64,000 bases of DNA, taken from contig NZ_JAJSON010000016.1 in the NCBI RefSeq assembly GCF_022410465.1, positions 62,001 to 126,000 of the forward strand, written 5' to 3'. This document shows, piece after piece, positions 1 through 64,000 of the stretch. Under the pieces are notes generated by a model. The model was not told the DNA's origin. It saw only the letters and a list, made by a program, of their open reading frames with translations, and searched no databases. A program made the translations under genes and the position numbers. Numbering within the stretch: position 1 is the stretch's first letter; every line of letters starts with the position of its first letter. The stretch comes from Christiangramia crocea (GTDB lineage Bacteria > Bacteroidota > Bacteroidia > Flavobacteriales > Flavobacteriaceae).

Positions 1-73
1 ATCGATTAGAAATCTTAACATAAAAAAATCACAAAAAATTCTGATTTTCAACCAATTCTAAATTTTTATCTAT

Positions 74-81
74 TATGTTTG
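74..81 (+). promoter_or_regulatory. -7 promoter box of the cold-shock gene
   Basis: TATGTTTG matches the Bacteroidota -7 consensus TAnnTTTG and lies 23 bases before the cold-shock ATG. No clear TTG/TTTG -33 element is seen at the usual distance. The leader between box and ATG is almost pure A/T with no Shine-Dalgarno sequence, as is normal in this phylum. Confidence 0.5.
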
Positions 82-104
82 TTCTTTATTAATTATTATT
101 TTTT

Positions 105-299
105 ATGCAAGGCACAGTTAAATTTTTCAATGAATCTAAAGGTTATGGATTCATTACCAACGACGAAACCAAAAGAGACATCTTTGTACACGTAACCGGC
201 CTGAATGGTGAAACAATCCAGGAAGGTGACAGAGTTGAATACGAAGAAACAGAAGGAAGAAAAGGAGTGAACGCTACTGAAGTACGCGTGATCGAATAA
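105..299 (+). CDS. Cold-shock domain protein (CspA family)
   Basis: A 64-residue single cold-shock domain, the normal length for the family. RNP1 is visible as KGYGFI (residues 12-17) and RNP2 as DIFVHV (25-30), the two strands that stack on single-stranded RNA or DNA. Such proteins act in the cytoplasm as RNA chaperones that melt mRNA structure; whether this copy is cold-induced cannot be told from the sequence. It is transcribed alone: a -7 box lies upstream and a strong hairpin terminator 28 bases downstream is shared with the convergent dehydrogenase gene. Confidence 0.93.
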   Translation: MQGTVKFFNESKGYGFITNDETKRDIFVHVTGLNGETIQEGDRVEYEETEGRKGVNATEVRVIE

Positions 300-326
300 C
301 ATATTTTTTCTGAGTACGAAGTAAAA

Positions 327-346
327 AAGCCGCTAAAAAGCGGCTT
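327..346. terminator. Bidirectional terminator between csp and the dehydrogenase
   Basis: The 8-bp stem AAGCCGCT/AGCGGCTT with an AAAA loop is flanked by an A-run on the left and a T-rich stretch on the right, so it can end transcription from both sides. It lies between two convergent genes. Confidence 0.85.
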
Positions 347-349
347 TTC

Positions 350-1315
350 TTATTTATTGGCATTTTCTTTCAGTGTATCTTCTACGCCCTTAAGCATAGT
401 CTTTGTCATCTTCTCCAGATCGAACTCATACTTCCAACCCCAGTCTTCTCTGGCCGCAGAGTCGTCTATACTGGAAGGCCATGATTCGGCAATGCTTTGT
501 CTGAAATCGGGTTTATAGGAGATCTTAAAATTATCAATATGTTTGCCTATCTCCCGGGCCAGGATTTCAGGAGTAAAACTTATCGCTCCTAGATTATAAG
601 AAGATCTTATTTTTATATTTTCAGCCGGTGCTTCCATGATATCTATAGTAGCCTTTATTGCATCATCCATGTACATCATGGGAAGGGCTGCATCACTGGC
701 AAGGAAACTGGTATATTCTGAATTCTTTAAAGCCTCGTGAAATATCTCGATGGCATAATCTGTGGTTCCGCCTCCCGGCAGGGTTTTATAACTGATTATT
801 CCGGGATACCTTATACTGCGCACGTCTACTCCGAATTTCCTGTGAAAATACTCGCACCATCTTTCCCCGGTTTGTTTACTTATTCCATAAACCGTGGTAG
901 GTTCCATGATAGTGGTTTGCGGGGTATTGTCTTTTGGCGTTGTAGGCCCAAAAACTGCTATGCTGGAAGGCCAGAAAATCTTCTCTATTTTTCCTTCCTT
1001 CCCAAGATTAAGAATATGAAATAGAGAGTCCATATTAAGGTCCCAGGCCTTCATAGGAGCCTTTTCAGCCGTTGCGCTAAGCATGGCCGCCATAAGGTAA
1101 ACCTCTTTTATTTCGTGTTTTTCAATAACCTCCTTAATTCGAGATTCATCGGTAGCATTCAATATTTCAAAAGGCCCCGATTGCATTAATTCTTTGGCAC
1201 CTTCGCGTATATCACTGGCAACAACCTCATCGTTCCCGTGAATCTCCCTCAACTTCAAAGTAAGCTCGGTACCTATCTGTCCACAGGCACCAATGATCAA
1301 AATCCTTCCGACCAT
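350..1315 (-). CDS. NAD-dependent epimerase/dehydratase-family protein, probable L-threonine 3-dehydrogenase
   Basis: A 321-residue short-chain dehydrogenase of the extended (epimerase-like) type. The Rossmann glycine motif GACGQIG is at residues 9-15, a conserved serine pair at 117-118 and the catalytic YGISK (Tyr143, Lys147) further on. Overall it resembles the NAD-dependent L-threonine dehydrogenases of flavobacteria, which share the UDP-galactose epimerase fold and oxidise threonine to 2-amino-3-oxobutyrate. The partner lyase (kbl) is not in this window, so substrate assignment rests on family resemblance; a nucleotide-sugar epimerase is the alternative. ATG start, with a -7 box 15 bases upstream. 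Confidence 0.7.
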   Translation of the reverse strand: MVGRILIIGACGQIGTELTLKLREIHGNDEVVASDIREGAKELMQSGPFEILNATDESRIKEVIEKHEIKEVYLMAAMLSATAEKAPMKAWDLNMDSLFHILNLGKEGKIEKIFWPSSIAVFGPTTPKDNTPQTTIMEPTTVYGISKQTGERWCEYFHRKFGVDVRSIRYPGIISYKTLPGGGTTDYAIEIFHEALKNSEYTSFLASDAALPMMYMDDAIKATIDIMEAPAENIKIRSSYNLGAISFTPEILAREIGKHIDNFKISYKPDFRQSIAESWPSSIDDSAAREDWGWKYEFDLEKMTKTMLKGVEDTLKENANK

Positions 1316-1330
1316 AGATTATATTTTTTG

Positions 1331-1338
1331 CAAATATA
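1331..1338 (-). promoter_or_regulatory. -7 box of the threonine dehydrogenase-like gene
   Basis: Read on the minus strand the bases are TATATTTG, a full TAnnTTTG match, 15 bases before the ATG at 1315. No -33 TTG is seen at 17-23 bases. Confidence 0.45.
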
Positions 1339-1439
1339 TTTAATTATATAGAGGAAATCGTAATATAAGTATTTTAATAGCATTACTTTTTAAGGATTCT
1401 TCAATGCATTTTTCTCCCGGAATTACGGTAAAATATCAA

Positions 1440-1447
1440 TAACTTTG
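1440..1447 (+). promoter_or_regulatory. -7 box of the lipoprotein gene at 1467
   Basis: TAACTTTG matches TAnnTTTG and ends 19 bases before the ATG at 1467. It may drive 1467-2596 and possibly the peptidase genes behind, since no terminator is seen before 5466. Confidence 0.5.
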
Positions 1448-1466
1448 TAAGATAGCGATTCAAATT

Positions 1467-2024
1467 ATGAAGAAATTCATCCTTTTCATATCTATTCTTG
1501 CATTTGTTTGTTGTAAAACAGAACAGGATGCGGAAAATTCGGCCGAGGAAGCTGTAGACACCACGGCATTCCAGGCAAAAATAACGATCGATGATCGCGA
1601 CCTTAGCCTGAGACCCGAAGCCAGGGATTATGCACTGGGATGGGTAGAATTTATCACTGCCCAGAATGAAATAGAGAACCTCAACAATTCTACCGTAAAT
1701 GAGGTGATGAATAATGCCGGGGCCATTGCCCAGATCATGGAATCATTAAAGAATTCGGCACCAGACAGTTTAAGATCGGTTCCTGTAGAGGCCAGACTAA
1801 ATGTAGTGAGTACAAAAGCCCAGCTATTAAAACAATATGCAGGCAAACAGGAACCCGATGCGGAAGTGATCACAAAAACAACAAAAGAATTACATCAGGA
1901 ATTTAATAATCTTAAGTTACAGATGAATGAAATTTTCCTGAAAAGCCTGGAGGATTTTGAAAAGGAACTGGATGAATTTGAACAACAGGAAAAAGAGCAG
2001 GACTCTACATCTAACGACTTTTAA
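1467..2024 (+). CDS. Exported hypothetical protein, possible lipoprotein
   Basis: 185 residues, not assigned to a named family. It starts with a short lysine-rich hydrophobic leader ending in a Cys-Cys pair (15-16), which could be a lipobox, although the residues before the cysteines are not canonical. The rest is soluble and charged. The C-terminal part (about 95-185) is rich in Glu, Gln, Leu and Lys and looks like a helical or coiled-coil segment. It heads a row of exported proteins on the same strand, 41 bases ahead of the SnoaL-like gene, so a cell-envelope role is likely; nothing more specific can be supported. Confidence 0.7.
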   Translation: MKKFILFISILAFVCCKTEQDAENSAEEAVDTTAFQAKITIDDRDLSLRPEARDYALGWVEFITAQNEIENLNNSTVNEVMNNAGAIAQIMESLKNSAPDSLRSVPVEARLNVVSTKAQLLKQYAGKQEPDAEVITKTTKELHQEFNNLKLQMNEIFLKSLEDFEKELDEFEQQEKEQDSTSNDF

Positions 2025-2065
2025 CCAAGCTTTAAAAATTGTAACTTAATGCAAATTTCCAATCA

Positions 2066-2596
2066 ATGAAGAAAATAGCTCTAATAAGTCTTTTCTTAAC
2101 TGGATTGTTTCTGTTTCCAGCTATGAATGCACAGGTTAAAAATACCGAGCAAAATATACTTTCCACCAAACGGAACATCATCAAAAATCTTGATGCCTGG
2201 CATAAAGCTGCTGCCAAAGCGAATTTTAAAGATTATTTTAATCTTATGACCGATGATGCAGTTTTCATTGGAACAGATCCTACCGAAAACTGGAATCTGC
2301 AGGAGTTCAAAGAATTCTCCCGCCCATACTTTGATTCAGGCAAAGCCTGGAGTTTTAAGGCTATAGAACGGAATGTGTATCATATAGAGAACCGAAGATT
2401 CGCCTGGTTCGATGAACTACTTGATACCCATATGGGGATTTGTCGTGGTTCCGGGGTAATGGTCAAGGAAAACGGAAAATGGAAAGTTCAGCATTATGTA
2501 CTTTCAATCACCATTCCCAACGAAAATGTGGACGAAATAACCCTTCTGAAAAAGGAATTTGAGGAAGAACTTATCTCCAGGCTTCGCGACAATTAA
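2066..2596 (+). CDS. Secreted SnoaL-like/NTF2-fold protein
   Basis: 176 residues with a cleavable signal peptide (about residues 1-23, ending Met-Asn-Ala before Gln). The mature part reads like a SnoaL-like polyketide-cyclase/NTF2-fold domain: an N-terminal helix with LDAWHKAAAKANFKDYF, then the FMTDDAVFIG-type strand pattern, a long curved sheet and a GKWKVQHYVLS strand. In this family the cone-shaped fold holds small hydrophobic ligands or carries out isomerase-type chemistry, but the function of exported flavobacterial members is unknown. It sits 47 bases before the S9 peptidase and may be co-transcribed with it. Confidence 0.72.
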   Translation: MKKIALISLFLTGLFLFPAMNAQVKNTEQNILSTKRNIIKNLDAWHKAAAKANFKDYFNLMTDDAVFIGTDPTENWNLQEFKEFSRPYFDSGKAWSFKAIERNVYHIENRRFAWFDELLDTHMGICRGSGVMVKENGKWKVQHYVLSITIPNENVDEITLLKKEFEEELISRLRDN

Positions 2597-2643
2597 ACCT
2601 TTTCCCTGTTTTCTTATCAAACTTATAAACCAAACTGAACAAT

Positions 2644-5466
2644 ATGCATACACGTATTGCCCTACTACTGTTTTTAATAATTTCTATCTCAGGATTATCA
2701 CAGGAAAAAAAAGTTCTTACTCACGAAGATTATGACTTATGGAAAATGATCCAGAATCCTCAAATATCCGGTTCAGGAGATCTGATAGTAACCGAAGTGA
2801 CCACTACCACAGGTCGTGGGGATGGCTACCTGAAGATTTTCAATAAAAAGACTGGGAAAAGCGCCCAGTTCCATAATGGGTACCGGGCCAACATCTCTGC
2901 CAATGAGGAGCATGTATTCTTCCTGCGAAAACCTGATTATGAAGTTACCCGCCAGGAGAAAAAGGAAGATGTAAAAAAGGAGAAACAGTCTAAAGATGAT
3001 TTTTTCATTTTTGATATAAAAGCCCACGTATTAACTGACAGTATAGCCAGGGTAAAAAGTTTTAAGGCACCTGAAGAATATTCCGGGTGGGTATTGATCG
3101 AAAAATTAAAGGACTTAAAACCCGAAAAAGAAAAAGACTCTGCAAAACTTGAGGAGAAGTCAAAAGATTCTCTGAAAGCAGATAAAAATCTTGCCCTGGA
3201 AGCAGACTATGCGCTGGTTTACGACCTGAAGTCAGGAAATTCAGACACTATTTTCCAGATCAAGGAATTCAAAATTGCTGAAAATGAGCCAGCTCTCTAC
3301 TTCTCTAAAACAAAAGGTGAGAAAAAAGGAGATATCGGAGTCTTTGAATTCGACCTGAGAAACCATTCGCAGCAAGTAATCGATACCGGCAGATTTGCCT
3401 ATGAGAAACTATCTGTGAGCAAACATGGAGATCAAATGGCATATGTTTCGGCCAGAGATTCCATTGAAACCGACAGCCTTAAGTTTGAACTTTTTCATCT
3501 CCAGGAAGGGAAACTCAGCCAGGTTACTGATACGCTTGGAAAAAATCTTCGAAAAAACTGGGAATTGAGTGCCGCCCAGGCGCCATTCTTTTCAGAAAAT
3601 GGAAAAAGGCTTTATTATTATTCCAGGCCATCAAGAAACTTCGATATAGACACTACTTTACTGGAAGAAGAAATTCCTGATGTAGACGTGTGGACCTACA
3701 AAGACAAACTAATACAACCGGAACAGAAGGTAAATCTGAAAGAACTGGAGAACAAAGCATATCTTTCCTATTTAAATACCGAAACCAAAAAGGTGGTTCC
3801 CCTTCACGATGATAAACTTGAATATATAGATCTTGACAAAGATGCTGAACAAAGATATGTTCTGGGTTATACAACTTCTCCTTATGACGTATCCCGTTCC
3901 TGGCGATACCCGTGGCTCAGGGATTTTTATATAGTTGACACGGAAACAGGAGAAAAAAGACTGGCCTTAAAGGAAACTGCAGCCAGGCCCGAACTCTCTC
4001 CTGATGGAAAATATGCCATTTACTTCGACACCGAAAGTCAGGACTGGTGGGTACTTAATCTGGAAAAAAACGAAAAGAGAAATCTTACAGCTGGCCTTGA
4101 AGTTCCTTTCTACGATGTGGAAAATGATGTTCCTGCAGCGCCCTGGGCATACGGTAATGGAGGTTTTACTGAGGATGGAAAAGCACTTCTTTTCGACCAG
4201 TATGATATCTGGATGGCAGATCTTGATAAAAGCTCACAGCCTGAAAACATCACAGAGAATGGAAGAGAGAATAAAATTGTATACAGAAGCCTGCGTCTTA
4301 ACCCGGAAAACAGGGATGAAGCTTCTTATTTTAAGAACCGACTGCTAATAAATGCCTTTGATAAGAAAGACAAAACCGAAAGTCTTTTCTTATTGAATCC
4401 GAAAAATGGTAAAAAAGAGGCCATTTTAGATCCCGAAGGAATGATCCTGTACGGCTATCTTCTTGCCGAAGATGCTAACAGCCTCCTTTACAGAAAGGAG
4501 AACTTTACAACCTATCCGGATCTTTATCTTTATGAAGGGAGAACAGGAAATTCTATCAAGCTTACCAATGCGAACCCGCAGCAAAAAGATTTTAAATGGG
4601 GAACTTCAGAAGCATTCAGCTGGAAAGCTTACGATGGGACAGAGCTGGAAGGAATTATCTATAAACCCGATAATTTTGACCCGGATAAACAATACCCATT
4701 GATCACGTATTTCTATGAAAAAAGAAGTGACAATCTGAACAATTACTATTCACCTCAACCCAGCGCCTCTATAGTAAACATGTCTTACCTCGTGAGCAAC
4801 GATTATGTGGTATTTGTGCCCGATATTATCTATACTGAGGGAAAACCTGGTGAAAGTGCGTATAACTGTATAGTTTCGGGTGTTGAAGCGGTTGAAGAAC
4901 TTGGGTATATAGATCCAGAGAATATGGCTATACAAGGCCAGAGCTGGGGAGGTTACCAGGTCGCTTACCTGGTGACCAAAACCGATAAATTCGCAGCGGC
5001 TATGGCTGGTGCGCCGGTTAGTAACATGACCTCGGCCTATGGAGGAATAAGATGGGGAAGCGGGCTCAGTCGTGCCTTCCAGTACGAGAAGACCCAGAGT
5101 CGTATAGGAAAGAATCTATGGGAAGGCCTTGACCTTTACCTGGAGAATTCACCGCTATTTGGAATTCCCGAAATTGAGACCCCGCTCTTGATGATGCATA
5201 ACGATGAAGATGGCGCCGTTCCATATTACCAGGGCATTGAAATGTTCATGGGAATGAGAAGGCTGAACAAACCAGCCTGGCTTCTGGTATACAATAACGA
5301 GGCCCATAACCTTCGAAAGATGAAGAATCGCCAGGATCTTTCAATAAGAATGATGCAGTTCTTCGACCATTATTTAAAGGACGAACCCGCACCAGTTTGG
5401 ATGACTCAGGGCGTACCGGCAGTAATGAAAGGAAAGGATCTGCAGTATGATCTGGAAGATGAATAA
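2644..5466 (+). CDS. Secreted S9-family prolyl oligopeptidase-like serine peptidase
   Basis: 940 residues with a signal peptide (cleavage probably after LSGLS, near residue 19), an irregular beta-propeller region to about 650 and a C-terminal alpha/beta-hydrolase domain. The catalytic serine is Ser767 in GQSWGG, the acid is probably Asp856 in NDEDGAVP and the histidine His888 in NEAHNL. Family members remove di- or oligopeptides from the N terminus of peptides, here most likely in the periplasm. A Lys/Glu-rich insertion around residues 100-185 in the propeller region lengthens it compared with classical S9 enzymes. Followed 67 bases later by an M13 metallopeptidase; together they suggest peptide scavenging. 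Confidence 0.9.
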   Translation: MHTRIALLLFLIISISGLSQEKKVLTHEDYDLWKMIQNPQISGSGDLIVTEVTTTTGRGDGYLKIFNKKTGKSAQFHNGYRANISANEEHVFFLRKPDYEVTRQEKKEDVKKEKQSKDDFFIFDIKAHVLTDSIARVKSFKAPEEYSGWVLIEKLKDLKPEKEKDSAKLEEKSKDSLKADKNLALEADYALVYDLKSGNSDTIFQIKEFKIAENEPALYFSKTKGEKKGDIGVFEFDLRNHSQQVIDTGRFAYEKLSVSKHGDQMAYVSARDSIETDSLKFELFHLQEGKLSQVTDTLGKNLRKNWELSAAQAPFFSENGKRLYYYSRPSRNFDIDTTLLEEEIPDVDVWTYKDKLIQPEQKVNLKELENKAYLSYLNTETKKVVPLHDDKLEYIDLDKDAEQRYVLGYTTSPYDVSRSWRYPWLRDFYIVDTETGEKRLALKETAARPELSPDGKYAIYFDTESQDWWVLNLEKNEKRNLTAGLEVPFYDVENDVPAAPWAYGNGGFTEDGKALLFDQYDIWMADLDKSSQPENITENGRENKIVYRSLRLNPENRDEASYFKNRLLINAFDKKDKTESLFLLNPKNGKKEAILDPEGMILYGYLLAEDANSLLYRKENFTTYPDLYLYEGRTGNSIKLTNANPQQKDFKWGTSEAFSWKAYDGTELEGIIYKPDNFDPDKQYPLITYFYEKRSDNLNNYYSPQPSASIVNMSYLVSNDYVVFVPDIIYTEGKPGESAYNCIVSGVEAVEELGYIDPENMAIQGQSWGGYQVAYLVTKTDKFAAAMAGAPVSNMTSAYGGIRWGSGLSRAFQYEKTQSRIGKNLWEGLDLYLENSPLFGIPEIETPLLMMHNDEDGAVPYYQGIEMFMGMRRLNKPAWLLVYNNEAHNLRKMKNRQDLSIRMMQFFDHYLKDEPAPVWMTQGVPAVMKGKDLQYDLEDE

Positions 5467-5533
5467 TTTGTTTTTCATTTGAGTTCTTTTAATAAATTAG
5501 CAAGCGAGTTTTTAAACTTATATAATTAAAAAA

Positions 5534-7600
5534 ATGAAGAAAATAAATAGTTTAGTGATCTTATCCCTTGTCGGATTGGGGCTTTTATCTGCCTGTGGCG
5601 ATGATGATAAGAAAATTGAAAAAGAAGAGGTGCATGGCATCAATCTGGCCTATATGGACACAACTACAAGTCCTCAGGAAGACTTTTTCAGATATGTTAA
5701 CGGTACTTGGTTAGATTCTACTGAAATCCCCAGTGACAGAACAACCTGGGGAAGTTTTCAGGAGTTAAGGCAGAGAACCGATGAAGATGCTTTGGCTCTT
5801 CTTGAAGGTGCTTCAAAAAGCGATAGTCTTAATGCCTCAAGTGATCAGGCAAAAGCAGTATTCCTTTATAAAAGCATCATGGATACAGTGACACGTAACC
5901 AGCAGGGAATTGAGCCGGTAAAACCTTACCTGAAAAAAATCGATGCTATCGAGACCAAAGAAGACCTCCAGAACTTCCTCGTTGAAATGAACGAATATGG
6001 AAGCGCCGGCTTCTTTGGATTTGGTGTTCGTGCAGACAGAAAAAACAGTAATATGAACGCCGCATATCTATATCCCTCCGGGTTAGGTTTACCAGACAGG
6101 GATTATTATGTAGCTGATGATTCAGATTCAAAGGAAAAAAGAGAGAAGTATAAGACATATATCGCTGAGATGCTTCAGTATCTTGACTATTCTGAAGAAG
6201 AAGCCGAAAAGGAAGCTGAAACCATCCTTGATTTTGAGACCAGCCTTGCAGAACCTCAGCTTGACAAGGTAGACAGAAGGGATGCGAGAAAAACCTATAA
6301 CCCAATGACGGTGGCAGAACTGCAAAACACCGTTCCATCGATGCAATGGAACGAATATTTTGAAGGAATAGGTGCCAAAGATCTGGATACGATAATTGTT
6401 TCCCAGCCAGAATACATGAAGGCTCTTCAGGATATTATCGCTGAAAATTCGGTAGAGGACTGGAAATCATATCTTAAATGGAACCTTTTTAATGATGCGG
6501 CTCCGGCTCTAACCACCGAGCTTGAATACAAGAACTGGGAGTTCTATGACAAAACCCTTCAGGGAGCACAGGAACAACGTCCAAGAAAGGAAAGAGCTTT
6601 AGCTACAGTAAATCACACCATAGGTGAAGCTCTTGGAAAACTTTATGTAGAAGAACATTTTCCGGCAGAGGCCAAGCAAAAAGCCCGAGAAATGATCGCT
6701 AATATTGTAAAGGCCTACGAAAAAAGGATAAATGATCTTAGCTGGATGAGCGAGGACACAAAGAAAAAAGCCCAGGAAAAATTAAGCACCTTTACAGTTA
6801 AAGTGGGATATCCTGATAAATGGAAAGATTACAGTGATCTTGAAGTGAAAGCACCTGAAGAGGGAGGTTCATATTTTCAGAATATGCTGAATGCTCAAAA
6901 ATGGAGAGTATCTGAAAATCTTGCCGACCTTGGACAACCGGTTGACAAAACCGAATGGTATATGCCACCGCAAACGGTGAATGCATACTATAACCCAAGC
7001 TTTAATGAGATCGTATTTCCGGCAGCTATCCTGCAGCCTCCGTTCTATGACTACAAGGCCGATGCTGCCGTAAATTATGGTGGAATCGGAGCTGTTATTG
7101 GTCATGAGATCTCGCACGGGTTTGATGATAGCGGGGCTCGTTTCGATGCCGAAGGGAACCTCAACAACTGGTGGACAGACGAAGATCTTGAGCAGTTTGA
7201 AGATCTTGGAGGAGATCTTGCCGAAATGTACAGCAATATAGAAGTACTTGATAGCATCTATATCAACGGAAAGTTCACCCTTGGGGAGAACATAGGTGAT
7301 CTTGGCGGAGTGAATGCTGCTTATGACGGACTACAGATACACCTTGCAGAACACGGAAACCCTGGAAAAATTGACGGATTCACACCGGAGCAAAGATTCT
7401 TCCTTTCATGGGCTACCGTATGGAGAACTAAAATGAGGGATGAAGCACTTAAGAATAGGATCAAGACCGATCCTCATTCTCCTGGAATGTACAGAGCCTA
7501 TGTGCCTCTTCAAAATATCGATGCCTGGTATGATGCCTTTCTTATCGAAGAAGGAGATCCAATGTATGTAAAGCCTGAAGAAAGAGTAAGGATCTGGTAA
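5534..7600 (+). CDS. M13-family (neprilysin/PepO-like) zinc metallopeptidase lipoprotein
   Basis: 688 residues. A leader ends in the lipobox LLSAC, and the acidic run Gly-Asp-Asp-Asp right after the cysteine resembles the surface-export signal of Bacteroidota lipoproteins, so the enzyme may face outward. The peptidase M13 N domain is followed by the catalytic domain with zinc ligands His524 and His528 and catalytic Glu525 in HEISH, and the third ligand Glu585 with Asp589 in ENIGD. Length fits the family. M13 enzymes cut short peptides on the amino side of hydrophobic residues. It is the last gene before a hairpin terminator. Confidence 0.93.
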   Translation: MKKINSLVILSLVGLGLLSACGDDDKKIEKEEVHGINLAYMDTTTSPQEDFFRYVNGTWLDSTEIPSDRTTWGSFQELRQRTDEDALALLEGASKSDSLNASSDQAKAVFLYKSIMDTVTRNQQGIEPVKPYLKKIDAIETKEDLQNFLVEMNEYGSAGFFGFGVRADRKNSNMNAAYLYPSGLGLPDRDYYVADDSDSKEKREKYKTYIAEMLQYLDYSEEEAEKEAETILDFETSLAEPQLDKVDRRDARKTYNPMTVAELQNTVPSMQWNEYFEGIGAKDLDTIIVSQPEYMKALQDIIAENSVEDWKSYLKWNLFNDAAPALTTELEYKNWEFYDKTLQGAQEQRPRKERALATVNHTIGEALGKLYVEEHFPAEAKQKAREMIANIVKAYEKRINDLSWMSEDTKKKAQEKLSTFTVKVGYPDKWKDYSDLEVKAPEEGGSYFQNMLNAQKWRVSENLADLGQPVDKTEWYMPPQTVNAYYNPSFNEIVFPAAILQPPFYDYKADAAVNYGGIGAVIGHEISHGFDDSGARFDAEGNLNNWWTDEDLEQFEDLGGDLAEMYSNIEVLDSIYINGKFTLGENIGDLGGVNAAYDGLQIHLAEHGNPGKIDGFTPEQRFFLSWATVWRTKMRDEALKNRIKTDPHSPGMYRAYVPLQNIDAWYDAFLIEEGDPMYVKPEERVRIW

Positions 7601-7630
7601 AGAAGAATAAAATTGATATTTAAAAAAAAA

Positions 7631-7657
7631 GGCCGGTTATTAATAGCCGGTCTTTTT
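7631..7657. terminator. Terminator after the M13 peptidase gene
   Basis: A 10-bp stem with two G-T wobbles (GGCCGGTTAT/ATAGCCGGTC) with a 2-base loop is followed by TTTTTT and preceded by nine A. It ends the peptidase transcript and could also stop minus-strand transcription coming from yraN. Confidence 0.8.
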
Positions 7658-7659
7658 TA

Positions 7660-7766
7660 TTCTTTATTGAGTCTATCCTTCCCTCGACCTGACACACCTT
7701 TAATTTCTAATATTTGTCATCCCCAACTCCTAGACTACGCTCAGTACAGACTATTCCTATCCTCCT
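7660..7766. other. Spacer with a flavobacterial-type intergenic repeat remnant
   Basis: No credible gene. The stretch holds GTCATCCCC and further on GACTACGCTCAGTACAGAC, resembling the short intergenic sequences (CGAC..GCTCA) scattered in flavobacterial genomes; a related piece is at 59712-59734. Whether it is a true repeat needs a genome-wide count. Confidence 0.3.
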
Positions 7767-8126
7767 CTAAAAATATAAAAAAGCATCCTGAATGTGTTCA
7801 ATCCTTGTTCCTGCCTTGTTCTTTACGATCCCAATAATATCAAAACGTACATCTACATCCAGTTCCTTTTCTTCCACAAAATGATTCATCGCCTTCACCA
7901 GCTGTTTGATCTGTTTAGGTTTTACAAAATCCTGGGGATTGCCAAATTCGGGTGTGCTTCTGGTTTTGACCTCAGCCGCTATGAGAAGGTTACCTCTTTT
8001 CGCAATAATATCTATTTCAGCTTTCTGATAACGGTAATTTCGCTCCAGGATCTCATATTCTTTTAGCATAAGATATTCGGCAGCAAGGTTCTCGCCTTTC
8101 TTTCCAAGTTTATTATGCTCTGCCAT
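7767..8126 (-). CDS. YraN-family (UPF0102) predicted endonuclease-like protein
   Basis: 119 residues, the family length. The core matches the restriction-endonuclease-like fold of YraN: GENLAAEYL at 11-19, EIDIIA at 38-43 and AAEVKTRS at 50-57, which supplies the typical Glu, Asp and Glu-x-Lys residues (Glu38, Asp40, Glu52, Lys54). The fold suggests a nuclease, perhaps Holliday-junction related, but the cellular role of YraN proteins is not established. It lies 18 bases downstream of a minus-strand lipoprotein gene and is probably co-transcribed with it. Confidence 0.9.
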   Translation of the reverse strand: MAEHNKLGKKGENLAAEYLMLKEYEILERNYRYQKAEIDIIAKRGNLLIAAEVKTRSTPEFGNPQDFVKPKQIKQLVKAMNHFVEEKELDVDVRFDIIGIVKNKAGTRIEHIQDAFLYF

Positions 8127-8144
8127 AGATCTCGATCTTTTTGT

Positions 8145-8726
8145 TTAAATAGCGTAATTAATCATAATAGAAGTCACTTCCAGGTCCAGCGCTTCTATCT
8201 CTTCAGGGGTAGCTTCAATAATATGATCCCCGTAGAATTTATTTTCGTGCTCATTCTGCGGAGCAAGGAAAACCCGCAGGCCGCTATTTTCCAGTTTCCC
8301 GTCGTTCCACACAACAGCCCCGCTGTAATCCCAACCGAATCCGTAGAAGGAAACAGGCTTAGCATTAAGTCTGGTAAGTTCGTCATAGCTGGTACCAATT
8401 TTCACACCAGTTTCAGATTTCCATTTTCCATTGCTGGCATAACGAAGATCATGGATCCTGCTTCGCGCCTCATCCTGCCAGGTGATATGCAATTCATCGG
8501 GAGTACCCGGATAGAGAATAGTATAAGGCCTTTCATCTGTTCCTTCTTCAAAAAGGTCGGTTCCCTCCTTAATATTTGCATCAGGATAATTCCTTTCAAT
8601 ATCCTGGGCATCCATTTTCCTAAGATTTTCTATAGTATACTTGGCAGTACTCCCGGAAGTTCCTTTTTTTGCACTATTACACCCTGCCAGTAAAATTATT
8701 GCAGATATGATAAGAATCTTACGCAT
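8145..8726 (-). CDS. Hypothetical lipoprotein
   Basis: 193 residues with a lipobox LLAGC (Cys16). The next residues are Asn-Ser-Ala-Lys-Lys, not acidic, so retention on the periplasmic side is more likely than surface display. The mature part has a TIENLRKMDAQDIERNYPDA helix and then a beta-rich section with several Trp and Tyr; I do not recognise a named domain. It is upstream of and close to yraN. Function unknown. Confidence 0.75.
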   Translation of the reverse strand: MRKILIISAIILLAGCNSAKKGTSGSTAKYTIENLRKMDAQDIERNYPDANIKEGTDLFEEGTDERPYTILYPGTPDELHITWQDEARSRIHDLRYASNGKWKSETGVKIGTSYDELTRLNAKPVSFYGFGWDYSGAVVWNDGKLENSGLRVFLAPQNEHENKFYGDHIIEATPEEIEALDLEVTSIMINYAI

Positions 8727-8848
8727 CTCGATTAGGTTTTAGGTAAAAGTAGAAAGTTATTGTTCATAGCTTTTGCCTTTTGCAAGAATTTAACGCGTAT
8801 TAGCACACCTTTGCTTAACTTTACGGCTCTTAAAAAGTAGACAGAATA

Positions 8849-10924
8849 ATGAACAAAAATCCTCAGAGATTTACGATCACGGCGGCCTTACCTTACACCA
8901 ACGGGCCTATACATATTGGACATTTGGCCGGTGTATATGTACCGGCAGACATCTATTCCCGTTTTCTGCGAATGCAGGGGCATGATGTGGCTTTTGTTTG
9001 TGGGAGTGATGAGCACGGAGTACCAATTACCATCAAAGCTAAAAAGGAAGGGGTGAGCCCTCAGGATGTAGTTGATAAATACGATGCGATCATCAAGAAA
9101 TCTTTTGAGGAATTTGGGGTTAGTTTTGACAATTACTCACGTACTTCAGGAAAAACTCACCATGAAACCGCTTCTGCTTTCTTCAAAAAGATGTTTGAAG
9201 ATGGTAAATTTATTGAAGAAACTACCAAACAGTTATATGACGCAGAGGCTGGTCAGTTCCTGGCAGATCGTTTCGTGACCGGGACATGCCCGAAATGTGG
9301 AAATGAAGAAGCATATGGAGACCAGTGTGAAAGCTGCGGAACTTCTCTTAATGCCACCGACCTGATAAATCCGAAATCAACATTAACCGGAGCTGTTCCA
9401 ACTTTGAAAGAGACCAGACACTGGTTTCTTCCTTTAGATCAGTATGAAGACTGGCTTAAAGAGTGGATACTTAAAGGGCATAAAGCCGACTGGAAAAGTA
9501 ATGTTTATGGCCAGGTGAAAAGCTGGATAGATGACGGACTCAGACCAAGAGCTGTTACCAGAGACCTGGATTGGGGTATTCCTGTTCCTGTTGAAGGAGG
9601 CGAAGGAAAAGTTCTTTATGTATGGTTTGATGCTCCTATAGGTTACATTTCATCAACCAAAGAATGGGCGGCCAGAGAAGGTAAAGACTGGGAGCCTTAC
9701 TGGAAAGATGAGAACACCAAGCTTATACATTTTATAGGGAAAGACAATATCGTATTTCACTGTATCATTTTCCCGGTGATGCTCAAAGCTCATGGAGATT
9801 ATATCCTACCTGAAAACGTCCCCGCCAATGAATTTTTGAACCTGGAAGGCAAAAAGCTTTCCACTTCAAAGAACTGGGCAGTATGGCTACATGAATATCT
9901 TGAGGACTTCCCTGAACAGCAGGACGTTTTGAGATATGTTCTAACTGCTAATGCTCCTGAAACCAAGGACAACGATTTCACCTGGAAGGATTTCCAGGCG
10001 AGAAACAATAATGAACTGGTTGCCATTTTTGGCAATTTCATTAACCGGGTAGTTGTACTTACTAACAAGTATTACAATGGAATAGTTCCCCAGCCGGGAG
10101 AATATTCAGAAGTAGATAGAAAAACCATCGAAGAGCTGAAGGCGTATCCATCAGTGATTGCCAGCTCTATAGAAAAATATCGTTTTAGAGAAGCCCAGGG
10201 AGAATTAATGAATCTTGCCCGATTAGGGAATAAATACCTGGCCGATGAGGAACCCTGGAAACTGATCAAGACCGATCAAGAAAGAGTTAAAACCATTATG
10301 TATGTGGCGCTTCAGATAGCTTCAGCACTTTCAATCATAAGCGAACCCTTCCTTCCGTTCACTTCGGAAAAGCTAAAGAGAATGCTCAACCAAACGGAAG
10401 AAGCTTCAGGAGCTACTCCGGAATGGGATATTATTGGAACAAAAGAGGCTCTGATAGAAGCGGGTCATCAGATTGGAAAAGGCGAATTACTTTTCAGCAA
10501 AATAGATGATCAACAAATAGAACATCAACTCGAAAAACTGAAGGCGACGAAAACCGCAAACGAAATGGAAAACCAAAAGGCCGAACCTCAGAAAGAGACC
10601 GCAAGTTTTGAAGATTTCACTAAAATGGACATGCGCGTCGGGACGATAATCGAAGCCAAAAAAATGCCCAAAACCAAGAAATTAATGGTTCTTAAGGTAG
10701 ACACAGGGCTGGATCAAAGAACGATTGTTTCAGGAATTGCAGAGCATTTTAAAGCTGAAGATATTATTGGCAAAAAAGTTACCGTTCTGGTTAACCTTGC
10801 TCCAAGGAAACTACGCGGAGTGGAAAGTGAAGGTATGATCCTGATGACGGAAAATGCAGAGGGAAAACTGGTATTTGTGAATCCCGACGAAGCGAATGTG
10901 AATAATGGTACTACTATAAATTAA
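8849..10924 (+). CDS. metG: Methionine--tRNA ligase
   Basis: 691 residues: a class I synthetase with the HIGH motif at 22-25 (HIGH exactly), a knuckle with four cysteines (Cys147, Cys150, Cys160, Cys163) that binds zinc, and the KMSKS equivalent KLSTS at 336-340. The C-terminal 105 residues form the OB-fold tRNA-binding domain that dimerises the enzyme ([11 protein letters not shown] onward). It charges tRNA-Met in the cytoplasm using ATP. A short linker rich in Lys, Glu and Gln separates the anticodon-binding and OB domains. Transcribed on its own; the upstream region carries TAACTTTA, one base away from the -7 consensus. Confidence 0.97.
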
Positions 10925-10931
10925 GAGTAAG

Positions 10932-10957
10932 CCTCACGGGTTTTTAAACCTGTGAGG
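10932..10957. repeat. Palindrome between metG and the deacetylase-like gene
   Basis: A 12-bp inverted repeat CCTCACGGGTTT/AAACCTGTGAGG with a 2-base centre and one G-T wobble. Only three T follow, so it is a weak terminator at best; it starts 8 bases after the metG stop and ends 11 bases before the next ATG. Confidence 0.7.
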
Positions 10958-10968
10958 TTTCAGGCTTC

Positions 10969-11871
10969 ATGCTAAAGATCGCCTATCATCCTATTTATAA
11001 ACATCCCCTCCCGGAGGGGCATCGGTTCCCGATGGAAAAATATGAGCTATTACCAAAACAGCTATTGCATGAGGGAACCTGTGATAAAAACAATTTCTTT
11101 GAACCCGGCTTCCCTGAAGAGGATTATATACTCTTTGCTCACGAAAAAGACTATTTTGAAAGGCTGAAAGCTTTAAAACTGGATAGAAAAGAGATCCGTA
11201 AATCCGGCTTCCCGCTGTCCCAGGAGTTAGTAGAACGCGAACTAATAATCGCAGACGGAACCATCAAATCCTGTCATTATGCTCTTGAATATGGAATAGC
11301 TATGAATATTGCCGGTGGAACGCATCATGCCTATACCAACAGTGCCGAGGCTTTCTGCCTTTTGAATGACCAGGCCATAGGAGCCAGATATCTTCAAAAT
11401 CAAAAACTGGCAAAACAAATCCTTATTGTAGACCTGGACGTTCATCAGGGAAATGGAACGGCAGAGATATTTCAGAATGATCCTTCCGTATTCACATTTT
11501 CGATGCACGGGAAAGGAAATTACCCATTCAAAAAGGAAAGTTCTGATCTGGATATAGAGCTTGAAGACGGGACCAGTGACGATGCTTACCTGAATAAACT
11601 AAAGTCCGTACTCCCAAACCTGATAGAGGAGGTTCAGCCCGATTTTATTTTCTACCTGTGCGGGGTAGATATTCTGGAGACCGATAAACTTGGAAGGCTT
11701 TCATGTACAATTTCCGGGTGTAAGGAACGCGATAAATTCGTACTTCAAACCTGTCATGAACTTGGTATTCCAGTTGAATGTAGCATGGGGGGCGGATATT
11801 CCAAAGATATCCGACTTATTATTGAAGCTCATGCAAATACTTACCGACTTGCCCAGGATATCTATTTCTAG
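10969..11871 (+). CDS. Histone deacetylase-family zinc amidohydrolase
   Basis: 300 residues with the arginase/deacetylase fold signatures: the His-His pair His119-His120 in GGTHHAY, the metal site Asp157 and His159 in DLDVHQGNG, the third ligand Asp234 in CGVD, and the transition-state tyrosine in GGGYS near the C terminus. Bacterial members remove acetyl or other acyl groups from polyamines, acetyl-lysine or small acyl-amides; this one's substrate is unknown. It follows metG by 45 bases, with a palindrome between. All metal ligands are intact, so it should be active. Related acetoin-utilisation AcuC proteins are the main alternative name. Confidence 0.88.
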   Translation: MLKIAYHPIYKHPLPEGHRFPMEKYELLPKQLLHEGTCDKNNFFEPGFPEEDYILFAHEKDYFERLKALKLDRKEIRKSGFPLSQELVERELIIADGTIKSCHYALEYGIAMNIAGGTHHAYTNSAEAFCLLNDQAIGARYLQNQKLAKQILIVDLDVHQGNGTAEIFQNDPSVFTFSMHGKGNYPFKKESSDLDIELEDGTSDDAYLNKLKSVLPNLIEEVQPDFIFYLCGVDILETDKLGRLSCTISGCKERDKFVLQTCHELGIPVECSMGGGYSKDIRLIIEAHANTYRLAQDIYF

Positions 11872-11965
11872 GATTTTTCACTATTTTTAGATTGAATTAT
11901 ATATAATTTTAATTTTTTAATAATATTACTATTATATTCGTAAAAACTACATTTATTTTTTACGG

Positions 11966-12223
11966 ATGAAATCCAGATCAAATGCCAGGGCCTATTGGAG
12001 AGCAAATCTCAAATATCTCCTGATTCTTCTTTCTGTCTGGTTTGCTGTTTCTTTTGGAGCAGGTATCCTGTTCAAGGATTTTCTAAACCAATTTCGCCTT
12101 GGCGGGTTTAAACTCGGCTTCTGGTTTGCACAGCAGGGTTCTATCTATGTTTTTGTGAGTTTGATTTTTATATATATCCGCCTTATGAACAAACTGGATA
12201 AAAAGCATGGATATAGTGAATAA
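11966..12223 (+). CDS. DUF4212 small subunit of a sodium:solute symporter
   Basis: 85 residues with two membrane segments (about 14-34 and 50-75) and a basic N terminus. It matches the DUF4212/solute:sodium symporter small-subunit family, which is almost always found just ahead of a VC_2705-type transporter; here the transporter starts 26 bases downstream. The small protein is thought to join the transporter in the inner membrane, but its precise job is not known. ATG start. Confidence 0.88.
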   Translation: MKSRSNARAYWRANLKYLLILLSVWFAVSFGAGILFKDFLNQFRLGGFKLGFWFAQQGSIYVFVSLIFIYIRLMNKLDKKHGYSE

Positions 12224-12249
12224 ATAATTTACCTGTTAAGCCCCATTTT

Positions 12250-14019
12250 ATGGATGTACAAATATGGACCTGGATCCTGGTTGGATTAAGCTTTGCGCTT
12301 TATTTTGGAATAGCCATCTGGGCAAGAGCCTCTTCAACAAAAGATTTTTATGTAGCAGGAAGCGGGGTTTCCCCCATTGCCAATGGTATGGCCACCGCAG
12401 CCGACTGGATGAGTGCTGCCTCTTTTATTTCCATGGCCGGGATTATTTCCTTTATTGGCTACGACGGATCGGTATATCTCATGGGCTGGACCGGGGGGTA
12501 TGTCTTACTGGCCCTTCTCCTGGCTCCTTATCTTAGGAAATTTGGAAAATTTACGGTTCCCGATTTCATTGGAGATCGCTATTATTCTAATGCCGCAAGA
12601 ACAGTGGCCATCATCTGTGCCCTCATAGTTTCTTTTACTTATGTGGCCGGACAGATGCGAGGAGTAGGAATTGTTTTCTCTCAGTTCCTTCAGGTAGAGA
12701 TCACCTATGGGGTTATAATAGGTATGGTGGTAGTTCTGGTTTTTGCCTTATTAGGCGGAATGAAGGGGATTACCTATACACAGGTCGCACAATACTGCGT
12801 TCTGATTTTTGCCTTTATGGTGCCCGCCATTTTTATTTCCATTCAGATGACAGGAAATCCCATCCCGCAAATTGGAATGGGTGAAAAATTACCGGATGGA
12901 ACTTTTTTACTGGATAAACTGGATAACCTTCATACTCAATTAGGTTTTAAAGAATATACCGATGGATCTAAATCTACCTGGGATGTTTTTGCAATTACCC
13001 TGGCACTTATGGCCGGAACCTCAGGCTTACCTCATGTGATAGTAAGGTTTTTCACAGTTCCAAAAGTCAGGGATGCACGTAAATCTGCCGGGTATGCCCT
13101 TTTGCTGATAGCTGTTTTATATACTACCGCCCCTGCCGTTTCGGTATTTGCAAGAACCAATTTAATCGAAACAGTACAAAACAAAGCGTATACAAGCCTT
13201 CCGCCCTGGTTCAAGAACTGGGAAAACACCGGTCTTATTTCCTGGACCGATAAAAATAATGACGGAAAAATTCAGTATGCGAATTCTGAAGCAGTGGATG
13301 GTACACCCGAATTTACAGAAGCCAGGGGCGCATATGGAGAAAGAGTGATCTCTAATCCCTCATCAGCTAAAAACGAATTATATGTTGACCGGGATATCAT
13401 GGTGCTAGCTAATCCAGAAATTGCCAATTTACCTAACTGGGTAATTGCCCTTGTAGCGGCAGGTGGACTTGCAGCTGCTTTATCTACGGCAGCAGGTTTA
13501 CTCCTGGTTATTTCCACCTCTATTTCTCATGATCTATTAAAAAAGCAATTAAAACCTAATATCACAGACAATCAGGAGCTCCTGGCAGCACGTATCAGTA
13601 TACTTCTAGCAGTATTAGTAGCAGGCTTATTTGGCATCTATCCTCCAGGTTTTGTGGCGGCAGTAGTAGCCTTGGCATTCGGACTTGCTGCGGCTTCATT
13701 TTTTCCTGCCATTGTTCTGGGAATATTCGACAAGAGAATGAACAAAGAGGGAGCTATTAGTGGAATGGTCGTTGGAATTAGCTTGATGCTCTTCTATATG
13801 ATTAGATTTAAAACCGGATTTTACGGAATAGATCCACGTCCTGAATCCGAATGGTGGTTTGGAACTTCTCCCGAAGGATTCGGTGTCATTGCCATGAGTT
13901 TAAATATCATCATCGCGGTTGTTGTTTCAAGACTTACTTCACCTCCTCCAGAAGAAGTCCAAAATATTGTGGAAGATATCCGGATCCCGTCAGGAGTCGG
14001 CAAAGCTTCTAATCATTAA
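12250..14019 (+). CDS. Sodium:solute symporter, VC_2705 subfamily (possibly acetate or another organic acid)
   Basis: 589 residues with about 13 hydrophobic segments in the solute:sodium symporter (SSS) pattern, including GAATAADWMSAASF-like helix 2 residues and the ALSTAAGLLLVIS helix. Together with the DUF4212 protein it forms the two-part symporter typical of many aquatic bacteria; the substrate is likely a small organic anion such as acetate, by family analogy only. A loop insertion of about 100 residues between two helices (about 310-400) contains DKNNDGKI (from Asp334), which looks like the first part of an EF-hand or dockerin-type calcium loop. Ends at a bidirectional terminator. Confidence 0.88.
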   Translation: MDVQIWTWILVGLSFALYFGIAIWARASSTKDFYVAGSGVSPIANGMATAADWMSAASFISMAGIISFIGYDGSVYLMGWTGGYVLLALLLAPYLRKFGKFTVPDFIGDRYYSNAARTVAIICALIVSFTYVAGQMRGVGIVFSQFLQVEITYGVIIGMVVVLVFALLGGMKGITYTQVAQYCVLIFAFMVPAIFISIQMTGNPIPQIGMGEKLPDGTFLLDKLDNLHTQLGFKEYTDGSKSTWDVFAITLALMAGTSGLPHVIVRFFTVPKVRDARKSAGYALLLIAVLYTTAPAVSVFARTNLIETVQNKAYTSLPPWFKNWENTGLISWTDKNNDGKIQYANSEAVDGTPEFTEARGAYGERVISNPSSAKNELYVDRDIMVLANPEIANLPNWVIALVAAGGLAAALSTAAGLLLVISTSISHDLLKKQLKPNITDNQELLAARISILLAVLVAGLFGIYPPGFVAAVVALAFGLAAASFFPAIVLGIFDKRMNKEGAISGMVVGISLMLFYMIRFKTGFYGIDPRPESEWWFGTSPEGFGVIAMSLNIIIAVVVSRLTSPPPEEVQNIVEDIRIPSGVGKASNH

Positions 14020-14038
14020 TGGTTGTTAAAAATAAAAA

Positions 14039-14069
14039 GAACACTCCGGCCATACCAGAGTGTTCTTTT
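14039..14069. terminator. Bidirectional terminator between the symporter gene and ssb
   Basis: The 8-bp stem GAACACTC/GAGTGTTC with an 11-base loop has TTTT on the right and an A-rich left flank, so it can serve both convergent genes. Confidence 0.85.
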
Positions 14070-14085
14070 CCAACCACAACATCCA

Positions 14086-14418
14086 TTACTTACCCAATAG
14101 TAGCAGCTCATTACAAACGACCTCGGTAATATATCTTTTATTCCCGTCCTTATCCTCATAACTCCTGCTGGTTAGTTTTCCTTCGATCCCGACTTCCTTT
14201 CCTTTTGGAACATAATTCTCAACAAGTTCAGCGGTCTTACCCCAGGCCACGATATTGTGCCATTGTGTATCTGTGATCTTCTCTCCTTTGGAGTTTTTAT
14301 AGCTCTCATTGGTGGCGATTGAAAATTTTGCCAGTTTCTTTCCAGATTCAAGGTTTACGATCTCAGGCTCATTACCTACGTGTCCGATCAATTGTACTGT
14401 GTTTCTTAAAGTGCTCAT
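14086..14418 (-). CDS. ssb: Single-stranded DNA-binding protein, short form
   Basis: 110 residues that make up just the OB-fold: the N-terminal strand TVQLIGHVGNEPEI, the FSIATNESY strand and the WHNIVAWGKTAELV segment are classic SSB features. The protein stops at LLLLGK straight after the fold; the flexible linker and the acidic DDxPF tail that recruits repair and replication proteins are missing. This short form probably exists beside a full-length SSB elsewhere in the genome. It binds single-stranded DNA as a tetramer or dimer. The upstream spacer carries 10-bp phased repeats. Confidence 0.9.
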   Translation of the reverse strand: MSTLRNTVQLIGHVGNEPEIVNLESGKKLAKFSIATNESYKNSKGEKITDTQWHNIVAWGKTAELVENYVPKGKEVGIEGKLTSRSYEDKDGNKRYITEVVCNELLLLGK

Positions 14419-14510
14419 AACTATAGAATTTATTGCAGTTGAAAATCATTCGTTCATTTCAACAGGACAAATGTGATACAGAGCTCCGGCCGTATTCGTA
14501 TAAAAAGTAT

Positions 14511-14550
14511 TTGTTTACGTTTACTTGCGTTTGTAAGCGTTTGTAAACGA
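14511..14550. repeat. Helically phased 10-bp repeats upstream of ssb and the methyltransferase gene
   Basis: GCGTTTGTAA occurs twice in perfect tandem (14527-14536 and 14537-14546), preceded by the degenerate unit ACGTTTACTT (14517-14526). GTTTRY steps start at 14513, 14519, 14529 and 14539. The spacing of one DNA turn suggests protein binding. The array is about 95 bases upstream of the ssb start and 80 upstream of the divergent methyltransferase start. Confidence 0.6.
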
Positions 14551-14629
14551 TTAATGTGCCTAAAATTGGGCAGGCCAAAGAATTAATTCCTACATATTCC
14601 TTAAATTCATTCCTGAATATTTTCAGGAT

Positions 14630-15253
14630 ATGAGCATTGAAAAAGCATATGATGAATGGTCTGCCCAGTATGATACGAATAAGAACCGGACAAGAGACCT
14701 GGACAAACTTGCAACACAAAATGTCCTTAGGGATATACCTTTCAATAAGGTGCTTGAACTGGGCTGTGGCACGGGAAAGAATACCGAATGGCTTCTACAT
14801 CGGGCAGAGAAGATCCTTGCCGTAGATTTTTCTGAGAAAATGCTTAAAATCGCCAGAGAAAAGTTCAGCAGTCCTGATGTAAGGTTTCAAAGGGCTGATA
14901 TAACAAAAAGCTGGGTATGGACCTCGGAAAAATATGATCTCGTTACCTGTAACCTAATCCTGGAACATATAGAAAACCTGGATTTCATCTTTCAGCGGGC
15001 TTTCTCAAGCTTGGAACCTGGTGGATACTTCTTTGTCTCAGAATTACATCCTTTTAAGCAATATAAAGGAACCAAAGCCAGGTTTGAAAATCAGGATAAA
15101 AAGATAGAACTGCAAACCTATACCCACCACATTTCTGAATTCACAACGGCAGCAATCAGGGCTGGCTTTAAGCTTCAGCAACTCAACGAATGGTTTGATA
15201 AAGACCAGCAGGAAACACCAAGATTAATAAGCTTCTTATTCTATAAAAAATGA
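14630..15253 (+). CDS. Class I SAM-dependent methyltransferase
   Basis: 207 residues with a Rossmann-type methyltransferase fold. Motif I is VLELGCGTGK (41-50), followed by an acidic residue at the end of strand 2 (AVDFSEKM) that would hold the SAM ribose, and the YDLVTCNLILEHI motif IV region. Substrate unknown; the small size and motifs point to a small-molecule methyltransferase of the Methyltransf_11/25 type. Its stop overlaps the start of the next gene (ATGA), so the two are translationally coupled. Confidence 0.85.
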   Translation: MSIEKAYDEWSAQYDTNKNRTRDLDKLATQNVLRDIPFNKVLELGCGTGKNTEWLLHRAEKILAVDFSEKMLKIAREKFSSPDVRFQRADITKSWVWTSEKYDLVTCNLILEHIENLDFIFQRAFSSLEPGGYFFVSELHPFKQYKGTKARFENQDKKIELQTYTHHISEFTTAAIRAGFKLQQLNEWFDKDQQETPRLISFLFYKK

Positions 15254-15567
15254 TCGCAAAAACCCCCAGACCTCCTTATTATGTAGTGATCTTCACTTCA
15301 GTAAAAAAAGAAAATGATTCGGGCTATGAAGAAATGGCAATGAAAATGGAAGAACTGGCTAAAGAGCAACCGGGTTATTTAGGATTCGAATCAGCCAGGG
15401 AAGAACTGGGCATCAGCATTTCTTACTGGAAAGACCTGGAAAGCATCAAAAACTGGAAAGAAAATTCTGAACATCTCATAGCTCAGGAAACTGGGAGAAA
15501 GCATTGGTACAGAGCTTATAAGATAAGAATCGCAAAGGTAGAAAGAGATTATGCCTATACCAATTAG
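15250..15567 (+). CDS. Antibiotic biosynthesis monooxygenase (ABM)-domain protein
   Basis: 105 residues with the ferredoxin-like alpha/beta ABM pattern: an N-terminal YYVVIFTSVK strand, the MAMKMEELAKEQPGYLGFES helix-strand and a later ISYWKDLESIKNWKEN segment with conserved Trp. The fold covers cofactor-free monooxygenases, haem-degrading enzymes and unknown proteins of the YgiN type. It starts inside the stop of the methyltransferase gene (ATGA, 4-base overlap), which suggests the two products act in the same pathway or are made at a fixed ratio. Substrate not predictable. Confidence 0.85.
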   Translation: MIAKTPRPPYYVVIFTSVKKENDSGYEEMAMKMEELAKEQPGYLGFESAREELGISISYWKDLESIKNWKENSEHLIAQETGRKHWYRAYKIRIAKVERDYAYTN

Positions 15568-15643
15568 GAATCTGCACGCAACCATTAACCATTTAAGCCA
15601 TCTTAGTAACAGGCAGAGGAAAAAGATTGTAAACCCGGTTAAA

Positions 15644-16057
15644 ATGAAAATAAAAATGAGAGCCTACATAAACTTATTATTTGCCATTCTATTTACACTG
15701 CTAAATGCTTCCTGTAATGACGATGATGTAGAAGTAGATTGTATTACCGGCGAGGTAGCCGTTATCAATGAAGTGGAGGCTCCCGAAACGGCAAAAGTTG
15801 GCGAGGTAGTATCTATAGATGTCACATTCTCTATGAAAAACACCTGTGGCAGCTTTGCGAAATTTAAGGAAAGTTCAACCGAAGAAGGAAAGATCATTGA
15901 AGTACTGGTTGATTACTTTGGCTGTACCTGCGGTCAGGCAATAATAGAAGATACTAAAACCTATGAATTCACCCCAGAATCTACAGGAGTCTACGAATTT
16001 AATTTTAGATCTTCTACTACAGAATTGATTACCATCAACATACAGGTAACCGAATAA
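15644..16057 (+). CDS. Hypothetical lipoprotein, cysteine-rich
   Basis: 137 residues from the ATG at 15644 (a second in-frame ATG is at 15656); the open frame extends further upstream but those residues do not look like a leader. The signal sequence ends in LNASC (Cys24), followed by Asn-Asp-Asp-Asp, an acidic run that fits a surface-export signal. The mature part is a small beta-sandwich-like domain with further cysteines (VDC, NTC, GCTC) that could form disulfides, and strand patterns such as YEFTPESTGVYEFNF typical of Ig-like or bacterial beta-sandwich domains. Not recognised as a named family; 77 bases after the ABM gene. Confidence 0.72.
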   Translation: MKIKMRAYINLLFAILFTLLNASCNDDDVEVDCITGEVAVINEVEAPETAKVGEVVSIDVTFSMKNTCGSFAKFKESSTEEGKIIEVLVDYFGCTCGQAIIEDTKTYEFTPESTGVYEFNFRSSTTELITINIQVTE

Positions 16058-16111
16058 CTCCTCCATACTGGTTTTCAGCGGCATAATTCCATTTTTTATT
16101 TATATTTAGAA

Positions 16112-16459
16112 ATGGAAAAAACCTGTCTGGAATGCGGTGAAAAAATAAGAGGCAGAACCGATAAAAAATTCTGTAGCGACTACTGCCGCAATTCCCACCA
16201 CAATAAAGCTAACAAGGAAACCTCCAATCTGGTTAGGAATATCAATAATCTACTTCGTCGTAATCACCGTATCCTGGAAGAACTAAATCCAACAGGTAAA
16301 ACCTCAGTGCCTAAAAGCAAGCTGCTTTCAAAAGGTTTCGATTTTGAACATTTTACCAGTATCTACACCACCAAAACTGGTAACCAGTATTACTTTGTAT
16401 ATGATCAGGGATATCTTAAGCTTGACCATGATTTTTATGCGCTGGTGAAAAGAAATTAA
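16112..16459 (+). CDS. Small zinc-ribbon protein, conserved in Bacteroidota
   Basis: 115 residues. The N terminus carries CLECG and, 16 residues later, CSDYC followed by two histidines, an arrangement that would hold one zinc ion as in DUF2116-like ribbons. The remaining 85 residues form basic helices (NLVRNINNLLRRNHRIL) and a short C-terminal strand region. Basic charge and zinc ribbon suggest nucleic-acid or ribosome association, which is inference. It is followed 10 bases later by a gamma-glutamylcyclotransferase-like gene in the same direction. Confidence 0.75.
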   Translation: MEKTCLECGEKIRGRTDKKFCSDYCRNSHHNKANKETSNLVRNINNLLRRNHRILEELNPTGKTSVPKSKLLSKGFDFEHFTSIYTTKTGNQYYFVYDQGYLKLDHDFYALVKRN

Positions 16460-16469
16460 CCACAGAACC

Positions 16470-16790
16470 ATGGAAAACCTTTTTGTTTATGGAACTCTTC
16501 GGGATGAGAAGATTCGGCAAAACATTTTTGGGAGACGAATAAAAGGCCGGGAAGACCTGTTAGCCGGCTATGAAAAATACAGCATCAGAATACCGGACAA
16601 TTCCTCGGGCAATTTCTACCCCGCAATAAGACCCTCCAAAAAAGAGAAAAGTACAGTAAAGGGTATGGTATTACGGCTAAAGGAAGAAGAGTTATCCATG
16701 GCAGACAGCTATGAAGGGAACTCTTATTTCCGTGAAAAGCTCAAACTGCAATCAGGAATTATTGCCTGGGCATATATTGGTAAAAAATAA
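16470..16790 (+). CDS. Gamma-glutamylcyclotransferase-fold (AIG2-like) protein
   Basis: 106 residues with the BtrG/GGCT fold markers: the N-terminal FVYGTLRDEK, where the YGTL loop binds the gamma-glutamyl group, and the later acidic DSYEG that supplies the catalytic glutamate. Members cleave gamma-glutamyl amines or peptides to 5-oxoproline or act as cyclotransferases in other contexts; the substrate here is unknown. The gene ends 1 base before the convergent CBS-domain gene. Confidence 0.82.
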   Translation: MENLFVYGTLRDEKIRQNIFGRRIKGREDLLAGYEKYSIRIPDNSSGNFYPAIRPSKKEKSTVKGMVLRLKEEELSMADSYEGNSYFREKLKLQSGIIAWAYIGKK

Positions 16791-16791
16791 A

Positions 16792-17256
16792 TTAATGCCA
16801 GTTCTGACCCTTGAGCAGCAATGCGGCCTTCAGAACATCTCTCTGACTTATCTGCCCTATAAGCTTTCCATTTTCCACAATTGGGAATCGACGGAACTTC
16901 AATTCGATGAATTTTTTAGCGGCATCAAGAACGTTCATATTACCATCGATAGTCTCCACCTTACAATTCATTCGTTTTCCTGCGGTAAGATCAGTCATAG
17001 GCATATTATAATAGCGACTGTCTGAGATCTGTTTCATGCAGTCTCCTTCAGAGATTATTCCAAGCAATTCATGCCTTTCATTCACCACGCAGCCTCCGGA
17101 AATACCATGTTTGATAAGCTTTTCCATAACATCCATAATATTCTCATTTTCCCTGAAGGTAACCAGGTCTGAAGTCATATAATCCTTTACTGAAATTGGC
17201 ACTTCAGCAGGCTTCTCCGGCTCTGCCCTTTTTCCTGTGAAACTCTTTATTCCCAT
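16792..17256 (-). CDS. Tandem CBS-domain protein
   Basis: 154 residues. After a 20-residue basic N-terminal stretch come two CBS domains (about 24-85 and 88-148), each with the usual pattern MTSDLVTFRENENIMDVMEK and later VLDAAKKF followed by RRFPIVENGKLIGQISQRDVL. The pair would form a Bateman module that binds adenine nucleotides and senses energy state; there is no attached enzyme domain. Which partner it regulates is not visible here. Convergent to the GGCT-like gene. Confidence 0.88.
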   Translation of the reverse strand: MGIKSFTGKRAEPEKPAEVPISVKDYMTSDLVTFRENENIMDVMEKLIKHGISGGCVVNERHELLGIISEGDCMKQISDSRYYNMPMTDLTAGKRMNCKVETIDGNMNVLDAAKKFIELKFRRFPIVENGKLIGQISQRDVLKAALLLKGQNWH

Positions 17257-17381
17257 TTTTTCAAGCTTTTTATTCTTAATTACTTAAATATACTAATTTT
17301 TAGTTTATGCTTAGTCTGCTAATTTTGATAACCGGAATAATCAAAAAACTTGGTTAACTTTAAGACTCTGAATCTAATTGC

Positions 17382-19703
17382 ATGAATAACAAGTTTACCG
17401 GCTTATTCGCCTTCCTACTTATCATTATTCTGGTTTGGTTAAATTTCAATTTCGATCAGCCAGACTTTGAACCCGATAAAAATATTTCTCAAACCCATTT
17501 TTCCACTTCCCGCGCCTTTGAACATGTAAAGGCTATTGCTGAAGAACCGCATTACCTTGGCAGTCCTGCCCATAGCAAGGTTAGAAATTATATCGTAGAG
17601 CAACTACAGAAAATGGGTCTTGAAGTTCAAACGCAGGAGGGGTATAACCTTAACGCGACAGGTGTACTGGCAAAACCTCAAAATATCCTTGCACGAATGG
17701 AAGGTACAGGAGAAGGAGATGCCCTGGTGCTAATGAGCCATTACGACAGTGCTACTCACTCTTCGTTTGGCGCCAGTGATGCAGGTAGCGGGGTTGCTAC
17801 CATTCTGGAGGGAATAAGGGCTTTCATGGCAAAAAATTCCACACACAGGAATGATATTATCCTGCTTTTTACCGATGCTGAAGAATTAGGTCTCAATGGA
17901 GCTGCTTTGTTTATCGAGGATCATCCCTGGGCCAAAGATGCAAAACTGGCACTGAACTTTGAAGCCCGCGGGAGCGGAGGCAACCCATTTATGCTATTGG
18001 AAACCAATGGAAAGAATGCCAGGCTGATCGAGGCTTTTAAAGAAGCAGACCCTGATTATCCAGTCACTAATTCCCTTGCCTATAGTATCTATAAAATGCT
18101 TCCAAACGATACAGACCTTACCGTATTGAGTGAAAAAGCCGATATCAATGGCTATAATTTTGCTTTTATAGACGATCATTATGATTATCATACAGCTAAC
18201 GATATTCCCGAAAACCTGGATATGGAAACCCTGGCTCATCAGGGGAGTTATTTGATGCCTCTTCTTAGTTACTTTAGCAATCATGATCTTAACAATCTCT
18301 CGAGCGACAGAGACCTCATTTATTTGAGTCTGCCATTCGGAGAGTTTTTTACGTATCCATTTGACTGGATCATGCCAATGGTGGTCCTGGCAATTATCAT
18401 TTTCCTGGGACTTATCGTCTATGGTTTCAAAAGAGAAAGACTTAAACTGAAAGCAATTTTGCTTGGCTTCCTTCCACTAATCCTGAACCTTGCGATTTCA
18501 GGTTTGTTAATGTGGGCCTTCTGGCAATTCTGCCTGTATATTTATCCTGAATATTCCGAAATGGAACAGGGCTTTACCTATAACGGGTACTGGTACATTG
18601 GGGTTTCCATTTTTCTGGCGCTTTCAATAAGCTTTTTACTTTATCATGTTTTTAGAAAAAAAGTAAAAGGAGCCTCTGTTTTTATAGCTCCCCTATTCCT
18701 CTGGCTGTTCCTTTGCGCGCTTATCGCCGTATATTTGAAGGGAGCTTCCTATTTCATTATCCCGGTTTACTTCGGATTGCTACAGTTGTTTGTAATGATA
18801 AGGCAGAAGAAGCCGAACCGTCTCCTAATGGCATTATTATCGGCTCCGGCCATATTTTTACTCCTGCCCTTTATCTGGAGCCTGCCGGTGGCATTAGGAT
18901 TGAAAATGCTTTTTGTAACCGCTATCCTGGTTTGTTTATTATTCTCTTTGTTTATCCCTGTCTTCACCTATTTTAGGAAACTCAGGCCTTTTGCTGTGCT
19001 TTGCTTTCTGATTTTTAATATTCTCGTTTTTACTGCCCATTTCTATTCAGATTTCAATACAGAACGTCCTAAGCCGAACAGTCTGGTTTATTTGAAAGAC
19101 CTCGATAAAAACGCTGCTACATGGTATTCTTACGATCAGCTTATAGATGAATGGACCGCAGACTTTTTTGGTGAGGATCCTGTTGTGAAATCTTCTACTG
19201 AGCCGAATTTTAGTAGTAAATATCGAAGTGGCTTCAAATTCAGGAATGAGGCACCTCTAATCCCCATTCCCGAACCCGGAATAATTCTTGAAAAGCAAGG
19301 TAAAGACAGTCTTCAAAATCAAAAATACTCGCTGAAGATAGCACCAAATAGACCCATTAACCGAATAGATTTATATGAAATAAAGGATGTAGATTTTAAG
19401 GATTTCCGGGTCAACCAACTTGAAGCCGGGGAAATTTATCTTGGGGAGAATGCATTTCATATATTCAAAAGACGTTGGAAGGAAAGATTACTCACCTATT
19501 ATGCCGCTAACCAGGATACCCTGAGAATTGAATTCACTATAGGTAAAGAAGACAAACCAGAATTTGTACTTTACGAATCGGCATACGATCTCATAGCAAA
19601 TAAAGAATTAAAGGTTTCGGAGCGGCCGGAAGATATGATCCCAAAGCCATTTGTTCTGAACGATGCCACAATTTTAAAGAAAATAATAAGCTTAAAAAAT
19701 TAG
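17382..19703 (+). CDS. Membrane-anchored M28-family peptidase
   Basis: 773 residues. An N-terminal membrane anchor (about 6-24) is followed by an M28 aminopeptidase domain facing the periplasm: His120 in MSHYDS, Asp133 in ASDAGSG as bridging ligand, the general base/ligand pair Glu167-Glu168 in DAEELG. About eight hydrophobic segments follow (about 325-570), then a soluble C-terminal beta-rich domain. This layout matches the FXNA/Pff1-like multi-pass M28 proteases. It would release N-terminal amino acids at the inner membrane. The next gene starts 1 base after its stop, so the two form an operon. Upstream TAACTTTA is one base off the -7 consensus. Confidence 0.88.
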   Translation: MNNKFTGLFAFLLIIILVWLNFNFDQPDFEPDKNISQTHFSTSRAFEHVKAIAEEPHYLGSPAHSKVRNYIVEQLQKMGLEVQTQEGYNLNATGVLAKPQNILARMEGTGEGDALVLMSHYDSATHSSFGASDAGSGVATILEGIRAFMAKNSTHRNDIILLFTDAEELGLNGAALFIEDHPWAKDAKLALNFEARGSGGNPFMLLETNGKNARLIEAFKEADPDYPVTNSLAYSIYKMLPNDTDLTVLSEKADINGYNFAFIDDHYDYHTANDIPENLDMETLAHQGSYLMPLLSYFSNHDLNNLSSDRDLIYLSLPFGEFFTYPFDWIMPMVVLAIIIFLGLIVYGFKRERLKLKAILLGFLPLILNLAISGLLMWAFWQFCLYIYPEYSEMEQGFTYNGYWYIGVSIFLALSISFLLYHVFRKKVKGASVFIAPLFLWLFLCALIAVYLKGASYFIIPVYFGLLQLFVMIRQKKPNRLLMALLSAPAIFLLLPFIWSLPVALGLKMLFVTAILVCLLFSLFIPVFTYFRKLRPFAVLCFLIFNILVFTAHFYSDFNTERPKPNSLVYLKDLDKNAATWYSYDQLIDEWTADFFGEDPVVKSSTEPNFSSKYRSGFKFRNEAPLIPIPEPGIILEKQGKDSLQNQKYSLKIAPNRPINRIDLYEIKDVDFKDFRVNQLEAGEIYLGENAFHIFKRRWKERLLTYYAANQDTLRIEFTIGKEDKPEFVLYESAYDLIANKELKVSERPEDMIPKPFVLNDATILKKIISLKN

Positions 19704-19704
19704 G

Positions 19705-20508
19705 ATGAAAATTGCAATACTGGGATGTGGATGGCTTGGACTGGAGCTGGGAAAAAGATTGAGAGAAAAGAACCACCAAGTAAAAGGTTCGGTGACAAGA
19801 ATGGAGAGAATGGGAGAATTAAGAACTGCCGGACTCATACCTTACTCAATAAAACTTTACGAAAAGGGCGTGCAGGGAGATATTCGTTCTTTTCTTTCAG
19901 GAGTTAGTATTCTTATAGTGGATATCCCCCCCGGGCTTCGGAAAAACCCTGAGATCGATTTTGTAAAGAAGATCAGGAATCTTATTCCCTATATTGAAAA
20001 GTCAAATGTGCAAAAAGTGATTTTTACAAGTTCTACATCGGTCTATGAGGATACCGAAGACTTTCCCGTGTATACTGAAGAAGATAAAACCGATAATTCG
20101 AACAATACTGCCATACAACTTCGAAACACCGAGCTGCTTTTTTTGAACAACGAAAACTTTGACGCCTCCATTCTAAGGTTTGGTGGCTTAATTGGGAATA
20201 AAAGACATCCGATAAAACATCTTTCGGGTAGGAAGAAAATCAAAAATCCGGATTCCCCAATAAACCTGGTTCATCAGGAAGACTGTATTTCGGCTATTCT
20301 GAAATTGATGGAAAAACAAGAGGACAATTCGGTCTGGAACGTGGTTTATCCGGAACATCCATCAAAAGAAGAATATTATTCGAATATCGCCTTAGAAAAA
20401 GGATTGCCAAAACCGGAATTCGACCATTCCAAAACATCAATAGGAAAAAAGATAAGTTCAGAAAAACTCATAAATGAACTGGATTATAAATTTACCACTC
20501 CAATTTGA
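19705..20508 (+). CDS. NAD(P)-binding SDR-type protein, YeeZ-like
   Basis: 267 residues with a Rossmann glycine motif at the very N terminus (ILGCGWLGLELG, about 4-15) and a TSSTSVY strand (about 112-118) like epimerases. The usual catalytic Tyr-x-x-x-Lys pair is not seen where expected; the region reads AIQLRNTEL instead, as in YeeZ-type proteins, so catalysis is uncertain. The closest annotation is NAD-dependent epimerase-like protein of unknown substrate. One base separates it from the M28 gene, so co-transcription is very likely. Confidence 0.78.
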   Translation: MKIAILGCGWLGLELGKRLREKNHQVKGSVTRMERMGELRTAGLIPYSIKLYEKGVQGDIRSFLSGVSILIVDIPPGLRKNPEIDFVKKIRNLIPYIEKSNVQKVIFTSSTSVYEDTEDFPVYTEEDKTDNSNNTAIQLRNTELLFLNNENFDASILRFGGLIGNKRHPIKHLSGRKKIKNPDSPINLVHQEDCISAILKLMEKQEDNSVWNVVYPEHPSKEEYYSNIALEKGLPKPEFDHSKTSIGKKISSEKLINELDYKFTTPI

Positions 20509-20513
20509 TAAGT

Positions 20514-21122
20514 TTAATTTTCAATTGGGTCTTCAAGAAATGCCCCGAATTTTCCGGAAATTTCAATCAATGAATTGTGATCATCTAGATTATAGGCCGT
20601 AAGCACAAATTCTCCTTCAATAATCTCATCTGAAACATTTGTAATCGTATAAGTCCCCATTGCGGGATCTCCATCCATTTTAATATCTGAATACCACGCG
20701 GTTACATCATCCCAGTAATAGCACCAGCTGTTAGTCAAGCCATCTCCAGTATAATATTCACCCGTTCCATTATAGAAACAGAGTTGAAAACCAAACACCT
20801 GATCTGAATCCTTTTCAGGATAAGCGAAGAAAAAAAGTGAAGTAACTCCACTTTTAGGATTGACCTTTATATATGCTTCAATAAATTCGGGGTTATAAGC
20901 ATTAAACTGTACTCCACCAACCACTGAATAGAAATATTCTTCAAAGCCTGTCGCAGGCTTAGTGTTAGGATCAGTCTGGTTAGAATTTTCTTCAGTATTA
21001 TTAACCGGTGTTTCTATAACTTCCGATCCTGTTTCTAATTCAGAAGATATATCTTCAGACTGGCATGACAAAACCATAAGAAGAAGAAGAAAAAAGACAG
21101 ATAATCTGTAATAAAAATACAT
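20514..21122 (-). CDS. Hypothetical lipoprotein
   Basis: 202 residues from the ATG at 21122; the frame can be extended to a TTG at 21146 but the added residues are less leader-like. A hydrophobic run ends in the lipobox MVLSC, followed by Gln-Ser-Glu-Asp, again acidic and compatible with surface export. A Ser/Thr/Asn/Glu-rich linker of about 40 residues then leads to a compact beta-rich domain with several Trp, Tyr and Phe and two cysteines. No family recognised. It is convergent with the SDR gene. Confidence 0.72.
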   Translation of the reverse strand: MYFYYRLSVFFLLLLMVLSCQSEDISSELETGSEVIETPVNNTEENSNQTDPNTKPATGFEEYFYSVVGGVQFNAYNPEFIEAYIKVNPKSGVTSLFFFAYPEKDSDQVFGFQLCFYNGTGEYYTGDGLTNSWCYYWDDVTAWYSDIKMDGDPAMGTYTITNVSDEIIEGEFVLTAYNLDDHNSLIEISGKFGAFLEDPIEN

Positions 21123-21226
21123 AACCCTAGAGTTTAGATTGAACAAACTGCAGGGTCTTAAGAATATTAAGATAAAACTTTACATGTTGATTTTCAATGT
21201 TTTATAAGTTTTTTCGATAAAATCCT

Positions 21227-21254
21227 AAAAAAATCAGCCCCAAGTGAAGCTGAT
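21227..21254 (-). terminator. Terminator of the duplicated lipocalin-like gene
   Basis: On the minus strand ATCAGC...GCTGAT forms a 6-bp stem with a 10-base loop followed by seven T. It lies 31 bases after the stop at 21285. Confidence 0.75.
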
Positions 21255-21284
21255 CCTTAAAGAGTTCAAATTTTTCTTACTTAT

Positions 21285-22010
21285 TTATGGATTATAAGCT
21301 TCATCATAGGGTGACCAGATCTCGTACATGGGGTCTCCCTTTGAGCTTTTTCCTGAATGATGCCACTCTCCGTCTTTAACTTCATAATCAAAACCAAGAC
21401 TGGCTCCTACCCTGCTATTGTCTCTGGAAAAGAATTCAATATTTTCGGTATACTTACCATCCTTAGCCATATAAGTTCCTCCACCAGTACCAAAGAATTC
21501 ACGTGTCTCTGAATTAAAGGCAACCCACTGGAAACGGTCTCCTCCAAGGATCTTGATGGTCCTTCTATCCCCGGGCGTCATACGGTTCAGTTCTCCATCT
21601 CTTTTTCTTCCCGTGATTACCCAGTTACCGCTCAGGTCAGTTTCATTATCTGAAATTCGCTCCCATATTTCATCCTGGGTAACATCATTGATCTCGATCT
21701 TATTATTTCCCTCCATAAAAGTGAGCTTGGGATCCAGAGTTTCTCCAATCGTCTCAGGGTTCTTGGTATCAAAATCCAGAGTTTCAGTATAATCCCCCAT
21801 CTCATATTCGCCTCCCAGCGCCCATAAGAATTCATTAGAGCCCAATTTCTTGGCTCCCTCAGCAAAATATCCATCCTGATAGATTCTTACAACTTCCTTA
21901 TCGGCTATCTTTTTTCCATTTTTCTCAATAAGCTTCCAGGAACCTTCCAGTGACTGGGCATAGATCACGGTACTAAATAGGAAAACTAATAATAGGATTA
22001 TTCTTTTCAT
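21285..22010 (-). CDS. Secreted protein with two tandem lipocalin-like halves (DUF4488-like)
   Basis: 241 residues with a signal peptide (cleavage near residue 19, after YAQ). The mature chain reads as two repeats of about 100 residues: LEGSW (21-25) pairs with LSGNW (126-130), GGEY (66-69) with GGTY (177-180), YTETLDF (74-80) with YTENIEF (187-193) and EIW (114-116) with EIW (230-232). Each half looks like a small lipocalin-type beta-barrel as in DUF4488 proteins. The ligand is unknown. Single gene with its own terminator. Confidence 0.75.
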   Translation of the reverse strand: MKRIILLLVFLFSTVIYAQSLEGSWKLIEKNGKKIADKEVVRIYQDGYFAEGAKKLGSNEFLWALGGEYEMGDYTETLDFDTKNPETIGETLDPKLTFMEGNNKIEINDVTQDEIWERISDNETDLSGNWVITGRKRDGELNRMTPGDRRTIKILGGDRFQWVAFNSETREFFGTGGGTYMAKDGKYTENIEFFSRDNSRVGASLGFDYEVKDGEWHHSGKSSKGDPMYEIWSPYDEAYNP

Positions 22011-22079
22011 GATTTATAAGTATTTGATTCTTATAAATTTAAAAAGAATAGCTTCAAATATCGTTAAAGCTTTATTAAG

Positions 22080-23300
22080 CTACTTTTTCTCTCCGTATTT
22101 ATCGTATTCAGGATACAGGAAGTTATTGTATGGGAAACGGGTGATGTGTATCTCCCTTACGGCTTCGTATACTTTTCTTCGGAAATCCTCGAGATTTTCC
22201 TTATTTAAAGCTGAAATGAAAAGCACATTGTCGCCAAGCCTGTTCATCCAGGTCTTTTTCCATTCTTTTAAGGAATAATGAGCTGAAGTTTTTTCAGTGA
22301 TCAAATCATCTTCATCCAGCTTCTCTGGTTTATAGGCATCTATTTTATTGAAGACCATCAAAGTAGGTTTTCCAATAGCCTCAATTTCAGTGAGAATCTG
22401 ATTCACAGAATCTATATGTTCCTCAAAATTCGGGTGGGAAATATCTACCACATGCAATAGCAAATCGGCTTCCCTTACCTCATCAAGGGTAGATTTAAAG
22501 GATTCTACAAGCTGTGTGGGCAGCTTTCTGATAAATCCAACCGTATCACTTAGCAGGAACGGTAAATTACGTATTACGACCTTTCTAACCGTGGTATCGA
22601 GTGTTGCAAAAAGTTTATTCTCCGCAAAGACATCGCTTTTACTTATTACGTTCATTAATGTGGATTTACCCACATTGGTATATCCTACAAGGGCAACCCT
22701 TACCAACTGACCGCGGTTCCCCCTTTGAACTTCCATTTGCTTATCTATGGTAGCCAGTTTCTTTTTCAGCAAACTAATCTTATCACGAACTATCCTACGG
22801 TCGGTCTCGATCTCGGTCTCACCGGGACCACGCATTCCAATACCACCACGCTGTCTTTCGAGGTGGGTCCACATTCCGGCAAGTCTTGGGAGAAGATATT
22901 CATACTGAGCCAGCTCTACCTGTGTTCTGGCATAACTGGTCTTGGCTCTCTGCGCAAAAATATCAAGGATAAGACCGGTCCTGTCCAGGATCTTACATTT
23001 CAGGATCTTTTCTATGTTCTTTTGCTGGGCAGGAGAAAGTTCATCATCGAAGATCACTGCACCTATTTCCTCCTCTTTCACAAACTGGTGCACGTCTTCC
23101 ATCTTACCCGATCCTATGAAGGTCTTCGGGTTAGGAACGTCCATTTTCTGGGTAAAACGTTTGATAACCTCACCACCGGCAGTATAGGTTAAAAACTCAA
23201 GTTCATCCAGATATTCATCAAGTTTATCTTCATCCTGTTCCCTGGTCACAATACCTATAAGAACGGCTCTTTCAAAGGATAAGTCGGTTTTTTCGATCAT
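22080..23300 (-). CDS. hflX: GTPase HflX
   Basis: 406 residues from the ATG at 23300. An upstream TTG would add six residues but falls within the promoter box, so ATG is preferred. The N-terminal HflX domain is followed by a coiled linker with MRGPGETEIETDRR, then a TRAFAC GTPase domain: G1 GYTNVGKST, G3 DTVGF, G4 NKID. HflX binds the 50S subunit and splits stalled ribosomes under stress using GTP. The transcript probably begins at or next to the ATG. Confidence 0.95.
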   Translation of the reverse strand: MIEKTDLSFERAVLIGIVTREQDEDKLDEYLDELEFLTYTAGGEVIKRFTQKMDVPNPKTFIGSGKMEDVHQFVKEEEIGAVIFDDELSPAQQKNIEKILKCKILDRTGLILDIFAQRAKTSYARTQVELAQYEYLLPRLAGMWTHLERQRGGIGMRGPGETEIETDRRIVRDKISLLKKKLATIDKQMEVQRGNRGQLVRVALVGYTNVGKSTLMNVISKSDVFAENKLFATLDTTVRKVVIRNLPFLLSDTVGFIRKLPTQLVESFKSTLDEVREADLLLHVVDISHPNFEEHIDSVNQILTEIEAIGKPTLMVFNKIDAYKPEKLDEDDLITEKTSAHYSLKEWKKTWMNRLGDNVLFISALNKENLEDFRRKVYEAVREIHITRFPYNNFLYPEYDKYGEKK

Positions 23301-23305
23301 AAATA

Positions 23306-23313
23306 CAAAGGTA
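23306..23313 (-). promoter_or_regulatory. -7 box directly before the hflX start codon
   Basis: On the minus strand the bases are TACCTTTG followed by TATTT and ATG. Only five bases separate the box from the start codon, about the distance at which transcription starts, so the mRNA is likely leaderless. Confidence 0.55.
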
Positions 23314-23378
23314 ATCAATAGATAGCTATTGCACTCCAGCCTTCCCTACTTCAACAAAAATTTAACTGAAAAGCAAAA

Positions 23379-23405
23379 GCCTGCAAAATTTATAAGTTTG
23401 CAGGC
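23379..23405 (-). terminator. Terminator at the end of the suf operon
   Basis: A perfect 9-bp stem GCCTGCAAA/TTTGCAGGC with a 9-base loop. Read on the minus strand it is followed by a T-rich tail (TTTTGCTTTT). It lies 30 bases after the DUF3078 stop. Confidence 0.85.
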
Positions 23406-23434
23406 ATCATATGAAATTTTAAATATGTGTATTT

Positions 23435-24337
23435 CTAGAATCCGTAATTAATTCCAAGCCCGAAAACTTCTCTTATTTGAAAAGCGCCTACGGCGTTATC
23501 ATCATAAATAGCCTGGAACAGTAAATTTGCAGACAGGTAATCATTGATCCCCATTTCAAGATTCATCAAATAATCTATATCCACATTGCCTGGTTCTTCA
23601 AGATAATTCGAATAAAGGCTCAGAGAATTCTGCATATTCACATTTTCAAGTAACTCAAAATTTGCCAGCGCACTTAAAGAAGCTCCAAATTCAAATCTGG
23701 TGGTTTCCCCTGCGTCCACTCCAAAATAATCACCATCTACATAACCTGCACCAGTGGTGAATTTATCATCAACGATTATGAGTCTTGCCGTAGCCGGAGC
23801 GAGATTTATCATGAAATCATCACTCTTCTTCCACATAATGCCCGGTCCTGTTTGCAGATAGGCAGGAGAAAGAAAATGAGTGGTTTCAGTACGGATTGTT
23901 CCCCCTGTATCGGGATCTTCACTGAACTCATAACCTTTATCGAACTGTGTCCTGAAATTCAGAAACCAGGAATAATAGAAGTTGGTTTCTTTAATCTGTT
24001 TTCCGGCAATGGAATTAAGCTCAATCCTGTCGCTGGTCTTTCTGGCAAAATCATCGCCCTTTACTTTGGTAAGACCATAATTACCAAGGATTGTATTATC
24101 CCAGGTAAAATCATCCTTACGCAAATTGAATTTATAATTAAAATTGAGATTCCCGGCAATGCTGGAAGTTCCCCCACCGGTCCACTCTTTATTAAACGCA
24201 GATTGATTGAAAAGAAGCTGGATATTTCCTTCAGTATTCCATCCGTTTGGAGGTATAGAATCATTTTCTTTTTCATCCTGGGCCTTCACAATTCCTACAG
24301 ATAAGAGGAAGAAAGCAACGAGTAGAAATTTCTTCAT
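23435..24337 (-). CDS. DUF3078 outer-membrane beta-barrel-like protein
   Basis: 300 residues with a signal peptide (cleavage after KAQ, about residue 19). The mature part has the DUF3078 hallmark FNQSAFNKEWTGGG near the N terminus and then alternating polar/aromatic strands with Tyr/Phe/Trp bands, ending in GLGINYGF, a terminal Phe typical of outer-membrane barrels. It is the last gene of the suf transcript, overlapping the DUF2480 gene by 4 bases, so the two are translationally coupled. Function unknown. Confidence 0.85.
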   Translation of the reverse strand: MKKFLLVAFFLLSVGIVKAQDEKENDSIPPNGWNTEGNIQLLFNQSAFNKEWTGGGTSSIAGNLNFNYKFNLRKDDFTWDNTILGNYGLTKVKGDDFARKTSDRIELNSIAGKQIKETNFYYSWFLNFRTQFDKGYEFSEDPDTGGTIRTETTHFLSPAYLQTGPGIMWKKSDDFMINLAPATARLIIVDDKFTTGAGYVDGDYFGVDAGETTRFEFGASLSALANFELLENVNMQNSLSLYSNYLEEPGNVDIDYLMNLEMGINDYLSANLLFQAIYDDNAVGAFQIREVFGLGINYGF

Positions 24338-24852
24338 GGTTGTTTTTTTGGTTGTTTGTATAAAGGAACTGATGAACAGGCTTCTCCATACATAAGACTT
24401 TTTACTACGGGTTGAAGTTTTTTTATGATGAATAAATAGGCATTCTTAGGCACTGGTTTATTTGAGCAACCTTTAACAATAACCGGTTTGTCCTTTAAGT
24501 CTGAAACATCAAGTTTATCAATTACCTCCTGATACAAGTGACTTTCAAGATTCTCAAGATCCCCGATTACTACTTTTTTGGCATAAGGATGAAGATAAGT
24601 TGTAACCAGCATATATGCCCATGCAGGAACTATCGCATCTGTAGAACAGGTCAAGGCCACATAATGATCTTTATACCCGGACCAGTCATGTTCTTTTGCA
24701 TGCTCCCTGAAATCCTTTTCACGCAGTACGAAACCTTCATATAACCACTCACTCAGGTCAAAGACTATCCGTTCACCTTTAGGATAATAGTCTTCCAGGT
24801 TAAAGGTTACCAGCTTACTTTCTGCTACCCGATTGATTATTCCTTCAGACAT
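24334..24852 (-). CDS. DUF2480 family protein
   Basis: 172 residues. It matches the Bacteroidota-specific DUF2480 family, which is recognisable from the start MSEGIINRVAESKLVTFNLED, the FDLSEWLYEGFVLREK segment and the VKGCSN region with a cysteine. No catalytic motif is established. It is encoded 9 bases after the SufT-like gene and overlaps the DUF3078 gene, so it travels with the Fe-S assembly operon; a link to Fe-S maturation is suggested by context only. Confidence 0.85.
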   Translation of the reverse strand: MSEGIINRVAESKLVTFNLEDYYPKGERIVFDLSEWLYEGFVLREKDFREHAKEHDWSGYKDHYVALTCSTDAIVPAWAYMLVTTYLHPYAKKVVIGDLENLESHLYQEVIDKLDVSDLKDKPVIVKGCSNKPVPKNAYLFIIKKLQPVVKSLMYGEACSSVPLYKQPKKQP

Positions 24853-24861
24853 TTTCTAAAA

Positions 24862-25185
24862 TTATAAAAGTCCAAGTTCCAGTTTTGCTCCTTCACTCAT
24901 CAAATCCTGACTCCAGGGTGGATCAAAGGTTATTTCAACCTCACAATCCTTCACCATATCCAGGGATTTCACTTTCTCTTCAACTTCCATAGGAAGAGAT
25001 TCTGCAACAGGGCAATTAGGAGTGGTAAGGGTCATTAGAATTTTCACATCATAATCTGTACTTACCATTACATCATAGATAAGCCCTAATTCATAGATGT
25101 CTACCGGAATCTCCGGGTCATAGATCGTTTTAAGAACGGTAACGATCTTTTCTCCCAGTTCCTGTGTATTTATTTCCTGTTCCAT
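24862..25185 (-). CDS. sufT: SufT/PaaD-like (MIP18, DUF59) Fe-S assembly protein
   Basis: 107 residues with the DUF59 signature: DPEIPVDIYELGLIY (23-37) and the TTPNCPVAESL motif with the conserved Cys58. Members of this family help load Fe-S clusters onto client proteins. The gene lies between sufE (1 base away) and DUF2480 (9 bases away). PaaD-type naming is an alternative, but there is no phenylacetate pathway here; the suf context fixes the role. Confidence 0.9.
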   Translation of the reverse strand: MEQEINTQELGEKIVTVLKTIYDPEIPVDIYELGLIYDVMVSTDYDVKILMTLTTPNCPVAESLPMEVEEKVKSLDMVKDCEVEITFDPPWSQDLMSEGAKLELGLL

Positions 25186-25186
25186 T

Positions 25187-25609
25187 TTAATTCAATTGAG
25201 TTTGGTATGCCACAGCATACATTTTAAGTTGTTTTATCATGCTTACAAGTCCGTTGGCCCTGGTTGGAGATAAGTGTTCCTTCAGCCCGATTTCATCGAT
25301 AAAGGCAGTATCTGCCTCAATGATCTCGGAAGGGTGCTGATTCGAGAATACCCGAATTAAGATAGCTACTATCCCTTTCGTGATAATAGCGTCGCTATCT
25401 GCCGTAAATACCAGTTTATCCCCCTCCAGTTCAGCATGAACCCAAACCTTGCTTTGACAACCTTTAATAAGGTTTTCGTCAATTTTATATTTCTCATCTA
25501 TCAGAGGCAACGACTTTCCCAGTTCTATCATATACTCATACCGCTGCATCCAGTCATCAAACATGGAAAACTCTTCTATAACCTCCTTTTGTTTCTCCTG
25601 TATCGTCAT
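25187..25609 (-). CDS. sufE: Cysteine desulfuration protein SufE
   Basis: 140 residues. The active cysteine Cys51 is in KGCQSKVW, the universal SufE motif; residues before it (DDWMQRYEYMIELGKSLP) form the helix that docks SufS. It takes the persulfide from SufS and passes sulfur to SufB. The gene is 1 base before the SufT-like gene and 109 bases after sufS. Confidence 0.95.
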   Translation of the reverse strand: MTIQEKQKEVIEEFSMFDDWMQRYEYMIELGKSLPLIDEKYKIDENLIKGCQSKVWVHAELEGDKLVFTADSDAIITKGIVAILIRVFSNQHPSEIIEADTAFIDEIGLKEHLSPTRANGLVSMIKQLKMYAVAYQTQLN

Positions 25610-25717
25610 ATATCAATTTTAAGCAAAAGTACAATAACCACTACTGCTATTCAACATTTTCTATAAATCCTAAGATAACGGCTATCGATTAAAAGCCTGA
25701 GAGTGATTAACTCTGTT

Positions 25718-26956
25718 CTATTGAAGCATCATCTTTGCCTTCTTCACAGCTTCAATAAAGCTATCTATCTCATCATGGCTATTATAAAAGGAGAAAGATG
25801 CTCTTACGGTCCCCGGAATTTTGAAGAAATCCATGACAGGCTGGGCACAATGATGACCGGTACGAACAGCTATTCCCATCTTATCCAGCAAAGTTCCTAT
25901 ATCATAAGGGTGAAGACCTTCAATATTGAAAGAGATAACAGCAGTTTTTTCTTCCGCTTCACCGTAAATCTTCATTCCCTCAATCTCTTTGAGTTTACCG
26001 GTGGCATACTCTAGGAGCTCATGTTCATAAGCAGCGATCTCATCAAAACCTATCTGGTTCATATAATCTATTGCGGCGCCAAAGGCTATACCTCCACATA
26101 TATTAGGAGTGCCGGCCTCAAATTTATGAGGTAAACCAGCATAAGTAGTTTTCTCAAAAGATACCGTAGCGATCATCTCACCTCCTCCCTGATAGGGCGG
26201 CAGTTTCTCAAGCCAGGCTTCTTTTCCATATAAGATCCCAACTCCGGTTGGGCCGCACATTTTATGCGCCGAAGCCACATAAAAGTCTACATCCAGTGCC
26301 TGAACATCAGCTTTTATATGCGGAGCAGCCTGAGCTCCATCTATCAGCACGGCTGCGTTATTCGCATGGGCTTTTTCAATAATCTCTTTTATCGGATTCA
26401 CACTTCCAAGCGCATTGGATACATGATTCACGAATACCAGCTTCGTATTTTCATTAATAAGCTTTTCATATTCCGAATAGATAAGCTCACCTTTAAGATT
26501 GATAGGGATTACCTTAAGAATGGCTCCGGTGCGTTCACATAACATCTGCCACGGCACTATATTAGAATGATGCTCCATCGCTGAAACAAGGATCTCATCA
26601 CCCTCTTTCAAAAATTCCGAAAAACCACTGGCCACAAGGTTAATTCCGTGGGTGGTTCCAGAAGTAAAGATAATCTCATAAGGTTTTTCAGCATTGAAAT
26701 GCTTCTGAAGCTTTATCCTGGCCTGCTCATACTTATCTGTAGCTTCTTGAGAAAGCGAATGAACCCCGCGATGTATGTTCGCATTATAATTGGAATAATA
26801 ATCCACTATAACGTCTATAACCTGCTGTGGGGTCTGAGAGGTTGCGGCATTATCAAAATAAACTAAAGGATAGCCATTAACCTTGCGGTTAAGAATTGGA
26901 AAATCCTTGCGGATTTTTTCAACCTCAAAAGTCTTTGCCTGAGTTTGATGACGCAT
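25718..26956 (-). CDS. sufS: Cysteine desulfurase SufS
   Basis: 412 residues, fold type I PLP enzyme. The Schiff-base lysine is Lys232 in SAHKMCGPTG and the catalytic cysteine is Cys370 in RTGHHCAQP, the group II (SufS/CsdA) arrangement with a short active-site loop. It releases sulfur from cysteine as persulfide and hands it to SufE. ATG start; 24 bases after sufD, so co-transcribed. Confidence 0.97.
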   Translation of the reverse strand: MRHQTQAKTFEVEKIRKDFPILNRKVNGYPLVYFDNAATSQTPQQVIDVIVDYYSNYNANIHRGVHSLSQEATDKYEQARIKLQKHFNAEKPYEIIFTSGTTHGINLVASGFSEFLKEGDEILVSAMEHHSNIVPWQMLCERTGAILKVIPINLKGELIYSEYEKLINENTKLVFVNHVSNALGSVNPIKEIIEKAHANNAAVLIDGAQAAPHIKADVQALDVDFYVASAHKMCGPTGVGILYGKEAWLEKLPPYQGGGEMIATVSFEKTTYAGLPHKFEAGTPNICGGIAFGAAIDYMNQIGFDEIAAYEHELLEYATGKLKEIEGMKIYGEAEEKTAVISFNIEGLHPYDIGTLLDKMGIAVRTGHHCAQPVMDFFKIPGTVRASFSFYNSHDEIDSFIEAVKKAKMMLQ

Positions 26957-26980
26957 CCTAAATGGTTTTAGATATTAAAG

Positions 26981-28294
26981 TTATAGATTAAATCCAAGAT
27001 CAACTTCAAGTTTTGAAGCGATAAGTTTGTTGATCCTTTTCTTAACTTCCGGGATCTTAACGCTTTCCAGCACATTGTTGGCAAAAGCGTACATTAAAAG
27101 ACCACGAGCTTCCTTACGCGGAATCCCTCTTGACTGAAGATAGAACAAAGCTTCTTCATCCAGCTGACCAATGGTACAGCCATGACTACATCTCACATCA
27201 TCTGCAAAAATCTCCAGCTGAGGCTTAGAATTAATGGTAGCCTTATCATCTGCAAGAATATTATTGTTAGACTGATAGGCATTTGTCTTTTGTGCTTCCT
27301 TTTCAACCACTACCTTTCCGTTAAAAACACCGGTAGACCTGTCTCCATAGATTCCTTTATAATCCTGATGGCTTTCACAGTTCGGTTCAATATGATGAAC
27401 AAGGGTATTATGATCTACGTGCTGCTTATCTTCAATAATAGTCACGCCTTTCATGGTTGAATCTATACGCTCTCCCTTCTGATAGAAATTCAGATTGTTC
27501 CGGGTTAGTTTTCCACCAAAAGAAAATGTATGAACCGAAACTGCGCTTTCATCCTTTTGTTCTATAAAAGTATTGTCAATAAGTGAAGCTGAGTCTTTGT
27601 CGTTCTGAATCTTATAATAGTCCACTATTGCTCTCCTGTCTGCATAGATCTCAGTTAATGAGTTAGTGAGAACAGGATGATCTGTAAGGCTCTGATGTCT
27701 CTCGATGATCTGAACATGAGAATTCTCATCCACTACAACAAGATTTCGTGGCTGCAGAAGCAGGGCCGATTCATTTCCGGTAGCAAAATTGATGATCTGA
27801 ATTGGCTTATCTGCCAGTTTATTCTTATGAATATGAATAAACGCTCCTTCTCTGGCAAAAGCAGTATTAAGAGAATTCAATCCTGATTTTGGTGCCACGC
27901 GGTTGAAGTAATTCTCAATTACAGGCCGGTATTTCTCATTGCTAAGCGCAGATGACATAAGGCATACGTCAATCTTATCATGAGTGGTTTGTGACAGATG
28001 AGAAGAAAAGATCCCATCTATAAAAACCAAATCGTACGTGTCTATATCATGAATAAAATACTTCTTGATATCACGATATTCTATCGCATCTTCTTTTTTA
28101 GGAAAAATGCTGTAATCATGCTTTAAGACAGAGTTAAGCGAAGTATATTTCCAATTCTCATCTTTTCGGTTTGGAAAACCAAGGCTTTCAAAATCTTTAA
28201 TAGCCTGGTTCCTGATATCATCGATACCATTCTCTGTATCCAAACTTTCTTCAAAAGCGAAAAACGATGAGATAAGTTTATCTTTTAATTCCAT
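26981..28294 (-). CDS. sufD: Fe-S cluster assembly protein SufD
   Basis: 437 residues from the ATG at 28294 (an in-frame TTG 21 bases upstream is less likely). The C-terminal right-handed beta-helix holds the conserved CSHGCTIGQLDEEALFYL region, including the histidine that joins the cluster site at the SufB-SufD interface. With SufB and SufC it makes the SufBC2D scaffold in the cytoplasm. The spacer to sufC carries TCAAATT heptamers. Confidence 0.95.
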   Translation of the reverse strand: MELKDKLISSFFAFEESLDTENGIDDIRNQAIKDFESLGFPNRKDENWKYTSLNSVLKHDYSIFPKKEDAIEYRDIKKYFIHDIDTYDLVFIDGIFSSHLSQTTHDKIDVCLMSSALSNEKYRPVIENYFNRVAPKSGLNSLNTAFAREGAFIHIHKNKLADKPIQIINFATGNESALLLQPRNLVVVDENSHVQIIERHQSLTDHPVLTNSLTEIYADRRAIVDYYKIQNDKDSASLIDNTFIEQKDESAVSVHTFSFGGKLTRNNLNFYQKGERIDSTMKGVTIIEDKQHVDHNTLVHHIEPNCESHQDYKGIYGDRSTGVFNGKVVVEKEAQKTNAYQSNNNILADDKATINSKPQLEIFADDVRCSHGCTIGQLDEEALFYLQSRGIPRKEARGLLMYAFANNVLESVKIPEVKKRINKLIASKLEVDLGFNL

Positions 28295-28344
28295 TTTGTT
28301 CAATTTCAAATTCAAGGTTTATAACAAACTCTCCTTAAACTTAT

Positions 28345-28382
28345 TCAAATATCAAATTGACGAATCTTCAAATTCTCAAATT
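28345..28382. repeat. Degenerate TCAAATT tandem repeats in the sufC-sufD spacer
   Basis: TCAAATA/TCAAATT units start at 28345, 28352, 28368 and 28376 with a 7-8 base period and one interruption. They fill much of the 90-base gap between sufC and sufD and the last unit reaches to 3 bases before the sufC stop region. Confidence 0.55.
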
Positions 28383-28384
28383 GA

Positions 28385-29137
28385 TTAAACTGTTTTTTCT
28401 TTCTTCACCCAGTCGTAACCTCTTTCTTCCAGTTCGTAGGCGAGTTCTTTCCCTCCAGATTTTACAATTTTACCATCCACCATCACATGCACCACATCCG
28501 GAACTATATAATTAAGCAATCTCTGGTAGTGAGTAATAAGCAATACTGCATTGTCTTCCCTGCGAAGTTTATTCACTCCATCTGCAACCACTCTAAGTGC
28601 ATCGATATCCAAACCGGAATCTGTTTCATCCAGAATAGATAACTTAGGGTCCAGCATTGCCATTTGAAAGATCTCATTACGTTTCTTTTCTCCTCCTGAA
28701 AAACCTTCATTCAGTGAACGTGAAAGAAACTTTCGGTCTATCGCCAGCATCTCTGATTTTTCCCTTATTGCTTTCAACATTTCATTTGCAGGCATATCTT
28801 CTTTGCCATGTGCCTTGCGCTGTGCATTGATTGCCGTTTTGATGAAATTTGTCACCGATACTCCCGGAATTTCCACCGGATATTGAAAAGAAAGGAAAAT
28901 ACCTCTATGAGCTCTTTCTTCCGGATCAAGCTCGGTAAGATCTTCACCTTCAAAAAACATTTCTCCATCAGTCATTTCGTATTCTTCCCTGCCGGCAATC
29001 ACAGAAGACAAAGTACTTTTCCCTGAACCGTTGGGCCCCATGATCGCATGAACCTCTCCCGGTTTGATCTCAAGGTCTATTCCTTTAAGTATTTCCTTAT
29101 CTTCTATGCTGGCGTGTAAATTCTTTATTTTAAGCAT
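28385..29137 (-). CDS. sufC: Fe-S cluster assembly ATPase SufC
   Basis: 250 residues from the ATG at 29137; the longer frame from a TTG at 29161 adds eight residues not usual in SufC. ABC ATPase with Walker A GPNGSGKST (34-42), signature FSGGEKKR and Walker B LSILDETDSGLD. It powers the shape change of SufBC2D during cluster build-up. The small lipoprotein gene lies between it and sufB. Confidence 0.96.
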   Translation of the reverse strand: MLKIKNLHASIEDKEILKGIDLEIKPGEVHAIMGPNGSGKSTLSSVIAGREEYEMTDGEMFFEGEDLTELDPEERAHRGIFLSFQYPVEIPGVSVTNFIKTAINAQRKAHGKEDMPANEMLKAIREKSEMLAIDRKFLSRSLNEGFSGGEKKRNEIFQMAMLDPKLSILDETDSGLDIDALRVVADGVNKLRREDNAVLLITHYQRLLNYIVPDVVHVMVDGKIVKSGGKELAYELEERGYDWVKKEKTV

Positions 29138-29186
29138 TTCTATCGATTCTGAATCTGCCAATGGCAGAAGTTAAAATTTTCTTTTA

Positions 29187-29573
29187 TTATTCTTTTATAG
29201 TGTCTGAAACAGTTTCTGCACTGGGAATTTCTATAATTTCCCTGATCTCAATAACTTCTTCCCATCCCTCTCGTTCAGGGTTTGGGAGTATCTTAGCTTT
29301 TACTGTTACCGGTATCATATCAAAATCATCTGATTTTAACGGAGCCACTTTACTGGCCAGTATTTTCGAGAGGGAATCCATAGTCACCCCATAGACAAAA
29401 TTATCACCCCTTATTACCGCTGCATCAGTTCCGTAAACGATCTCTCCTGTTAACACCTGTATACTATCCGGTACTTTTTCGACCTCAGGTTGCTCCATCA
29501 GTTCCTTTCTTTCTTCATTCTGACAGGAGAAAAAAACCAGTGTTATTAATAATACTCCAAATAATCTCTTCAT
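29187..29573 (-). CDS. Small lipoprotein encoded between sufB and sufC
   Basis: 128 residues. A leader ends in LVFFSC (Cys17), followed by Gln-Asn-Glu-Glu-Arg, so the protein is exported and lipid-anchored, possibly to the surface. The mature part is a single small beta-rich domain with the segments VLTGEIVYGTDAAVIRGDNFVYGV and MIPVTVKAKILPNPEREGWEEVIEIREI. No family recognised. It is placed 22 bases after sufB and 49 bases before sufC on the same strand, so it must be transcribed with the cytoplasmic Suf machinery although its product is not cytoplasmic. Confidence 0.8.
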   Translation of the reverse strand: MKRLFGVLLITLVFFSCQNEERKELMEQPEVEKVPDSIQVLTGEIVYGTDAAVIRGDNFVYGVTMDSLSKILASKVAPLKSDDFDMIPVTVKAKILPNPEREGWEEVIEIREIIEIPSAETVSDTIKE

Positions 29574-29595
29574 ATCAATTTCACCGACAACTTAA

Positions 29596-31041
29596 TTATC
29601 CTACCGAACCTTCGAGTGAAATTTCAAGTAATTTCTGTGCTTCTACTGCAAATTCCATAGGGAGTTTATTAAGAACTTCTTTACTGAAACCATTTACGAT
29701 AAGGGCGATCGCCTTTTCGGTATCTATCCCTCTCTGGTTACAGTAAAAAATCTGATCTTCCCCTATCTTACTGGTAGTAGCCTCGTGCTCTACCTGTGCA
29801 GATTTATTTTTAACCTCGATGTACGGGAAAGTATGAGCCCCACATTTATTGCCCATAAGCAGGGAATCACATTGTGAAAAATTCCTTGCATTTTCTGCAC
29901 GTGGATTTATTTGTACCAAACCGCGATATGAATTCTGAGAATTTCCGGCAGATATACCTTTTGAAATAATGGTACTCCTGGTATTTTTTCCAAGATGAAT
30001 CATTTTTGTTCCTGTATCAGCCTGCTGAAAGTTATTCGTTACTGCAATGGAGTAGAATTCTCCCACAGAATTATCACCTTTCAAAATACAACTTGGGTAT
30101 TTCCATGTAACTGCAGAACCCGTTTCCACCTGTGTCCAGGATATCTTGGCATTCTTCTCGCAAAGTCCTCTTTTTGTCACAAAGTTGAAAACTCCACCCT
30201 TACCTTCTTTATTCCCGGGGTACCAGTTTTGAACGGTACTGTATTTAATTTCGGCATCATCAAGAGCAATTAACTCTACAACAGCCGCGTGAAGCTGGTT
30301 TTCATCACGGGTTGGAGCCGTACAACCTTCCAGATAACTCACGTAACTTCCTGGCTCAGCAATCACAAGTGTTCTTTCGAACTGTCCTGTACCCGCCTGA
30401 TTGATTCTAAAATAAGTTGATAGTTCCATTGGGCATCTTACACCCTTAGGAATATAACAGAAAGATCCGTCACTAAATACTGCAGAATTCAGCGCTGCAT
30501 AAAAATTGTCCTTTTTAGGAACTACCGTACCAAGATATTTCTTTACCAGTTCAGGATGTTCCTGAATAGCTTCAGATATCGAACAGAATATAATTCCCTT
30601 TTCAGCCAGGGTCTTTTTAAAGGTAGTAGTAACAGAAACTGAGTCCATTACAACATCTACCGCTACTCCGGCCAGTTTCTTCTGTTCATCCAGAGAAATA
30701 CCGAGTTTTTTAAAAGTATCCAGTAATTCAGGATCCACCTCATCCAAACTATCATATTTCGGTTTTTTATTTGGTGCCGAATAATATGAAATATTCTGAA
30801 AGTCCGGCTTCGGATAATTAACGTTCGCCCATTCCGGCTCGGTCATTTCTTCCCAGGCACGATATGCCTCCAGTCTCCATTCAGTCATCCATTCCGGTTC
30901 ATTTTTCTTTTTTGAAATTGCCCGAACGATATCTTCATTTAAACCAACAGGAAAGGTATCAGATTCTATATCGGTATAAAATCCATACTCATACTCTTTG
31001 GTCTCGAGCTCTTTCTTTAAATCGTCTTCAGTATATGCCAT
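29596..31041 (-). CDS. sufB: Fe-S cluster assembly protein SufB
   Basis: 481 residues, normal for SufB. An N-terminal helical part ([20 protein letters not shown]) precedes the beta-helix core with [10 protein letters not shown]-type repeats and the conserved region CNQRGID and [20 protein letters not shown] at the end. SufB takes sulfur from SufE and forms the cluster scaffold. ATG start; the upstream spacer of 420 bases contains the four-helix-bundle pseudogene. Confidence 0.96.
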
Positions 31042-31071
31042 AATTTGTTTTTAAAGTTGGAAGGTTAAATG

Positions 31072-31437
31072 TTATAAAGTTGAATGAAGGTTTTTGATCA
31101 ACCCGCTAAGGAGTTTAGAAATTTCATTCGCTATTAAATTCAACCTTTCAAATTCATCGTTTTATATGTAGCTTAATCCAAAACCTGATAAGTTGATACC
31201 TCAATTCTCCAGCTAATGTCTTTACCATTCATAAAAAACGTATAAACTCTTTTATTGTCCCTCTTTCGAAAACTCCTGCGATATTTGAAGAAATCGAAAT
31301 ACTGGACCTCTCATTTGGCCTCTTTATTCAAAATCACTTTTGAATTGGCCGTTAATTGTTAAATTGTATATTTCAGAATTTAATTCCCTTCTTGTTAGCC
31401 TACAAATAGTTTCTTCAAAAGAATTAAATTTTGCCAT
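31072..31437 (-). pseudogene. Broken four-helix-bundle (23S rRNA intervening-sequence protein, S23) gene
   Basis: The minus strand from the ATG at 31437 reads MAKFNSFEETICR, then ELNSEIYNLTINGQFKSDF, then stops in frame. After a shift the next frame gives RSSISISSNIAGVFERG, another gives KEFIRFL and LAGELRYQL, and the last gives EFERLNLIANEISKLLSG and IKNLHSTL followed by TAA at 31072. These pieces are in order and together cover about 121 codons, the normal length of four-helix-bundle proteins (TIGR02436/PF05635). At least two in-frame stops and several frameshifts make it a pseudogene. It lies between sufA and sufB. No intact gene lies in this 422-base gap. Confidence 0.88.
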
Positions 31438-31463
31438 GAACTTTTTCACTTTCCTCGTTGGAC

Positions 31464-31793
31464 TTACAACGAAAAACTCTCTCCACATCCGCAGGTTCTC
31501 TGTGCATTCGGATTATTGAACACAAACCCCTTACCGTTTAAACCTCCCGAATATTCAAGGATGGTACCGGCCAGATAGAGCACACTGCGCTTATCAACAA
31601 CGATCTTCACATTGTTATCTTCAAAAAGCTTATCTCCTTCGCTTTGGGCCTTATCGAACTTCAATTCGTATGACAAGCCAGAGCAACCCCCGCTCTTCAC
31701 ACCCACGCGAACGTAGTCTGCCTCAACACTGAAGCCCTCTTCACTCATCAAAGCTGAAATTTTCTTTTTAGCCTCTTCGCTAACTTTAATCAT
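31464..31793 (-). CDS. sufA: A-type Fe-S cluster carrier (SufA/IscA/ErpA family)
   Basis: 109 residues with the three invariant cysteines of A-type carriers: Cys37 in GGCSGLSY and Cys101/Cys103 in TCGCGESF at the C terminus. It receives clusters from the Suf scaffold and passes them to target enzymes. It is the first gene of the suf operon. A -7 box lies 30 bases before its ATG. ErpA is an alternative name; context favours sufA. Confidence 0.92.
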   Translation of the reverse strand: MIKVSEEAKKKISALMSEEGFSVEADYVRVGVKSGGCSGLSYELKFDKAQSEGDKLFEDNNVKIVVDKRSVLYLAGTILEYSGGLNGKGFVFNNPNAQRTCGCGESFSL

Positions 31794-31823
31794 AAGTTAT
31801 AAAGATTAATTCTAAATTGGGGA

Positions 31824-31831
31824 CAAATATA
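31824..31831 (-). promoter_or_regulatory. -7 box at the head of the suf operon
   Basis: On the minus strand the bases are TATATTTG, a full match to TAnnTTTG, with about 30 bases to the sufA ATG. No -33 element at usual spacing. I see no clear IscR or Fur-type palindrome around it. Confidence 0.5.
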
Positions 31832-31991
31832 CTACAAAGCATGTGTTTTACCATAGACTAAGCATATGTTTTAAGAATTGAATTATAGAGTCCGCCAATC
31901 AAAAAATTCTGTTTTTTACCAATAAAATACTGATCAATTACTGTTCCTTAAAAGCTTTGTCATGTTTATTCTTCTTTGAAATTTATATGCT

Positions 31992-31999
31992 TACTTTTG
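31992..31999 (+). promoter_or_regulatory. -7 box of thiL
   Basis: TACTTTTG fits TAnnTTTG and ends 18 bases before the ATG at 32018. It overlaps the N-terminal extension of the open frame, which supports the ATG at 32018 as the start. Confidence 0.5.
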
Positions 32000-32017
32000 C
32001 ATTTTAAATGCAGGAAC

Positions 32018-33073
32018 ATGTTTGAGAATAGTCAGGAAAGCAGAACAAACCTTTCAGAATTAGGAGAATTTGGACTTATTGATCATCTTACCAAGAACTT
32101 TAGCCCCAGGCTAAAGTCCACAATAAAGGCTATTGGCGATGATGCAGCCGTATTGGATTTTGAAAATGAGCAAACCCTTATAAGCACTGATCTTCTAGTA
32201 GAAGGGGTTCATTTTGATCTTTCATATACGCCTCTAAAGCATCTAGGTTATAAAGCTGTGATGGTAAATCTTTCTGACATCTATGCAATGAATGGAACAG
32301 CAACACAAATAACTGTTTCGATTGCTGTTTCCAACCGTTTTCCAGTAGAAGCTCTTGAAGAATTATATTCGGGGATACACCTTGCCTCAAAAATATATAA
32401 CGTAGATGTGGTTGGTGGCGACACCACCTCTTCCACTTCAGGCTTATTTATTAGTGTTACTGCACTTGGAGTCGCAGAAAAAGATGAAGTGGTATACCGC
32501 GAAGGAGCAAATCCAAATGATCTGCTGGTCCTAACCGGGGATCTTGGAGCTGCCTATATGGGATTACAGGTACTGGAACGCGAAAAGGAAGTTTTTAAAG
32601 CCAATCCAAATGCACAGCCCGACCTTGACCAGTACACTTACTTAATTGAAAGACAGCTTAAACCCGAGGCAAGGAAAGACATCCCGCCATTGCTGAAAAA
32701 ACTTGAAGTAAAACCAACTTCCATGATCGATATAAGTGATGGACTCTCTTCTGAAATAATCCACTTATGCAAAAGTTCTAAGGTTGGAGCAAACCTGTTT
32801 GAAGAAAAGATTCCGCTAGACCCTGCCGTGATCTCTGTTTGCGAAGAATTTCAATTGGACAGCACAACTATTGCGTTAAGTGGTGGTGAGGACTATGAAT
32901 TATTGTTCACAATCTCACAAAATGATTACGATAAGATAAAAGGGAATCCGCATTTAACAGTTATTGGCCATATGACCGAGGAAAAGGAAGGTATGCACCT
33001 TATCACACGGGCCGCTCAAAAACTTCCGCTAATTGCAAGGGGCTGGAATTCTATGGGCAACAAGGAAGATTAA
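32018..33073 (+). CDS. thiL: Thiamine-monophosphate kinase
   Basis: 351 residues from the ATG at 32018; the frame opens 14 codons earlier at a TTG, but the promoter box lies within that part. PurM-like ATP-grasp-unrelated fold: GEFGLIDHLT near the N terminus, AIGDDAAV as first metal/nucleotide site, VNLSDIYAMNG, VVGGDTTSS and the late SGGEDYELLFT. It phosphorylates thiamine monophosphate to the active cofactor thiamine pyrophosphate. Single gene; its stop codon shares TTAA with the convergent mini-gene. Confidence 0.95.
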   Translation: MFENSQESRTNLSELGEFGLIDHLTKNFSPRLKSTIKAIGDDAAVLDFENEQTLISTDLLVEGVHFDLSYTPLKHLGYKAVMVNLSDIYAMNGTATQITVSIAVSNRFPVEALEELYSGIHLASKIYNVDVVGGDTTSSTSGLFISVTALGVAEKDEVVYREGANPNDLLVLTGDLGAAYMGLQVLEREKEVFKANPNAQPDLDQYTYLIERQLKPEARKDIPPLLKKLEVKPTSMIDISDGLSSEIIHLCKSSKVGANLFEEKIPLDPAVISVCEEFQLDSTTIALSGGEDYELLFTISQNDYDKIKGNPHLTVIGHMTEEKEGMHLITRAAQKLPLIARGWNSMGNKED

Positions 33074-33321
33074 GAAGCTTTTGCCAGGAATAAACGCTTA
33101 CGTTTCTTATGGATCTTGGCAAGATAAGCATTGGTCTCCTTAAATTTAGGGGTTAGCCTTGCCAGAAGACCATCCGCAGTATCTGTCATCTCCATCCCGC
33201 ACGTTTTACATTTATATTCATGTACGTGATTGGTAATGTTTTTTGACACTCTTAATTTATGACCGAAAATACTACAATGAACCTTCGCAAATGAAAATAT
33301 TTTAGGGTTTACTTTTTTCAT
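33070..33321 (-). CDS. Small zinc-finger-like protein (DUF1660-like)
   Basis: 83 residues, very basic. The central part has C-x4-H spacing (VHCSIFGHKL) and 15-20 residues later CKTCG, which together give four possible zinc ligands, as in DUF1660-type small proteins found in phages and flavobacteria. The C-terminal half (LARLTPKFKETNAYLAKIHK) is a basic helix. RNA or DNA binding is plausible, not shown. The gene is convergent with thiL and its stop overlaps the thiL stop. Confidence 0.7.
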   Translation of the reverse strand: MKKVNPKIFSFAKVHCSIFGHKLRVSKNITNHVHEYKCKTCGMEMTDTADGLLARLTPKFKETNAYLAKIHKKRKRLFLAKAS

Positions 33322-33332
33322 GGTAGGTTAAA

Positions 33333-33355
33333 TTTCTGGTTTCTAGGTTTCTAAA
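33333..33355. repeat. Degenerate TTTCTNGG tandem repeats before the mini-gene
   Basis: TTTCTGG, TTTCTAGG and TTTCTAAA follow each other at 33333, 33340 and 33348, a 7-8 base period, just upstream of the mini-gene start. Same style as the arrays near sufC/sufD and sdhB. Confidence 0.5.
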
Positions 33356-33393
33356 TTATAAAAAAAAGTTAATAGTCAGACAAAAAGCGTTAA

Positions 33394-34173
33394 TTAATCG
33401 ATAAAATGCATCGTTTGTACTAAATTTGATGAGTCTTCCATATACGAATTATGACCATTTCTCATCCTGTAAAACGCACACTCGGTCTCTCTTGAAATCC
33501 TTTCTATATCATTGATTTCCAGTATTGGATCCTCTTCGGAAGCTACTATGATCTTCTGGCCGTCAAAGCTTTTAAGCACTTCAAGATAATTTGTACGAAT
33601 TTTCATACCTACTAAAGCAGCTTGTATATTTTTTCCCTTCATTTTAACAGCCCGGCATTTCAAATCTTCTATTTCTGTAGCAAATTCCCTCTTACTATTT
33701 TCCGAATAAAGATTTGAGATAGCCATTCTCACATAAGCCTTCTTATTTTCTCCGACCAGTTTAACAGATCTTTCACGAATTTTCCGCTTCTCAACAGAAT
33801 CTTCAACCGGTGTTGAATTTATCAACATCACGCTCTTTACTATCATAGGAAAATTTTTTAGAAATTCCAAACTTACATACCCCCCCATGCTATGGCCAGC
33901 AATACTAATCTCAGACAGTTGAAGTGATAACAACACGTCTTTGACCACATCTGCCATCAGTTGCATGGAATGGATTTCTGCAATTCCTTCAGACTTTCCG
34001 TGACCGGGTAGATCTATGCAAATAATTTGCCGTTCTTTTTGCAAATCCTTAACAATTGATTCCCAGATATCTGAATCCTCCAGAAATCCGTGGAGTAAAA
34101 CGAGTGGTACTTTTTTCCCCACCCCGTGTTTTTCAAAGTGGATTTTAGCACCATTATATATTATACTGCTCAT
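33394..34173 (-). CDS. Alpha/beta-fold hydrolase
   Basis: 259 residues from the ATG at 34173. The frame extends to a GTG at 34221, but that lies within the terminator hairpin of pepP. Typical alpha/beta hydrolase: oxyanion region LVLLHGFLEDSDIW, nucleophile in GHSMGG, acid in ASEEDPI and histidine in RNGHNSYMED. Substrate unknown; esterase or C-C hydrolase types (as in menaquinone synthesis MenH) are possible. The start codon is only a few bases after the terminator T-run, so its transcription start is unclear. Confidence 0.85.
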   Translation of the reverse strand: MSSIIYNGAKIHFEKHGVGKKVPLVLLHGFLEDSDIWESIVKDLQKERQIICIDLPGHGKSEGIAEIHSMQLMADVVKDVLLSLQLSEISIAGHSMGGYVSLEFLKNFPMIVKSVMLINSTPVEDSVEKRKIRERSVKLVGENKKAYVRMAISNLYSENSKREFATEIEDLKCRAVKMKGKNIQAALVGMKIRTNYLEVLKSFDGQKIIVASEEDPILEINDIERISRETECAFYRMRNGHNSYMEDSSNLVQTMHFID

Positions 34174-34180
34174 AGCATAT

Positions 34181-34225
34181 AAAAAAAGACCGCGAATCCA
34201 GAAGGTAATCCAGAAATTCACGGCC
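34181..34225 (-). terminator. Terminator of pepP, next to the hydrolase start
   Basis: On the minus strand GGCCGTGAAT and ATTCGCGGTC form a 10-bp stem with two G-T wobbles and an 18-base loop, followed by TTTTTTT. It lies 27 bases after the pepP stop and ends 8 bases before the hydrolase ATG. Confidence 0.75.
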
Positions 34226-34252
34226 AGTATTAATTTTAGGGATTATTCCAGA

Positions 34253-35545
34253 TCAGGAATTCATGATCTCCTCAATCTCCTCTACCTCTATGGGTATATT
34301 TCTCATTAAATTAAAAGGCTCTCCTTTTTCCTGAATTACCACATCGTCCTCAAGTCTTATCCCAAAACCTTCGTCAGGAATATAGATTCCCGGCTCCACG
34401 GTAAACACCTGGTTTGCCTTCATTGGTTCAGTCAGGATCCCATAATCATGAGTATCCAGACCTATATGATGGGATGTTCCATGCATGAAGTATTTCTTAT
34501 AGGCAGGCCATTCCGGATCTTCATTCTTCACATCTGCCTTATCCAGTAGTCCAAGATCCAGCAATTCTGAAGTCATCATTTTACCAACCTCAACATGATA
34601 TTCCTTCCACATAGCTCCAGGAACTAACAATTTTGTAGCTTCTTTTTTCACTTTATTTACCGCGTTATACACCTGCTTCTGCCTCTCAGTAAATCTTCCT
34701 GAAACCGGGATGGTTCTACTAAGATCACTGGAGTAATTGGCATATTCAGCTCCGGTATCTAGCAAAATGAGCTCTCCATCCTTACACTGCTGATTATTCT
34801 CGATATAGTGAAGTACACAAGCGTTCTTCCCGCTGGCGATAATTGGTGTATACGCAAAGCCTCTGGAACGGTTCCTTATCATTTCATGGTAATATTCTGC
34901 CTCGATTTCATATTCCCAGACCCCGGGCTTCACGAAATTTAGTGTTCGCCTGAAGGCCTTTTCGGTAATATCACAGGCCTTCTGCATCAGTTCAAGCTCT
35001 ATAGGATCCTTTACAGATCTCAATCGTTGAAGAATAGGATTGGCTTTGGCCACCTGGTGCGCAGGATATTTCTCCTTACACCATTTTATGAAACGGTCAT
35101 CCCTGGTTTCAGTTTTATGGGCCGCACGATAATGCTCATTTGTATTAAAATAAACGGTTTCGCATTGGGTCATTACCTCAAAGAAGATTTTTTCGAAATC
35201 CTTCATCCAGTATACGGTCTTTATCCCGCTAACTTCTAAGGCATCCTCTTTGGTTAATTTCGCACCCTCCCAAACAGCAATATGCTCATTGGTTTCAGTC
35301 AGAAAGAGAATCTCACGGTGTTTTTCCTCTGGCGCATCCGGGAACAACACCAATATACTTTCCTCCTGATCTACACCGCTTAAATAGAAAATATCCCTAT
35401 TTTGCTGAAAAGGCATCGTACTATCAGCTCCTATGGGAAAAATATCGTTAGAATTAAAAACCGCAAGGCTCTTGGACTTCATCTGCCGCATGAAGTTTTC
35501 ACGGTTCTTTATAAAGAGGTTTGAGTCGATTCTATCGTATTTCAT
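34253..35545 (-). CDS. pepP: Xaa-Pro aminopeptidase (M24B)
   Basis: 430 residues: an N-terminal AMP_N domain followed by a pita-bread fold. The dinuclear metal site is complete: Asp in LDTGAEY, Asp in SSDLSRT, His in MHGTSHHIGLDTHD, Glu in VEPGIYIP and Glu in RLEDDV. It removes N-terminal residues next to proline in the cytoplasm. ATG at 35545 with a -7 box 22 bases upstream; ends at a hairpin terminator. Confidence 0.95.
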   Translation of the reverse strand: MKYDRIDSNLFIKNRENFMRQMKSKSLAVFNSNDIFPIGADSTMPFQQNRDIFYLSGVDQEESILVLFPDAPEEKHREILFLTETNEHIAVWEGAKLTKEDALEVSGIKTVYWMKDFEKIFFEVMTQCETVYFNTNEHYRAAHKTETRDDRFIKWCKEKYPAHQVAKANPILQRLRSVKDPIELELMQKACDITEKAFRRTLNFVKPGVWEYEIEAEYYHEMIRNRSRGFAYTPIIASGKNACVLHYIENNQQCKDGELILLDTGAEYANYSSDLSRTIPVSGRFTERQKQVYNAVNKVKKEATKLLVPGAMWKEYHVEVGKMMTSELLDLGLLDKADVKNEDPEWPAYKKYFMHGTSHHIGLDTHDYGILTEPMKANQVFTVEPGIYIPDEGFGIRLEDDVVIQEKGEPFNLMRNIPIEVEEIEEIMNS

Positions 35546-35567
35546 AAATAAATCTTTTCGTTTTTTT

Positions 35568-35575
35568 CAAAATTA
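35568..35575 (-). promoter_or_regulatory. -7 box of pepP
   Basis: On the minus strand the bases are TAATTTTG, a full TAnnTTTG match, 22 bases before the ATG. No -33 TTG at proper spacing. Confidence 0.45.
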
Positions 35576-35664
35576 AAGGAATTAAATGCAATTGCTATAA
35601 AAGCGATTTAAAATTTCTAATAATACAAGGTTTTGCTATTTTTAGGCTCTCACTTTATAAAATC

Positions 35665-38583
35665 ATGAAATACAACTACACATTTCTCAGTTTAATTCTT
35701 CTTTCTTTTTCAACTGTTCTTTCACAACAATCTGCGACTTCCGGCTCTGCCCTGAAGGCTGCTATTGAGAAAAAAGAAGAACTTACCCAAAGTTCAATTG
35801 TTAGGAACATTCCCCTAAAGAATATTGGCCCCACCGTCATGAGTGGCCGGATAACCGATTTCGCAGTAAATCCGGATGACCCAACAGAATTCTATGCAGC
35901 CTACGCTTCCGGCGGACTCTGGTACACGAATAATAACGGGACCACTTTTACTCCCGTAATGGATAACTCTCCTACGCAGAACATTGGAGATATTGCCGTG
36001 GACTGGAAAAATGGTACTATCTGGGTTGGAACCGGAGAAGTGAATGCGTCCAGATCTTCTTATGCAGGAATAGGTATACTGAAATCTGAAGACAAAGGCC
36101 AGACCTGGCAATTTATGGGTCTGCCAGATTCCCATCATATCAGCAGAATTCTTATCAATCCCGATGATCCTGAAGAGATCGTGGTGGGCGTAACCGGCCA
36201 TTTATATTCTCCAAACAAGGAAAGAGGGATCTACAAAACCACTGACGGCGGAAAAACCTGGGGCAATAAACTATTTATAATTGAAGAGACCGGAATTATA
36301 GATGTTGCCGTAAATCCGGATAATTTCAACGAAATGTATGCTGCAGCCTGGGACAAGGATCGCAAAGCCTGGAATTTCAGGGAAAGCGGCGAGAACAGCG
36401 GTATCTACAAAAGTACCGATGCAGGTAATACGTGGACCAAAATCTCTACCAAAAACTCTGGTTTTCCAACCGGCGACGGAGTAGGGCGAATAGGTCTGGC
36501 CGTTTATGATGCAAATACCGTTTATGCTATTTTAGACAACCAGGACAGAAGAGAAAAAACCGAAGATGAAAAAGAAGAGGAAGATCTTCAGAAAGATGAT
36601 TTCAAAAACATGAAAAAATCTGAGTTCCTAAAACTAGATGATGAAGAACTTGAAGCTTTTCTAAGAGACAATGATTTTCAGAAAAAATATACAGCCAGCT
36701 CTGTAAAAAATATGATCAGAGAAGACAAGGCAAAACCTGAAGACCTTTCTCTTTACCTGGAAGACGCCAACTCCCTTCTGTTTGATACTCCGGTGATCGG
36801 GGCACAGGTCTATAAAAGTACTGATGGCGGCAAGACCTGGAATATAACCCATGACGATTACCTGGACGATGTCTACTACAGTTATGGATATTATTTCGGG
36901 ATGATACATGTTGATCCTCAAAATAAGGACGCCATTTATATTTACGGTGTACCAATTCTGAAATCTAAGGATGGTGGAAAAACCTTCAAATCTATAGATG
37001 CCGAAAATGTTCATGCCGATCATCACGCCCTTTGGATAAACCCAAATCGAAGCGGCCATCTTATCGATGGAAATGACGGCGGGATCAATATTTCCTACGA
37101 TGATGGTGAAAACTGGATCAAGAACAACTCCCCTTCAGTTGGACAGTTTTATGCAATCAATATTGACAATCAGAGCCCATATCACGTATATGGAGGTTTA
37201 CAGGACAACGGGGTGTGGGTTGGCCCACATAACAATGAAGAAAGCGTGGGCTGGGCAGCTTCCGGTGATTATGATTATGACCGACTTCTTGGCGGGGATG
37301 GAATGCAGGTAGAGATAGACAGCCGCAACTCTGATATTGTATACACCGGATTCCAGTTTGGAAATTATTTCAGAATAAACCGCAAGACCGGTGAGAGATT
37401 ATATATTCATCCTAAACATGAATTAGGTGAAAGCCCGTATCGCTATAACTGGCAAACTCCAGTCCTGCTTTCTCCACATAACCAGGATATTCTCTATATG
37501 GGTGGAAATAAACTAATGCGAAGTATGGATCAGGGGGAGAACTGGACCGCTATCTCTGAAGATCTTACGGGAGGCGGCAAAAAAGGAGATGTACCCTATG
37601 GGACCCTGGCCACCGTTAGCGAATCTCCATTTCAGTTCGGATTGATCTATACCGGAAGCGATGACGGTTTTATTCATATCACAAAAAATGGAGGTGCTAG
37701 CTGGACCAGTATTGGAGAAGATCTTCCCGAAGATCTATGGATTTCAAGAGTGATCGCTTCAGAGCATTCTAAAGAAAGAGTTTATGCAACGCTAAATGGC
37801 TATAGATGGGACGATTTCAAACCTTATGTTTATGTTTCAGACAATTATGGAGAATCATGGACGGACATTAGTTCAAACCTGCCATTATCTCCTGTAAATG
37901 TTATAAGGGAAGATCCAGATAACGAAAATGTACTTTACCTGGGAACCGATAATGGGGTATTTGTATCACTAGACCGGGGCGAAAGCTGGCAGCCGTTCAG
38001 CACTAATTTCCCTCATGTTGCTGTACACGATCTAAGAGTTCATCCTAAAGAGATGGATCTTGTGGTAGGAACTCATGGCCGGTCTATATATATTGTAGAT
38101 ATCGCTGCGGTATCTGCTTTAAAGACCGAAGAATTGAAAGATGCACTGACGGTTTCTTCAGCCGAATCAATCCGCTTTTCTTCCAGATGGGGAAATTCTT
38201 ATAGCAAGTGGATAGATCCGTTTGTACCTGAATTACCAATTACTTTCTATTCTGCTAAAGAAGGAAAAGCAACTGTTACAATACAATCTGAATCTGGGTT
38301 GCAGCTACAACAATTCCAGGTGGATGCTGATAAAGGCTTTAACACCACCAAATATGACCTTACAATTACCGAGGATGCTTCAAAAAAACTGGAGAAGGAG
38401 GATGAAAAACTAAATATGAAAAAGGCGGCCAACGAGAAGTTTTATATCCCCAGGGGAAAATATAGCATCAAGTTGGAAATTGGAGGTAAAAGCGCTGAGA
38501 CCAAATTTGAAGTCACCGGCAATCCAAATCGAGAGAATCCGGTTCCTGAAGCCAAAGGAGAACCTGATATGGAATTCGATTAA
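35665..38583 (+). CDS. Secreted Asp-box beta-propeller protein (VPS10/sortilin-like, glycosyl hydrolase-like)
   Basis: 972 residues with a signal peptide ending near residue 20 (VLSQ). Ten Asp-box (BNR) turns of the form S/T-x-D-x-G-x-T-W are visible, such as SEDKGQTW, TTDGGKTW, STDAGNTW, STDGGKTW, SKDGGKTF, SYDDGENW, SMDQGENW, TKNGGASW, SDNYGESW and SLDRGESW, so the protein forms one or two large propellers. A charged stretch at about 293-375 interrupts the propeller. The C-terminal 130 residues form a separate beta domain. No sialidase catalytic residues are evident; function unknown. Next gene starts 13 bases on. Confidence 0.82.
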   Translation: MKYNYTFLSLILLSFSTVLSQQSATSGSALKAAIEKKEELTQSSIVRNIPLKNIGPTVMSGRITDFAVNPDDPTEFYAAYASGGLWYTNNNGTTFTPVMDNSPTQNIGDIAVDWKNGTIWVGTGEVNASRSSYAGIGILKSEDKGQTWQFMGLPDSHHISRILINPDDPEEIVVGVTGHLYSPNKERGIYKTTDGGKTWGNKLFIIEETGIIDVAVNPDNFNEMYAAAWDKDRKAWNFRESGENSGIYKSTDAGNTWTKISTKNSGFPTGDGVGRIGLAVYDANTVYAILDNQDRREKTEDEKEEEDLQKDDFKNMKKSEFLKLDDEELEAFLRDNDFQKKYTASSVKNMIREDKAKPEDLSLYLEDANSLLFDTPVIGAQVYKSTDGGKTWNITHDDYLDDVYYSYGYYFGMIHVDPQNKDAIYIYGVPILKSKDGGKTFKSIDAENVHADHHALWINPNRSGHLIDGNDGGINISYDDGENWIKNNSPSVGQFYAINIDNQSPYHVYGGLQDNGVWVGPHNNEESVGWAASGDYDYDRLLGGDGMQVEIDSRNSDIVYTGFQFGNYFRINRKTGERLYIHPKHELGESPYRYNWQTPVLLSPHNQDILYMGGNKLMRSMDQGENWTAISEDLTGGGKKGDVPYGTLATVSESPFQFGLIYTGSDDGFIHITKNGGASWTSIGEDLPEDLWISRVIASEHSKERVYATLNGYRWDDFKPYVYVSDNYGESWTDISSNLPLSPVNVIREDPDNENVLYLGTDNGVFVSLDRGESWQPFSTNFPHVAVHDLRVHPKEMDLVVGTHGRSIYIVDIAAVSALKTEELKDALTVSSAESIRFSSRWGNSYSKWIDPFVPELPITFYSAKEGKATVTIQSESGLQLQQFQVDADKGFNTTKYDLTITEDASKKLEKEDEKLNMKKAANEKFYIPRGKYSIKLEIGGKSAETKFEVTGNPNRENPVPEAKGEPDMEFD

Positions 38584-38596
38584 AAATTAAAATATT

Positions 38597-39724
38597 TTGA
38601 AAATCCTCATCGTTCCCGATTCGTTTAAAGAAAGCCTTTCCGCCAAAAAAGTAGCGAAAGCGATTGCGGAAGGCTTTCTTTCGGTTCGGGACGAACTGGA
38701 AATAGAACAGGTGCCATTTTCAGATGGTGGCGAAGGAGCTTTTGATCTATTAGAAGCTCTTGATCTGGGCAAAACTCTAAATGTTGATTGCCAGGATCCT
38801 TTAGGAAGAAAACTGAAAGCCCCGTACTTTTTATTTGAGGATGGAAAAAAAGCCTGGATTGAACTTTCACAGGCTTCCGGACTGATGCTTCTGCAAGAAA
38901 AGGAACAAAATCCTTTAAAAACTTCCACTTACGGCACCGGACTTCAATTGAAACATGCTATAGAAAATGGTGTTCGTCAAATCTTTCTCGGTATTGGCGG
39001 AAGCGCAACGCATGATATTGCCTCAGGAATATTTTCTGCTTTGGGTGGCAAGTTACTGGATAAAAATGGTAAGGAACTTTCAGCATCGGGGGAAGCACTT
39101 ATCAAATGCGCTTCTATTGAGACAGATGATCTACTTCTGGCTTTAAAAGAATGCGAAATAACGGTTGCATGCGATGTAACCAATTCGCTGCTGGGAGAAA
39201 ATGGTGCCGCACGTACCTATGCCGCTCAAAAAGGAGCCGATTTGAAAACCATTGAAAAACTGGAAAAAGCCACCAGGAAATTTGCCGATCTTCTGGAAAA
39301 AGAATTTCATTGCGAGATTAAAGAAATTCAAGGCGGAGGTGCGGCGGGAGGTGTTTCGGCAGGAATGAAAGCCATTGCCGCAGCAAAGCTTAAACCGGGA
39401 TTTGAAATTTTAAGTGATCTGGCCTCTCTGGAAGAAAAGATCAAAAAAGCAGATCTCATCATTACCGGGGAAGGAAAAACCGATGCCCAGAGCAAACATG
39501 GTAAACTTCCGTTTAAGATTGCCGAGCTTGCGAAAAAACACAATAAACCGGTATGGCTTCTTGCCGGAAGTATTACTGCAAAAAAAGAAGAACTTCATGC
39601 TGTTGGCTTTACTAAAATAGCCGCTATAAAAACCGAAAACATGCCTCTGGAGGAAGCTAAAGCCAGAGCATTCGAACTGCTTAAAGAGAAGACTGCTCTC
39701 CTCTTTAAAGAAAACCAAACCTAA
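38597..39724 (+). CDS. Glycerate kinase (type I, GlxK/GarK family)
   Basis: 375 residues starting at a TTG codon (no ATG nearby; the N terminus MKILIVPDSFKESLSAKKVA aligns with the family). It has the family motifs DGGEGAFDLLEAL, GIGGSATHDIASG and the later ITGEGKTDAQSKHGK loop. It phosphorylates glycerate, giving 2- or 3-phosphoglycerate for glycolysis. The next gene starts right after its stop (TAA then ATG), a tight operon with a GntP permease, which suggests glycerate or a similar sugar acid is imported. Confidence 0.93.
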   Translation: MKILIVPDSFKESLSAKKVAKAIAEGFLSVRDELEIEQVPFSDGGEGAFDLLEALDLGKTLNVDCQDPLGRKLKAPYFLFEDGKKAWIELSQASGLMLLQEKEQNPLKTSTYGTGLQLKHAIENGVRQIFLGIGGSATHDIASGIFSALGGKLLDKNGKELSASGEALIKCASIETDDLLLALKECEITVACDVTNSLLGENGAARTYAAQKGADLKTIEKLEKATRKFADLLEKEFHCEIKEIQGGGAAGGVSAGMKAIAAAKLKPGFEILSDLASLEEKIKKADLIITGEGKTDAQSKHGKLPFKIAELAKKHNKPVWLLAGSITAKKEELHAVGFTKIAAIKTENMPLEEAKARAFELLKEKTALLFKENQT

Positions 39725-41068
39725 ATGGGACCTGAACTTATAGCAATTGCCGGTATTATTATCTGGATTATAATAGGGACCAGTTACCTTAAGTGGCACC
39801 CATTTATAGTATTACTCCTCGCGGCTATAGGCCTCGCTTTTCTATTGGGAATTCCGGCGACCGAAGTTCCCGGGGTCATCAGCGAGGGATTCGGAAATAT
39901 GTTCGCCGCTATTGGCTTATTGATCCTGTTTGGTTCCTGGATTGGAGTTTCTCTTGAAGCAACGAATGGTACTACTGCCATTGCAAGAGGAATTCTTAAA
40001 GCTTTGTCCCGACTTCCAATGCAATACGTACTGGGGTTTCTAGGATATCTGGTTTCGATTCCGGTTTTCTGTGATGCTGCCTTTGTGATCCTGGCCCCTA
40101 TTGCCAAAAAATTAAGCAGGGGAAGCAAAAAGTATAAAAATGCTCTGGTAGTTGCCCTTTCCACCGGACTATTTTCATCTCACGTTTTGGTACCTCCTAC
40201 TCCTGGTCCGCTTGCCGCAGCAGCTAATCTCCAGTTAAAAAACATTTCATTACTACTATTGTTTGGTGGTTTACTCGCTTTTCTGCTTATGCTTAGCGGA
40301 GCTACCTTTGCTTATTTTATGTCTGGTAAAAATGAGGAAGAATTACAGGCAGAAGATCCTGTTCCATCACCAGAATATGAATCCACACCCAGCCTGCCTT
40401 CTTTCAGAATGGCAATTTTGCCCCTCTTAATCCCAATCTTTTTAATGGCACTTCAATCGATAGTTCCTTTAATGATTGATGAGAAAAATATCTTTTTACA
40501 GATCATCAGTTTTCTGGGCTCTCCAACTATAGCATTACTTCTGGGAGCAGTAGCCGGATTCTGGATGTGCTTCAAACATGGCACCAACCTTTATAAGATC
40601 ATTGAAAAAGGGATTTTACAGGCCGCTCCTATTTTACTTATCACCGCCATGGGTGGCGCCCTGGGAAAAATTATAGGCTATGCCTCCCTAACAGATAATC
40701 TTGGCCTGGACATGTTCCAAAACAGCTGGGGACTGGCATTGCCCTTCCTCTTATCGGCCTTGTTAAAATCAGCACAGGGATCTTCAACCGTGGCTATAAT
40801 TACCGTTTCTTCCCTCATGTTTCCTTTGCTTGGAGTATTAGGTTTGGATAGCGAAATGGGCAAAGTATGGGTTATTCTTGCCGTTGGTGCTGGAGCTGTG
40901 ACCGTCTCACATGCCAATGATTCTTATTTCTGGATCGTTAGTCAGATGGGGGAATTACCTGTGAAGCAGGCTTACAAAACTCATACCCTGGCCACCCTGA
41001 TTCAGGGAATAACCGGGCTAATAATTATTCTCGCAGGGCATGCGATGTGGCAGGTTTTTTATTCATAA
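39725..41068 (+). CDS. GntP-family permease, probable glycerate or gluconate transporter
   Basis: 447 residues with about 12 membrane segments. Typical GntP markers are the paired motif region SSHVLVPPTPGPLAAAANL and later SALLKSAQGSSTVAIITV with conserved polar residues in helices. It cotransports sugar acids with protons across the inner membrane. Directly coupled to glycerate kinase, so glycerate is the best guess for substrate. Its 3' end overlaps the convergent cbpM by 10 bases. Confidence 0.9.
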   Translation: MGPELIAIAGIIIWIIIGTSYLKWHPFIVLLLAAIGLAFLLGIPATEVPGVISEGFGNMFAAIGLLILFGSWIGVSLEATNGTTAIARGILKALSRLPMQYVLGFLGYLVSIPVFCDAAFVILAPIAKKLSRGSKKYKNALVVALSTGLFSSHVLVPPTPGPLAAAANLQLKNISLLLLFGGLLAFLLMLSGATFAYFMSGKNEEELQAEDPVPSPEYESTPSLPSFRMAILPLLIPIFLMALQSIVPLMIDEKNIFLQIISFLGSPTIALLLGAVAGFWMCFKHGTNLYKIIEKGILQAAPILLITAMGGALGKIIGYASLTDNLGLDMFQNSWGLALPFLLSALLKSAQGSSTVAIITVSSLMFPLLGVLGLDSEMGKVWVILAVGAGAVTVSHANDSYFWIVSQMGELPVKQAYKTHTLATLIQGITGLIIILAGHAMWQVFYS

Positions 41069-41349
41069 AGGCCAAGGCGGTTCCTTAACCTTCGGTTATC
41101 TTGCTGAAGTTTATCTATTTGCTGTAACAGATGATGAATTGCTTCCAGCCCTTCCAGATTGATCTCCAGGTCCCGTGAAAGGCGAATCATTCTTTCAAAT
41201 TCACTAAGATGTTCATCAGGAATATATTCAGTTTCTTCTATTTTCACGATCTCTATAATACCGCTTTCAAAAAGGTAACTCACAAACTTTCGCTCCACTT
41301 TATAACGTATACAAATCTCTTCCGCAGGAATTAAATTATCTTTCTTCAT
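41059..41349 (-). CDS. cbpM: Chaperone modulator CbpM
   Basis: 96 residues of the CbpM/MerR-like type: an N-terminal winged-helix-like part (LIPAEEICIRYKVERKFVSYL) and a C-terminal coiled coil (LQQIDKLQQDNRRLRNRLGL). CbpM binds the J domain of CbpA and inhibits it. The start overlaps the stop of cbpA by 4 bases, so both are translated together. Confidence 0.88.
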   Translation of the reverse strand: MKKDNLIPAEEICIRYKVERKFVSYLFESGIIEIVKIEETEYIPDEHLSEFERMIRLSRDLEINLEGLEAIHHLLQQIDKLQQDNRRLRNRLGLYE

Positions 41350-42269
41350 AATCCTGTTTTTTGAAGTTCCCTGAATAACCGTTCTTGGTCATTATTTAGA
41401 TGCTTTGGCAATTTCACCTTATAAGTTATGAAAAGATCACCAAATTGGCCTTCTTTCTTATATTTTGGAAAACCTTTGCCTTTTAGTTTCACTTTAGTTC
41501 CATTCTGAGTTCCGGGTTTCACCTTCAGTTTCACTTTACCATCAAAGGTCCTTACATGAATCTCTCCCCCAAGAACAGCGGTGGTAAGATCTATCTCTTC
41601 AGTAGAATAAAGGTTTTCCCTTTCTCTGCGGAAACCGGTATCGTTAAGTATATTGAAAGTGATGTAAAGATCACCCTTAGGTCCACCCTGGACGCCAGGC
41701 CCACCGTGACCTCTTATCTTAATGGTCTGGCCGTTTTCCACCCCGGCCGGAATAGTAAGGCGGATGTTCTTTCCGTTTACGGTAAGTGTGTGCTTCTTAC
41801 TTTTATAAACCTCGCTTAACTTTAGTTGAAGTTCGGCATTATAGTCCTGGCCCTTAAAATGGCCTCCGCGATGTGAGCCCCTGGCCCGGGCACGGCCTCC
41901 AAACATCTGTTCAAAGAAATCTGAAAAGGTGTCATCATCAAAACTTCCTGAATATGTATAGGACTGCCCTCCTCCACCAAATCCGCCTCCAAATCCGCCA
42001 CCGCTAGCAGCCTGTTGCCTTCTGGCCTCTTCGAACTGGTCTGCATGCTTCCAGTCTTTGCCATATTCGTCATATTTTTTCCTTTTCTCGGGATCACTCA
42101 GAACTTCATTAGCCTCATTGATCTGCTGAAAACGAAGTTGTGCATCTTTGTCATTAGGATTAAGGTCTGGATGATATTTTCGGGCTAGCTTGCGATACGC
42201 CTTCTTGATATCAGCCTGTGAAGCCGATTTATCCAGTTCTAAAAGTTTGTAGTAGTCTATAAATTCCAT
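41346..42269 (-). CDS. cbpA: J-domain co-chaperone CbpA
   Basis: 307 residues. The J domain (3-70) carries the HPD tripeptide in KYHPDLNPND; a Gly/Phe-rich stretch follows (about 90-130, GGGFGGGFGGG), then two C-terminal beta domains (HVRTFDGKVKLKVKPGTQNG). There is no DnaJ-type zinc finger, so this is CbpA rather than DnaJ. It stimulates DnaK ATPase and hands over unfolded substrates. Coupled to cbpM. Confidence 0.93.
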   Translation of the reverse strand: MEFIDYYKLLELDKSASQADIKKAYRKLARKYHPDLNPNDKDAQLRFQQINEANEVLSDPEKRKKYDEYGKDWKHADQFEEARRQQAASGGGFGGGFGGGGQSYTYSGSFDDDTFSDFFEQMFGGRARARGSHRGGHFKGQDYNAELQLKLSEVYKSKKHTLTVNGKNIRLTIPAGVENGQTIKIRGHGGPGVQGGPKGDLYITFNILNDTGFRRERENLYSTEEIDLTTAVLGGEIHVRTFDGKVKLKVKPGTQNGTKVKLKGKGFPKYKKEGQFGDLFITYKVKLPKHLNNDQERLFRELQKTGL

Positions 42270-42276
42270 TTAGAGC

Positions 42277-42786
42277 TTAAGCTTTAAAGACACCTGAGTC
42301 CTGTTCCTTTTTCTTAAACTGACTTTCTATTAGCCCAATTTGGCCGAGATGGTAAATATCATGCTGGATTATACCACGAAGCAGATATTCAAAATCATAA
42401 TCCTCGCCTTTTACTTTTTCGTCCAGAAATGAATCGTCTTTCATTTCCTCCAAAAGCCTATATATTTCGCTTTGAGCTGCTACCAGTTTTCGCTTTAAGA
42501 CCTCCCATTCCTGAGCAGAAGTTATTTCGATTTCAGGCCAGTCATCTTCAGAATCCGGTTCTATGGCATACTCATCGTTCGATTTTAGTTTTTCGATCGC
42601 AAAAGTTTTCCATGCGATGAGATGTGCCACGATTTCTGCACAACTATGAGATTCCGGAACACAGGTCTTATATCCAATTTTATAAGGTACGTTCTCCAGC
42701 TTCCTCATAACCGAATGTCCGTACCACGCTTCTCCCTCGAATATTTCCGACATGGATCTTACAAGTTCATTTATTCTATTCTTCAT
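42277..42786 (-). CDS. DinB-family protein
   Basis: 169 residues of the DinB/YfiT four-helix-bundle fold. Likely metal-binding histidines lie in SCAEIVAHLIAWK and in IIQHDIYHLGQIGLI, the usual DinB arrangement. Members are metal-dependent hydrolases or bacillithiol-type S-transferases; activity here unknown. It lies 7 bases before cbpA on the same strand, so it shares the transcript. Confidence 0.85.
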   Translation of the reverse strand: MKNRINELVRSMSEIFEGEAWYGHSVMRKLENVPYKIGYKTCVPESHSCAEIVAHLIAWKTFAIEKLKSNDEYAIEPDSEDDWPEIEITSAQEWEVLKRKLVAAQSEIYRLLEEMKDDSFLDEKVKGEDYDFEYLLRGIIQHDIYHLGQIGLIESQFKKKEQDSGVFKA

Positions 42787-42990
42787 TTGGTAGCGGATGA
42801 ATATGAAAATTACGAAAATTGACCTTTAAGGGCCGTTAAGCTTTTGCCAAAAACCGTTTATTACAAGGCTACTAGGCCATTTTAGAAATTTTATACCCCA
42901 AACCTCTCAGCCCTTTTAAATTCAAAAGAATTAACAAATCATAAAGTACTTTAAACTAGTTCTAAATAGACCTTAAAAAGATTGCCAAAG

Positions 42991-43022
42991 TTTGTTAAAA
43001 ATCAATATGAAGCGTATTTTTG
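42991..43022 (+). promoter_or_regulatory. Promoter of the sdhCAB operon
   Basis: TTTG at 42991-42994, a 20-base spacer and TATTTTTG at 43015-43022 match both parts of the Bacteroidota consensus (TTTG, 17-23 bases, TAnnTTTG). The ATG of sdhC is 30 bases downstream. This is the best promoter in the window. Confidence 0.75.
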
Positions 43023-43052
43023 CTTCACTCTATCAAATAATTCAAAACATTT

Positions 43053-43769
43053 ATGGCGAAATCTGCGCTTTTAAAGTCATCTCTTGCGAAAAAATACTGG
43101 ATGGCTTTCACCGGCCTTTTTCTGTGCCTGTTTTTAGTAGGACATCTTTTCGGAAATCTACAATTACTTATCCCCGTGGGTGAAGGCGCCCGGGACCAGT
43201 TCAATGAATATGCACTGTTCATGACGACCAACCCGGCAGTTAAGGTATTATCTTATCTCACTTATTTAAGTATCATCTTTCATGCTATCGACGGAATCTT
43301 GCTTACCATTAACAACCGAAAGGCCAGGCCTCAGGGCTATGTAAGTTTTAAACCTTCAACCAACAGTATGTGGTCCTCCAGAAATATGGGGATTCTTGGC
43401 ACGGTTATTCTTGCATTTATTATTGTTCATATGGCCATGTTCTGGGGACAAATGAAATTTGGCGGACTAGATGATACAATTTACACCACAGCAAATGGCG
43501 AGCAAGTAGAAGATCTGTACACTTTAACCATCAAGACTTTTCAGGATGCCCAGTATGGATTGCTTTGGGCTATTGCTTATGCTGTGGCAATGATCGCTAT
43601 CGCTTTTCACCTTTCTCATGGTTTTTCAAGCGGTTTTCAGTCACTTGGTATTAACCATCCAAAATACAATGGGTTTATAAGGAAGTTCGGTTTGGCCTTC
43701 GCCATTCTTATTCCGCTGGCATTCGCCGTGATCCCTTTTTATATTCACTTTGTATTAGAAAAAATTTAA
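43053..43769 (+). CDS. sdhC: Succinate dehydrogenase cytochrome b subunit
   Basis: 238 residues with five membrane segments, the single-subunit, di-haem anchor type (as in Bacillus and Wolinella) used by Bacteroidota. Histidines in the helices (GHLFGNLQ, YLSIIFHAIDG, IVHMAMFW, AFHLSHGF) are candidates for axial ligation of two haems b. It anchors SdhAB in the inner membrane and passes electrons to or from menaquinone. First gene of the operon, 3 bases before sdhA. Confidence 0.95.
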   Translation: MAKSALLKSSLAKKYWMAFTGLFLCLFLVGHLFGNLQLLIPVGEGARDQFNEYALFMTTNPAVKVLSYLTYLSIIFHAIDGILLTINNRKARPQGYVSFKPSTNSMWSSRNMGILGTVILAFIIVHMAMFWGQMKFGGLDDTIYTTANGEQVEDLYTLTIKTFQDAQYGLLWAIAYAVAMIAIAFHLSHGFSSGFQSLGINHPKYNGFIRKFGLAFAILIPLAFAVIPFYIHFVLEKI

Positions 43770-43772
43770 GCT

Positions 43773-45776
43773 ATGGGAATATTTGAATCTAAAACACCTA
43801 AAGGCCCATTGGCAGATAAGTGGACCAATCACAAAAATGATATAAATCTTGTTAACCCGGCCAACAAACGTAATATTGATATTATCGTCGTTGGTACCGG
43901 TCTTGCTGGCGGAAGTGCTGCTGCAACTCTGGCCGAGCTGGGTTATAATGTAAAGACATTTTGCTACCAGGATTCTCCACGAAGGGCTCACTCAATTGCG
44001 GCCCAGGGAGGTATCAATGCAGCCAAGAACTACCAGGGAGATGGTGATTCTATTTACCGTCTCTTCTACGATACTATCAAAGGTGGTGACTACCGCTCAA
44101 GAGAATCCAACGTATATAGACTTGCGGAAGTTTCAGGAAACATCATAGACCAGTGCGTGGCACAGGGAGTTCCTTTTGCCCGTGAATATGGTGGCCTTCT
44201 GGATAACCGTTCTTTTGGAGGAGTTCTCGTATCAAGAACATTCTACGCTAAAGGACAGACAGGTCAGCAGTTATTGCTTGGAGCTTATTCTGCTATGAAC
44301 CGTCAAATCAATCGCGGAAAGATCCAGTCGTTTAACAGGCATGAGATGCTTGAGATCGTAAAGGTTGATGGTAAGGCTCGTGGAATTATCGCCAGAGACC
44401 TTGTAACAGGAGAACTTGAAAGACATTCAGCTCATGCCGTGGTTATCGCTTCAGGAGGTTACGGAAATGTTTTCTTCCTTTCAACTAATGCAATGGGAAG
44501 TAACGTAACGGCCAGCTGGAAAATACATAAAAAGGGGGCTTACTTTGCCAATCCTTGTTTCACCCAGATACACCCTACCTGTATTCCGGTATCAGGAGAT
44601 CATCAGTCTAAACTTACGCTGATGTCCGAATCCCTTCGTAATGATGGTAGAATCTGGGTTCCGAAGAAAAAAGAAGATGCTGAAGCCATTAGGAACGGCA
44701 AGAAAAAGCCGACCGAGCTTTCAGAAGAAGAAAGAGATTATTACTTAGAGAGAAGGTATCCGGCATTTGGAAACCTTGTGCCACGTGATGTTGCCTCCAG
44801 GGCAGCAAAAGAGCGTTGTGATGCAGGTTTTGGAGTGAATAAGACCGGAGAGGCCGTTTATCTTGATTTCAGTTCAGCTATCATGCGTTATGGTAAGGAA
44901 GCTGCAACCACTCAGAAAATAGACAATCCTTCAGACGAAAAAATAAAACAGTTAGGAAAAGAGGTTGTAGAAGCCAAATATGGTAACCTCTTCCAGATGT
45001 ATGAAAAGATCGTTGATGAGAATCCATACGAAACTCCAATGATGATCTATCCTGCAGTCCACTACACTATGGGAGGTGTTTGGGTAGATTATGATTTACA
45101 AACTACCATTCCGGGTTGCTACGCCATCGGGGAAGCCAACTTCTCAGATCACGGCGCCAACAGGCTTGGAGCTTCTGCCCTGATGCAGGGTCTTGCTGAC
45201 GGATATTTCGTGTTGCCTTATACCATTGGTAATTATCTTTCTAACGACATCAGGACCGGTGCAATACCAACTGATTCTCCGGAATTTGAAGCAGCTGAAG
45301 CTGAAGCTCGTGAAAGGATAGAAAAATTCATCAATAATAAGGGAACCAAATCTGTAGACCACTTCCATAAACTTTTAGGTAAGATCATGTGGAATAAGGT
45401 TGGAATGGCCAGGAATGCTGAAGGTCTCAAAGAGGCAATTCAAGAGATCAGCCAGCTTCGGGAGGAATTCTGGAAAGATGTAAAAGTTCCCGGGAGTGCT
45501 AATGAAATGAACGCCGAGCTCGAAAAAGCAGGTAGGGTGGCCGATTTTCTTGAACTTGGAGAATTATTTGCGAAAGATGCACTTCACAGAAATGAATCCT
45601 GTGGAGGTCACTTTAGAGAAGAATACCAGACCGAAGAAGGAGAAGCCCTTCGTGATGACGAAAACTTTATGTATGTAGCGGCCTGGGAATACACAGGTAA
45701 GCCCGGAGAAGCCATACTTCACAAAGAAGAACTGGAATACGAGGATATCGAAGTAAAAACAAGGAGCTATAAATAG
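43773..45776 (+). CDS. sdhA: Succinate dehydrogenase/fumarate reductase flavoprotein subunit
   Basis: 667 residues. N-terminal FAD-binding [17 protein letters not shown]; His73 in [10 protein letters not shown] is the usual site of covalent FAD attachment. The substrate-binding region includes [10 protein letters not shown] and MGGVWVDYD, with [18 protein letters not shown] near the active site. It oxidises succinate to fumarate in the TCA cycle. A 68-base spacer with repeats separates it from sdhB. Confidence 0.97.
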
Positions 45777-45788
45777 ATTTGAGATCTT

Positions 45789-45830
45789 AGTGTTGAGAGG
45801 TTAGATGCTCAATACTCAATTCTCAACACT
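45789..45830 (+). promoter_or_regulatory. Stem-loop in the sdhA-sdhB spacer
   Basis: AGTGTTGAGA (45789-45798) and TCTCAACACT (45821-45830) form a perfect 10-bp inverted repeat with a 22-base loop, without a T-run. It would fold in the mRNA just upstream of the sdhB start and could serve in processing or translation control. Confidence 0.55.
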
Positions 45831-45835
45831 CAATA
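45808..45835. repeat. Four contiguous 7-bp tandem repeats before sdhB
   Basis: CTCAATA, CTCAATT, CTCAACA and CTCAATA follow each other without gaps, four exact 7-base steps, ending 9 bases before the sdhB ATG. The array includes the right arm of the stem-loop. Confidence 0.75.
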
Positions 45836-45844
45836 CTGTAGAAT

Positions 45845-46588
45845 ATGAACCTTACATTAAAAATATGGCGTCAGAAGAACGCCGACACTAAAGGAAAAGC
45901 AGTAACCTATCAAGTTGCAGACATCTCTCCTGATATGTCTTTTCTTGAAATGATGGACGTTCTTAATGAGCAGCTTATCGAAAAGGGGGATGAACCTGTA
46001 GCTTTTGATCACGACTGTCGTGAAGGGATTTGCGGATCCTGTAACCTGCAGATCAACGGTGAGCCTCATGGCCCGGACCGTGGCGTAACTACCTGCCAGC
46101 TGCACATGAGAAAATTCAAAGATGGAGATACCATCGTTATTGAACCTTTTCGCGCCAAGGCATTTCCTGTTATAAAGGATCTTGTGGTAGACCGCAGTGC
46201 TTTTGACCGTATTCAGCAGGCCGGTGGATATATTTCGGTGAACACCTCTGGAAACACTCAGGATGCCAACTCTATTCCAATTGAAAAGGACCATGCAGAT
46301 ATGTCTTTCTATGCAGCTACCTGCATTGGTTGTGGTGCCTGTGTTGCGGCATGCAAGAATGCAAGCGCTATGTTATTCACCGCTGCCAAGGTAAGTCAGT
46401 TCTCATTGCTTCCACAGGGTGAGGTTGAAGCAGATCGCCGGGTACTTCAGATGGTCGAGCAAATGGACAAGGAAGGTTTTGGTAACTGTACCAATACAGG
46501 AGCTTGTGAAATTGAATGTCCTAAAGGAATCTCTTTGGAAAACATTGCAAGAATGAACAGAGAGTATCTGAAAGCCAGTGTAAAATAA
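45845..46588 (+). CDS. sdhB: Succinate dehydrogenase/fumarate reductase iron-sulfur subunit
   Basis: 247 residues. The N-terminal [2Fe-2S] site is formed by [12 protein letters not shown] and a later TTCQLH; the C-terminal part holds [11 protein letters not shown] and [14 protein letters not shown], giving the [4Fe-4S] and [3Fe-4S] clusters. It carries electrons from FAD in SdhA to the haems in SdhC. Ends with a strong terminator. Confidence 0.97.
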
Positions 46589-46616
46589 TTAACAATCGTT
46601 TAATTAGATATAGATG

Positions 46617-46645
46617 ATCCCGGACTTTGCAGTCCGGGATTTTTT
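46617..46645 (+). terminator. Terminator of the sdh operon
   Basis: A perfect 10-bp stem ATCCCGGACT/AGTCCGGGAT with the loop TTGC followed by TTTTT, 29 bases after the sdhB stop. The extended open frame of the next gene begins inside it, which argues for the later ATG as start of that gene. Confidence 0.92.
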
Positions 46646-46667
46646 ATGCATTTTGATTAAAAATTCT

Positions 46668-47825
46668 ATGATGCCAGTTCTTAGGAATATTTCCTCCAAA
46701 TTACCGGATACCACTCCGAGCATTTTTTCTCTGATGAGCGGGATGGCCAATGAATATAATGCCATTAACCTTTCACAGGGTTTTCCGAATTTTGAAACCG
46801 ACAAAAAGTTGAAAGATCTGGTGACAAAGGCAATGAATAATGGTTACAATCAATATCCACCATCACATGGAGTAGAAGAACTAAGAGAAGAGATCATAAA
46901 CAAAATTGCCAATCTCTACGATAAGGAATACGATCCGGAAACTGAAATAACCCTTACTGCCGGGGCAACCCAGGCTTTGTACTGCGCAATTACGGCCTTT
47001 ATTCATCCTGGAGATGAAGTTATTGTTCTTAAACCTGCTTATGACAGTTATGAGCCTACCATCAGGATAAACGGCGGTAAACCGGTTCTTATTCAGCTAA
47101 AGGGTGAAGATTATAAGGTTGATTGGAACGAAGTTAATAAAGCTATTACTCCAAGGACGAGGATGATCGTTATAAATACCCCACATAATCCAACAGGAAC
47201 CATTCTTTCAGAGGAGGATATGAAAAATCTGGAACAAATCTTAGACGGAACCGATATCATCCTTTTAAGCGATGAAGTTTATGAGCATCTGATCTTTGAT
47301 GGAAAGGAACATCAAAGTGCCTCAAAGTTTCCAGGCCTTTCAGAAAGAGCCGTCGTTTGTGCATCCTTCGGAAAAACCTTTCATAATACCGGCTGGAAAA
47401 CAGGTTACTGTGTTGCGCCCGAATATTTAATGAAAGAAATATGGAAGGTACATGAGGTAACGGTTTTTTCGGTGAACCATCCGATGCAAAGGGCCTACGC
47501 TGAATATATTAAGAAGCCGGAACATTACCTGGAACTTTCTCCATTTTATCAGAAAAAACGGGATCTCTTTCTGAACTTAATAGAGCAATCCCGGTTTAGC
47601 TATACCCCATCTTCCGGCACCTATTTTCAGCTTTTAAATTATTCTGAAATCACCCAGGAAAATGATGTGACCTTTGCTGAAAAACTGGTTAAAGAAAACG
47701 GTCTGGCCGCAATTCCGGTTTCAGTCTTCAATATAGATCAGAAAGACCATAAACAACTCCGATTCTGTTTTGCCAAAACTGATGAAACCCTGGAACGGGC
47801 CGCAGAAATATTGTGTAAACTATAA
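46668..47825 (+). CDS. Pyridoxal-phosphate aminotransferase, methionine aminotransferase-like (YbdL)
   Basis: 385 residues from the ATG at 46668 (a second ATG follows at once). Class I aminotransferase: LSQGFPNFETD at the start, NTPHNPTGT, the lysine in ASFGKTFHNTGWKTGY and the arginine region near HKQLRFCFAKT. The YbdL/KAT-like group prefers methionine and glutamine as amino donors and takes part in methionine salvage. pdeM follows, beginning 1 base after its stop. Confidence 0.9.
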   Translation: MMPVLRNISSKLPDTTPSIFSLMSGMANEYNAINLSQGFPNFETDKKLKDLVTKAMNNGYNQYPPSHGVEELREEIINKIANLYDKEYDPETEITLTAGATQALYCAITAFIHPGDEVIVLKPAYDSYEPTIRINGGKPVLIQLKGEDYKVDWNEVNKAITPRTRMIVINTPHNPTGTILSEEDMKNLEQILDGTDIILLSDEVYEHLIFDGKEHQSASKFPGLSERAVVCASFGKTFHNTGWKTGYCVAPEYLMKEIWKVHEVTVFSVNHPMQRAYAEYIKKPEHYLELSPFYQKKRDLFLNLIEQSRFSYTPSSGTYFQLLNYSEITQENDVTFAEKLVKENGLAAIPVSVFNIDQKDHKQLRFCFAKTDETLERAAEILCKL

Positions 47826-47826
47826 T

Positions 47827-48462
47827 ATGAACCTGAACATACGGATAAGAAACCGTGATTTTGTATTACATCCTTCCGGAGCTGTTTACTGGCCGGAACA
47901 GGAAATATTACTAATCGCCGATGTACACCTGGGGAAAATTTCGCATTTCAGAAAACACGGGAGTGCTGTACCCGCAAATGCCATAGCCGGTAATTTTAGA
48001 AAAATGGATCAGCTTATCAAAGAGTTTGATCCCGAACACATAGTTTTTTTGGGAGATCTCTTCCATAGCTCCCTAAATATGGAGTGGAATATGTTTGAGG
48101 AATGGCATTCAACACTCGACAACCAGGTACATCTCATTGCTGGAAATCATGATATTATCTCGCCTCTTAAATATGAAAAACTGGGTATAAAACTTTTTCC
48201 TGAAATTGAGGCAGATGGGTTTCTTTTAAGTCACCATCCCCAAAAAACAAATGATCTGTTCAATCTTTGTGGTCATATTCATCCGGGTTATAAAATGAGA
48301 GGTGATGGCAAACAAGTATTGAAACTTTCATGTTTCTTCCAGGGACCTAACCAGTTAATATTGCCCGCATTCGGAGATTTTACAGGCAATTATTTTATGG
48401 AACCGGAAGAGGAAGACCGGGTTTTTGCCATCACCGGAAAAGAAGTAATTTTAGTAACCTAA
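47827..48462 (+). CDS. pdeM: Ligase-associated DNA-damage-response metallophosphoesterase PdeM
   Basis: 211 residues from the ATG at 47827. Calcineurin-like motifs are complete: ADVHLGK, LGDLFHS, GNHD and CGHIHPG. The family is named for its usual neighbours LigD-like ligase, Lhr-like helicase and an exonuclease; none is next to it here, so it stands apart, behind an aminotransferase gene. Presumed role is phosphodiester cleavage in DNA repair. Confidence 0.88.
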   Translation: MNLNIRIRNRDFVLHPSGAVYWPEQEILLIADVHLGKISHFRKHGSAVPANAIAGNFRKMDQLIKEFDPEHIVFLGDLFHSSLNMEWNMFEEWHSTLDNQVHLIAGNHDIISPLKYEKLGIKLFPEIEADGFLLSHHPQKTNDLFNLCGHIHPGYKMRGDGKQVLKLSCFFQGPNQLILPAFGDFTGNYFMEPEEEDRVFAITGKEVILVT

Positions 48463-48474
48463 ATTTCGCTGATC

Positions 48475-49272
48475 ATGTTAAAGAAACTGGCCATTTTCAA
48501 TTTTCTGTCTGTGGTACTTGCACTTGGGATAAATTTCCTGGCACAAACCGGACAGATCAATGGAAAGACCATTGGCGAAATAAGTGATAAATACCCTAAC
48601 CTTTTCACACCAGCTGATTATGCTTTCGTCATCTGGGGCCCAATATTTATAGGCTTACTGGCTTTTTCAGGTTTTATGGTTTACCAGGCTTTTTCCAATG
48701 GAAAATATACCGGTTTTATAAAGAACACATCGGGCTGGTTTATAGTTGCCAACATAGCAATGAGCTGCTGGATAATTGCATGGCTTTACGAATACATTGG
48801 GCTTTCGGTGATCTTTATGTTCCTTATACTGATGAAACTATTGAAAATCATCCTTAATAATAATATGGAGAAATGGGATGCCCCTATCCAGACTATTGCA
48901 TTTTACTGGTGGCCTATCTGCCTTTTTTCAGGCTGGATAAGTGTGGCAGTAATTGCAAATATGGCTTCCTATCTTTCAAAAACTGGCTGGGATGGCGCTA
49001 TTTTTTCTGAAGTAGAGTGGACCGTTATCATGATAGGTGTGGCAACCATAATTAACCTGCTTATGATACATCTTAGAAATATGCGTGAATTTGCTGCTGT
49101 AGGTATCTGGGCTTTAATTGCAATTTATGTGCGGCATCAGGGGGCTGAAGAATTAATAGCAAAAACCGCGCTGGGCGGCGCCATACTGTTATTACTCAAT
49201 ATCACATACCACGCCTTTATCAATCGTAAAACCAATCCGGTCTATCGATTACTGCATGGTGATAAGATTTAA
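48475..49272 (+). CDS. TspO/MBR-like membrane protein, long form
   Basis: 265 residues with seven or eight hydrophobic segments and many Trp. The N-terminal ADYAFVIWGPIFIGLLAF and central WPICLFSGWISVA segments fit TspO/MBR-type proteins of the longer kind (typical TspO has about 160 residues). TspO proteins bind porphyrins and other hydrophobic ligands; function of long forms is unknown. 12 bases after pdeM; its stop shares TTAA with the convergent oxidoreductase gene. Confidence 0.62.
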   Translation: MLKKLAIFNFLSVVLALGINFLAQTGQINGKTIGEISDKYPNLFTPADYAFVIWGPIFIGLLAFSGFMVYQAFSNGKYTGFIKNTSGWFIVANIAMSCWIIAWLYEYIGLSVIFMFLILMKLLKIILNNNMEKWDAPIQTIAFYWWPICLFSGWISVAVIANMASYLSKTGWDGAIFSEVEWTVIMIGVATIINLLMIHLRNMREFAAVGIWALIAIYVRHQGAEELIAKTALGGAILLLLNITYHAFINRKTNPVYRLLHGDKI

Positions 49273-50624
49273 ACCATAGACTTTATATCCCCGGCCCATG
49301 TTGGATAAGTAAATATCATCCTCTTTAAGGTATCGCAATCCAGTTTTCCACACATGGCCATGACGAACATATTTATCATTTCACTGGCCTCCGCACTTAC
49401 AAGGTGTGCCCCCAGGATCAGACCTGTTTTTTTATCAACCAGGGTTTTAAAAGCATAATAATTATCATTAATCCTTTTAGAATTGAACCAATCCGGGACA
49501 TTCTTCTGCTCCACATGAAAATCATATCCTTCTTCCCTGGCCTGCTTTTCATTCAATCCTACTGAAGCCAGGTTAGGAATGGTAAATACCACCGAAGGCT
49601 GCGGGGGAAAATCAACGGTTTTTGCCCTGTCCTTATTCAGGATATTAGCTGCGACTATCCTGGCCTCCTGGGATGATAATGGTGTTAAAGGCAGACCTTC
49701 GCTGGCTGAAACGTCACCACAGGCATATACACTTTTATTGCTTGTGTTCTGAAGATGTTCATTTACCGTGATTCCTTTTTTTGAATATTCAACATTCCCT
49801 TTTTCGAGATCCAGTTCATCTATTGATGGAACCCGACCGGCAGCATTAACCACCATTTTGGCTTTAACAGAAATTTCATTCCCGTTCTGATCTGCAGTAA
49901 CCCGGAAGTTGGTTTGAAGCTTTTCAATTTCCTCCACCTTTGCGTTGAAGATAAATTTGATACCAATGTCTTCTGAGGCCTGCTGAAGGTATTTCACCAT
50001 ATCCTCATCAAAGTTATTAAGTGATCTGGATTCAGCATCCATTACTGTAACATCCACGCCACACCGGGCAGCCATATGCGCGAATTCCATTCCTACATAT
50101 CCTGCTCCTATAAAAATGATACTTTCCGGTAGTTCTTCCAGCTCAAGAAAATCATCGCTTATAATCGGAAGATGTCCGCCCGGCACAGGCAATTCCAGAG
50201 GTTTGTTTCCCGTAGCAATAACGATCTTTTTTGCATTCACAGTTTTCCCTTCTACCGAAAGGCTGTTTTCATCAAGGAATTTAGGAGACTGATGATACAT
50301 TTTGATACCAAGGGATTCAAGATTCTTTTCTGTCGCTGCCGGAACAGCATCGGTAAAAGTCTTTTTGAAATTCATAAGATCTCTCCAGCTGAATTCGGGC
50401 ATTTTTGTAATACCCTTTCCTTTAATTTTTTCAGCCCTGTCGATGATTTCTGTTAGTCCTAGTAGAACTTTTTTAGGGTCACAGCCACGATTAGGGCAGG
50501 TTCCTCCAAATTCCCGGTTATCGGCAATGGCCACTTTCAAGCCTTCTGCCGCACATTCCCTGGCTACACTTTTTCCGGCGGTTCCCGTACCTATCACAAA
50601 AACGTCAAATTCTTCAATCCCCAT
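49269..50624 (-). CDS. FAD/NAD(P)-dependent disulfide oxidoreductase, class I-like
   Basis: 451 residues from the ATG at 50624 (frame extends to a GTG at 50693). FAD site FVIGTGTAGKSVA, redox disulfide GGTCPNRGC, NAD(P) site FIGAGYVGMEFAHMA and YACGDVSASEG. The C-terminal dimerisation domain ends in FTYPTWAGD where glutathione and lipoamide reductases have a HPTxxE base pair: the His is replaced by Tyr and Glu by Asp. So it is a class I disulfide oxidoreductase with an altered acid/base dyad; substrate unknown. Confidence 0.85.
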   Translation of the reverse strand: MGIEEFDVFVIGTGTAGKSVARECAAEGLKVAIADNREFGGTCPNRGCDPKKVLLGLTEIIDRAEKIKGKGITKMPEFSWRDLMNFKKTFTDAVPAATEKNLESLGIKMYHQSPKFLDENSLSVEGKTVNAKKIVIATGNKPLELPVPGGHLPIISDDFLELEELPESIIFIGAGYVGMEFAHMAARCGVDVTVMDAESRSLNNFDEDMVKYLQQASEDIGIKFIFNAKVEEIEKLQTNFRVTADQNGNEISVKAKMVVNAAGRVPSIDELDLEKGNVEYSKKGITVNEHLQNTSNKSVYACGDVSASEGLPLTPLSSQEARIVAANILNKDRAKTVDFPPQPSVVFTIPNLASVGLNEKQAREEGYDFHVEQKNVPDWFNSKRINDNYYAFKTLVDKKTGLILGAHLVSAEASEMINMFVMAMCGKLDCDTLKRMIFTYPTWAGDIKSMV

Positions 50625-50728
50625 ATTAATCCGTTTTGAATGAATGTAATTATCCTTTAACAGATTCTGCGTTAGAGAAATGGTAAAATTCACAAATGCT
50701 ATATAATCGTTAAAAATGAAATTTTTGG

Positions 50729-50759
50729 TTGTAAGGCTTTGAGTATGAAATTATCTTTG
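50729..50759 (+). promoter_or_regulatory. Promoter directly before the mfd start codon
   Basis: TTG at 50729-50731, a 20-base spacer and TATCTTTG at 50752-50759. Five bases later the ATG at 50765 begins, so the transcript is probably leaderless, as for hflX. The upstream GTG at 50759 falls in the box and is rejected as start. Confidence 0.6.
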
Positions 50760-50764
50760 TGGCA

Positions 50765-53700
50765 ATGAGTATAAATCTTATCGCCAAAAGTTTTGCACAA
50801 TCCCCGCTACAGCAGGAATTGCAGAACGCTATTTCCAATTCTGAAAATCTAACTGAAAAATCACATTTAAAAGGCCTTGTAGGATCGGCTTTGTCTTTTG
50901 TGATTTCAAATGCCTTTAAAGAGTCAGACCGACCTTTCCTGCTCATTTTCAACGATAAGGAAGAAGCGGCCTATTACCTTAATGACCTAGAACAGCTCGT
51001 TGGCGAAAAGAACGTACTTTTTTATCCGGGTAGCTATCGAAGACCTTATCAAATTGAGGAAACCGACAACGCTAACGTGCTTTTAAGGGCAGAAGTACTT
51101 AACCGCATTAACTCCCGAAAGAAACCGGCCATAATTGTCACCTATCCGGATGCGCTTTTTGAAAAGGTAGTGACCAGGAAGGAACTGGACAGAAGCACTC
51201 TGAAGATCACGATTGGCGATGAACTTTCCATAGACTTTGTAAACGAAGTTCTTTTTGAATATCAGTTCAAAAGGGTGGATTTTGTAACCGAGCCGGGTGA
51301 ATTTTCCGTTCGCGGGGGGATAATTGATGTTTTTTCCTTCAGCCATGATGAGCCTTACCGGATCGAATTTTTTGGAGATGAAGTTGACAGCATAAGGACC
51401 TTTGATGTTGAAACCCAGCTATCTACCGACAAAAAGAAGAAGATTTCAGTAATGCCGAATGTTGAAAACAAACATCTGGACGAGGTAAGGGAAAGTTTCC
51501 TTAAATATATTTCAGCAAAAACGGTAGTTTTCATAAAAAACCTGGATCTGCTTTCTGCCCAGGCTGATAAACTCTTCCAAAAAGCCGAAGAAGCCTTCAA
51601 AGAACTTTCAGAAGATGTAAAACACAGTGAACCCAAAGAATTGTTCTGCAATGCTGAATTGCTTAAAAAACAATTCCTTGATTACTCCATTGTGGAACTC
51701 AGCAACCAGGCTTTTCTGAATCCGGAGAAACAAATAAAGTTCAATACCAAACCTCAGCCTTCATTTAACAAGCAATTCGATCTACTAATTGATGATCTTA
51801 TTGAAAACCAGGAAGCCGGTTACTCAAATTTCATTTGTTGCGTTAGTGAGCAGCAGGCTAAGCGATTTCACGATATTTTCGATGATCAGGAGAAGGAGGT
51901 TAAATATCAGACACCTGTTTTCTCAATGTTCCAGGGTTTTATCGATGAAGATTCCAAAACGGTTTGTTATACAGATCATCAGATCTTTGAACGTTATCAT
52001 AAATTCCATCTGAAGAATGGTTACGCTAAAAAACAGGCGATAACTCTAAAGGAATTAACCAATCTTGAGGTCGGCGATTATGTGACTCATATTGACCACG
52101 GAATTGGAAAATTTGGCGGGCTTCAAAAGATAGATGTTGAAGGAAAGAAACAGGAAGCTATCAAACTTATCTACGGAGAAAGGGATATTCTTTACCTGAG
52201 CATACATTCCCTCCATAAAATCTCCAAGTTCAACGGGAAGGACGGCAAGCCCCCGAAGATCTATAAACTGGGAAGTAATGCCTGGAAAAATCTTAAGAAG
52301 AAGACCAAGGCACGGGTCAAGCATATCGCTTATGACCTTATAAAACTTTACGCCAAACGCCGACTCGAAAAAGGTTTCAAATATGACCCGGATTCCTACT
52401 TGCAGCATGAACTGGAAGCGTCGTTCATGTATGAAGATACTCCCGATCAAAGTTCGGCAACCGAAGCGGTGAAAAAAGATATGGAAAATGAGAAGCCCAT
52501 GGATCGCCTGGTTTGCGGGGATGTAGGTTTCGGAAAAACCGAAGTTGCCATTCGCGCGGCATTTAAAGCTGTGGACAATAACAAACAGGTTGCCGTTCTG
52601 GTGCCAACCACTATTCTCGCCTTCCAGCATCACCAGACCTTTACTGAAAGGCTGAAGGATTTCCCGGTTCGGATAGATTACCTGAATCGTTTCAGAACAG
52701 CCAGGGAGCGCAGGGAAACCCTGCAAGACCTGGAAAGTGGTAAGGTAGATATAATCATAGGGACACATCAACTGGTTAACAAAGCCGTAAAATTCAAAGA
52801 TCTTGGCTTACTAATAGTAGATGAAGAGCAGAAATTTGGAGTGGCAGTAAAGGATAAGTTGAAAACGATAAAAGAGAATGTTGATACACTTACACTTACT
52901 GCAACACCAATTCCAAGGACTTTACAGTTTAGTTTAATGGCGGCCCGAGACCTTTCAACCATCACCACTCCGCCTCCCAACCGTTATCCTATAGAATCAC
53001 ATGTGATCAGATTTTCAGAAGAGATCATCAGAGACGCGATCTCTTATGAAATACAACGAGGCGGGCAGGTCTTCTTCATTCATAACCGGGTAGAGAATAT
53101 CAAGGAAGTTGCCGGGATGATCCAGCGGTTAGTACCCGATGCAAAGATAGGCGTGGGCCACGGGCAGATGGAAGGAAAGAAACTGGAAAAATTAATGCTA
53201 AGCTTTATTAATGGCGAGTTTGATGTACTGGTTTCCACAACCATTGTGGAAAGCGGCCTGGATGTTTCAGATGCCAATACCATTTTCATCAACAACGCCA
53301 ATAACTTTGGCCTGTCAGACCTTCACCAGATGCGTGGCCGTGTAGGAAGAAGTAATAAGAAAGCATTCTGTTATTTTATCACTCCGCCTTATTCTGCAAT
53401 GACCGAAGATGCCAGAAAGCGTATTACCGCACTCGAACAGTTTACAGAGTTAGGCAGCGGATTCAATATTGCAATGAAGGACCTTGAAATTAGGGGAGCA
53501 GGAGATCTTTTAGGAGGCGAACAAAGTGGATTCATCAATGAGATCGGTTTTGATACTTATCAGAAGATCCTGAATGAGGCGATAGAAGAATTAAAAGAGA
53601 ACGAGTTCCGGGATCTGTATGCCGAAACCGAAGATATAGAACATAAGGATTTTGTTAAAGACACCCAGATCGATACTGATTTCGAATTGTTATTCCCCGA

Positions 53701-54145
53701 TGATTATATCAATAATATTACTGAAAGACTGAATCTTTACACCAAGCTGAACGAGCTTAAGAACGAAGAAGAACTTCAGAAATTTGAAGAAGAACTTATA
53801 GACAGGTTTGGCGAATTACCGGTACAGGCGGTAGACCTTCTGAATAGTGTACGGATAAAGTGGATTGCTTCACATATGGGGCTCGAAAAGATCATAATGA
53901 AAAAAGGTAAATTCGTAGGTTATTTTATTTCCGATCAAAAATCAAGATTCTACCAGACAAACAACTTTACGAAGATCCTTCAGTATGTTCAAAGTCACCC
54001 TCAAACCTGTAAAATGAAAGAGAAGGAAACCAGAAACGGTTTGCGCTTACTTCTAACTTTCGAAAAGGTGACTTCAGTAGAAAAAGCCTTAAAGGTATTA
54101 AAGCCGCTGGATTTCAGGGAAAAGAAGGAAGAACCAGTTAGTTAA
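50765..54145 (+). CDS. mfd: Transcription-repair coupling factor Mfd
   Basis: 1126 residues from the ATG at 50765. N-terminal UvrB-homology domains, the RNA polymerase-interacting domain (LEVGDYVTHIDHGIGKFGG), then a superfamily 2 translocase with Walker A GDVGFGKTEVA, Walker B IVDEEQ, motif III TATPIPRT and the TRG/RecG-like region FINNANNFGLSDLHQMRGRVGRS, and a C-terminal domain. It removes stalled RNA polymerase at lesions and recruits UvrA. Ends at a composite hairpin. Confidence 0.97.
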   Translation: MSINLIAKSFAQSPLQQELQNAISNSENLTEKSHLKGLVGSALSFVISNAFKESDRPFLLIFNDKEEAAYYLNDLEQLVGEKNVLFYPGSYRRPYQIEETDNANVLLRAEVLNRINSRKKPAIIVTYPDALFEKVVTRKELDRSTLKITIGDELSIDFVNEVLFEYQFKRVDFVTEPGEFSVRGGIIDVFSFSHDEPYRIEFFGDEVDSIRTFDVETQLSTDKKKKISVMPNVENKHLDEVRESFLKYISAKTVVFIKNLDLLSAQADKLFQKAEEAFKELSEDVKHSEPKELFCNAELLKKQFLDYSIVELSNQAFLNPEKQIKFNTKPQPSFNKQFDLLIDDLIENQEAGYSNFICCVSEQQAKRFHDIFDDQEKEVKYQTPVFSMFQGFIDEDSKTVCYTDHQIFERYHKFHLKNGYAKKQAITLKELTNLEVGDYVTHIDHGIGKFGGLQKIDVEGKKQEAIKLIYGERDILYLSIHSLHKISKFNGKDGKPPKIYKLGSNAWKNLKKKTKARVKHIAYDLIKLYAKRRLEKGFKYDPDSYLQHELEASFMYEDTPDQSSATEAVKKDMENEKPMDRLVCGDVGFGKTEVAIRAAFKAVDNNKQVAVLVPTTILAFQHHQTFTERLKDFPVRIDYLNRFRTARERRETLQDLESGKVDIIIGTHQLVNKAVKFKDLGLLIVDEEQKFGVAVKDKLKTIKENVDTLTLTATPIPRTLQFSLMAARDLSTITTPPPNRYPIESHVIRFSEEIIRDAISYEIQRGGQVFFIHNRVENIKEVAGMIQRLVPDAKIGVGHGQMEGKKLEKLMLSFINGEFDVLVSTTIVESGLDVSDANTIFINNANNFGLSDLHQMRGRVGRSNKKAFCYFITPPYSAMTEDARKRITALEQFTELGSGFNIAMKDLEIRGAGDLLGGEQSGFINEIGFDTYQKILNEAIEELKENEFRDLYAETEDIEHKDFVKDTQIDTDFELLFPDDYINNITERLNLYTKLNELKNEEELQKFEEELIDRFGELPVQAVDLLNSVRIKWIASHMGLEKIIMKKGKFVGYFISDQKSRFYQTNNFTKILQYVQSHPQTCKMKEKETRNGLRLLLTFEKVTSVEKALKVLKPLDFREKKEEPVS

Positions 54146-54185
54146 AAACAAACTTCTAAATTCAAAATTAATTCCCGGACCTTCC

Positions 54186-54235
54186 GTCAGATTACATCTG
54201 ACACCTTCCCTAAAATTTAGGGAAGGAGCTTTTTG
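54186..54235 (+). terminator. Composite double-hairpin terminator after mfd
   Basis: First hairpin GTCAGAT/ATCTGAC (54186-54202, 3-base loop), second CCTTCCCTAAA/TTTAGGGAAGG (54204-54226, 1-base centre) followed by AGCTTTTT. The second one terminates mfd and would also face the convergent lipoprotein gene. The compact two-palindrome layout resembles a mobile intergenic repeat unit. Confidence 0.75.
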
Positions 54236-54241
54236 AATAAA

Positions 54242-55630
54242 TTAATCTCCAATTACCCTAACATTATCCAGATCGTAAGTCGTGGTTTTATCTGGTGCCG
54301 ATCCCAGGTATCTGAACCCAATCCAGACTTTCCCATCGAGACAGGAAATATCGATTTTAGATTTTGTGAAAATCCTGGAATTACTGCCGGAGGGTCCAAG
54401 AGGTATATGGGCATCTAACGATGTCCATTCAGTTGTTCGCGGATCTCCGGTGAAATCATCGCTTATGAAAACCTCCATTATAAGGCCTTTATCAAAAGAG
54501 GATAGAATATCAAAGCTCAGGACTTCATTTATGGAATTATCCAGGTTTATCACTGGGGTCACCAGCCAGGCTTCCAAAGGACTTTCCAAGGTATTGTAGG
54601 CCGATATTCTCAAAAGCCTGTTGCCACTTGAAAGCGTTGGTTTGAATTTCACTTCTCCTCCACTTACATTTAAATTGGTCCAGCGCCTGGAAGTAAGTAT
54701 CGTACTGGAAGTCACTCCTTCAAAATTCTCTTCAAATAATATCTTTGAACCTTCATTTATATTTTCTCCACACTCCAGATAGGCTGGATCACATCGGGAA
54801 TCGTTCATATTCAATTTATCTGGAGAATTGACCACGATTACATAATGCTCATCATAAAAATCCCTGGTTAAAATTCCTTCCACACTACCGGATCCTTCCG
54901 GAATCAAAAGCGATTTAAAATTTGAAAAAGTACTGGTGCTAAGCAGAACAGTTTCGCCAGTCTCGCAACTTTCCAACTGACGTTCCCCATCATATTGATC
55001 GGCCGGGTTTGATGCAAATGAATAAATATGGTCTTCCTTTACCAGATTCCTGTCAAACTGAACATTTTCAAGCCTTACATACAGGTTCTTCATTTCAGCA
55101 GAAAAATCAGAAATTTTAATACTCATAGGAATAACTTCTGCTGTTTGCCCCGTTCTTATCACATGGTCATCGATCATGGAATTCGGAATTGGGACCACAT
55201 CTCCCCTGTTCTGAATTCCTAATTGCAAAACCCCGTTGTTATACCACAGACTGAGGCCGTCTAGTTTTACATAGATCTTTCTCCCAAAATTGAAGGTTTC
55301 AAAGAGTGAATTATGATCAAGCAGAAGATGAATTCCGGAAGTAGGATTCGAAGGTTTGTCCTGAATGATCAATTCTTTATAGAAATTCCCACCAGCATCA
55401 TCAGAGATCACATAGCCCATTAACCACGTATTCGTTTCCTGAAAAGTATATATCTGTCCCGTGGTAAAGTTATAATTACCCTTTACAGCCTCTATACTAG
55501 TAGTGAGGTTCCCTTCAATTTCCACTTCAGTAGCATCCATCGGAGGGAGTTCAAAATCATCGGTCGTTACACAGCTATTGCCCGTTAATAAAATCAATAA
55601 GATTCCTGTTTTTAAAATCTTCATATTCAT
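54242..55630 (-). CDS. DUF5689 surface lipoprotein with choice-of-anchor-J-like C-terminal domain
   Basis: 462 residues. The leader ends at Cys20 (LTGNSC); five residues on, Asp-Asp-Phe-Glu resembles the lipoprotein surface-export signal of flavobacteria. Residues about 35-260 are DUF5689: GYVISDDAGGNFYKELIIQD and GRKIYVKLDGLSLWYNNGVLQL have the pattern of the OB-fold seen in extracellular nucleases. Residues about 295-462 form a jelly-roll-like domain (LFEENFEG, LVTPVINLD, YDLDNVRVIGD). The gene is 5 bases after the TonB receptor, so the pair is like a SusC/SusD couple in layout. Ligand unknown. Confidence 0.82.
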   Translation of the reverse strand: MNMKILKTGILLILLTGNSCVTTDDFELPPMDATEVEIEGNLTTSIEAVKGNYNFTTGQIYTFQETNTWLMGYVISDDAGGNFYKELIIQDKPSNPTSGIHLLLDHNSLFETFNFGRKIYVKLDGLSLWYNNGVLQLGIQNRGDVVPIPNSMIDDHVIRTGQTAEVIPMSIKISDFSAEMKNLYVRLENVQFDRNLVKEDHIYSFASNPADQYDGERQLESCETGETVLLSTSTFSNFKSLLIPEGSGSVEGILTRDFYDEHYVIVVNSPDKLNMNDSRCDPAYLECGENINEGSKILFEENFEGVTSSTILTSRRWTNLNVSGGEVKFKPTLSSGNRLLRISAYNTLESPLEAWLVTPVINLDNSINEVLSFDILSSFDKGLIMEVFISDDFTGDPRTTEWTSLDAHIPLGPSGSNSRIFTKSKIDISCLDGKVWIGFRYLGSAPDKTTTYDLDNVRVIGD

Positions 55631-55635
55631 ACGGC

Positions 55636-58461
55636 TTAAAATCTTAAATAAACATTTGCAAAAAAGGTTGTCCCCTGCCCATACCAGTATTTTGGGGCGA
55701 AAAGTGGCATTTCTCTATACATATCTTCTTTTAAACTCCGGTAATTTGCATTTCTCCCCTGTTCATACCCCCCACTTTTATATACCACGTTGAAAATATT
55801 ATTGAGACTTATAAAAGTGCCGAGATATTTATCCTTCAGGCGCCAGGACTTTCCTCCTACCGCATTCAAAAGAAAGTAATCGTTAAATTTTTCCTGTTTG
55901 AGGAGTTTGGAAGCGGTCTCCGCATCATATTCAATCAAAGGCAAACCATCATAATCCTTTTGAAAATTAGTGGTTCGGGTTAACGGATTTATATCGATAA
56001 ATGCATTCGAAAAATAATTGAATGTGGTCCCGAACCACCAGAAATCAGGATCGCGATACTCAAAACCTAATTGTGCCGCGGTCTGTGGTCCGCCTGGCAA
56101 GTGATAATTCCTCAAATATGCTTTACCATAATCAAGTGTAGCATCGAAACTTGCAGAGCTTAAGGACAGATTTGGGTTATTAGTATAAATATATTCGCCT
56201 AAAGCCAGAGCAGATTTTACTTTGATAGTGGAAGTAAGTTGGGATTCGGCACCAACTTCTATCCCATAATAATGTTTGTTCATGCCGCTCAATACCTCCT
56301 GAACAAAAGCAGTTGTATTCTCTCGCTCCAGTCCAGAGAGCCCATCGGCATAGTAATAGGAAACTTCGGTGACACCTGATATTTCAGTAAAATAGCCGGT
56401 GAATCTGAAATTGAGAAACGAAGAACGATAACGATATGAAATATCCCCTGTTTTAATTTTCTCTTCCTCAAGACCTGGGACTAATAGATTGTTCTGTCTT
56501 GGATTGACAAAAGCATTTCTGTAACCGGGAGCCTTGTTAAAATACCCGGTATTTAATTCAATATTCTGTCTTCCGGAAATTTTATAAACCGCTCCTGATT
56601 TAACTCCAAAATTGAAAAATTCGGCAACTTCACTTTTATCCAGAGAATTGCCTGGAAAAATACCATTCTGATAGTTCCCATTTCTCTGATAGCTAACAGA
56701 TCCAAAATCTCCGGCCAGGTAAGTTTCCCATTTACGACAGGTCCATTGTATTTGGCTGAATAATTCTGCTTCCTCAGCTGAGACATCATAGTCGTATTTA
56801 TAATGTTCGTTTTCAGCAACGATTCGGTTGAGATGCTGAAGATCACTTTGAGCAGCCAGGCCGGATATCTCCCCAATTTCATCCTGCACAAAAATGTCTA
56901 TATCCAGAAATCGATTCCCACCTAAAAGGTCTTTGATTCGTGCATAATTGTGACTTTCTAAACGACCATATCTAATTGAAGCGTTCAACTTGAGGTTATT
57001 GTTAAGCTGAATGCCCAGGATAGAATTAGCAGAAAACCGTGAATCCTGATTCACGTCTTCCGAGAGTGCATAGACAGTATTACGCCCATTTTCAACAGCA
57101 GTTAGATTGGCTGAATACAAAGAAGTCCAGTCCAGTTGTCCATTGCCTTTTATTTCATTTTGTGCGCGATAGGCTGCTTCAAAATTCTGGTTGTCCTCAA
57201 ATCTTAAAAAGTAAGAAGGCAATTTCTGATAATAGACAGGATCGGGATTTGCCCCTCCCCCATAAAAAGATGTTTGATCATTCGTAGTATTCAGGGTGGT
57301 CCCACCGAAATCTATCCTGGAATTCGCTGTCTCTCCAAATTGGTAGGAAATATTAGTGTTAATAGACGCTTTATCTGACATTTTCCAGAAATGATTAAGC
57401 ATCAGGATAGGTTCTTTGGTTTCCCGAATCCGGGAATTCCTTATTTCTCCATTCTGATATCCCCAGTAGGGATTATAAGTTCTACCCTTAAGTTCAAAAA
57501 CCTCTTTAGTAATTGCCGCTGAACGTCCCCTGATATTAGGAGTATAGATCCCACTAAAATTAAGAGAATGATCTTCATTCAGTTTCTTTTCTGCAGAAAT
57601 GAAAAAGGAATTTGCATCATAGACCGTTCCGTCCATGTAGCCATCTTTTGCAAACCTACGACCAAGAGAAATAGCATAATACCAGCCATTCTTCTCTTCT
57701 CCTGAGGCATAGGTAGCCATGAACCTTCCGGTGTAACTTCTATTAGAACCTGCAAAGGAAAGCCGGCCTCCCTTTTGATATTTTGAAGCTCTCATGATAA
57801 TATTCGTGGTACCTCCTAGCCCTCCGAACTGGTAATCATTAGCTGAAATCCCGTTTGTAAAAACCTGGTTCCGCTGCATGTCATTGAGTCCGCCCCAATT
57901 GCTCCACTGGGGCCTCCCATCATAGAATTTGTTCATTTCTAATCCGTTGATAAGAATCCTGCCATATTCGGAACCCAAACCGCGAGGTCGGAAAAAGGTC
58001 TGGCTAAAATCGAAGGCGGCCGCATTCAGAAAAACATCCCGGCTGGATTGCAGTATGCCCGAGATATTATCAAACTCACTTTCATCCGAAAGCAATTCGG
58101 CCTCTGTTAGGCTAATGGTCGCCTGCTGATTCTGCTCAAAAGCAGGATCTGGCTGGAGCAGGATGGTACCGAGTTCCTTTCCAGAAGATTGGATATCTAC
58201 CGGAATACGCTTGAGCAGATATCCCAATTTGTCTATTCTCAAAATATATTCACCAGGCACAATACCGCTTAGGTCCAGCTGGAATTCACCATCGGAATCA
58301 GAAAATACATTCGTAAAATAACTTTCGATAGAAACTTTTACCTGTGGTAAGGGCACTTCGGTAAAGGCATCTGCAAATCTACCTGAGATGGTAATTTGCT
58401 GGGCATTCATGTTCATGCAAATGAGCATGGCCATAACTGCCGGAATAACCTTTATGTTCAT
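55636..58461 (-). CDS. TonB-dependent receptor with carboxypeptidase-like N-terminal domain
   Basis: 941 residues. Signal peptide (about 1-20), a CarboxypepD-reg-like domain (22-110, GEFQLDLSGIVPGEYIL), plug domain (FFRPRGLGSEYGRILINGLEM to GGTTNIIMRAS) and a 22-strand barrel ending in the aromatic residue Phe941. It is not a classical SusC since it lacks the long SusC signature, but its partner is a surface lipoprotein encoded just downstream. Energised import across the outer membrane through TonB. A divergent exported nuclease gene begins 96 bases away, which suggests a common substrate. Confidence 0.9.
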   Translation of the reverse strand: MNIKVIPAVMAMLICMNMNAQQITISGRFADAFTEVPLPQVKVSIESYFTNVFSDSDGEFQLDLSGIVPGEYILRIDKLGYLLKRIPVDIQSSGKELGTILLQPDPAFEQNQQATISLTEAELLSDESEFDNISGILQSSRDVFLNAAAFDFSQTFFRPRGLGSEYGRILINGLEMNKFYDGRPQWSNWGGLNDMQRNQVFTNGISANDYQFGGLGGTTNIIMRASKYQKGGRLSFAGSNRSYTGRFMATYASGEEKNGWYYAISLGRRFAKDGYMDGTVYDANSFFISAEKKLNEDHSLNFSGIYTPNIRGRSAAITKEVFELKGRTYNPYWGYQNGEIRNSRIRETKEPILMLNHFWKMSDKASINTNISYQFGETANSRIDFGGTTLNTTNDQTSFYGGGANPDPVYYQKLPSYFLRFEDNQNFEAAYRAQNEIKGNGQLDWTSLYSANLTAVENGRNTVYALSEDVNQDSRFSANSILGIQLNNNLKLNASIRYGRLESHNYARIKDLLGGNRFLDIDIFVQDEIGEISGLAAQSDLQHLNRIVAENEHYKYDYDVSAEEAELFSQIQWTCRKWETYLAGDFGSVSYQRNGNYQNGIFPGNSLDKSEVAEFFNFGVKSGAVYKISGRQNIELNTGYFNKAPGYRNAFVNPRQNNLLVPGLEEEKIKTGDISYRYRSSFLNFRFTGYFTEISGVTEVSYYYADGLSGLERENTTAFVQEVLSGMNKHYYGIEVGAESQLTSTIKVKSALALGEYIYTNNPNLSLSSASFDATLDYGKAYLRNYHLPGGPQTAAQLGFEYRDPDFWWFGTTFNYFSNAFIDINPLTRTTNFQKDYDGLPLIEYDAETASKLLKQEKFNDYFLLNAVGGKSWRLKDKYLGTFISLNNIFNVVYKSGGYEQGRNANYRSLKEDMYREMPLFAPKYWYGQGTTFFANVYLRF

Positions 58462-58476
58462 TTAATCGCCCCAAAA

Positions 58477-58484
58477 TAATTTTG
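58477..58484 (+). promoter_or_regulatory. -7 box for the exported nuclease gene
   Basis: TAATTTTG fits TAnnTTTG and lies 73 bases before the TTG start at 58558. The spacer is shared with the divergent TonB receptor gene, which has no clear box of its own. Confidence 0.4.
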
Positions 58485-58557
58485 ATAAAATTTAAGCGAG
58501 TAAATATATAATAAACTTATTTTCAGTACTTTAAAAAACTAATAAATTTTTAAAAAT

Positions 58558-59634
58558 TTGAAGAAATACCTGATCTGTCTATTCAGAAATCTTATTATTC
58601 TGAGTATTCATCTGACCTTTTTTAGTCTTTCCGCTCAGGAAAAAAAAGATTACCTAATAAGTACCATTGCATTTTATAATGTAGAAAACCTCTTTGACAC
58701 TGAAGACAATCCCGAAACTTTTGATGATGACCGAACAGCATCGGGAAAAGATGCCTGGACAGAAGAGAAATATCAAAAGAAAATTGAAAATATAAGTCGG
58801 GTCCTTTCCGAAATTGGTACCGATGTAAATCCAGAACCTCCAGCGATCCTTGGGGTGTGTGAAATAGAAAACAGAAAGGTACTGGAAGACCTTATCATCC
58901 ATCCTAATTTGCGTAAATATAATTACGGAATAATTCATTTTGATTCACAGGACGAAAGAGGCGTTGATGTAGCTCTTTTGTACAGAAAACAACACTTTAC
59001 ACCTCTGGACTCTAAAACCCGGAGACTGGTCATCTATGAGGCTGACAACCCCACTAAAAGGGATTATACCCGGGATCAACTGGTGGTGAGCGGACTTTTG
59101 AATAAGGAAGAGGTAAATTTTATAGTAAATCACTGGCCTTCCCGTGGCGGTGGAGAGAAAAGAAGTGCCTATAAAAGAGAAAAAGCGGCATCCTTAAATA
59201 AAAGGATAATAGACTCACTGGTGAAGATAAATCCTGATGCCAGAATAATTAGCATGGGAGATTTTAATGATGATCCCACTAATAAGAGTTTTAAAAAGAT
59301 CTTGAAAACCGAGGCTGGCAGGAACAGGCTTTCAGAAAATTCTCTGTATAATCCAATGGAAAATATGCTGAAAGAAGGCAAGGGAAGCCTGGCTTATCGC
59401 GACTCATGGAATCTTTTTGACCAGATCTTTATGACCTCAAATCTCCTGAATAAGAAAAGTCAGGGGTTTGAATTTTACAAGGCTGGAATTTTCAACAAGC
59501 CTTATCTGATCACTCAAAATGGTCAATTTAAAGACTATCCTTTCAGGACCTATGGATACTCGGGTTATGAAGGCGGGTATAGCGATCATTTCCCGGTTTA
59601 TATTTATTTGATAAGACAGATAAATTCAAATTAA
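58558..59634 (+). CDS. Exported endonuclease/exonuclease/phosphatase-family protein
   Basis: 358 residues starting at TTG (no nearby ATG); a hydrophobic signal peptide ends near LSAQ (about 27). All main EEP motifs are present: FYNVENLFD, GVCEIENRKVLEDL with the metal-binding Glu, NHWPSRGGGEKRSAYKR, GDFNDDPTN and the terminal YSDHFPV. The enzyme should hydrolyse phosphodiester bonds (DNA, RNA, or another phosphoester) outside the cytoplasm. No type 9 secretion C-terminal domain. Divergent from the TonB receptor and DUF5689 pair. Confidence 0.87.
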   Translation: MKKYLICLFRNLIILSIHLTFFSLSAQEKKDYLISTIAFYNVENLFDTEDNPETFDDDRTASGKDAWTEEKYQKKIENISRVLSEIGTDVNPEPPAILGVCEIENRKVLEDLIIHPNLRKYNYGIIHFDSQDERGVDVALLYRKQHFTPLDSKTRRLVIYEADNPTKRDYTRDQLVVSGLLNKEEVNFIVNHWPSRGGGEKRSAYKREKAASLNKRIIDSLVKINPDARIISMGDFNDDPTNKSFKKILKTEAGRNRLSENSLYNPMENMLKEGKGSLAYRDSWNLFDQIFMTSNLLNKKSQGFEFYKAGIFNKPYLITQNGQFKDYPFRTYGYSGYEGGYSDHFPVYIYLIRQINSN

Positions 59635-59668
59635 AGAATTTCTATCGGTGTAAGAATACAGAAAAACA

Positions 59669-59697
59669 AAAAAGCTTCGGAAAATCCAAAGCTTTTT
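59669..59697. terminator. Terminator after the exported nuclease gene
   Basis: AAAAAGCTT and AAGCTTTTT are arms of an 8-9-bp stem with an 11-base loop; the T-run is part of the right arm and the A-run part of the left, so both strands are served. Confidence 0.75.
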
Positions 59698-59711
59698 AGA
59701 TTTGTTATAGT

Positions 59712-59734
59712 CACATTTCGACAGGCTCAATGTG
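59712..59734. repeat. Short intergenic palindrome
   Basis: CACATT and AATGTG flank TCGACAGGCTC, forming a short hairpin. It resembles scattered flavobacterial intergenic sequences with CGAC..GCTCA and has a partial relative at 7722-7752. Confidence 0.35.
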
Positions 59735-59754
59735 GAAATAGTTTCTTCAACTAT

Positions 59755-60192
59755 CTAAAACCATGTAGCCCAGGGAATCCGGGAAAGCATTACTACAAAT
59801 GCAAGACCATAAAATATTGCAAGTTTCTTAAACTTAGGTCCTGATGTAAGTTTCTTTTTATGTTGAGAGTACCCTATGGTAACCAGGACTATCGCAATGA
59901 TCATCATCAACGGATGCTCTACATTATAAAGTCTAAGCGTAGAATCTGCCATTACTCCCCCCATTCCTTCTTCGGCCCACATCTTAAAATAAGGTGTGGT
60001 AAAGTACAGGATAAGACCTATCAGTAACTGAATATGAGAAACAATAAGGGTAAACAGGGCGATCCTGAAATTGGTAGCGGAATACTCCTTATTCGCGGCA
60101 AAGCCAATGATTCCGTTAAAACTTGCAATAAGTAACATAAAAAGCACCAGATATGCCCAATATGAATGAATAAACTGAATGGTTTCGTACAT
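59755..60192 (-). CDS. Small membrane protein, cytochrome b-like (four helices)
   Basis: 145 residues with four membrane segments (about 12-33, 43-64, 90-111, 122-141). Conserved histidines lie in FIHSYWAYL, VSHIQLLIG and VEHPLMMIIA, suited to haem binding, which is why relatives are called cytochrome b-like. The evidence for haem is weak. It ends 65 bases before a palindrome and follows the TonB receptor on the same strand but is separated by a strong terminator. Function unknown. Confidence 0.68.
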   Translation of the reverse strand: MYETIQFIHSYWAYLVLFMLLIASFNGIIGFAANKEYSATNFRIALFTLIVSHIQLLIGLILYFTTPYFKMWAEEGMGGVMADSTLRLYNVEHPLMMIIAIVLVTIGYSQHKKKLTSGPKFKKLAIFYGLAFVVMLSRIPWATWF

Positions 60193-60232
60193 GATATTTT
60201 AAATTTTGTTAAATATAATTAAACACAAAAAA

Positions 60233-60259
60233 ACGTCCCATTTTTATGGGACGTTTTTA
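60233..60259 (-). terminator. Terminator of the second TonB receptor gene
   Basis: The 9-bp stem ACGTCCCAT/ATGGGACGT with a TTTT loop is followed on the minus strand by seven T and on the plus strand by five T. It lies 28 bases after the receptor stop. Confidence 0.88.
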
Positions 60260-60282
60260 AAATGACATCTATTCCTATTGAA

Positions 60283-63045
60283 TTAGAATCTAAAAGCTAC
60301 ACTTGCGTTCCAGGTTCTTCCCCACCCGAAGAAAACATTATTTCTGGTGTTCACACCATTCCATGTTTCAGCGCCAGGACCTGCTAACCTGTTAGTTAGC
60401 GACTCAGAAATGTAGATATTATCCGTAACATTATTAACGTTCACTCTAAAGGTGAGTCTGTTTTCTCCAAGATCAAGACCATAAGATGCTCCGAGATCCA
60501 GAAGGCCATACGATGGCAATTCAAACACCTCAAAATCAGCGTCTTCTGCATCAGTAGCATCATAAGAAGCATATAAATTATCAGCATAACGGTAAGTGGC
60601 ATCTACGCTAAGATTATCTATAATCTGGTAGTCTGCACCTAAACTAGCAGTAAACTGGGCGGCATTTCCAACTTTTACTCCATCCAGATTTAGAACGGCA
60701 TCCTCTGCACCTGGAATTGGGTTTTGGTTTTCATCAAGATATGAAACATTTACATCATCTTTATATTCCCAGTTACCAATAGAAAGCATTCCATTCCACC
60801 TAAATTTATTTCCTACTCTACCATATAAATCAAATTCAATACCTGTATGTACCTGTGTAACACCTAAAATATTAGCCACACCTCTGATTTCATCATCAGT
60901 ATCTTCGAAGAAAGTAGCCGAGGTAGTTTCAAATCTATCGGCCCAGGAAGTCCTATAAAGATTCACGTTAGCATTGAAAAATTGAGATCGGAAGCCATAG
61001 CCCAATTCTATTCCAAATACTTGTTCGTTTGTTAAATTTGGATTCTTCTCATTTGTATCATTTAGGTAAACAGCGTCAAAAAGTGGTTGTTTAGAATAAT
61101 AACCAATATTACCAAAAACATTATGCTGTTCGTTAATGTTAAAATTTAACCCACCTTTTATATTTCCACCTAATATATTTTCCCAATCTGTTTCCTCGTT
61201 ATTCTCATCGTATAAGAAATAATCTTTTCTCTTAAATCCTTGATTAGAAATCGCTCCCTGAACAAAAGCGGAAATTTGATCACCCACATATTCTAACTGA
61301 GCGAATGCACCTTGCCAGTTTACATAACCTTCACTGTAATAATCTATCTTTTCCTCATCATCGATACTCTTAAAAACATTCAAAGTATTATCAATGGTAG
61401 GCTCGTAAGTTTCAGAAAGGAATCTGTAAGGGTTTGTCTTATCGTTATTATCTACATAAATATCACCCCCCATTAAATCAACCATTCTTCTATAATGGAA
61501 ACCTGTATAAGATCTTAAGTCAACTCCAAAATCAAGAGTAAGCTGATCATTTATTTCCTTTTGATAATTAGAAATCAGTCCAAACCAGTTATGGGAATTA
61601 ATTGAAGACCTTCTGGTGATACCATTTTCAGGTCCATATATATGGCCTGCATCATTTACAAAATCAGATGGAGTTTCGTTTCCGTTTACAAAAGCACCTT
61701 GGTAGGCATTACCTCCACCGGTATATCCTTCTCTTGAACCACCAAAATCCGGAACATTCTGACCTGAGTTATAGGCAAAAATGTCATCAATTCTTAATAA
61801 TCCATCATCTGTCTTTGGAAGGGAATAATACCTATCCCCATTAATTCTTCCTATAGGACCTATGGAACCCCCACGCCCAAAAGATGCGTAAGCACTTGTA
61901 GTAAGTTTGGAGTCTGTATTTATATCCCAATCCCAACTTAGGGAAGCCACTGGTTTATGATAGAAGTTACCTGCAAATGTAAATTCCTTTCCATTTCTAT
62001 ATCCGAATTCCGGATTATACTTTTCATTCGGCTCACCATTTTCACCGTATTCCAAATAACTACCTAAACTTGTGAAAAAACTTCTTTGGTTATGTTGTTG
62101 TGGTGCACCGGTTAAAATAAAATTGAAGTCATGGTCATCATTAAGTCTGTAACCTGCACCAATAAAATAATTATAACCTTCAAACTCCGTCCCATTCACA
62201 TAACCGTCTCCGGAAGTTCTGCTTAAAAGAAAAGAACCAGACCAGCCATTATCATTAAGACCGGTATTATAAGAAGCGATCGTCTTAAGATAGCTATCAT
62301 TACCTACACTAGCCTTTACAAAACCACCTTCTTTTCTTTCGGCAGATCTTGTTACAACATTTATAGTACCACCTACAGAAGATACGGCAAGTTTAGAAGA
62401 ACCAAGTCCTCGCTGTACCTGAATAGCAGAAGCCACATCACTTAGTCCAGCCCAGTTACTCCAATAAACCTGACCGTTCTCCATATCATTTACAGGAATA
62501 CCGTTAATCATCACCGCAGAGTTTTGAGTATCAAAACCACGAATAGTGATACGTGAATCTCCAAATCCACCTCCTTGCTTGGTAGCATAGATAGAAGGAG
62601 TAGTACTCAGGATTTCCGGAAATTCCTGGTTCCCCAGTTTTTCCTCGATTTCCTGAGAACGAATAGTTGAAACAGCAACTGGAGTCTGTCGATCTTTAGC
62701 TAAGTCAACCACCCCGGTAATCACTACTTCAGATAATGCATTCGCATCAGCACTCAATACGATCTGTCCAAGATCCTGAGTCTCCCCGTTAGTTACGTTG
62801 AAAGATACCGTTTTTGTTTCGTAGCCTACAAAACTGATACGAATCCTTCCAGATGCATCTTCAACATCAATGCTAAAGTTTCCATCAAAGTCCGTCATTG
62901 TACCTTGTTGGGTTCCTACCACCATAACGTTCGCGCCAGGCAGAGGTCCATCCATTTCAGAATCTATTACCGTACCGGTAATAATCCCTTGAGCAAAAAT
63001 GGTAGCGGATGTTAAAAACATCGCTAACAGTAATAATTTCCTCAT
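60283..63045 (-). CDS. TonB-dependent receptor, orphan
   Basis: 920 residues. Signal peptide (about 1-18), CarboxypepD-reg-like domain (20-105, GTVIDSEMDGPLPGANVMV and DFDGNFSIDV), plug (TPVAVSTIRSQEIEEKLG, ITIRGFDTQNSAVMINGIP, GGTINVVTRS) and barrel ending in Phe920. No SusD-like or lipoprotein gene is next to it, so the ligand cannot be guessed; the plug resembles those of siderophore or vitamin receptors as much as carbohydrate ones. Separate transcript with its own terminator; a perfect 9-bp inverted repeat lies upstream of its -7 box. Confidence 0.92.
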   Translation of the reverse strand: MRKLLLLAMFLTSATIFAQGIITGTVIDSEMDGPLPGANVMVVGTQQGTMTDFDGNFSIDVEDASGRIRISFVGYETKTVSFNVTNGETQDLGQIVLSADANALSEVVITGVVDLAKDRQTPVAVSTIRSQEIEEKLGNQEFPEILSTTPSIYATKQGGGFGDSRITIRGFDTQNSAVMINGIPVNDMENGQVYWSNWAGLSDVASAIQVQRGLGSSKLAVSSVGGTINVVTRSAERKEGGFVKASVGNDSYLKTIASYNTGLNDNGWSGSFLLSRTSGDGYVNGTEFEGYNYFIGAGYRLNDDHDFNFILTGAPQQHNQRSFFTSLGSYLEYGENGEPNEKYNPEFGYRNGKEFTFAGNFYHKPVASLSWDWDINTDSKLTTSAYASFGRGGSIGPIGRINGDRYYSLPKTDDGLLRIDDIFAYNSGQNVPDFGGSREGYTGGGNAYQGAFVNGNETPSDFVNDAGHIYGPENGITRRSSINSHNWFGLISNYQKEINDQLTLDFGVDLRSYTGFHYRRMVDLMGGDIYVDNNDKTNPYRFLSETYEPTIDNTLNVFKSIDDEEKIDYYSEGYVNWQGAFAQLEYVGDQISAFVQGAISNQGFKRKDYFLYDENNEETDWENILGGNIKGGLNFNINEQHNVFGNIGYYSKQPLFDAVYLNDTNEKNPNLTNEQVFGIELGYGFRSQFFNANVNLYRTSWADRFETTSATFFEDTDDEIRGVANILGVTQVHTGIEFDLYGRVGNKFRWNGMLSIGNWEYKDDVNVSYLDENQNPIPGAEDAVLNLDGVKVGNAAQFTASLGADYQIIDNLSVDATYRYADNLYASYDATDAEDADFEVFELPSYGLLDLGASYGLDLGENRLTFRVNVNNVTDNIYISESLTNRLAGPGAETWNGVNTRNNVFFGWGRTWNASVAFRF

Positions 63046-63099
63046 TTGTTTAATAGTTTGTGTTTGATTAAAATTCGCTGCAAAAAAAACACTTTCCTA

Positions 63100-63107
63100 C
63101 AAAACTA
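63100..63107 (-). promoter_or_regulatory. -7 box of the second TonB receptor gene
   Basis: On the minus strand the bases are TAGTTTTG, a full TAnnTTTG match, 54 bases before the ATG. Confidence 0.5.
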
Positions 63108-63116
63108 CCATTACCC

Positions 63117-63139
63117 AAAAGTTAAGAATTTTAACTTTT
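63117..63139. promoter_or_regulatory. Perfect 9-bp inverted repeat over the -33 region
   Basis: AAAAGTTAA, five bases, TTAACTTTT. The centre lies about 21 bases upstream of the -7 box, where the -33 element would be, so a bound regulator would block or contact RNA polymerase. The 303-base spacer 63046-63348 holds this site, the promoter and the pgi terminator, but no gene. Confidence 0.6.
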
Positions 63140-63293
63140 TATCCACTTCCTCAGAAATCTCCCTAAAATTTTTTCTCTGTGAATTACTGCTATAGCTTAG
63201 ATTACCGTCTTGTTTAACCAGATACCAATTTGTTAATATCTATGCACGCATAATTAATTTCATGTCAATATAATTTGAGCATATTCCATAAAA

Positions 63294-63318
63294 AAGCTCC
63301 GGATTTTCTCCGGAGCTT
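63294..63318 (-). terminator. Terminator of pgi
   Basis: A perfect 10-bp stem AAGCTCCGGA/TCCGGAGCTT with a 5-base loop; on the minus strand it is followed by TTT and an AT-rich tail. It lies 30 bases after the pgi stop. Confidence 0.88.
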
Positions 63319-63348
63319 CCCATAAATCTGCCTTTATTATATTTATTC

Positions 63349-64000
63349 TTATTCCATATAATATTTCAATAAATTGCTGGTAGAAGAATCGTGGTTGTCC
63401 ACATCATGGGTTTCAAACTCAGCCAGAATTTTACTCGCCAGTTGTTTACCTAATTCCACACCCCACTGATCATAGCTGAAAATATTCCAGATAACTCCCT
63501 GAACAAAGATCTTATGTTCGTATAGGGCAATGAGTTTCCCCATACTCTCAGGATTCAATTTATCTATTAAGATGGTATTAGTAGGATTATTCCCTTCAAA
63601 GACCTTGAATGGCTTTATCCTGTCTATCTCTTCCTGCCTGAAATTCTTGAATTTTAACTCTTCTTCAACTTCTTCCTCATTTTTTCCGTTCATCAAGGCT
63701 TCAGTCTGAGCGAAATAATTAGCCATCAGTTTATCATGATGTGACTTATCCTGAAACAGGGATCTTTTAAATCCGATGAAATCTGCAGGAATCAGTTTTG
63801 TACCCTGATGGATCAACTGGAAGAAAGCATGTTGAGAATTGGTACCTGGTTCCCCCCAAATGATGGTTCCCGTTTGATAATCAACCCACTTCCCATTACG
63901 ATCTACGCTCTTACCATTACTCTCCATGATCGCCTGCTGAAGGTAAGAAGGAAATTTATCCAGGTATTGAGAATAAGGGATCACCGCTTCGCTCTCGGCT
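63349..64000 (-). CDS. pgi: Glucose-6-phosphate isomerase, C-terminal part (cut by the window end)
   Basis: The frame is open to the window edge (about 217 codons); the gene continues beyond. It shows the C-terminal half of [17 protein letters not shown] with the active-site histidine, and [17 protein letters not shown], a PGI signature. It interconverts glucose 6-phosphate and fructose 6-phosphate. The apparent start near 63984 is internal, since the preceding codons continue the family's sequence. Confidence 0.95.

What the first reader, a model, noticed from the sequence alone, without database searches (positions are those of the whole stretch)
54242..59634. Putative nucleic-acid (or phosphodiester) acquisition locus: surface lipoprotein + TonB receptor + exported EEP nuclease
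Seen: a lipoprotein with DUF5689 (OB-fold-like pattern) and a surface-export-like DDFE motif, 5 bases after a TonB receptor gene; 96 bases away, divergent, an exported enzyme with intact endonuclease/exonuclease/phosphatase motifs. Known: SusCD-like systems pair a TonB receptor with a surface lipoprotein, and OB-folds of this pattern occur in extracellular nucleases. Inferred: the lipoprotein grips polymeric DNA/RNA at the surface, the receptor imports fragments and the nuclease degrades them in the periplasm to feed phosphate or nucleosides.
Basis: partly seen in the sequence, partly recalled or inferred. Interest (0 to 1): 0.7.

Follow-up and report, generated by a model that had tools for sequence, protein, structure and literature searches.

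The report
Bacteroidota DNA-import locus with periplasmic nuclease
Three neighbouring genes, for a surface protein, an outer-membrane gate and an exported enzyme of a DNA-cutting superfamily, form a gene set shared by many families of one bacterial class that most likely brings nucleic acids into the cell; relatives of two of the genes are needed for natural transformation in one species.

Summary
Window 54242-59634 carries a DUF5689 plus choice-of-anchor J lipoprotein, 5 bases behind a TonB-dependent receptor, and 96 bases further a divergent exported EEP (PF19580) enzyme with its motifs intact. It is a conserved unit: a divergent EEP lies within 6 kb in 46 of 47 family-f5 and 28 of 48 family-f1 genomes counted, and an EEP adjoins the pair in 28 of 39 loci examined from other orders. 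All 78 receptors scored as DUF5689-paired share one clade. Some loci also carry Endonuclease_NS, Endonuclease I, PLD, S1/P1 nuclease or 5'-nucleotidase genes, and DUF5689 is fused to nuclease domains in 6 of 10 other proteins scanned. The same arrangement in Riemerella anatipestifer is essential for natural transformation (PMC8459023). Best reading: an outer-membrane nucleic-acid importer with a periplasmic nuclease, for feeding, transformation or both. New here, within the library searched: the nuclease partner and the class-wide spread.

The parts
54242..55630 (-). lipoprotein, DUF5689 + choice-of-anchor J; proposed surface nucleic-acid receptor
54821..55504 (-). DUF5689 domain (residues 43-270)
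   Evidence: E 3.3e-53
54254..54736 (-). choice-of-anchor J domain (residues 299-459)
   Evidence: NF038128, 62.1 bits over cut-off 30
55636..58461 (-). TonB-dependent receptor, 941 aa, of the DUF5689-paired clade; proposed outer-membrane channel
58462..58557 (.). 96-base divergent intergenic stretch between receptor and nuclease genes
   Evidence: divergent spacing in relatives
58558..59634 (+). exported EEP-superfamily (PF19580) enzyme, proposed periplasmic nuclease

Best explanation
The three genes are a nucleic-acid import unit of the outer membrane. The lipoprotein, anchored on the outer face, binds DNA (or RNA) with its DUF5689 domain and hands it to the TonB-dependent receptor, which draws it into the periplasm. 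The exported EEP enzyme cuts it there. Fragments feed phosphate and nucleoside uptake, and a strand can be passed to ComEC for transformation. Shown: the genes, their class-wide co-inheritance, the nuclease context and (published, in a relative) that the receptor-lipoprotein pair is essential for transformation. Inferred: surface position, binding, direct transport through the receptor, the substrate of the EEP enzyme, and which use dominates in this organism (my estimate: feeding 0.6, transformation 0.5, not exclusive).
For: Neighbourhood: divergent EEP within 6 kb of DUF5689 in 46 of 47 f5 and 20 of 48 f1 genomes by coordinates, 28 of 48 in f1 after follow-up; window and 8 of 8 named congeners; 28 of 39 examined loci of other orders, 13 families. 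Receptors: 78 of 78 scored as paired, plus 4 in which DUF5689 also follows by coordinates, in one clade (FastTree local support 0.96), 10 others outside. EEP: 53 of 53 adjacent EEPs have a hydrophobic N-terminus by a crude hydropathy test; short paralogues without one split off at a fork of support 100/97. Nucleic-acid enzymes within about 6 kb of the pair: Endonuclease_NS in L157, L166, L167, L184, L194, and PLD in L171, L181; Endonuclease_1 in L004, L009; S1/P1 nuclease and 5'-nucleotidase parts in L132. DUF5689 with EEP (3) or PLD (3) domains in 6 of 10 proteins away from the pair with a Pfam DUF5689 match. Genetics: R. anatipestifer receptor and DUF5689-gene deletions gave transformation below detection (PMC8459023, passages); tonBA and tonBB mutants are reduced (PMC8383284, passages).
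Against: 17 of 24 counted genomes of genus g33 lack a nearby EEP (15 with none in the fetched stretch, G182 and G220 with one 48-54 kb away), so the nuclease is not obligatory. G144 has the EEP but no DUF5689 match. Four of the 10 DUF5689 proteins away from the pair have no nuclease domain (L139, L149, L147, L148), and L147 follows a multicopper oxidase. In the Riemerella paper the upstream gene RA0C_RS04910 appears once, with unchanged transcription, not as a needed gene. The authors of PMC8383284 explain the tonBB effect by iron. Lowered phosphate reduced transformation in R. anatipestifer but raised it in R. columbina. ComEC itself is reported to have nuclease activity (PMC8579336, PMC12455585, seen as listing and abstract start), so no extra nuclease may be needed for transformation. 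The lipoprotein model failed. M949_1556, whose name the lipoprotein family bears, was reported as associated with LPS synthesis (PMC4976936, passages). I know of no binding, transport or nuclease assay of these proteins.
Confidence: 0.72

Rival explanations
1. The receptor-lipoprotein pair is a dedicated transformation DNA receptor and the EEP gene is a separate scavenger that merely stays next door.
For: Published essentiality of the pair for transformation (PMC8459023); EEP without the pair in G144 (L136); pair without an EEP in the fetched stretch in 15 g33 genomes; reported ComEC nuclease activity (listing).
Against: Divergent arrangement kept in many families; other nucleases in the neighbourhood elsewhere.
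Confidence: 0.14
2. A scavenger for another phosphodiester such as phospholipid head groups or teichoic-acid-like polymers, with the EEP enzyme as phosphodiesterase.
For: The EEP superfamily includes sphingomyelinases and inositol phosphatases (recalled); Flavobacterium has phosphate-induced TonB systems with phosphodiesterases (PMC8115612, passages).
Against: Endonuclease_NS, Endonuclease_1, S1/P1 and 5'-nucleotidase neighbours and nuclease fusions of DUF5689; no sphingomyelinase among the 50 listed Foldseek matches, though the model is only moderate and nocturnin, listed with NADPH bound, is among them.
Confidence: 0.07
3. A cell-surface or LPS-related lipoprotein system whose loss lowers transformation indirectly.
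For: M949_1556 is listed among genes associated with LPS synthesis in Riemerella (PMC4976936, passages).
Against: Nuclease context; no LPS gene among the neighbours that I annotated, but most neighbour clusters were not annotated.
Confidence: 0.07

Closest known systems
Riemerella anatipestifer RA0C_RS04915-RA0C_RS04920 transformation pair (PMC8459023, passages read)
   Same: receptor-like protein with carboxypeptidase-regulatory-like domain followed by a DUF5689 + DUF5017 (choice-of-anchor J) protein in one predicted operon; the paper already proposes dsDNA binding and outer-membrane passage
   Different: the passages read do not describe a neighbouring nuclease and call the strand-degrading protein unidentified (its figures are not held); they report the receptor homologue only in Flavobacteriaceae, whereas I find the receptor clade in many families of the class; transformation is untested in the window organism
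SusCD / PusCD uptake systems
   Same: TonB receptor plus lipoprotein beside degradative enzymes; may work like one
   Different: no SusD-type domain, no SusC model match
ExeM/NucH extracellular DNases and DUF5689-EEP or DUF5689-PLD fusion nucleases
   Same: DUF5689 and EEP domains occur fused in relatives
   Different: here the domains are on separate proteins; the window EEP scores 32.5 bits against a cut-off of 300 for NF033681

Membership tests
Riemerella-type transformation receptor/lipoprotein pair | receptor gene directly followed by DUF5689 + choice-of-anchor lipoprotein | tested here: met
Riemerella-type transformation receptor/lipoprotein pair | lipoprotein over the NF052645 (M949_1556) cut-off | tested here: not met
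   204.2 bits over positions 9-456/457, cut-off 475; L117 and L118 of unnamed f5 genomes reach 564.1 and 591.5 in the EEP-receptor-lipoprotein order. That M949_1556 is the same gene as RA0C_RS04920 is inferred
Riemerella-type transformation receptor/lipoprotein pair | required for natural transformation | not testable with these tools
   needs deletion strains; no sequence labelled R. anatipestifer was at hand for direct comparison
SusCD | SusD-type lipoprotein and SusC/RagA receptor | tested here: not met
   no SusD family hit and no TIGR04056 hit at E 0.001
Exo_endo_phos_3 (PF19580) EEP | family model and motif residues | tested here: met
   402.5 bits over cut-off 27; residues in 53 of 53 adjacent EEPs
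ExeM/NucH DNase | NF033681 over cut-off | tested here: not met
   32.5 of 300 bits
Surface-exported (LES) lipoprotein | cysteine followed by an acidic LES at the tested position | tested here: inconclusive
   CVTTDDFE, motif two residues later than +2 to +6; the paper found position critical in C. canimorsus
OB-fold nucleic-acid binder | OB fold in DUF5689 | tested here: inconclusive
   AlphaFold mean pLDDT 36.8; PDB profile search without credible hit; PF01336 in 3 of 63 domains, best E 0.023

The most novel reading that the evidence does not exclude
Bacteria of this class take DNA through a dedicated TonB-dependent receptor instead of a pilus and secretin, and the adjacent exported EEP enzyme is the periplasmic nuclease that processes it, so that eating DNA and natural transformation share one outer-membrane gate inherited across the class.
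Probability: 0.3. Interest if true: 0.86.

Novelty: new variant of a known kind. Interest (0 to 1): 0.64.

Why it matters
How DNA crosses the outer membrane of Bacteroidota is an open question: the Riemerella authors found no homologues of well-known uptake machinery for these genes and left the nuclease unidentified (PMC8459023). This work names a candidate nuclease, gives a receptor clade and a domain (DUF5689) as markers, and finds the set in many families of the class. That would bear on DNA turnover (Bacteroidota are proposed as important DNA degraders in marine sediments, PMC8289736, passages) and on gene exchange.

Tried and rejected
AlphaFold of the lipoprotein gave a useless model, so no fold search was run with it. 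A PDB profile search with 63 DUF5689 domains returned only chance-level hits, mostly proteasome subunits. Single-sequence PDB searches of EEP and receptor found nothing; the lipoprotein's one hit, 8jiy_A, lies in the C-terminal part. NCBIfam matches of the fusion nucleases did not reach the DUF5689 stretch, so they did not tie DUF5689 to the ExeM model. A SusCD filing was rejected on family models. RecA, ComF and TonB were not searched in the window genome. Literature: all 10 paper searches were used; DUF5689 occurs in one paper of that library, and no report of the EEP link was noticed; figures and supplements were not seen.

Rows dropped: one search used hand-transcribed, length-capped listings and left out weaker DUF5689 hits; 98 genomes were counted, and the receptor between the two genes was read only in fetched loci. 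Of 51 genomes of other orders with a DUF5689 match below 1e-30, I fetched 39, plus one weaker (L196, no receptor pair). Of the 20 loci, one (L155) is a paired locus, and I scanned the DUF5689 protein of 11 others with Pfam; in L142 that scan gave no DUF5689 match, and 8 were not scanned. L003's EEP (291 aa, shorter) was left out of alignment A2.

Full report
What is there. The receptor has a Plug domain and sub-threshold carboxypeptidase-regulatory-like matches but no SusC model match. The third gene encodes a PF19580 enzyme of the endonuclease/exonuclease/phosphatase superfamily with an apparent signal peptide. The window's genome has one PF18942 and one PF19580 match at E 0.001. Named relatives with 65-85 percent identical lipoproteins are Christiangramia/Gramella.

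Is it conserved? Order level: DUF5689 in 175 and PF19580 in 196 of 296 genomes. Taking the best strong DUF5689 hit in 98 genomes, a divergent PF19580 match lies within 6 kb upstream in 46 of 47 genomes of family f5, 20 of 48 of family f1 and 0 of 3 others. In 5 further f1 genomes (G114, G130, G172, G310, G315) a nearer second EEP had masked the divergent one (coordinates). Fetching the 18 g33 genomes without a listed EEP on that contig added 3 (L098, L103, L107), giving 28 of 48; the other 15 have none in the fetched stretch, nor do G182 and G220. Of 24 g33 genomes counted, 7 thus have it and 17 do not. The f5 exception ends at a contig edge (L135). EEP, receptor and lipoprotein were read in that order in the 8 f5 loci that I fetched with a complete region (L117-L124). 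Outside the order, of 39 examined loci with DUF5689 below 1e-30, 28 from 13 families have the EEP within 700 bases of a receptor with a DUF5689 gene near it: 25 divergent, 2 in the same direction upstream (L184, L194), and 1 just behind the DUF5689 gene (L167). The 11 others comprise a contig end (L163), an EEP 1.5-3 kb behind the DUF5689 gene (L181, L182), an EEP elsewhere in the stretch (L185, L186, L189) and no EEP found (L159, L160, L171, L172, L179). With one to three such enzymes per genome, chance adjacency would be well under one percent (my estimate).

Co-inheritance. In a FastTree tree of 92 receptors, 78 of 78 scored as DUF5689-paired fall in one clade (local support 0.96) with 4 that my gap rule missed but in which DUF5689 follows by coordinates. 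The 10 remaining receptors, including the window's neighbour at 60283-63045, fall outside; this outgroup is small and comes from the same loci. Identity of the window receptor to other paired ones is 29-84 percent, to the 10 outside 17-24 percent. In an EEP tree of 91 rows the fork between 8 rows (five short paralogues without a hydrophobic N-terminus and three f7 sequences with one) and the other 83 has support 100/97. The 83 include 7 rows scored non-adjacent. The adjacent rows as a group need 4 label changes, so adjacency was lost or gained a few times. All 53 adjacent EEPs have a hydrophobic N-terminus by a crude measure.

What the neighbourhood says about the cargo. Candidates were picked from local models and BLAST clusters and then checked with Pfam. 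Confirmed within about 6 kb of the pair: DNA/RNA non-specific endonucleases in L157, L166, L167, L184 and L194, and PLD-type proteins in L171 and L181; Endonuclease I in L004 and L009; T9SS-tailed EEP proteins in L180 and L188. By local model only: Endonuclease I in L006, L008, L161, L162 and PLD in L158, L165, L183. In L132 an S1/P1 nuclease and two 5'-nucleotidase-type proteins follow a receptor and two DUF5689 lipoproteins; similar pairs lie by L190 and L195 (local model; the L190 phosphoesterase part confirmed). Away from the pair, 10 scanned proteins have a Pfam DUF5689 match (one, L144, 0.3 bits under the cut-off): EEP domains in L137, L138 and L144, PLD domains in L140, L141 and L150, no nuclease domain in L139, L149, L147 and L148. 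DUF5689 therefore looks like an accessory domain often found with extracellular nucleases. Counter-examples: L147 follows a multicopper oxidase, and no receptor pair was found in L125, L126, L131, L133, L172 and L196.

Function in a relative. In R. anatipestifer, markerless deletions of RA0C_RS04915 (receptor-like) and RA0C_RS04920 (DUF5689 + DUF5017) gave transformation below detection; the authors propose DNA binding and outer-membrane passage by this pair and leave the nuclease unidentified (PMC8459023, passages). tonBA and tonBB deletions lowered transformation, which the authors explain for tonBB by iron (PMC8383284, passages). Direct sequence comparison was not possible. NF052645, named after a Riemerella locus tag, is exceeded by the lipoproteins of L117 and L118, which sit in the same gene order, and the window protein matches it end to end below its cut-off. 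R. columbina is competent while F. johnsoniae was not under the same conditions (PMC7965970, passages). The window genome has matches for ComEC, DprA, PF07075 (DUF1343 in the paper) and a double HHH_3 protein of about 290 residues. ComEC and DprA ring in 10 and 11 of 14 control genomes, E. coli among them, so these are consistent with competence, not evidence for it. ComEC nuclease activity is reported elsewhere (PMC8579336, PMC12455585, listing and abstract start), so the EEP enzyme need not be the strand-degrading step.

Structure. The EEP model (mean pLDDT 57.8, pTM 0.66) matches TDP2 best, then Bacteroides EEP proteins, with CNOT6L and nocturnin further down; query TM-scores are only 0.34-0.46, so this supports the superfamily, not a substrate. 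The lipoprotein model failed; the OB fold remains an inference from the conserved pattern and weak OB-family hits (3 of 63 domains).

Mechanism and verdict. I commit to nucleic-acid import with periplasmic cutting (0.72). Whether feeding or transformation is the main use here is open: the L132, L190 and L195 neighbourhoods favour feeding, the Riemerella genetics transformation, and one gate could serve both. The pair's role in transformation is published for one species; the nuclease partner, the nuclease-rich context and the class-wide receptor clade are, within the library searched, new.

Noticed in passing
59755-60192: A 145-aa protein without Pfam match, apparently membrane-spanning, recurs near the EEP gene in several f1 genomes (window, L002, L127, L128, L129, L134).
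   Followed up: no
60283-63045: A second TonB receptor outside the DUF5689-paired clade; in L004, L006, L008 and L009 an Endonuclease I-type protein (Pfam-checked in L004 and L009) occupies the comparable place.
   Followed up: partly
L155:2611-14835: EEP followed by two tandem copies of receptor plus a long DUF5689 protein with repeated DUF5689 domains.
   Followed up: no
L136:9661-10701: EEP in the syntenic place in a genome with no DUF5689 match (G144): the pair seems lost or never present.
   Followed up: partly
L140:2166-4454, L141:2154-4427, L151:2472-4589: In other families of the order a DUF5689 protein (PLD domains and T9SS tail confirmed in L140 and L141) directly follows an ORF whose end looks like a TonB receptor: a possible variant of the same theme.
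   Followed up: partly
L147:3315-4724: DUF5689 paralogue directly behind a multicopper oxidase gene, a different context.
   Followed up: no
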